Source of the DNA: a virus
Direction: 5' to 3' (one strand)
Virus record (IMG/VR): IMGVR_UViG_3300022214_000018
Coordinates: 1 to 25,042 of that record
Length of the DNA stretch: 25,042 bases
The translations under genes and the position numbers were made by a program. The notes beneath the pieces are model-generated. The model saw nothing but the letters and a program-made list of their open reading frames with translations, did not search any database and was not told where the DNA came from. Shown here in pieces: positions 1 to 25,042 of the stretch. The first letter of the stretch is position 1. The number at the start of each line of letters is the position of its first letter.

Positions 1-486
1 AATGCCGCCATGCTATACGCTATCAAGGGCACACTCACTGCTGTAGAGAAGGACACAGGCATATCAAAGGGCACGCTGCACGGGTGGAAGAGCAGTGACT
101 GGTGGGATACAGTGATACAGCAGGTCCGAACTGAAAACGAGGCTATGTATAGGTCTCGCTTCCATAACTTGGTAGACCAAGCCACTGACCAAGCTCTCGC
201 CAAGCTGCCGGACGCCACTGCACAGCAGGCAATGACGATAGCTGCCATTGCTTATGACAAGCTGAGACTAAGCCTTAACCTGCCTACTAGTATCAGTGGC
301 AACACAGGCACAGCAGAGGCCATGAACAAGCTAATGGGCCAGTTCAGGGAGCTGTCAGAGACCTACAAGGCAAGGAATATCAACGTTGTCAGCGAGGATG
401 GGGCCCCACAGATCGAGGGGGGCGAGGGGCAAATCCGTTCAGACGAGAATGGTCATGAGGCAGAATCCCCCGCTGCTACAAAATAA
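1..486 (+). CDS. Terminase small subunit (TerS), 5' end cut by window
   Basis: Probable small terminase, the DNA-recognition subunit that guides the packaging motor to viral DNA. The first ATG is at 10, but the frame is open to base 1 and a helix-turn-helix lies almost at once after it (about residues 11-26 counted from that ATG, AVEKDTGISKGTLHGW). Such HTH domains normally have residues in front of them, so the true start is probably upstream of the window. The rest is helical, with a charged, low-complexity glycine/glutamate-rich tail from about residue 125, typical of TerS C-termini that contact TerL. The large terminase follows 1.4 kb downstream, which supports the call. The assignment rests on HTH plus position; another HTH regulator is possible but less likely here. 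Confidence 0.68.
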   Translation, partial: NAAMLYAIKGTLTAVEKDTGISKGTLHGWKSSDWWDTVIQQVRTENEAMYRSRFHNLVDQATDQALAKLPDATAQQAMTIAAIAYDKLRLSLNLPTSISGNTGTAEAMNKLMGQFRELSETYKARNINVVSEDGAPQIEGGEGQIRSDENGHEAESPAATK

Positions 487-502
487 AAGGTCTCCCGCCG
501 GT

Positions 503-533
503 GGGCAAGTAGCATTTTGCCCTTGATTTTATT
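503..533 (+). terminator. Candidate intrinsic terminator after TerS
   Basis: A 6-bp inverted repeat (GGGCAA at 503-508, TTGCCC at 517-522), extendable by one G-U pair, is followed by the T-rich run TTGATTTTATT. It lies in the 71-base gap between TerS and the next gene. The stem is short and the T-run is interrupted, so it may be weak or only partly active. Confidence 0.4.
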
Positions 534-557
534 CACATTTTCAGATAGGCTATATTT

Positions 558-752
558 ATGGGTCCGCTCAAGCCTGGTACGAACTATTGTCAATGTCCGT
601 CCTGTAAGGAGCTGTTCTTATCCCCAAGGGGCTTTGACCGGCATAGGGTAGGGGCAGGCAGAGATCGTGCGTGTTTATCCCCTCCTGACATGTCTGAGGG
701 GGGGTTTCAGCGAGTGGTTAGGGGTGAATATGAGTATTGGTATGCGCCATGA
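558..752 (+). CDS. FDXHR-type zinc-binding small protein
   Basis: A 64-residue protein with a CPSC knuckle (about residues 13-16), then the motif GFDRHR (about residues 25-30) and a further cysteine near residue 39. This C-x2-C...FDxHR...C arrangement matches the small FDXHR-type putative zinc-binding proteins found in many phage genomes. Cellular role is unknown; nucleic-acid or protein contact is a reasonable guess. Its stop overlaps the next gene's start as ATGA at 749-752, so the two are probably translationally coupled. No strong Shine-Dalgarno is visible before the ATG at 558. Confidence 0.7.
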   Translation: MGPLKPGTNYCQCPSCKELFLSPRGFDRHRVGAGRDRACLSPPDMSEGGFQRVVRGEYEYWYAP

Positions 753-958
753 CGGTTAAGGCCCTTAACACTCCCAAGTGGTCTGCCGAGCAGGCCCTCA
801 TTCACGTTCAGAATGATGATCCAGAGGTAGTTTCCATAATATATCGCAAGAAGGGGTCTGATAATCCCATTGTGGTATGTTCTACGATGAAACCCATGGA
901 GGTGTATTTCTTCGGCGGTGCCTTGCAAGGGCTGGCGATGAACCGTATCAGGGAATGA
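749..958 (+). CDS. Small hypothetical protein
   Basis: A 69-residue protein I do not recognise. The ATG at 749 is chosen over an upstream in-frame TTG at 737 because it gives the ATGA overlap with the preceding gene, the pattern used repeatedly in this region. The sequence has a mixed strand/helix look (VVSIIYRKKG, NPIVVCS, MEVYFFGG) and no signal peptide or membrane segment. It ends in an ATGA overlap (955-958) with the lipoprotein gene. Probably cytoplasmic; function unknown. Confidence 0.6.
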   Translation: MTVKALNTPKWSAEQALIHVQNDDPEVVSIIYRKKGSDNPIVVCSTMKPMEVYFFGGALQGLAMNRIRE

Positions 959-1182
959 AAATACTTATCCTTCTTTTGTTGGTTGGGTGTGCCCCGATGG
1001 ACGAAGAGCGCATTTATGCGCGGGAGGATAGGCTGAATCAGGCCAGAGAGGAGTACCACCAGAAGGCCATGGCGTGCCGGGCAGCCGGTGGCATTATGGT
1101 TATCAGGAAGAGGATGAGAGATTATGATTACCACGATTACAAGATGGCTTCTTGTCAGTCTCGCAATAGTCTCGGTTTCTAA
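955..1182 (+). CDS. Small lipoprotein
   Basis: A 75-residue protein starting at ATG 955 (ATGA overlap with the gene before). The N-terminus MKILILLLLVGCAP is a short type II signal peptide with lipobox LVGC and predicted lipidated cysteine at residue 12. The mature part is charged and probably helical, with two further cysteines (ACRAAGG near the middle and ASC near the end) that could form a disulphide in the periplasm. The frame is open upstream to an ATG at 877, but that stretch overlaps the previous gene and would hide the signal peptide. Phage lipoproteins of this size sometimes block receptors or superinfection; nothing in the sequence shows that directly. Confidence 0.66.
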   Translation: MKILILLLLVGCAPMDEERIYAREDRLNQAREEYHQKAMACRAAGGIMVIRKRMRDYDYHDYKMASCQSRNSLGF

Positions 1183-1420
1183 TGCAGAGATCACCAGAGA
1201 GGAGATGCATCCGTCCATTTACGAGTACAAAAAGCCACTTGTGTGCAAGTTTGTTACCGAGCAGGAAGACGGAACGCGGGTATTTGGTGAGACGTTTATC
1301 CTCACATGGGCACAGCTTGAGTCTCTGGACAAATACACCATGACATTCAAGAAAGATGGGAAAATATACAAGGTTCCCGCCAAATCAGGGTATGTCTGTA
1401 CTGGATTGGCCGGTGGATGA
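1124..1420 (+). CDS. Small secreted (Sec signal) protein
   Basis: A 98-residue protein with a classical signal peptide: MITTITRW, a hydrophobic core LLVSLAIVSV, and a likely cleavage site after SNA (about residue 21). The mature protein has two cysteines (PLVCKF and YVCTG) and a strand-rich, basic/acidic body, so it is probably a small disulphide-bonded periplasmic protein. It overlaps the lipoprotein gene by 59 bases in another frame, an unusually deep overlap, but both products carry credible export signals. AGGAAGAGGATGAGAG lies just upstream of ATG 1124. Function unknown. Confidence 0.6.
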   Translation: MITTITRWLLVSLAIVSVSNAEITREEMHPSIYEYKKPLVCKFVTEQEDGTRVFGETFILTWAQLESLDKYTMTFKKDGKIYKVPAKSGYVCTGLAGG

Positions 1421-1703
1421 CACTGAGGCCGTTTTAGGGCTTTCCGGCTGTCAGGCGCTTGAAGATGCCATTGACAAGCTGTGTGCAGATGAAGGGGCCA
1501 GCGTGAGCAATGTAACTCGATTTCCGGGGTCTCCCCTGACAAAAGAAGACATGAAGACCGCTATAGACGGCCTTGAAACCTGCATTGTTATCGGCTGGAA
1601 CAGCAACGATTTAGTGATTACCACTACAGAACCCGATGTAGCCTCGGTCAATTTATGGCTGGATATGGCTAAATCTTTGATTCTGAAGGAGACGTTGGGA
1701 TGA
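1392..1703 (+). CDS. Hypothetical protein
   Basis: A 103-residue soluble protein of unknown family, beginning MSVLDWPVDD. I prefer ATG 1392, with CAGGG upstream and a 29-base overlap with the secreted-protein gene, over ATG 1356, which would add 12 residues read wholly inside that gene. The sequence suggests an alpha/beta fold (DAIDKLCADEG, TCIVIGW, LVITTTEP, SVNLWLDMAK). It ends in an ATGA overlap (1700-1703) with the next small gene. Confidence 0.58.
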   Translation: MSVLDWPVDDTEAVLGLSGCQALEDAIDKLCADEGASVSNVTRFPGSPLTKEDMKTAIDGLETCIVIGWNSNDLVITTTEPDVASVNLWLDMAKSLILKETLG

Positions 1704-1876
1704 TAGGCAAATTCTTCCAATGGGGCTACAAGAAATTCGTCTTAGAACCCTATTTGAGGGGTCTGTCTCGGGGTAGCATAAAAATACGTCTCATTTACGA
1801 GCAAGACGAGATAGGCCAAGCCATGCACGAAAAGGAAGTCATAGAGCGTGTCACAACTCGACGCACAGACCATTGA
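1700..1876 (+). CDS. Small basic hypothetical protein (58 aa)
   Basis: A short ORF beginning with ATGA at 1700, directly coupled to the preceding gene, and ending with TGA at 1874-1876, inside the first codons of the large terminase. The predicted protein is aromatic and basic (MIGKFFQWGYKKFVLEPYL, RGSIKIRLIY) and has no clear signal peptide or membrane helix. Reality is supported by tight coupling on both sides and by otherwise unexplained space between two genes. I do not recognise the family. Confidence 0.5.
   Translation: MIGKFFQWGYKKFVLEPYLRGLSRGSIKIRLIYEQDEIGQAMHEKEVIERVTTRRTDH
1832..1838 (+). promoter_or_regulatory. Ribosome binding site setting the GTG start of TerL
   Basis: AAGGAAG lies 9 bases before the GTG at 1848. 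No ATG gives a better-placed start at the N-terminus, so this site supports the GTG initiation of the large terminase inside the upstream small gene. Confidence 0.6.
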
Positions 1877-3305
1877 TGGGTTCACATTAGGACTATTAGC
1901 AGCTAATTACGACAATCCCAAGCCAATTCCTGACTTCCACCACGAAATGTGGGAGTTATGCTGTTCAGACGCAAAGAAAGTAGCCATAGCGGCTCCCAGA
2001 AGCCACGCCAAATCGACCGCCATCACCCATGCCATGCTGTTGGCCATGCTTTTGTTCAGGGTCAAAGAGTTTGCATTACTGGTATCCGATACTGAGGGAC
2101 AGGCGGCGGAGTTCTTAGCCGACATAAAGGCAGAACTTAATGGAAATGAGGCGCTTAGGAAGACTTTCGGGGTCAAAAAGCTCCTAAAAGAGACCGAAAC
2201 CAACGTCATTTGCCAGATGAGTGACGGTCATCAGTTCCGAATTGTCGCAAAAGGCTCTGAACAGAAGGTCCGTGGCTTAAAATGGCGCAATAAGCGCCCC
2301 GACTTGATTGTGGGGGACGATTTAGAGAACGACGAGATCGTTATGAACCCCGACCGGAGGGAAAAATTCCGCCGTTGGTTCATGAACGCACTTATACCCT
2401 GCGGTAGTGATACCTGCTCAGTGAGGATAGTGGGGACTATCCTGCACCTGGACGCCATGTTGCAGCGCCTCATGGAAGACCCTACGTGGGCAACACTCAG
2501 ATACGAAGCTCACAACCACGATTTCACCGAAATCCTGTGGCCTGAGCAATTCCCCAAAGAAAGACTGATAGAAATACGCGATGGGTACATAGCCCAAGGC
2601 GATCCGGAGGGATATTCTCAAGAATACTTAAACAGGCCGGTATCCGTTGAGAATGCCTTCTTTAACAAAGACTATTTTTACGACTTTGAGAGGGACGGGG
2701 ACAATCCCCTTTTACCAAACCTTGAATACTTCGCCGCCGCCGACTTCGCCATCTCCGAAAAGGAAAAGGCAGACTATACGGTTATCCTGGTGGCTGGAAT
2801 GTCACCCGAAGGTGTCTTGTATGTCGTGGATGCGAAGAGGGGCCGCTGGGATGCAGACCAGATCATCGAAGAGTTAATCACGACCCAAAAGCACTGGAAG
2901 CCCAATATCTTCACCTTTGAGACCGAGAAGATTGATAAAGCGATAGGGCCGTTTCTCGAAAGAGAGATGATGCGTCGAAGGGTTTATCTGAATATCCACA
3001 AAGAGACCCCCGGAAAATCAAAGGTTTTGCGCGCAAGGTCTATTCAGGGTATGCACAAATCTGGCGCTATCAGGTACGACAAAAAAGCTTCTTGGTATCC
3101 TGATTTCGAGTCAGAACTTCTCATGGTGGCAGATTCAGGCCCCAGAGGCAAGAACGATGACTATTTCGACGCCTTTGCCTATATCGGCAAAACGGTCGAT
3201 TTATATTACGAGGCTCAGTCTCAGGAAGAGATTGAGGAAGAAGAATACGAACGGGAGCTTGACGAGACCATGGACCTTGGACGCTGCGCCATAACGGGAT
3301 ATTGA
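1848..3305 (+). CDS. Terminase large subunit (ATPase/nuclease)
   Basis: The motor that drives DNA into the prohead and cuts the concatemer. The 485-residue length is normal. The N-terminal ATPase shows a Walker A variant APRSHAKST (residues 49-57), Walker B LIVGDDLE (153-160) and a coupling motif VGTILH (195-200). The C-terminal RNase H-like nuclease has an acidic residue in AAADFAIS (Asp 299), a second acidic site in FETEK (about 357-361) and the final NDDYFDAF cluster (436-443). The arrangement resembles the phage large-terminase C-terminal family TIGR01630. Start is GTG with a good Shine-Dalgarno, overlapping the preceding ORF by 29 bases. The stop lies within a 12-base sequence repeated just before the portal gene. 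Confidence 0.95.
   Translation: MSQLDAQTIDGFTLGLLAANYDNPKPIPDFHHEMWELCCSDAKKVAIAAPRSHAKSTAITHAMLLAMLLFRVKEFALLVSDTEGQAAEFLADIKAELNGNEALRKTFGVKKLLKETETNVICQMSDGHQFRIVAKGSEQKVRGLKWRNKRPDLIVGDDLENDEIVMNPDRREKFRRWFMNALIPCGSDTCSVRIVGTILHLDAMLQRLMEDPTWATLRYEAHNHDFTEILWPEQFPKERLIEIRDGYIAQGDPEGYSQEYLNRPVSVENAFFNKDYFYDFERDGDNPLLPNLEYFAAADFAISEKEKADYTVILVAGMSPEGVLYVVDAKRGRWDADQIIEELITTQKHWKPNIFTFETEKIDKAIGPFLEREMMRRRVYLNIHKETPGKSKVLRARSIQGMHKSGAIRYDKKASWYPDFESELLMVADSGPRGKNDDYFDAFAYIGKTVDLYYEAQSQEEIEEEEYERELDETMDLGRCAITGY
3294..3305 (+). repeat. Direct repeat copy 1 (3' end of terL)
   Basis: ACGGGATATTGA encodes the last three residues (TGY) and stop of the large terminase. An identical 12-mer occurs at 3660-3671, 366 bases later, just before the portal ATG. 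The pair brackets one small gene. Confidence 0.85.
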
Positions 3306-3306
3306 A

Positions 3307-3642
3307 ATGCCTGACAACGAATTAGAGCGCGTCGTACAAGTTCTTTTGGCGAATGAGAAAAAGAATTTCGTTCAGAGAATTTTGCGCCCAGATAAATACC
3401 CGGCTATTTCGCTTGGGGATAAAAAAGTAGGGACTCATTTGATGGCGTGGGGAGAGGCAGATGGAAAGTATTATGTTTACCCAACGATTGTCTATCGAGA
3501 CGGAAAATTAGAGCGCCTTAATAGCAGAGACGCATGGAAATACGCCGAAGAAACCGGAGAAAGGATAGAGTTTTCTTCCCCCGAGGGCGCCTCCTGGTTT
3601 AGCCAAAAATACAAACTGGTTTGGCCAAGGGAGGACCAGTGA
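3307..3642 (+). CDS. Small protein with a phage polyvalent-type domain, inserted between terL and portal
   Basis: A 111-residue soluble protein. The middle and C-terminal parts (KYPAISLGD, THLMAWGEADG, VYPTIVY, DAWKYAEETGERIEF, then ASWFSQKYKLVW) follow a pattern I associate with a short domain recurring in phage proteins and in very large phage polyproteins: a strand pair ending in P-T-hydrophobic, a helix with A-x-x-x-TGE, then a helix ending in an aromatic/basic tail. I cannot name the family firmly or give its function. The gene starts one base after the terL stop. Flanking 12-bp repeats suggest it was added between terL and portal, which are otherwise usually adjacent. Confidence 0.7.
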   Translation: MPDNELERVVQVLLANEKKNFVQRILRPDKYPAISLGDKKVGTHLMAWGEADGKYYVYPTIVYRDGKLERLNSRDAWKYAEETGERIEFSSPEGASWFSQKYKLVWPREDQ

Positions 3643-3659
3643 TTCTTGATGATGACGTG

Positions 3660-3671
3660 ACGGGATATTGA
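3660..3671 (+). repeat. Direct repeat copy 2 (just before portal)
   Basis: A perfect second copy of ACGGGATATTGA, whose final A is the first base of the portal ATG (TGATG). In the frame of its TGA, the preceding bases read V-I-L-D-D-D-V before T-G-Y-stop, resembling a relic of a terminase C-terminus. A GTG at 3639 could open an 11-codon leader ORF ending here and couple translation to the portal gene. Confidence 0.8.
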
Positions 3672-5857
3672 TGGAACAAACATTCAAATACGATCTTGAA
3701 AAGCTCCAAGACGCAGACAACATCAACGAGTTTCTGACAGAAGACCAGTCCAACGAGATTGGCCGCGCTGTCTGTGAAGGCTATGAGATAGACGAACAAT
3801 CCCGTCTTCAGTGGAAAGACAGGATGCAGGCCGCTAACGAATTAGCCCTTCAGATCGTCAAGGAAAAGAGCTTTCCTTGGAGGGGTGCTGCCAATGTCAA
3901 GTTCCCTCTGGTCACGATAGCCGCACTACAGTTCGCCTCAAGGGCTTATCCTGCTCTAGTGAAAGCGCCCGACTTGGTGAAATACCGAGTGCAGGGCGCA
4001 GACGAAGACGGCAAGAAAGCGGCAAGGGCCGCAAGAATCTCTCGTCATATGTCGTATCAATGCCTTGACGAAGACGAACAGTGGGAAGAGGATCACGACA
4101 AGCTGTTGCTTGTTTTGCCCATAGCCGGAACGGCGTTCAAGAAGTCTTACTACGACAAAACCACAGACATGAATTGCTCAAGGTTGGTTCTCGCCAAGAG
4201 CCTGTGCGTTAACTATTACACCAAGTCACTTGACCGATGCGAAAGAAAAACAGAGATATTCGAGCTTTACGAGCGCGAAATCAAAGAGCGCCAGCTAAGG
4301 AATCTGTACTCTGAAATCAAGGACTTAGGCCCCGCTGACTTAGAAGAGCAAACAGAAGAGGCCAAAAGAGAGGGCAGAACCCAGCCCATAGACGACAAAG
4401 CCCGCCCAAGGACATTGTTAGAGCAGCACTGTTACCTTGACCTTGACGGTGACGGGTATCCAGAGCCTTACGTCGTGACTGTAGACAAGTCTTCTCAGAA
4501 GGTCTTCAGGATCGTTTCCAGGTTCAAGGAAGTCGTTACCGAGCAGTCGGTAGAGATCAAAGAGCTTCAGGACAAGATTCGCGCTTTAGCAGAGGGCGTA
4601 GAACAGCCACAGCCCGGCACCCCGCCCTCAGAAGAGCAGCTATTCAAGCTAAGGCAGGTGGAAGCCACCATTCAGGCCATGAATGAGCGCGTCAAGCAAC
4701 TAGCGGAAGAAAAGCCCAAAGTCCTTAGAATCGAGGCCATTGAGTATTACACCAAGTACGGGTTCATCCCAGCGCCAGATGGTGGGTTCTACGACATAGG
4801 GCTCGGGATTCTTTTAGGGCCTTTGAACGCATCAGTAAATACCCTGATAAACCAGTTACTCGATTCTGGCGCGATGCAAACCGCCTCTACGGGGTTTATC
4901 GGGAAGGGCGCAAGGATCAAGGGCGGGAAGTTGTCATTCTCGCCAAACGAGTGGAAACGGGTAGACGTAGCAGGCCCTACGTTAAGGGATGCCATTGTAC
5001 CCTTACCGATAAACCAGCCGTCTCCGGTTTTGTTTAATCTGCTTTCATTGCTGATTAACTACACGGAAAGGGTCTCGTCTGTCACCGACACAATGACAGG
5101 CCAGAATCCCGGACAGAACACCCCCGCCTACAACATGTCTGCCATGCTTGAGCAGGGTATGCAGGTGTTTAACGGAATTTTCAAGCGCGTTTACCGATCC
5201 ATGCGGGCAGAGTTTAGAAAGCTATTTGACCTGAACGCGGTCTATCTTGACCAACAGTCCTATTTTGAATATCAGGACGAGCAGGGCTTTGCGGTAAGGG
5301 TTGACTACACCGCCGACAAGAAAGACCTCATTCCCGCCGCCGACCCGAATGCGTTTTCCAATCAGGAAAAGATGATGAAGGCGCAGATGGTAGCAGAACG
5401 GGCAATGATGGTCCCTGGATATGACCAGACGGTAGTCGAAAAGCGACTACTTGAGGCAATGGACATTCCCAATTCCGATGAGGTTTTCCCGTTAGTGCCG
5501 GAAACGGACGAGCAGGGCAAGCCAACCGGAAAGATGACGCTGAAATTCCCGCCGCAGCCTAACCCGGAGTTTGAGATCAAGCGGGCAGAAGAGCAAAGAC
5601 GTACCCTTGAGTCACAGACCAAGTACGAGCTTCAGGCACAAGAAACGGCATCTAAACTTGCGGTAGACGAGGCGACCATTATCAAGCTAATGGCCGACGC
5701 TGCGGTGGCCGCAGACAAGCCCGCATTGGAAAGGTTGAAGCTGATTGCCGACGAATTGGAAGGCAAGCGAAAAGCAATTATTGATCTAGCAAAGGTAGAG
5801 GAAAGTGCTAAATCCAGAGCAAGTAAACGAGTGGCGGGAAAATCCAGTAACTCTTGA
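3671..5857 (+). CDS. Portal protein (P22 gp1-like)
   Basis: The dodecameric ring at the capsid vertex through which DNA enters and leaves. The 728 residues from ATG 3671 are preferred over an in-frame TTG at 3668. Recognisable features are FPWRGAANVKFPL (about 68-80), the conserved DLDGDGYPEPYVVTV block (257-271), a predicted coiled-coil at about 290-350 and the GLGILLGPLNASVNTLINQ helix region (377-395), followed by LLDSG. SSVTDTMTGQNPG (about 469-481) and a long charged C-terminal helix (about 615-728) resemble the crown/barrel region of P22-like portals. The gene follows the terminase and precedes scaffold and capsid, the expected order. Confidence 0.93.
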   Translation: MEQTFKYDLEKLQDADNINEFLTEDQSNEIGRAVCEGYEIDEQSRLQWKDRMQAANELALQIVKEKSFPWRGAANVKFPLVTIAALQFASRAYPALVKAPDLVKYRVQGADEDGKKAARAARISRHMSYQCLDEDEQWEEDHDKLLLVLPIAGTAFKKSYYDKTTDMNCSRLVLAKSLCVNYYTKSLDRCERKTEIFELYEREIKERQLRNLYSEIKDLGPADLEEQTEEAKREGRTQPIDDKARPRTLLEQHCYLDLDGDGYPEPYVVTVDKSSQKVFRIVSRFKEVVTEQSVEIKELQDKIRALAEGVEQPQPGTPPSEEQLFKLRQVEATIQAMNERVKQLAEEKPKVLRIEAIEYYTKYGFIPAPDGGFYDIGLGILLGPLNASVNTLINQLLDSGAMQTASTGFIGKGARIKGGKLSFSPNEWKRVDVAGPTLRDAIVPLPINQPSPVLFNLLSLLINYTERVSSVTDTMTGQNPGQNTPAYNMSAMLEQGMQVFNGIFKRVYRSMRAEFRKLFDLNAVYLDQQSYFEYQDEQGFAVRVDYTADKKDLIPAADPNAFSNQEKMMKAQMVAERAMMVPGYDQTVVEKRLLEAMDIPNSDEVFPLVPETDEQGKPTGKMTLKFPPQPNPEFEIKRAEEQRRTLESQTKYELQAQETASKLAVDEATIIKLMADAAVAADKPALERLKLIADELEGKRKAIIDLAKVEESAKSRASKRVAGKSSNS

Positions 5858-6080
5858 GCTTAAAAGGCTCGTAGAGATTGAGTTGGATTTAACGCAAAGA
5901 AGCAAGGCCAACGCCTACTCCCCATTTGACGCACAGAAGACCCAAGAGATCCTAGCAGGCTTAAACGGCTGCGAGGACACATGGGGTCTTATCTTAGAAG
6001 CGTTAGACGGAGATTGGGATTATTTCAAGGAAGAAGAGAATGAGTCAAGTAGCACAATTGAAAGCGAAGCTGAAGAATAA
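5805..6080 (+). CDS. Small acidic hypothetical protein downstream of portal
   Basis: A 91-residue protein starting at GTG 5805 inside the end of the portal gene, with GAGGAAA immediately upstream (tight spacing). The N-terminal part (EWRENPVTLELKRLVEIEL) is amphipathic helix. The middle has an alpha-helical LNGCEDTWGLILEAL stretch, and the tail is extremely acidic and serine-rich (EEENESSSTIESEAEE). Small proteins with a similar tryptophan/proline start often sit after phage portals, but I know no established function. The gene overlaps the GroES-like gene by 41 bases. Confidence 0.68.
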   Translation: MLNPEQVNEWRENPVTLELKRLVEIELDLTQRSKANAYSPFDAQKTQEILAGLNGCEDTWGLILEALDGDWDYFKEEENESSSTIESEAEE

Positions 6081-6501
6081 GTCAGGTATTTACCCCTCAT
6101 CCAATCGTGTTCTGGTCAGGCCAGACGTTATTGAGAAACAGGTCACAAGTTCAAGGATTGAGATACCGGATTCGGTATTGGCCAAGTACGAGCAGGGACA
6201 GGCATCGGGCACCCTCATTGCCGTTGGCCCTGATGCGTTTAATCACGTTACCGAAAGGGTATGGCGGGTTCATGACGACCACCTTAAAGAGCTTGTAGAA
6301 GAGCGCATTAAGGGATATTCAGAACCGTTTGCTGACGTTGGCGACAGGATTGCCTTTGCCAAATACTCTGGCCTTAGGGTGAAAGGCGCAGACGGCGAGA
6401 AGTACATTATTCTCAATGACGAAGACATCACCGCAAGAATAAGCGACGACGTGGAATTTACTGATTTAGATACGCGAAAGGGCGTAGGAGTTCAAGGATG
6501 A
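6040..6501 (+). CDS. GroES-like co-chaperonin
   Basis: A 153-residue protein with both halves of the Cpn10 (GroES) fold. The N-terminal block SSNRVLVRPDVIE, the short loop with SRIEIPDS and the strand GTLIAVGPDA align by eye with the GroES strand, mobile loop and GEVLAVGNG strand. The C-terminal FADVGDRIAFAKYSG, EKYIILNDEDITARI matches the VGD...F...EE.LI..E.DILA pattern. The phage T4 co-chaperonin gp31 is the functional precedent: it replaces host GroES on GroEL so that the capsid protein folds. Here about 35 extra residues (NHVTERVWRVHDDHLKELVE onward) sit between the halves where GroES has its roof hairpin. Start ATG 6040 has AAGGAAG 6 bases before it. ATGA overlap with scaffold. Confidence 0.85.
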   Translation: MSQVAQLKAKLKNKSGIYPSSNRVLVRPDVIEKQVTSSRIEIPDSVLAKYEQGQASGTLIAVGPDAFNHVTERVWRVHDDHLKELVEERIKGYSEPFADVGDRIAFAKYSGLRVKGADGEKYIILNDEDITARISDDVEFTDLDTRKGVGVQG

Positions 6502-7235
6502 GCGAGCGAGACTACGAGGCGGAAGCCTCAAAAGAGGGCTGGACGCCCAAAGAAGACTGGAAGGGTCCAGATGAGAAGTGGGTAGACGCGAAGACGTTTG
6601 TAGAACGTGGAGAGAACATTCTCCCGATTGTTAAGAGCAAGCTGGACAAGGTTGAACAACGCCTTGCCGCTGCTGAACAGGCTAACAAGCGATTTGGCGA
6701 GTACCACAAAAAGACGCTTGAACGTGAGAAGAAAGCCCACGAAACCCGTGTTGCGGAGTTGGAATCAAAGATAGCAAAAGCCATTACTGACGGTGATGGC
6801 GATACTTACACCCGCACCAACAGGGAGCTTACTAATCTGAAAAGCTCCGCGCCCGAAGCGCCGCCTGACCAAGACGGTTATAACGCGTTAGCACAGCAAT
6901 GGGTTAACGACAACCAATGGTACACGCAAAACCCCAAGTTGGGGGCGTATGCCGATGGCATTGCGGAGCGCATTCAGGCAGAAGGCTACACGGGCAGAGC
7001 GTATTTTCTGGAACTGACAAAGCGAGTGAAGCAGGACTTCCCAGAGGAGTTCGAGAATCCAAACCGCAAGAAACCCAATGGGGTTGAAGCTGGCGGTGAG
7101 AGAGGCGGTAATCCGAAAGCCAAGAGTTATACAAACCTCCCTGCTGACGCCAAGAAGGCTTGCGATACATTTGTATCGCAGGGCTTTATGACGAAAGAAG
7201 ACTATGTATCACAGTATGATTGGGAGGAAGTGTAA
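6498..7235 (+). CDS. Scaffolding protein
   Basis: The internal assembly template for the prohead. The 245-residue protein is highly charged. It begins with the pattern ASKEGWTPKEDWKGPDEKW and VDAKTFVERGE (about residues 9-39) seen in phage scaffolds, followed by a long predicted coiled-coil (about 45-110, SKLDKVEQRLAAAEQ, EREKKAHETRVAELESKIA). A helical C-terminal part contains YTNLPADAKKACDTFVSQG and the basic/acidic end typical of capsid-binding tails. Position between portal and capsid supports the role. AGGAG lies 7 bases before ATG 6498, and the start overlaps the GroES-like stop as ATGA. Confidence 0.88.
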   Translation: MSERDYEAEASKEGWTPKEDWKGPDEKWVDAKTFVERGENILPIVKSKLDKVEQRLAAAEQANKRFGEYHKKTLEREKKAHETRVAELESKIAKAITDGDGDTYTRTNRELTNLKSSAPEAPPDQDGYNALAQQWVNDNQWYTQNPKLGAYADGIAERIQAEGYTGRAYFLELTKRVKQDFPEEFENPNRKKPNGVEAGGERGGNPKAKSYTNLPADAKKACDTFVSQGFMTKEDYVSQYDWEEV

Positions 7236-7690
7236 TGGCTAACGTAAGAAAGGCAGAGCGAGAGAAGGGCAAGACGGTACGTGTTCCATTTGGTGGACCG
7301 CGCCTGAAACTTCAATTATCCAATGAAGATGAGAAAGAGTTCAAAAAGAAAGGATATGTACTTCGCTGGTTCAACGAACAGGATGGCCGCATAGAAAGAG
7401 CTTTAGCGGGCGGCTACCAGTTTGTCACACATGATGAGGCACCCTCTTTAGGGAGTGGCGCTATTCACCAGGATAATACGGACGTAGGGGCGAAGGTCAG
7501 TAAGGTGGTCAGCCGAGGAGAACCCATCATCAGGGCGTACCTCATGAAGATTCTCAAGAAGTATTACGACGAGGATCAGCAGGCCAAACAGAATGTCAAC
7601 GACAAGGTTGACGAGGCATTAAAGGCTGGACACGCAGGCGGGGCAAGCATCGAGAACCAATACGGTCCCGGTGTTACTTATACCAAGTAG
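7235..7690 (+). CDS. Conserved phage head-region protein
   Basis: A 151-residue protein starting at ATG 7235, overlapping the scaffold TAA by one base (TAATG), with GGGAGGAAG upstream. It contains the pattern RVPFGGPRLKLQLS, GYVLRWFNEQDGRIERALAGGYQFV (about residues 15-65), which I recognise from proteins encoded between scaffold and capsid in many podovirus-like genomes, then a charged helical region. It ends in a glycine-rich strand with Y-G-P-G. A virion or assembly role is inferred from location only; no biochemical function is known to me. Confidence 0.65.
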   Translation: MANVRKAEREKGKTVRVPFGGPRLKLQLSNEDEKEFKKKGYVLRWFNEQDGRIERALAGGYQFVTHDEAPSLGSGAIHQDNTDVGAKVSKVVSRGEPIIRAYLMKILKKYYDEDQQAKQNVNDKVDEALKAGHAGGASIENQYGPGVTYTK

Positions 7691-7722
7691 CCCCATTTAA
7701 CTTTTTCAAAGGGAATTGAAAT

Positions 7723-8295
7723 ATGGCTAATCCAACAGGAGGTTTTGGATTTGCTCCCGTAGGCCGTAATGGTGGCCCGTATAATGGTGTTGTAGAGCGA
7801 GCTTATGTCGCTGCTACCACTGTAACCACGGCTATCTTTAACGGCGACACAGTGAAAATGACCGGCACGGCATCTAGCGATGGCTACCCGGAAGTTACGC
7901 TGTGTGCAGCTACCGATCCGCCGTGGGGCGTGGTAGTTGGCGTGGAAGCAATCAAAACCAATCTTGAGGCGAACAACTATCGTCCTGCATCGACCGCAGC
8001 TTACCTGAAGGTCGTACCTGTAAGAAACAACTTCTTCAAGGTGCGATTGAACGGAGCTGGCGCTCTTGGCGTAGGCGCAGTAGGCGCTACCACAATTTAC
8101 GTGGTTGCTGCCGGTTCTGCTGTAACAGGCTACTCTGGCATTCTAGCTTCGGCTACGGACGCTGGTACGTCTATTGCAGACGAACTGCGTATTGTTCAAA
8201 TCATCGACCGTCCCGACAACGATCCGGCTCTTGCTAACCCTGAAGTTATCGTGCAGTTCAACGATGACCAGACGCAAGAAGCGGTAGGAGTATAA
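7723..8295 (+). CDS. Probable capsid decoration/structural protein
   Basis: A 190-residue, strand-rich protein with low charge, many Gly/Ala/Thr/Val and no signal peptide. It begins MANPTGGFGFAPVGRNGG and has a central PPWGVVVGVEA segment followed by VVPVRNNFFKVRLNG, consistent with a beta-barrel virion protein. It lies immediately upstream of the major capsid gene, only 3 bases apart, where many phages encode a decoration or head-stabilising protein. AAGGGAATTGAAAT precedes the ATG. A decoration role is inference from composition and position; it could be another minor head protein. Confidence 0.62.
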   Translation: MANPTGGFGFAPVGRNGGPYNGVVERAYVAATTVTTAIFNGDTVKMTGTASSDGYPEVTLCAATDPPWGVVVGVEAIKTNLEANNYRPASTAAYLKVVPVRNNFFKVRLNGAGALGVGAVGATTIYVVAAGSAVTGYSGILASATDAGTSIADELRIVQIIDRPDNDPALANPEVIVQFNDDQTQEAVGV

Positions 8296-8298
8296 TCC

Positions 8299-9204
8299 AT
8301 GGCTATTACAGCAACGGGCAATCACCCGAAGGCACTGTGGCCCGGAGTCTACTCTTGGTTCGGTGCGAAATACAACGAGCACGACAAACAATATACCAAG
8401 CTGTTCGACACCAAAACCTCAACGAAGAACTTCGAGGAACTGGTTCAGCACACGGGCTTTGGTCTTGCTCCCGTCAAGCCGGAAGGCTCTGGCACTGCGT
8501 ATGACTCTCATCAACAGGGATATACCGCTCGTGGTACGAACGTCGCCTACTCGTTAGGTTACATCGTTACCCGCGAAGAGCTGGCAGATAACCAGTACAG
8601 TGAAGTCTCAATGCGCAGGGCTGGGTCGCTGGCTTTCTCTATGGCTCAGACGCGAGAGAATGTAGGTGCAAACATCTACAACCGCGCATTCACTGCTGGT
8701 TATACTGGTGGTGACGGCGAGGTATTGGGCTCTGCTTCTCACCCTTCGGTGAGCGGTAATCAGTCCAATATCCTTGCGACCGCTGCTGACCTCTCTGAGG
8801 CATCCCTTGAGGACCTGACCATTCAAATCATGAATGCGACGGACCCGAAAGGGATGAAGGTTTCGATCAGGCCGAAAAGCCTGATTATCCCGACCGCGTT
8901 GACTTATGACGCACAAAGGGTTCTGAAATCTCAGCTTCGTTCTGATAGCGCAAACAACGACCTCAATGCCCTCAAGGCAACAGGCGCAATCCCGGAAATA
9001 GTGATTAACAACTATCTGACGGATTCTGACGCATGGTTCATCCGAACCAACGTACAGGACGGATTGTGCTGGTTTGATCGTGAGCCGGTCCAGTTTACCA
9101 AGGACACGGACTTCGACACGGACAATGCCAAGGCGAAGGGTTACATGCGTTTCGTTCCGTTCTGGGGCGATTGGCGTGGCATATACTGCACCCCAGGTGC
9201 GTAA
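8299..9204 (+). CDS. Major capsid protein (HK97-like)
   Basis: The 301-residue shell protein. Length, position after scaffold, strong AGGAG at 8286-8290 and a strong terminator directly behind all fit the major head protein. Sequence features: N-terminal ALWPGVYSWFGAKYNEHD, a region LGYIVTREELADNQYSEVS (about 93-111) with the following long helix FSMAQTRENVGANIYNRAF, as in the HK97-type E-loop/spine region. A PKSLIIPTALTYDAQRVL segment (about 193-210) leads into the A-domain, and the end is YMRFVPFWGDWRGIYC. The pattern resembles the Mu gpT-like branch of capsid proteins. The upstream phage GroES may serve its folding. Confidence 0.9.
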   Translation: MAITATGNHPKALWPGVYSWFGAKYNEHDKQYTKLFDTKTSTKNFEELVQHTGFGLAPVKPEGSGTAYDSHQQGYTARGTNVAYSLGYIVTREELADNQYSEVSMRRAGSLAFSMAQTRENVGANIYNRAFTAGYTGGDGEVLGSASHPSVSGNQSNILATAADLSEASLEDLTIQIMNATDPKGMKVSIRPKSLIIPTALTYDAQRVLKSQLRSDSANNDLNALKATGAIPEIVINNYLTDSDAWFIRTNVQDGLCWFDREPVQFTKDTDFDTDNAKAKGYMRFVPFWGDWRGIYCTPGA

Positions 9205-9210
9205 GTAGTT

Positions 9211-9234
9211 GGGGCCCTTCGGGGCCCCTTCTTT
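9211..9234 (+). terminator. Intrinsic terminator after the capsid gene
   Basis: A perfect 7-bp G/C stem (GGGGCCC 9211-9217 with GGGCCCC 9222-9228) is closed by the very stable TTCG tetraloop in its C(UUCG)G context and followed by TTCTTT. It lies 7 bases after the capsid stop. It probably stops a large share of transcripts so that capsid mRNA is in excess over downstream genes. Confidence 0.88.
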
Positions 9235-9279
9235 CAACTGTAGTTTTCTACGGACCCGGAAGGGTTACAGGGAAGTAAA

Positions 9280-10200
9280 ATGAGTAATTTTCCAGATGGA
9301 TTTAAGAATGGCGTAGTAATCAGGGGCGTTCCCCTGTCGATTACGAATCCCGGCAAGGTGTATTGGGTGAACAACTCAGGCGTCTTGGCTCCGGGTGGTG
9401 TAGGCGGATCTAACGGCAATGATGGCTCGTGGAAGCGTCCGTTTGCGACGATTGATTACGCTGTAGGTCGATGTACGGCTAATCGTGGTGATATTATCAT
9501 GGTCATGCCCGGTCACTCGGAAGATATTTCCGCTGCCGGTTCATTGACGCTTGATGTTGCTGGCGTGGCTGTTATCGGCTTGGGTACTGGTTCGGATCGT
9601 CCTGATTTGAACTTCTCGGCTACCGCTGGTACGGTCGAAATCGACGCTGCCAATGTAACGCTTTACAATCTGACCTTCACGGCTGATGTATCGGCTGTTG
9701 TGGTTGGTGTGAATGTCGATGCAAACGGCGCAACGATTGATAACTGTGAGTTCCGTTACAACGCTACGGGCGATGATTTCATCACCGCAGTTGACGCGGA
9801 TACGGTTAGCGACTTTACCTTCACGAACAACAAGGTCTACGCAGAAGAGATTGCGGGTTGTTCCGAGGGTATCCGATTGGATACAGTCACCCGATACACC
9901 ATTAAGGGCAACCAGTTTACTGGTGACTTCACTGACGGTTGTATTGTCGGTGAGGGTGCCGCAGGCAGTGGCGCTTTGATCGCTGATAACGTCATGTATA
10001 ATGCGGATACGACTGGTGGCGAGACGATTGATATTAACGTCGCTGACACTGGTTTGATCGTAAATAACCTGATGGGCACATTGTTCCCGACCGCGCCGGA
10101 AACGGCGTTCGATCCGGGTTCTTGCCTGTGTAATCAGAATTACATGGTTAACGCTATCAACGAGCGTGGTACTGAAGTACCGCCGACCCAGAGCACGTAA
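9280..10200 (+). CDS. Beta-helix virion protein (pectate-lyase-like fold)
   Basis: A 306-residue protein with short beta-helix repeats: VEIDAANVTLYNLTF, ATIDNCEFRYNATG, FTFTNNKVYAEE, YTIKGNQFTG and ALIADNVMYN are successive coils of a right-handed parallel beta-helix. The entry region GNDGSWKRPFATIDYAV, NRGDIIMVMPGHSEDIS follows the DUF1565-like start seen in phage and secreted beta-helix proteins. No catalytic set can be named. It is separated by terminators from both the capsid gene and the enzymes after it, so its expression level is probably set independently. Likely a head fibre or surface protein; a glycan-binding role is possible. ACAGGGAAG precedes ATG 9280. Confidence 0.72.
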   Translation: MSNFPDGFKNGVVIRGVPLSITNPGKVYWVNNSGVLAPGGVGGSNGNDGSWKRPFATIDYAVGRCTANRGDIIMVMPGHSEDISAAGSLTLDVAGVAVIGLGTGSDRPDLNFSATAGTVEIDAANVTLYNLTFTADVSAVVVGVNVDANGATIDNCEFRYNATGDDFITAVDADTVSDFTFTNNKVYAEEIAGCSEGIRLDTVTRYTIKGNQFTGDFTDGCIVGEGAAGSGALIADNVMYNADTTGGETIDINVADTGLIVNNLMGTLFPTAPETAFDPGSCLCNQNYMVNAINERGTEVPPTQST

Positions 10201-10208
10201 GTTTTGTT

Positions 10209-10231
10209 GGGGGCTTCGGCCCCCTTCTTTT
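10209..10231 (+). terminator. Intrinsic terminator after the beta-helix gene
   Basis: Stem GGGGGC (10209-10214) with GCCCCC (10219-10224), again closed by TTCG in C(UUCG)G context, followed by TTCTTTT. Same design as the terminator at 9211-9234. It separates the head genes from the two enzyme genes. Confidence 0.87.
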
Positions 10232-10245
10232 AGTTAGGAATAGAT

Positions 10246-10869
10246 ATGAAGATAGCAGTACTCGCCAATGGCGAGACAGTACAGCACTTTACCAAAACTC
10301 AGTCAATCAAGCCAAAATACGATGAAGTTTGGGGCTTAAATCAGCAGGCGACATGGAAAGGCATTGAGTTAGACCGATGCTTTATCATGGACGACCTGAA
10401 GCTAAGAATGCCATTTTATGCCGGTTACGACTTTGTTAACTGGCTGAAGCTATACAAAAAGCCCATTATCACATCGAAGGCTTACGAAGAGTGGCCTACA
10501 AGTGAGGCCTACCCGATAAAAGAGGTGGCTCATTACTTTGGCCTGCCTTTAGGGATAGCGATGTACTCCACGGTGGACTATATGATCGCCCTTGCTATTT
10601 ACGAGGGCGCTACTCGTATAGACCTCTATGGGGTCGATATGACAGGAAAGGTCGCGCCTCCTGAGATGTTAATTGGTACGGCACAGTGGATAGGCGCTGC
10701 TCACGCACGGGGTGTTTTCGTCAAGACGTTTGTCGGCAGCATGTTCCAGTACGTGACAAACCCCGGCATTGCGATGGAAGCCGGATTGTACGGATACGCC
10801 CAAAGGCCCCGCATAGAAGACTTGGTTAACACCGAGTATTTCCAGGAGTGGAAAGATGCGAGCGGTTAA
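10246..10869 (+). CDS. MptE/DUF115-like Rossmann protein (possible glycosyltransferase-type enzyme)
   Basis: A 207-residue protein with a Rossmann-type layout: N-terminal strand and loop KIAVLANGETVQHF, then DEVWGLNQ, LDRCFIMDD, and the characteristic STVDYMIALAIYEGA-TRIDLYGVDM (about 108-131). The last matches the S-x-(10)-A-x-x-LG-A-x-x-I-x-L-x-GxD signature of the DUF115/MptE-like and sialyltransferase-like fold. Phages carry relatives whose chemistry is mostly unproven. Placement with a methyltransferase (14-base overlap) suggests a two-step modification of a glycan or nucleotide-linked substrate. It is not a standard virion gene and looks like a moron carried between head and tail modules. 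Start ATG 10246 follows TTAGGAATAG. Confidence 0.68.
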   Translation: MKIAVLANGETVQHFTKTQSIKPKYDEVWGLNQQATWKGIELDRCFIMDDLKLRMPFYAGYDFVNWLKLYKKPIITSKAYEEWPTSEAYPIKEVAHYFGLPLGIAMYSTVDYMIALAIYEGATRIDLYGVDMTGKVAPPEMLIGTAQWIGAAHARGVFVKTFVGSMFQYVTNPGIAMEAGLYGYAQRPRIEDLVNTEYFQEWKDASG

Positions 10870-11599
10870 CCTGCTTACCCACGCCCTAACAAAGAACCCT
10901 AAACGGGTCTTAGATTTGGGCGTAGGCAGGGGACATCACTCAAAAGCCTTTATCGCTAATGGTGCAGAAGTTGTAGGCGTTGATGTCAATGATGCGCCAC
11001 ACAAGCACGACAAGTACAACCACGTTCAGCTTCCGATAGAGATGCTTGAGACAAAAGAAGGCGCTGAGAAATACGACCTTATCTGGTGTTGCCACACGTT
11101 AGAGCATTTGCCTAACGTACAAGCCGCATTAGTCAATATGTCATCTTGGTTGAAAGACGATGGCTGGTTATATATAGCCGTTCCTTCTGACTCACAGGAA
11201 AGGCTACATATAGGCCATCTTACCTTATGGACCCCTGCGCACTTGGTTTATAACCTGATATGCGCTGGATGGGATTGTAAAGAAGCTCTCTGGTATACCA
11301 GCTATGTCACGATAGGTCTTTGTGTGCAAAAGAAGCGCATAAAAGACATGACATGGCGCACTGGAGGCCCGAGCGAAGAGAAGGCGCTTAACGACTACAC
11401 CCCCGTTCCGATGGGACATGACTTCGGTGCTTGGTGGGCTAATAACTGGCCCGTAGATATTCCTACAGGAAGGGTCACAGACCCGCCGCAAGTCACGGCA
11501 GGGGTTTACAGAACAAACTTACCGCCACGGGTGCAACTTGCCTATGGCCCCAATCCGTCGCTCAGGAAAGAGCCCGGAATTTTAACTTCAAAGGAATGA
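10856..11599 (+). CDS. SAM-dependent methyltransferase (class I)
   Basis: A 247-residue protein. The N-terminal half is a class I methyltransferase: motif I VLDLGVGRGHHSKAF (about 18-32), post-I VVGVDVND ending in an acidic residue for the ribose, then YDLIWCCHTLEHLPN (about 75-89), the Methyltransf_11/23 motif, and SWLKDDGWLYIAVPS after it. The C-terminal 80 or so residues are proline- and tryptophan-rich and do not belong to the core fold. No N6-adenine DPPY-type or C5-cytosine PC motif is present, so a small molecule, glycan or protein is a likelier acceptor than DNA bases. Translationally coupled to the preceding MptE-like gene. Confidence 0.83.
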   Translation: MRAVNLLTHALTKNPKRVLDLGVGRGHHSKAFIANGAEVVGVDVNDAPHKHDKYNHVQLPIEMLETKEGAEKYDLIWCCHTLEHLPNVQAALVNMSSWLKDDGWLYIAVPSDSQERLHIGHLTLWTPAHLVYNLICAGWDCKEALWYTSYVTIGLCVQKKRIKDMTWRTGGPSEEKALNDYTPVPMGHDFGAWWANNWPVDIPTGRVTDPPQVTAGVYRTNLPPRVQLAYGPNPSLRKEPGILTSKE

Positions 11600-11603
11600 A
11601 GAA

Positions 11604-11993
11604 ATGGCCGCTACCGCAACACAGCAAATCATTGCTAACGGCCCGCGCAATCTTGTGCTGAAGTACACGATTGCCGGAACCACGGGGGATGCCAGTGCAG
11701 TCGCGCTGGTAGATGTCTCTGCTATTGACCCCAACATAGGGGTTAACGGATTAACCCTTATGTCGGCTCAGTGGGGGCTTACGGGATTTTCCTGCAAGCT
11801 CGCATGGGATGCGACAACCGACATTGACCTGATTGAACTGACGGAGGGCGAGGGATCTCAGGACTTCTCTAAATTCGGCGGCATCAAGAACAACTCAGGA
11901 ACCGGCGCTACCGGGGACGTAATGTTTACCACGACAGGATACACCGCATCGGGAGATGGCGGTCATATCTACCTGTGGTTTAAGAAGACTTAA
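11604..11993 (+). CDS. Small virion structural protein
   Basis: A 129-residue strand-rich protein with an N-terminal GPRNLVLKYTIAGTTGD and a C-terminal GGHIYLWFKKT. Composition (Gly, Thr, Ala, few charges) and position just before the gp4-like adaptor suggest a neck, head or tail structural protein with a beta-sandwich. Similar small proteins starting with a 'RN-x-V-x-K' strand occur in marine podovirus genomes, but I cannot name a family. AAGGAATGAAGAA, overlapping the previous stop, supplies the ribosome binding site. Confidence 0.6.
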   Translation: MAATATQQIIANGPRNLVLKYTIAGTTGDASAVALVDVSAIDPNIGVNGLTLMSAQWGLTGFSCKLAWDATTDIDLIELTEGEGSQDFSKFGGIKNNSGTGATGDVMFTTTGYTASGDGGHIYLWFKKT

Positions 11994-11995
11994 AG

Positions 11996-12925
11996 ATGGC
12001 CGTATCGGGCTCTAAAAACTATTCCGTAACCCGATCAGACATTATCAATGCCGCCCTACGAAAGCTGGGCGAATTTGATAGTGGCGAATCGCCAAGCGGC
12101 TCGGATACCTCTGCGGCGGCGACCGCGTTAAACCTCATGGTAAAAGAATGGGTGGCCGATGGAGCGGATATACCTCTCAGGGAAGAGATCACCCTTTTTT
12201 TACAGCCTGGAACCGAGTCTTATAGTCTTGGTGGCACGGCTAAGGCTACAAAGTCCTATGTAGAGACGACGTTAAGCTCGGCTGCCGCCTCTGGCGCAAC
12301 CACGCTTTCGTTGACCTCTACGACCGGCATGACGGCGGCTGACAACATAGGGATAAAGCTGAATGATAATACCATTCACTGGACGACAATCTCAAGCGTT
12401 GCCGGAACTACAATCGCGTCTGGACTGGCATCTGCTGCGGCTTCTGGCAACAGAGTCTACACGTACACGACCGCTGCGCTCAGGCCGCAAGACATCCTCT
12501 TTGCTTACAGACGAGACAAAAATGGGCTTGACACGGAAGTCACTCTCGTTGGTGAAAGCGAATACCAACGATTGACGGACAAGGATTCGTCCGGCCCGCC
12601 TGTTCAGGTCTACTACAGACAATCGCTTTCGTCTGGCACATTGTTTGTGTGGCCCACGGACGGCGGCTCTAACACCGACAAGGTTGTTCTGGTCGCAAGG
12701 GGATTGCCTGACGACTTTGATGCGTCGTCTAACACCCCTGCTTTCCCCATTGAGTGGGGGAACGCTTTGGTGTGGGGATTGGCTGCCGAGCTTGCGCCTG
12801 AGTATGGCATTACCGGCTCCGAGTTCAGGGATTTGGTTGCTATGGCGGATAACAAACTACAAAAGGTCCTGAATTACAACACAGAAAACGCCTCAGTTAG
12901 CTTCGGACTGGAATATGAAAAATGA
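11996..12925 (+). CDS. P22 gp4-like tail accessory factor (adaptor)
   Basis: A 309-residue head-to-tail adaptor that binds beneath the portal ring after packaging. The N-terminal helices SDIINAALRKLGEFD, ALNLMVKEWVADG (about 14-56) and the C-terminal FPIEWGNALVWGLAAELAPEYG (about 249-270) are the typical gp4 core. Between them, about residues 90-155, an inserted beta domain (ATTLSLTSTTGMTAADNIGI, HWTTISSVAG) resembles insertions seen in other phage gp4-like proteins. The gp10-like gene follows with an ATGA overlap, the same pairing as in P22. Confidence 0.87.
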   Translation: MAVSGSKNYSVTRSDIINAALRKLGEFDSGESPSGSDTSAAATALNLMVKEWVADGADIPLREEITLFLQPGTESYSLGGTAKATKSYVETTLSSAAASGATTLSLTSTTGMTAADNIGIKLNDNTIHWTTISSVAGTTIASGLASAAASGNRVYTYTTAALRPQDILFAYRRDKNGLDTEVTLVGESEYQRLTDKDSSGPPVQVYYRQSLSSGTLFVWPTDGGSNTDKVVLVARGLPDDFDASSNTPAFPIEWGNALVWGLAAELAPEYGITGSEFRDLVAMADNKLQKVLNYNTENASVSFGLEYEK

Positions 12926-14364
12926 GAATCCCATTAGTTGGAGGCTGGGGCAAGGGTAGGTCTACCAATGTAGCGCCCGCTGTCCTGCTTAACTGGTTTG
13001 TTGAGCGAGACAAGGACTCTGAATCACTGGTATCCACCCCCGGATCTACGGTCCTTTGCACCCCCACTACCGGAGAAGTGAGAGGGGGTATTGAGTACAA
13101 CGAATTAGCGTATTTTGTCATCGGAAATACCCTTTATGAGGTTAATTCCGGCGGTGGGTACACCTCAAGGGGCACGATAGGTACGTCATCTGGTCGCGTC
13201 TCTATGGCGCACAACGGCACACGATTATCCGCTAACCAGCAGATAATGATTGTAGATGGGTCTGCCGGATATATTTACGACAACACCACACAAACGCTAT
13301 CCCTGATAACGGACGCTGATTTTACCAATTCGCAGTCTGTGGTGTTTCTTGACGGGTACTTTGTGTTTTGCCAGAAAGACACCGATAGATTCTGGATCAC
13401 TGCACTATATGACGGAACGGCGATAGACGAAAACGACTTCGCTACCGCAGAAGGCGATCCAGATACCATGCAGGCCGTCGCCACGGACAAGAGAGACCTT
13501 TTCCTTATGGGAAAGAAGACCTTCGAGGTGTGGTACAACTCTGGTGATTCTGACAATACCTTTCAAAAGTACCAAGGCGGGCACATACAAACCGGACTTG
13601 CGTCACCTTTCGCTATAGCAAGATTTGATAATACGATTGCGTTCCTGACCCAGAACACCAGGGGGCACGGACAAATCGCCGTTATGGCCGAGGGTTATAA
13701 TCCTCAGATTATATCGACCCCTGCTGTTAACTATCAAATCTCGACCTACTCAAAGATAGACGATGCCTTCGCCTATACCTACCAGCATGAGGGACATGAG
13801 TTTCTTGTCATGACCTTCCCCACTGCAAAAGCAACGTGGGTTTACGACGCATCTACTCAGGAATGGCACCAGAGAGGCCATACTATATCCAGCGTGTTCC
13901 CAAATCGGGAACGGTATAACTGCCATGTTTTCGCCTTTGGCAAGCACCTTTTCGGTGATGTAAGCAATGGCTCAATATACCAACTGGATTCTACGGTTGG
14001 AACAATAAACTCGACCCGCATTCCAAGAGAGCGAATCACTCCGATCCTGACGGACGAAGAAAATCGAATCAGGATAGCAAAATTTCAATTGGACATGCAG
14101 GAAGGCATAGGCGATCCCAACGTATCCACGGATACGTCAATGTGGTTATCGTACTCCAAGGATGGAGGCCATACTTATTCCGATGAAATATCAGGCGATA
14201 TGGGGGATGCGGGCGAGTACAAAACAAGGGTTATCTGGAGAAGGTTAGGGCACGCCCGTAACTGGATATTCAAGCTCAGAACGTGGTCGCCAAACCCAAT
14301 GGTATTGAAGGGGGCTTACGCCAGACTATACAACGAGCCGAAGAAACCGACAGAGACTAAGTAA
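12922..14364 (+). CDS. P22 gp10-like packaged DNA stabilization protein (tail hub)
   Basis: A 480-residue protein that plugs the portal-adaptor complex and carries tailspikes in P22. The start MRIPLVGGWGKGRSTN, then VLLNWFVERD, is characteristic of the gp10 family, as is a repeated strand pattern of beta-propeller type (GGIEYNELAYFVIGNTLYEV, VVFLDGYFVFCQ, KTFEVWYNSGD, NTIAFLTQNTRG, TWVYDASTQEWHQRG, HVFAFGKHLFGDV). The C-terminal part has a KFQLDMQEGIGD and WLSYSKDGGHTYSDE segment, also usual for the family. Coupled to the gp4-like gene by ATGA. Confidence 0.87.
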   Translation: MRIPLVGGWGKGRSTNVAPAVLLNWFVERDKDSESLVSTPGSTVLCTPTTGEVRGGIEYNELAYFVIGNTLYEVNSGGGYTSRGTIGTSSGRVSMAHNGTRLSANQQIMIVDGSAGYIYDNTTQTLSLITDADFTNSQSVVFLDGYFVFCQKDTDRFWITALYDGTAIDENDFATAEGDPDTMQAVATDKRDLFLMGKKTFEVWYNSGDSDNTFQKYQGGHIQTGLASPFAIARFDNTIAFLTQNTRGHGQIAVMAEGYNPQIISTPAVNYQISTYSKIDDAFAYTYQHEGHEFLVMTFPTAKATWVYDASTQEWHQRGHTISSVFPNRERYNCHVFAFGKHLFGDVSNGSIYQLDSTVGTINSTRIPRERITPILTDEENRIRIAKFQLDMQEGIGDPNVSTDTSMWLSYSKDGGHTYSDEISGDMGDAGEYKTRVIWRRLGHARNWIFKLRTWSPNPMVLKGAYARLYNEPKKPTETK

Positions 14365-14792
14365 TGCCATTTTATCGTGAATGGAACGGCGGCGGCGAAA
14401 AGGTTGTTAACCGGGACAGAACCGGACCCGCACCTCCGCCAGAACCCGGAATCGCTCAAACAGAAGATGGCGTTATCGTCGGATCTTTAGACGACCCAAA
14501 TGGAGTAAGGCCGGGGACCTTTGTGCAGGTCAATCTTCCGGGTCCAAGGGAGGTGCTGTTCGACAAGCACGGCAACATCTCCCCAAGGTGGTACAGGTTC
14601 TTTCTTGAATTGTACCGCAGGACCGGCGGCCCTAACGACAACGTAAACGTCACTGGCTCCTTGAGGAAGGTTCCCCTGTCCCCAGACGCCCTTACCCTTT
14701 CCGGTATAGCGCCTTCTGCACAGATCACCCATAGCAAGACACCCACAACGGCATCGGCCACACTAACCGGCGCTGCCCCGAGCGTAGCATGA
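14364..14792 (+). CDS. Small tail-region protein, proline-rich
   Basis: A 142-residue protein starting at TAATG after the gp10-like gene. The N-terminal third is proline/glycine-rich (TGPAPPPEPG), the centre has NISPRWYRFFLELYRRTGG (about 73-91), a short amphipathic segment I have seen in phage structural proteins near tail hubs, and the C-terminus is Thr/Ala/Ser-rich. No signal peptide. Probably a small virion component or assembly factor. It overlaps the cupin gene as ATGA. Confidence 0.58.
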   Translation: MPFYREWNGGGEKVVNRDRTGPAPPPEPGIAQTEDGVIVGSLDDPNGVRPGTFVQVNLPGPREVLFDKHGNISPRWYRFFLELYRRTGGPNDNVNVTGSLRKVPLSPDALTLSGIAPSAQITHSKTPTTASATLTGAAPSVA

Positions 14793-15220
14793 ACGAAATA
14801 GAATCCAGAAAAAGCATTCACAGGCTTGAAGATTTTCTATTGTCAATGCCAGAAGAGCACAAGCTGGACATTGACGCCATGACGTTTCATCACTTTGCTC
14901 CGGGAGTGTACGCAAGGGAAATGAAAATCCCAAAGGGCGTTGTAGTTACGGGGAAGATTCATAAAACCACTCATTTGAGCATAGTTTCTCAGGGGAGAAT
15001 ATCCATTGCCACGGAAGAAGGTAATAAGATTATCGAGGCCCCTGCGATCTTTGTGACAAAGCCAGGGACCAAGCGAGCAGCCTATGCGCTGGAAGATACC
15101 ACATTCATAACCATTCATGTCACAGAAGAGACTGACTTGGAAAAAATTGAACAACTTGTTATCGCCAAGGATTACAAAGAGCTTGAGCATGACAAATCCT
15201 TACAGATTGAAGGGGAATAG
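14789..15220 (+). CDS. Cupin-domain protein
   Basis: A 143-residue protein whose centre follows the cupin barrel: VYAREMKIPKGVVVTGKIHKTTHL (about 38-61, with HKTTH as the likely metal-binding motif 1 region), then SIVSQGRISIATEEGNK, IEAPAIFVTKPGTKRAAY, and TTFITIHV for motif 2 with a single histidine. Metal binding may therefore be partial. Cupins can be enzymes (isomerases, dioxygenases) or binding domains, and the substrate cannot be read from sequence. It sits between tail-hub and ejection genes and is coupled to the preceding gene, so it may act during virion maturation or be a passenger. Confidence 0.75.
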   Translation: MNEIESRKSIHRLEDFLLSMPEEHKLDIDAMTFHHFAPGVYAREMKIPKGVVVTGKIHKTTHLSIVSQGRISIATEEGNKIIEAPAIFVTKPGTKRAAYALEDTTFITIHVTEETDLEKIEQLVIAKDYKELEHDKSLQIEGE

Positions 15221-15223
15221 CGT

Positions 15224-16297
15224 ATGTCATGGGGAATAGTTGCCGGTGTGGCGACGGGTATTGGCGGGGCGCTAATCGGCTCGCGGTCAGCCGACCGCGC
15301 CGCAGACGCGCAACAAGCGGGCGCAGATCAGGAAATTGCGTTCAATCGCGAATCTCGCGATATGGCCCGTCAGGACCAAGCCCCTTATCGAGAGGCTGGA
15401 TATACCGCTCTTGACGCCTTAATGTCACTGACCGGATTATCTGCGCCGCACAGGGCGAGGACGGGACAGAACCCATCTGGTGCCGCATCTCCAGCACCAA
15501 CCCAAGTCAATGCAACCGACTATCTTTCTGGCCTAAGAGGCTTTGGCGCTATTCGCGGTCTTATGCGAGAGAGAGTAAGAGAGCGCTATTCGGGTGGTCC
15601 GGTAGGCCGAGAGACATACAACATTAACGAGCTTGGTCCCGAATCCTTATACGAGGGCGGAGCCTATACTCGCTCTCCAATGCCAAGGACCATAGCACCC
15701 TCTGGTGATGGCTACGTGAAGCCCGCCGGTCGTATTTTTGGCGGGTCGTTTACTGGTGGGTTGCGGCAAATTCAGGATGTTGGATGGGGCGGGCCAAACA
15801 GGCTTGGCGGCACAACCACTGACAATAACCCGCCTGTAGCAGGGCCGCCTCCCGAGAATCCCGGTGGCGTGGCTGGAGATTATCAATTCCAGACCGATCC
15901 AGGCTATCAATTTAGATTAGGCGAGGGCCAAAGAGCCTTGGAAAGGGGTGCGGCGGCGGCGGGAGGCCTGTTATCTGGTGGTTACGCTCGCAGGGCAATA
16001 AGGTATGGACAGGACTATGCATCCAACGAATACACCAACGTCTACAACCGAATAGCGAACATTGCGGGACTTGGGCAGGTATCCGCAGGAGCATCGGGTA
16101 ATGCTGCGCTCATGGCCGGTGCCAACATGGGCGCTGCCGCTGGCGGGGCTGGCGCTACCAGAGCATCTGCCTATACAGCACAGGGTAACGCTTGGGGCAA
16201 TGCACTGAATCAAATATCCCAATTGCCGTGGGGCAATGTGTTTAATCGTGGCGGCGGCTATGACATTAGCCATGGCGGCTCCCGAGGGCCGATTTAG
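15224..16297 (+). CDS. Ejection-type internal virion protein 1
   Basis: A 357-residue protein, probably released through the tail at infection to build a DNA conduit. The N-terminus has a glycine-zipper hydrophobic segment (VAGVATGIGGALIGS, about 6-20) followed by a charged helix (ADRAADAQQAGADQE), a common start in phage ejection proteins. The middle is glycine/proline-rich and flexible. The C-terminal block FQTDPGYQFRLGEGQRALE, LSGGYARRAIRYGQDYASNE, YNRIANIAGLGQ (about 225-285) is a motif set I recognise from DNA-transfer proteins, followed by an Ala/Gly-rich tail. Three large genes in a row here mirror the gp7-gp20-gp16 group of P22. AAGGGGAA precedes ATG 15224. Confidence 0.77.
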   Translation: MSWGIVAGVATGIGGALIGSRSADRAADAQQAGADQEIAFNRESRDMARQDQAPYREAGYTALDALMSLTGLSAPHRARTGQNPSGAASPAPTQVNATDYLSGLRGFGAIRGLMRERVRERYSGGPVGRETYNINELGPESLYEGGAYTRSPMPRTIAPSGDGYVKPAGRIFGGSFTGGLRQIQDVGWGGPNRLGGTTTDNNPPVAGPPPENPGGVAGDYQFQTDPGYQFRLGEGQRALERGAAAAGGLLSGGYARRAIRYGQDYASNEYTNVYNRIANIAGLGQVSAGASGNAALMAGANMGAAAGGAGATRASAYTAQGNAWGNALNQISQLPWGNVFNRGGGYDISHGGSRGPI

Positions 16298-16299
16298 TC

Positions 16300-17556
16300 A
16301 TGGCCTCTGTATATAACATCGCCGCCAATCAAACGCCCATAGAGCCCGTTTCTAACTATTACAAGGGCAAGGCTCTCAGGGCAGGCATCAGGCAGACAGA
16401 CCTTCAGTCCGAAGCTCTTGAGCAGGAAATTAGTGCCAATCTTCCAGAAAGAAGGATCAAGGTCGCCGAAGATGAGATTGAGCAAAGGGTAAAAGAATAC
16501 ACCAATAAAGTTGGCCGAGAGAAAGCCGAGAGCGAGGCCGATCAGATTATTGGCATTACTGCTGGTTCTAAATCTATTTTAGAGCAGGGTGGAACACAAG
16601 ACGATGCTCTGGCCTACGCGAATGAGCAGCTTATGCCGTTCATCGAAAACCTTGCCGACCCCGAAGTTAAAGCAGCGTACAAAAAGATGGCTGCTGATGG
16701 CTTTCAGGCAGAAGAGTTAGCCCAATTGCATTCGACTGCGCTCGCTATTAAGGGGCAGTTTGCTAGCCAAGCCAAGCCACAGGGGCAGCAACAGGCAGAC
16801 TTTCTTGGTCCAGACGGCAGGGCATATCAGGGCAGTTTTGACCCGGCAACCGGGCAATACAAAGACGCTGATGGGAACGTCATTAAGGGCGCTAGACCAA
16901 TAGCCCCTCAAGCCACTCAGGGCGATCTTGCAGACCCAAGAACCAAGAGCCAAAGAGGCGCGGCCTACGAAGAGGCCAGAGACGCTGTCAACGCATCATC
17001 CAGCCTAAATGAGCTTATAGCCACTACCCTACCAGAGATCGCGGCACTGCCAAAGACCGTTGGCATCTCTGGGAAATTTGGCATGGCTGGCGGCGGCCTT
17101 TTGTCTGCTATGGGGCAGAAGGAAATGGCAGACACATTTGCTAAGGCGATGGCCGGAGCAGACCAAGAAACAATTGCCGCCATGCAAACTCGCTTACAAA
17201 TAATTCGGGGAAACATTACCGCCCTTGTTACTGGCGAAGAGTCGAAGCGTCTTTCTGAAACAGAAAGGAAAATCGCAAGCGATGCTGTTGGCCTTATAGA
17301 TCAAATACAGGGACCCGCAGACCTTACCAGGTCTTACCCGCAGGTTGTTGGTGCGCTAAAACAACTGTATGAAGAGTCTTGGGCTAGGCGCTATAAAACC
17401 GCCATGGCAGAACCAAACATCCCGATTCCATACGACCTTTCAACAAAAGACGGGAGAATAGGGCTTTTGTCAGAATTTAGCGATGCAGGCATTGACGCAG
17501 ATTCCGCAAAAAGGGCCGTTACCAGAATGATGGCAATTCAAGGAGCTGAGATTTGA
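16300..17556 (+). CDS. Ejection-type internal virion protein 2
   Basis: A 418-residue, mostly alpha-helical protein with no signal peptide. The N-terminal half is charged coiled-coil-like helix (LQSEALEQEISANLPERRIKV and similar), a glycine/glutamine-rich hinge lies around residues 155-205, and the C-terminal half is again helical (ETIAAMQTRLQIIRGNITAL). Its place between two other ejection-type genes, helical nature and size fit an internal virion protein. I see no enzymatic motif. ATG 16300 is preceded by GAGGG, and the end overlaps the next gene's TTG start. Confidence 0.66.
   Translation: MASVYNIAANQTPIEPVSNYYKGKALRAGIRQTDLQSEALEQEISANLPERRIKVAEDEIEQRVKEYTNKVGREKAESEADQIIGITAGSKSILEQGGTQDDALAYANEQLMPFIENLADPEVKAAYKKMAADGFQAEELAQLHSTALAIKGQFASQAKPQGQQQADFLGPDGRAYQGSFDPATGQYKDADGNVIKGARPIAPQATQGDLADPRTKSQRGAAYEEARDAVNASSSLNELIATTLPEIAALPKTVGISGKFGMAGGGLLSAMGQKEMADTFAKAMAGADQETIAAMQTRLQIIRGNITALVTGEESKRLSETERKIASDAVGLIDQIQGPADLTRSYPQVVGALKQLYEESWARRYKTAMAEPNIPIPYDLSTKDGRIGLLSEFSDAGIDADSAKRAVTRMMAIQGAEI
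17540..17545 (+). promoter_or_regulatory. Ribosome binding site for a TTG start
   Basis: AAGGAG lies 7 bases before TTG 17553, whose last two bases begin the TGA stop of the upstream gene (TTGA). It supports TTG as the genuine start of the third ejection-type gene. Confidence 0.7.
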
Positions 17557-19838
17557 GCTTTGACATCAATCTCGTAGAGAATGAGATTGCCAAACAGAGT
17601 GGCCCAATGGCTGGGTTTGATCCCAGCGCCGTTGAGGGAGAGCTGTTTGATGCATCAGCATCCTCTAGGGAAATACTTGGGGCAAACTTTGATCCTGAAC
17701 ACTTCGCGAGTGCCGGATTAAGGCTTTATCTATCTCGCGGAGACACGCTATCAGAAAAACAAAAGCGCATCCAAAAAAGGCACCCAACCGGAGAGATAAA
17801 GGTCATGCCAAAATCTCCAATCCTTGGGTACAAGGAAGACACCCTTCTTTGGAGAGAAAGCCCCGAGTCACAATGGAAAATGGTTGAGCCCCAGGGATTT
17901 GATTGGCTCGACATTCCAGAAGCCATTGCACCATCATTAGAATCCATTATAGCCGAAACAGCTATGGCAGTTGGGTCTGGTGGGTCAAGCGTCCCCGCAA
18001 CGGTCGGTAGACAGGCGCTAGGGGCGATGTTTGGAGAATCTGTCGAACAAGCCGGACAATATCTTTCTGGGACTCAGGGCCAGTCCACTGGCGGCATAGC
18101 GTCAGAAATAGCCGGTGAGGGCGCTGCATCTGCTGTTGGTGGATTCCTGATGTCTCCACTTGTTGCCGGGAAAAACATTGCCCAAGGTCGCGGTGCGCTG
18201 AGGGTGGGCGAAGAGGGCCTTGAAACCATCAAGGCGGCACAGGCGCTCGACCCAAAATTATCACAGGGGCTAACCCCAGCGCTCGTAAGTGACAACCCAG
18301 CACTAAGATTGTCTGAAAGACAGTCTTCCGCGCTTCTACCGGGGCTGCAAAGAAGATACAGGTCGCTTATTGACAGGCTGGACACCGTTGTCCGTCGCGG
18401 TGCGGACCAAAAGGCTATTAACAGCGCCATTGACAATGTTTCTGGAGCGCTAGATGAACTCAGCAAGTCTTTTATTCGCCGCATCGGATCTCCCGCAACC
18501 ACGGCTAGCGCTGGAGGCAGGGCATTACGCGAGGGCGTTGAGGAATATTCAAAAAACTCCAGAGACATGGTAAGCGGATTATATAAAGCCGCAAGGCAGA
18601 TAGAAGAGCCTCGATTTAACATGACTGGAATAAAAAACACGGCCTATGATCTTAGGCGCGGATCAAAAGGCACCATTGATCCTGCAATAGAAAAGCGCAT
18701 TCGGGAACTTGAATCAATCAAGGGTCCGATAGAACTAAGCGACGGCACGTTTTTATCTGTAACGGACCAAATCCGCAACATAAGAACGGAATTATTTGCC
18801 TTAAACCATGTTGAGCCAGGAAAGGTTGCCGACCAAACAACTGGACAGTCTGGAGACTTGCTTAGAGCTATAAAAAACACGCTTGACAACCCTGAAAATG
18901 CAAACCAGGCTTTTCGTGATGCATGGAAAAGCGCTAATGATGCTGCGTCACTGCGATTTAAGACGCTTGAACAGGCTCCGGTGGTCGCGGCAGCAAAGTC
19001 ACAAAATCCAGCAGACCTTGTGAGGACATACGCAAGGCCCTATCAGTCAGACAATTTGCTTGCTCTAAGGAATACAGTCTCAGCAGAAAAATGGGACGGA
19101 TTTGTGGACTCATTTTATGCCGACATTCTTTCTGAACCGGGAAGCGTAGCAAAAACGCTTGATAGTTTTGACCAAGAGACACTTGACGTTCTTATTCCAA
19201 GAGCCGATCAGGCTTCTTGGAGAAAAATAGGTGAAGAGCTTGCTCGCATAGATGACATTGGCGCAGAGAAGATTGCTGAAGCTCAAGTGTCAAATAAGCG
19301 TTTCATCAACTCTCTGATAGAAGAAGCTAATCCAAGAAAGGCGGTTACTCTAATTCGTGCCGCTAATAATACCAACAATGCGGCGATGCGCCAGTCTCTT
19401 CGATCTGGAATGCTTGAGTGGGCTTGGGATGGCGTTGTAACAAAGGGGAAAAACACCCTTGAGGTTAATAGCGGGCTTCTCAGAAGCAGGGTAAACAAGC
19501 TCAAAGAAAATGGCCTGTGGGGGCTTCTTTCTATAGAAGAGAGGAAAATCATAGGGAACGCAGAGATCGTGTCTCGTGCATTCAAGGGGGTTATTGATGC
19601 CGGTACGTCCATTCAGGCGGCAGAACAAGTTGCTGGATTAAAGAAGTTACAAACGGCAGCGATAATGACATTCATCAGGAACGAGCTTGTTGCTCAATTT
19701 TATATGTCTTCTATGGGGAGGAAAATGCTATTGGGGTCTGGTCTTCCAAATTCAAACGGTGCGATGCTGCGGTTGCTTGGCGGCACTCTCGCACAAACGC
19801 TTCCCCCTGAAGATATTAGCCAACTGGCAGAAGAATAA
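17553..19838 (+). CDS. Ejection-type internal virion protein 3 (large)
   Basis: A 761-residue protein and the largest of the three ejection candidates. About residues 40-125 (FDPEHFASAGLRLYLSRGDT, LLWRESPESQWKMVEP, FDWLDIPEAI) match a conserved N-terminal region I associate with phage DNA-ejection/internal virion proteins. It is followed by weakly hydrophobic, glycine/alanine-rich segments (SIIAETAMAVGSGG; AASAVGGFLMSPLVAG) that could insert into host membrane, and then several hundred residues of helix. No lytic transglycosylase motif is visible. Starts with TTG (see the site at 17540). Base composition appears somewhat more A/T-rich than the genes before it. Confidence 0.75.
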   Translation: MSFDINLVENEIAKQSGPMAGFDPSAVEGELFDASASSREILGANFDPEHFASAGLRLYLSRGDTLSEKQKRIQKRHPTGEIKVMPKSPILGYKEDTLLWRESPESQWKMVEPQGFDWLDIPEAIAPSLESIIAETAMAVGSGGSSVPATVGRQALGAMFGESVEQAGQYLSGTQGQSTGGIASEIAGEGAASAVGGFLMSPLVAGKNIAQGRGALRVGEEGLETIKAAQALDPKLSQGLTPALVSDNPALRLSERQSSALLPGLQRRYRSLIDRLDTVVRRGADQKAINSAIDNVSGALDELSKSFIRRIGSPATTASAGGRALREGVEEYSKNSRDMVSGLYKAARQIEEPRFNMTGIKNTAYDLRRGSKGTIDPAIEKRIRELESIKGPIELSDGTFLSVTDQIRNIRTELFALNHVEPGKVADQTTGQSGDLLRAIKNTLDNPENANQAFRDAWKSANDAASLRFKTLEQAPVVAAAKSQNPADLVRTYARPYQSDNLLALRNTVSAEKWDGFVDSFYADILSEPGSVAKTLDSFDQETLDVLIPRADQASWRKIGEELARIDDIGAEKIAEAQVSNKRFINSLIEEANPRKAVTLIRAANNTNNAAMRQSLRSGMLEWAWDGVVTKGKNTLEVNSGLLRSRVNKLKENGLWGLLSIEERKIIGNAEIVSRAFKGVIDAGTSIQAAEQVAGLKKLQTAAIMTFIRNELVAQFYMSSMGRKMLLGSGLPNSNGAMLRLLGGTLAQTLPPEDISQLAEE

Positions 19839-20356
19839 TGGCTTTCCCAATCCTCGGCACCCCAAAGCCGGCCTTTTTTGACAGTAACGGTGATCCCTTA
19901 GTATCAGGAACGCTATCTATACTCGATCCTGACACAGACACAAACAAAGCGTCTTATCCTACTCTAGCGGACGCTGATGCAGGAACGAACCCAAACGACA
20001 ACCCCCTGACATTAGACTCAAGGGGCGAGCCCTCTACGAGCCTGTTTGGGCTGGATAGAAATTCATACAAGGTCGTTTTGAAGGATTCTGCGGGCGGCAC
20101 GGTGTGGACGGTAGCTAAGGTAACGCTACCAGACCCGGCCTCTGGCCTAACAAGCGTAGCAAAGTCTGTTGGAACGGTTGCACTTAGAGTGAATGGAACG
20201 ACACCAGATTACACGGATACTACAGTTGCGTTTACTCGTAGCGCAGCGGTCGTAGAGAGCTTTACTTTGGCGGCAAACGCATCGGCATCGGCTGGAAACA
20301 ATAATTCTGTTTTAGCAGCGCTCATTGGCATATTGCAAGGAAAGGGGGTTATCTAG
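19838..20356 (+). CDS. Short tail protein with docking domain (tail adaptor candidate)
   Basis: A 172-residue protein. Residues 1-90 (FFDSNGDPLVSGTLSILDP, YPTLADADAG, NPLTLDSRGE, YKVVLKDSAGGTVWTV) form a small strand domain resembling the head-binding domain that starts P22-type tailspikes and is seen on many phage tail fibres. The same domain, clearly related, begins the next gene. There is no beta-helix body. The C-terminus (ASAGNNNSVLAALIGILQGKG) matches a short helix that ends many phage tail proteins. It may attach the larger spike to the tail or bind the same site. ATG shares a base with the upstream TAA. Confidence 0.7.
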   Translation: MAFPILGTPKPAFFDSNGDPLVSGTLSILDPDTDTNKASYPTLADADAGTNPNDNPLTLDSRGEPSTSLFGLDRNSYKVVLKDSAGGTVWTVAKVTLPDPASGLTSVAKSVGTVALRVNGTTPDYTDTTVAFTRSAAVVESFTLAANASASAGNNNSVLAALIGILQGKGVI

Positions 20357-22284
20357 TGTCATTCCCACTCATCAACCCCTACCAGCAGTTCTTTGACGCT
20401 AACGGCGATCCTCTTGTATCAGGCACCATAGAATTTCGTGCGCCTGCCGACAACAGCTTAATCGACTCTTATCCGACTGCTGACGATGCCGACGCGCAGA
20501 CCAACGCCAACTCAAACCCACTGACGTTAAGCTCTACTGGTGCAGCGACTAACGGCCTGTTTCTTGAAGACGGCGTTAACTACAAGGTCATCCTGAAGGA
20601 CTCGGACGGGGCCACAGTAGGAACGTGGGATGACGTACAGTGCCCGACAGACGTTACTCAAGCTACTGTAGGCGCGGCACTTTATCGGACCACAACCCCA
20701 GAAACTTTCGCCTCTGTCACGGTAGTTGATAAATCTTATGCCCCAGGTCATATATACCGATACGACGCAACGTCAGGATCAAACTACAAGGTAGCCATTC
20801 AAGCGTCTATCAATCAATACTCACATGGCGGGGCAAGGACTTTCATACCGAAGGGCAACCATCCAGTTAGCGGAACTATTTACGGTTACTACGACGCAAG
20901 CAATAACACTGGATTTAAGTCGGACGACAGGTCTCAAGGCCACATATACCTTTATGGTGAGGGCCGAATTGAGGTCAATCACTTCAACAATAGCGAATAT
21001 TATGGATCTGTAATCAATTTCAGCTCGGGCAGGCTGGATATTCATGATGGCCATACGACCGCAGCGAGGGGGTCTGTCCTCAGAGACCTTTCGGTAATAA
21101 ATAACGATGCGTCTAACGCAACGATACGTTCTTATTACAACCCAAGCGGAACCCAATGGGTTAATCTATTTGTTGCAAATGCCGATGGCGGTGGGCAGTT
21201 TGATTTGCGTGATATTTTCAACGCAGAACTTATTGACATCATGGCATATGGCAACGCAGCCGGAACGGGAATCAAGTACGACGCAGTACAGACTGGCGGA
21301 GGTAACGTCCTGCTGGTAAACGTCACATCTCGCAATAACTCAGTCGGTTGGGACTTGGGTTCAGCTTATGATGCTTCCAGGTCAAGTTTTATAAAGAACT
21401 GGACATTTCTCAACTGTCAGGCATCTACCAATACAATCAATTGGCGAGTCAGGCACGGCATAGGTCAGGCTACGTGGATTAACTGCTGGAATGAGGGGGC
21501 GTCTGGAGCAACGGGCAGGGGCTTTGCCTTCTCAGATATGGCAGGATGGGAGGATGCTAGTTCCGCTAATCCGGGCCAGCTCGTCATTACCGGCGGCGGT
21601 AACTTCTCCGACTCTGCTACGGACTCTGGCTTTATCCACATCGAAATAGGCGACGATACCGGAACCGAAACGACTGATGGCGTAGGGCCCATAGTAATCC
21701 AAGACGTTACCCTTGGCCAAATAGGGAACAATACTATTGGCATTCGCGTGCATAACTCAACCAACGCCAGCACAAGGGACTTCCGCAATATAAACGCGCA
21801 CAACAACGGCGGTGTATTTTGCGCACTAGACGATGAAGTACAGGTAGGCCCCGTTTCTTGGGAAAACCTGAATTCTTCGGAGTACGGATTTGCCAATCAT
21901 GTGACGGACACGGCGGGATCGTCCGATCTCAGGGGGCGGCTTGCTTTCTACAAAGACAGCAACATAGCCATTCATCCGATCTCGGAGTCTTACAGCGAAA
22001 AGACCATTACCGGGGGTGTAGCGGCGGTAACGGCCTTAACGCACTCAATAGACACTCAGGCCGACGCATCAACCGACGATCTTGATTCTTTGACCGGGGG
22101 AATAGCTGGCCAAACACTGGTTATCAGGGCCGCTGATTCTGCCAGAACGGTGGTTTGTAAAGACGGCACGGGGAACCTTTTGCTGGCTGGAGACTTTAGC
22201 TTGGATAACGTAGAAGACCGTCTGTTTCTGCATTATGACGGCACCAACTGGCATGAAATATCAAGATCGGACAACGGCGCATAA
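20356..22284 (+). CDS. Tailspike with beta-helix body
   Basis: A 642-residue receptor-binding protein with three parts. Residues 1-95 repeat the docking domain of the preceding gene (FFDANGDPLVSGT, NPLTLSSTGAATNG, YKVILKDSDGATVGTWDDV). Residues about 130-545 form a right-handed beta-helix: repeated LRDLSVIN, LIDIMAYGNA, VLLVNVTSRNN, WTFLNCQAS and IVIQDVTLG coils, as in P22 and other depolymerase spikes. Residues about 550-642 (ITGGVAAVTALTHSIDTQ, DSARTVVCKDGTGNLLLAG, RLFLHYDGTNWHEIS) are a C-terminal module found on phage tail proteins that probably trimerises. Glycan-cleaving residues are not identifiable here, so depolymerase activity is inference. Starts at GTG 20356, coupled to the previous TAG. 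Confidence 0.86.
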   Translation: MSFPLINPYQQFFDANGDPLVSGTIEFRAPADNSLIDSYPTADDADAQTNANSNPLTLSSTGAATNGLFLEDGVNYKVILKDSDGATVGTWDDVQCPTDVTQATVGAALYRTTTPETFASVTVVDKSYAPGHIYRYDATSGSNYKVAIQASINQYSHGGARTFIPKGNHPVSGTIYGYYDASNNTGFKSDDRSQGHIYLYGEGRIEVNHFNNSEYYGSVINFSSGRLDIHDGHTTAARGSVLRDLSVINNDASNATIRSYYNPSGTQWVNLFVANADGGGQFDLRDIFNAELIDIMAYGNAAGTGIKYDAVQTGGGNVLLVNVTSRNNSVGWDLGSAYDASRSSFIKNWTFLNCQASTNTINWRVRHGIGQATWINCWNEGASGATGRGFAFSDMAGWEDASSANPGQLVITGGGNFSDSATDSGFIHIEIGDDTGTETTDGVGPIVIQDVTLGQIGNNTIGIRVHNSTNASTRDFRNINAHNNGGVFCALDDEVQVGPVSWENLNSSEYGFANHVTDTAGSSDLRGRLAFYKDSNIAIHPISESYSEKTITGGVAAVTALTHSIDTQADASTDDLDSLTGGIAGQTLVIRAADSARTVVCKDGTGNLLLAGDFSLDNVEDRLFLHYDGTNWHEISRSDNGA

Positions 22285-22289
22285 AGGAG
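22284..22289 (+). promoter_or_regulatory. Ribosome binding site before GTG, with a decoy ATG-TAA
   Basis: AAGGAG overlaps the tailspike stop codon and lies 7 bases before the GTG at 22297. Between them is an ATG directly followed by TAA (22291-22296) at only one base spacing, too close to the site to be efficient. The GTG is the sensible start of the next gene. Confidence 0.55.
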
Positions 22290-22296
22290 TATGTAA

Positions 22297-22578
22297 GTGG
22301 GGTTAAGGGTAAATGGCAGTGAAATTCCGTGGAGCGTGTTAACGTCATTCGTGATCTTCGTCTTTTGGCTTGGGGGACTGTCATTCCAAGTCGCTGCGCA
22401 AGACAGAAAGATTGACTCTCACGAAGAAAGACCATCCCACTCCATTGCCGCAATTGAGGTGTCAGAATTAAAAAGTTCTGTCAAGTATAACCAAAAAACA
22501 ATAGAAGAGATTAAAGAAAACCAAAAAGAACAATCAAAGAAGCTCGACAAGATACTGGAAAAGCTCTCTGAAAAATGA
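22297..22578 (+). CDS. Membrane protein with coiled-coil, lysis cassette (holin-like or holin-associated)
   Basis: A 93-residue protein with one strong membrane segment (VLTSFVIFVFWLGGLSFQVAA, about residues 13-33) and then a charged coiled-coil tail (VSELKSSVKYNQKTIEEIKE, QKEQSKKLDKILEKL). Such N-terminal-TM plus coiled-coil proteins commonly sit beside endolysin genes and may assist the holin or control lysis timing; XhlA is a comparable design with the helix at the other end. No catalytic motif. Start is GTG with AAGGAG 7 bases away. Its stop overlaps the lysozyme start as ATGA. Confidence 0.66.
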   Translation: MGLRVNGSEIPWSVLTSFVIFVFWLGGLSFQVAAQDRKIDSHEERPSHSIAAIEVSELKSSVKYNQKTIEEIKENQKEQSKKLDKILEKLSEK

Positions 22579-22997
22579 GCACGCAGGACCGCATCAAGAA
22601 GCACGAAGGCAAGCGGAATAAGCCATACAAAGACACTGTAGGCAAGCTCACGATTGGCTATGGGCGAAACCTCGATGACGTAGGCTTGAGCGACGCCGAG
22701 TGTGATTATCTATTTTCAAACGACTATGCACGCGCAGAGCAGATGGCCAGATCATTTTACGTGTACGAGTTCTTAAACGAAGCAAGGCAGAGCGTACTTG
22801 TAGAGATGTGCTTCCAGATGGGCCGCGCAGGCGTTGCCAGGTTCAAACGATTTTTGGAGGCAGCCCAAAGAAAAGATTGGGATGCCGCCGCGCTAGAAAT
22901 GCTCGATTCTACATGGGCGAAACAAACCCCCGGAAGGGCCAAAGAACTATCGGAGATTTTCAGAAGTGGAGAGACTAAAGAAGTTCCTGTTCGCTGA
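22575..22997 (+). CDS. Lysozyme (GH24, T4-type endolysin)
   Basis: A 140-residue N-acetylmuramidase that cleaves peptidoglycan. The Glu-Asp-Thr catalytic triad is at E11 (HEG), D20 (YKDTVG) and T26 (LTIGYG), the same residue numbers as T4 lysozyme. Length is about 24 residues shorter than T4 lysozyme (164), with the second lobe somewhat reduced. No signal peptide is visible, so it should depend on a holin to reach the periplasm. It lies between membrane protein genes and overlaps the following 31-codon membrane ORF by 32 bases. Confidence 0.93.
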   Translation: MSTQDRIKKHEGKRNKPYKDTVGKLTIGYGRNLDDVGLSDAECDYLFSNDYARAEQMARSFYVYEFLNEARQSVLVEMCFQMGRAGVARFKRFLEAAQRKDWDAAALEMLDSTWAKQTPGRAKELSEIFRSGETKEVPVR

Positions 22998-23061
22998 CCC
23001 ACAGCTTGCCTGTGCGTTATTTGTGGTTGCGTTTCTGTTAGGGGTCGTTGCCGGTGCCTAA
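22966..23061 (+). CDS. Very small single-TM protein (31 aa)
   Basis: A short ORF from GTG 22966 (GGAG at 22952-22955) to TAA 23059-23061, overlapping the lysozyme end by 32 bases in another frame and the next gene by 8. The product has a basic start (MERLKKFLFADPQ) and one hydrophobic helix (LACALFVVAFLLGVVAGA). This is the layout of a small membrane peptide; a holin, antiholin or membrane anchor are possible. The hydrophobic pattern and coupling make it more than a chance frame, but its size keeps confidence moderate. Confidence 0.48.
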   Translation: MERLKKFLFADPQLACALFVVAFLLGVVAGA

Positions 23062-23266
23062 AGTCAAGTCATCTGCATTTGTCATAGGCGAAAGAATCCC
23101 TGTGGGAGCTGCCGTGGGCGGTCTGGTGACGTTCTTCGGGGAGGTATGGAACATGACCCACCCAGAGGCCGCCCTGTCCGTGGCGGCTGTAGGCGGCATA
23201 TCCGTAGCCCTTGTGGCGCTTGCTCAGGTATTGGTGGTCAATTTCAGGGGCGTAACGACCCAATGA
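23054..23266 (+). CDS. Holin candidate (two TM)
   Basis: A 70-residue protein from GTG 23054 (preferred over TTG 23048, which is too close to the upstream AGGGGT). Two hydrophobic helices, VGAAVGGLVTFFGEVW and ALSVAAVGGISVALVALAQVLVV, are joined by a short hinge containing H-P-E, and there is a basic N-terminus (KVKSS). Two membrane spans and a place directly after the lysozyme fit a class II-type holin that forms the membrane lesion for endolysin release. Overlaps the next gene as ATGA (23263-23266). Confidence 0.68.
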   Translation: MPKVKSSAFVIGERIPVGAAVGGLVTFFGEVWNMTHPEAALSVAAVGGISVALVALAQVLVVNFRGVTTQ

Positions 23267-23541
23267 GCTTCCTTTTATCCCTGAAAGCCAAATTATTGGC
23301 CGTAGGAGCTGTCATGCTGGGTATTCTAGGCTTCTTCCTGCGTTTGCGCATGGTGACAGCCCAGCGAGACAAGGCCCGCCAAAAGGCGGCTGCTGCGGCC
23401 TCAGAAGCGAAGTTTCACAAGAAACTTGACGAAAGCCACACGGAGATAGATCAGGAGTTTTCTCACAGGGCCGAAGAGGCCGCAAAGGACATAAAAGATG
23501 GCAAGATTCCTCGCAATCTTAGCAATCCTAACGATTATTAG
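23263..23541 (+). CDS. Rz-like inner-membrane spanin (i-spanin)
   Basis: A 92-residue protein with an N-terminal membrane segment (LLAVGAVMLGILGFFLRL) and then a charged, alanine-rich predicted coiled-coil (TAQRDKARQKAAAAASEAKF, HRAEEAAKDIKDGK). This is the Rz layout: inner-membrane anchor and periplasmic coiled-coil that joins the outer-membrane lipoprotein to fuse membranes at lysis. It overlaps the lipoprotein gene at 23498 by 44 bases in another frame, as Rz/Rz1 pairs do. Start is ATG 23263, coupled to the holin candidate stop. Confidence 0.74.
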   Translation: MSFLLSLKAKLLAVGAVMLGILGFFLRLRMVTAQRDKARQKAAAAASEAKFHKKLDESHTEIDQEFSHRAEEAAKDIKDGKIPRNLSNPNDY

Positions 23542-23746
23542 TGGCTGCGCCACTTGTCCTGATTATGTTCCGATTGGATCGGAGCCAAGGCCCATATTCA
23601 GGGGGCTAACCCAAGAGCAGTGGGATGACATACCTGTTGGCGCACAGGAAATTATCAATTATAATAATCTAGCGGCACAGAAGTATATTCGTGACACTGA
23701 GGCAAGGGCCAGGGCATATGACGAAGCGTTCTCCGGACGACCTTGA
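23498..23746 (+). CDS. Rz1-like outer-membrane lipoprotein spanin (o-spanin)
   Basis: An 82-residue lipoprotein: signal MARFLAILAILTII, lipobox ISGC, predicted lipidated Cys 17, then a short proline-containing part (CPDYVPIGSEPRPIF) and a helical tail (EARARAYDEAF). It is longer and less proline-rich than lambda Rz1, but its position, overlap and lipobox make it the o-spanin partner of the preceding gene. Together they would bridge inner and outer membranes during Gram-negative lysis. Confidence 0.74.
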   Translation: MARFLAILAILTIISGCATCPDYVPIGSEPRPIFRGLTQEQWDDIPVGAQEIINYNNLAAQKYIRDTEARARAYDEAFSGRP

Positions 23747-23921
23747 CAATCACCTGTTGTGTGCCGAGGCGATCTTATCGGTCACAATGGAGGCCATGCA
23801 CGCGCCCTGTGGCAATAAAGAATACGAATACGCCCTCTTTGCTGTGCTGCACCACATAGAGCAGGCTCGCAGTATAGTAGAAGATCTGCACTTTCCCGGA
23901 AACAAGAAACTACGAAAATGA
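23718..23921 (+). CDS. Small helical hypothetical protein
   Basis: A 67-residue protein from ATG 23718, overlapping the o-spanin gene by 29 bases. An in-frame upstream codon at 23691 is rejected because it lies deeper in the o-spanin gene. It appears to be two amphipathic helices (LLCAEAILSVTMEAMH and ALFAVLHHIEQARSIVEDL). The layout vaguely resembles small DUF3077-like helical proteins, but I do not claim membership. No export signal. Ends in an ATGA overlap with the next gene. Confidence 0.55.
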   Translation: MTKRSPDDLDNHLLCAEAILSVTMEAMHAPCGNKEYEYALFAVLHHIEQARSIVEDLHFPGNKKLRK

Positions 23922-24157
23922 AAATCGTTGAAGTGTGTTGGGGTGACGCATGGGTAGACACGGACGATGTTGCTGTAAAGAAAATTGCCAAAGCAAAGCC
24001 GATCTATCGAAGGACGGTGGGGTATCTTGTTGCGGACAACAAGCACGGCCTTGTCCTTGTAACCGACAGGTACGACAAGGACAAGAAGGAAGTAAATACC
24101 CCGATGTTCATCCCTCACGGGATGATAACAGAATGGTGGGAGTGGGAAGATCAATAA
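23918..24157 (+). CDS. Conserved small phage protein (SH3-like strand pattern)
   Basis: A 79-residue protein with start MKIVEVCWGDAWVDTDD, then PIYRRTVGYLVADN, GLVLVTDRYD, FIPHGMITEWWEW. This series of short strands with W-x-DAW...R-T-V-G-Y-L...I-P-x-G-M-I is a pattern I recognise from small proteins in many phage genomes. Function is unknown; the fold looks like a small beta-barrel. Coupled to the gene before by ATGA. Confidence 0.66.
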   Translation: MKIVEVCWGDAWVDTDDVAVKKIAKAKPIYRRTVGYLVADNKHGLVLVTDRYDKDKKEVNTPMFIPHGMITEWWEWEDQ

Positions 24158-24344
24158 GGTCAAAACTACGCTGGCGGTTGTTACAATCCTCACGGTCTGG
24201 GGGATAGCTTGTGCCCTCGGACTGTACGGCCTATATGTATACAGTTTCAGTTTAGGGTATAATACGGCTAAGGATCAGTGTCTTAACGCTTACAAGCAGC
24301 ATATGTACGAGCAGCATCAATTCGTCGAGCCCGACGCCACGTAG
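24150..24344 (+). CDS. Small membrane protein lacking a standard start codon
   Basis: The frame from 24150 to TAG 24342-24344 encodes a convincing small protein: basic start N-K-V-K, a membrane segment (LAVVTILTVWGIACALGLYG) and a soluble end (NTAKDQCLNAYKQHMYEQHQ). The reading frame opens after a stop at 24126-24128, and no ATG, GTG or TTG occurs before the hydrophobic segment. The best-placed possible start is ATC at 24150, where one base change would give ATG overlapping the preceding stop. Either a rare start is used, the start was lost, or the read has an error there. Function unknown. Confidence 0.45.
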   Translation: MNKVKTTLAVVTILTVWGIACALGLYGLYVYSFSLGYNTAKDQCLNAYKQHMYEQHQFVEPDAT

Positions 24345-24353
24345 AGATACGTT

Positions 24354-25042
24354 TTGCCAAATTCCAGAATCCTGGTCATAAGCGACAGTCACGCGCCATA
24401 CCATCACCCGGATATGCTCAAGTTCCTCGGCGCTATCAAGTCCGAGTATAGCCCCGACCGCGTTATTCACATCGGGGATGAAATCGACAATCACGCGATG
24501 TCATTTCACGACTCCGACCCTAATCTGTTTAGTGCTGGCGAAGAGCTTGAAAGAGCCCGCGAGGTCATTTGGAAGATTGAAGAGCTTTATCCCAAAGTCG
24601 ATGTCATAGAGTCTAATCACGGCTCTTTGTGGTATCGGAAGGCTAAGGCTTACGGCATACCAAGAGAAGCCATCAGGTCTTATGAAGAGATCCTGATGAC
24701 AAAGAAATGGAAGTGGCATTTCGAGCTAACCCTGAAGCTGCCTAATGGGCAGCCGTGTTATTTTCATCACGGCAGGTCTGCTAACGTCCTTTTGACCTCA
24801 CAGCACATGGGGATGCCAGCGGTACAAGGGCACTACCATGAGAAGTTTTGCATCCAGTATTGGGGCACATCCGAGAGGTTAAATTGGGGCATGAATGTCG
24901 GCTGTCTGGTAGACGACGACTCCCTGGCTTTCACGTATAACAATTCCAATCTGAAGCGTCCCGTGATAGGATGCGGAATGATTATTGATTCTCAGCCCAA
25001 GTTAATGCCAATGGTACTGAAGTCTAACGGAAGATGGAACGG
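24354..25042 (+). CDS. Calcineurin-like metallophosphoesterase (3' end beyond window)
   Basis: An open frame of about 229 codons runs past the window end. It carries the metallophosphoesterase motif series: D-S-H (residues 11-13 from the TTG, SDSHAPYHH), G-D-E-I-D (41-45), S-N-H-G in place of the usual GNHD/E, then FHHG and finally GHYH. These normally coordinate a two-metal centre that hydrolyses phosphomono- or diesters. Phage relatives are thought to act on DNA, RNA or nucleotides; which one cannot be decided here. The likely start is TTG 24354 with a weak AGAGA upstream; the same frame continues from the preceding membrane ORF across a TAG. Confidence 0.8.
   Translation, partial: MPNSRILVISDSHAPYHHPDMLKFLGAIKSEYSPDRVIHIGDEIDNHAMSFHDSDPNLFSAGEELERAREVIWKIEELYPKVDVIESNHGSLWYRKAKAYGIPREAIRSYEEILMTKKWKWHFELTLKLPNGQPCYFHHGRSANVLLTSQHMGMPAVQGHYHEKFCIQYWGTSERLNWGMNVGCLVDDDSLAFTYNNSNLKRPVIGCGMIIDSQPKLMPMVLKSNGRWN

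Follow-up and report, generated by a model that had tools for sequence, protein, structure and literature searches.

The stretch of viral DNA analysed here, referred to as the window, is a virus contig of 25,042 bases (IMG/VR virus record IMGVR_UViG_3300022214_000018). A cluster of phage head genes on one strand includes genes for an SU10-type portal protein, a co-chaperonin of the Cpn10/GroES family, a putative scaffold protein and the major capsid protein (Table 1). The original prediction, made from the sequence alone, had placed the co-chaperonin gene between the portal and scaffold genes and had described it as coupled to the latter. The portal gene was confirmed by its protein families, and the stop of the Cpn10 gene and the start of the next ORF were found to share the sequence ATGA (6498-6501). 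The scaffold itself is putative, the name being taken from the position of this ORF and its coiled-coil-like sequence, and no named Pfam or PHROG family was matched. The small ORF between the portal and Cpn10 genes, which is found at the same place in most relatives, matched no Pfam or PHROG family either.

Table 1. Features of the head gene cluster and of the Cpn10 gene in the window.
Feature	Position	Strand	Evidence
Portal protein (SU10-type)	3668..5857	+	Pfam PF23899, E 6.6e-11; PHROG 1216, E 2.3e-18
Small ORF between portal and GroES genes; true start may be later	5805..6080	+	jackhmmer neighbourhood survey
Shine-Dalgarno-like AAGGA, 8 nt 5' of Cpn10 ATG	6027..6031	+	sequence
Cpn10/GroES-family co-chaperonin, 153 residues	6040..6501	+	intact ORF; Pfam PF00166; PHROG 3188; AlphaFold2; Z 11.0
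N-terminal extension, residues 1-14, partly helical in model	6040..6081	+	alignment, AlphaFold2
Mobile-loop segment, residues 31-56 (26 residues)	6130..6207	+	alignment
Mobile-loop tripeptide I-E-I, residues 40-42, replacing GroES I-V-L	6157..6165	+	alignment
Roof segment, residues 64-99 (36 residues; 16 in E. coli GroES)	6229..6336	+	alignment
Roof hairpin strand 1, residues 69-77	6244..6270	+	AlphaFold2 model
Roof hairpin strand 2, residues 83-92	6286..6315	+	AlphaFold2 model
C-terminal extension, residues 137-153, low model confidence	6448..6498	+	alignment, AlphaFold2
Putative scaffold protein, start overlapping GroES stop	6498..7235	+	position, sequence character, kept in relatives
Major capsid protein, 301 residues	8299..9204	+	Pfam PF25209 (Phage_capsid_4), E 5.1e-11; PHROG 371

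Other ORFs in and around the cluster were also recorded. An ORF of 111 residues (3307-3642) lies in the gap between the terminase and portal genes, and among the loci compared a relative of it was seen only in L001, the identical contig, which also carries an identical copy (100%) of the Cpn10 gene. Two ORFs past the capsid region (10246-11599) are not typical head genes, and the ORF at 10856-11599 may, from the way it reads, be a SAM-dependent methyltransferase gene. The capsid gene of several relatives (L098, L009, L118, L100 and L097) is split near its start by roughly at least 1 kb, and the insert carries an ORF for a GIY-YIG-like endonuclease, of which L100 seems to have two. The split in L098 and L009 follows the residues HPKALWP; at this site the capsid gene of the window is uninterrupted. 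No group I intron was detected in the relatives at the Rfam gathering threshold, and only a targeted, looser scan found a full-length match to RF00028 at L098:5147-5954 (E 1.6e-6, 33.2 bits, gathering score 50).

Both domain searches and profile comparison concluded that the product of the 153-residue ORF is a genuine member of the Cpn10/GroES family. Pfam PF00166 covered both ends of the Cpn10 domain (47 bits, cut-off 21.1, E 2.6e-12), PHROG 3188, annotated as co-chaperonin GroES, was matched with an E value of 1.4e-7, and an hhalign comparison of a profile built from relatives of the protein with E. coli GroES gave 98.1%. Because these three matches agree, the assignment is beyond chance. 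The same profile also matched many solved Cpn10 chains, and matches to the NCBIfam GroES models stayed under the cut-offs of those models. The best phmmer rows against the PDB were polyubiquitin, which was dismissed as an artefact in which many sub-threshold repeats are summed. The family, the presence of both Cpn10 ends and the length of 153 rather than about 97 residues had all been read correctly from the sequence.

A survey of related loci was carried out with the capsid protein, not GroES, as the query, and 41 loci were obtained. A Cpn10 gene lay between the portal and scaffold genes in all 26 capsid-found loci that reached both portal and capsid, a few of them near-duplicates. All 15 loci found in the same way in bacterial genomes likewise had one close to the capsid gene. 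Several of these 15 were on long contigs of named Alphaproteobacteria (Zavarzinia, Phenylobacterium, Sphingomonas and Leisingera), suggesting that some such phages probably live as prophages there. In earlier studies, the 13 core genes listed for the related HTVC023P-type pelagiphages included GroES (PMC9599517), and GroES was figured for Roseobacter phages CRP-901/902 (PMC10149686). The constancy of the gene in both sets of loci, together with its core-gene status in HTVC023P-type phages, shows that the Cpn10 gene of the window belongs to a known head module as one of its ordinary, conserved genes.

The fold of a single chain was predicted with AlphaFold2 from a 60-sequence alignment (pLDDT 87.3). 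The model contained a GroES-type beta barrel and the mobile loop, as had been anticipated, and among known structures compared with Foldseek and VIA-align its best matches were GroES chains, with a VIA-align Z of 11.0 to 8wuc_a (94 residues, rmsd 3.2) and of 8.7-9.1 to T4 gp31. Alcohol dehydrogenases ranked lower in VIA-align (Z about 6-7); these matches were attributed to the known GroES-like barrel that they share, and were not taken to indicate function. Viral GroES proteins of 152-158 residues are already present in BFVD, and the length alone is therefore not new.

The location of the extra length was determined in an alignment, split by segment, of 101 different sequences, namely 99 Cpn10s of phage modules, T4 gp31 and E. 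coli GroES. The 56 residues that the window protein has beyond the 97 of E. coli GroES were distributed over the N-terminus (+14), the mobile loop (+5), the roof (+20) and the C-terminus (+17), and the idea that all of the extra length lies in the roof was rejected. The enlarged roof that had been proposed is present as a confidently predicted two-strand hairpin, but the proposed addition of about 35 residues is not: this figure corresponds to the total roof segment of 36 residues, and the net gain is 20. Both strands fell in blocks with pLDDT of about 90-93, and a control protein with a 13-residue roof, from locus L012, was modeled with the same barrel and without roof strands.

Roof segments were mostly 12-22 residues long in the alignment, with 9 residues in T4 gp31 and 26-36 in twelve sequences including the window. 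On the capsid tree, the better resolved of the two trees built, the twelve long-roof sequences fit a single change (support 69/88), and ten of them fall in a clade with 99/98 support, with short-roof sisters nearby. On the Cpn10 tree, which has few columns and poor support, four changes are needed. The long roof therefore probably arose once in the lineage of the window, and it evolves fast, the pairwise identity within the long-roof group being 26% in the hairpin and 56% in the core. A further long roof segment, apparently unlike that of the window, occurs in the Cpn10 at L138:5370-5807, whose contig was binned as a Nanoarchaeia MAG, and possibly represents a second origin. A literature search, which covered few subscription papers, found no paper describing enlarged phage GroES roofs.

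Two readings of the long roof are considered first. The extension may be neutral or near-neutral growth of a loop where the fold tolerates it, serving no particular function; the variable length and sequence of the roof, the unrelated-looking long roof in L138 and the ability of gp31 to function without roof loops (PMC6318259) all agree with this. Nevertheless, the long roof was kept in all 10 sampled members of the 99/98 clade and the hairpin is predicted to be ordered, and we regard neutral growth as possible, though rather unlikely. Alternatively, seven long hairpins might form a docking platform on top of the cap that holds or hands over the scaffold, capsid or portal protein, in line with the original proposal that the insert may bind a structural protein. 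The fixed place of the gene beside the scaffold gene, the ATGA coupling in the window and a single gain within one capsid lineage would fit such a platform. However, conservation within the protein is lowest in the hairpin, which gives no sign of a fixed binding site, its segment varies from 26 to 36 residues inside the lineage, and it is absent from the close sisters L012 and L102. The docking reading is accordingly doubtful, and the proposal of a binding insert was not borne out.

The insert had also been suggested as a possible means of widening the GroEL cage, in the manner of T4 gp31, so that a bulky capsid protein fits. The client of gp31 is gp23, which at about 56 kDa is far larger than the capsid protein of the window. 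The proposal draws on the location of a phage co-chaperonin in a head operon and on the longer mobile loop common to the window protein and gp31. Against it, roof loops are missing from gp31, whose 8% larger chamber was ascribed to a higher mass and to mobile loops that are longer (PMC6318259). The capsid protein of the window has only 301 residues, and capsid proteins are about 300 residues throughout the family, in long-roof and short-roof relatives alike. The roof hairpin of E. coli GroES comprises residues 44-58 and sits uppermost in the dome, where seven copies leave a hole of about 5 Å (PMC5653362), so that lengthening it would not necessarily yield more usable space. Enlargement of the cage by the roof is therefore very unlikely, and the analogy with gp31 fails on this point.

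Given this anatomy, hairpins whose segments exceed that of GroES by about 20 residues have to point upward, point inward or cross one another. It is conceivable, though we consider it improbable, that seven of them come together as an ordered crown, or a plug, above the hole at the centre of the dome, giving a cap tuned to a small capsid protein. If so, the cap would have a new shape, the opposite of the open roof of gp31.

The mobile loop of the window protein reads SSRIEIPDS, which agrees with the original reading of SRIEIPDS in place of GGIVL. At the two outer positions of the I-V-L tripeptide the hydrophobic character is retained, the middle residue is Glu, and the GG preceding the tripeptide is lost. 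Among the 101 sequences IIL, III and IYL dominate, and an acidic middle residue was otherwise found only in L107 (IDI). The loops of L102 (LIHIPD) and L090 (VIELLPD) also have no GG, and they show that a polar residue beside a conserved Ile recurs in the neighbourhood. Lengthening of the loop is general across phage-module Cpn10s, which mostly have 25-26 residues, compared with 21 in E. coli GroES. As judged from the sequence, the mobile loop of the window protein is altered, not lost.

The altered loop (SSRIEI for AGGIVL), together with the missing GG in L090 and L102, would also be expected if the protein no longer worked with GroEL and now had a structural or assembly role as a ring. This is the least credible of the explanations considered, since the flanking Ile residues are retained, loops of the GGIII type occur in most relatives, including L009 with 59% identity, and the loop is about as long as that of gp31.

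We searched for a partner of the co-chaperonin among the relatives. No Cpn60 gene was found in 13 phage records, mostly fragments or records of unstated completeness, whereas 14 of 14 control genomes were positive. As no sampled relative carries GroEL, the likely partner is the GroEL of the host.

Taken together, the results point, with a probability of about 0.82, to a phage co-chaperonin that acts as a heptamer capping host GroEL and assists the folding of proteins from its own operon, chiefly the capsid protein, with the long roof as a lineage-specific elaboration. The heptamer, the binding to GroEL and the identity of the client are inferred for the window protein. Seven subunits would form a ring, the ring would cap the GroEL of the host, and the capped GroEL would help to fold products of the same operon. 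The rare Glu in the middle of the tripeptide and the loss of GG count against capping of GroEL. With low confidence, we suggest that the longer hairpin adds to the dome that the seven roof parts build around the central orifice, and that it leaves the basic cycle unchanged.

Comparison with known systems places the window protein within an existing series. E. coli GroES has the same barrel, mobile loop and roof hairpin, but is 97 residues long, has a short roof and a short mobile loop and carries the IVL tripeptide. The gene order of the window is found in CRP-902, ct2os315 (MW202796) and ct2G2228 (MW202785). In CRP-902 the Cpn10 gene directly precedes scaffold-like, p190-like and capsid genes, and in the other two the order is terminase, portal, small ORF, Cpn10, scaffold and capsid. 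Their co-chaperonins differ from that of the window in sequence (32%, 32% and 31% identity, respectively) and in roof segments of only 20, 8 and 17 residues. T4 gp31 resembles the window protein as a phage co-chaperonin with a similar fold and a lengthened mobile loop, which has 27 residues against 26 in our alignment, and 22 against 16 in GroES by the count of an earlier study (PMC6318259). It differs in that its gene lies outside the head module and in having no roof loops; the window protein shares the longer mobile loop of gp31 and departs from it in the roof (36 residues against 9). These proteins form a natural series of phage GroES with roofs of 8 to 36 residues, the same operon position and capsid proteins of similar size, and the role of the GroES roof is therefore testable with natural variants. 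In conclusion, the long-roof Cpn10 of the window departs only modestly from a strategy already known in phages.
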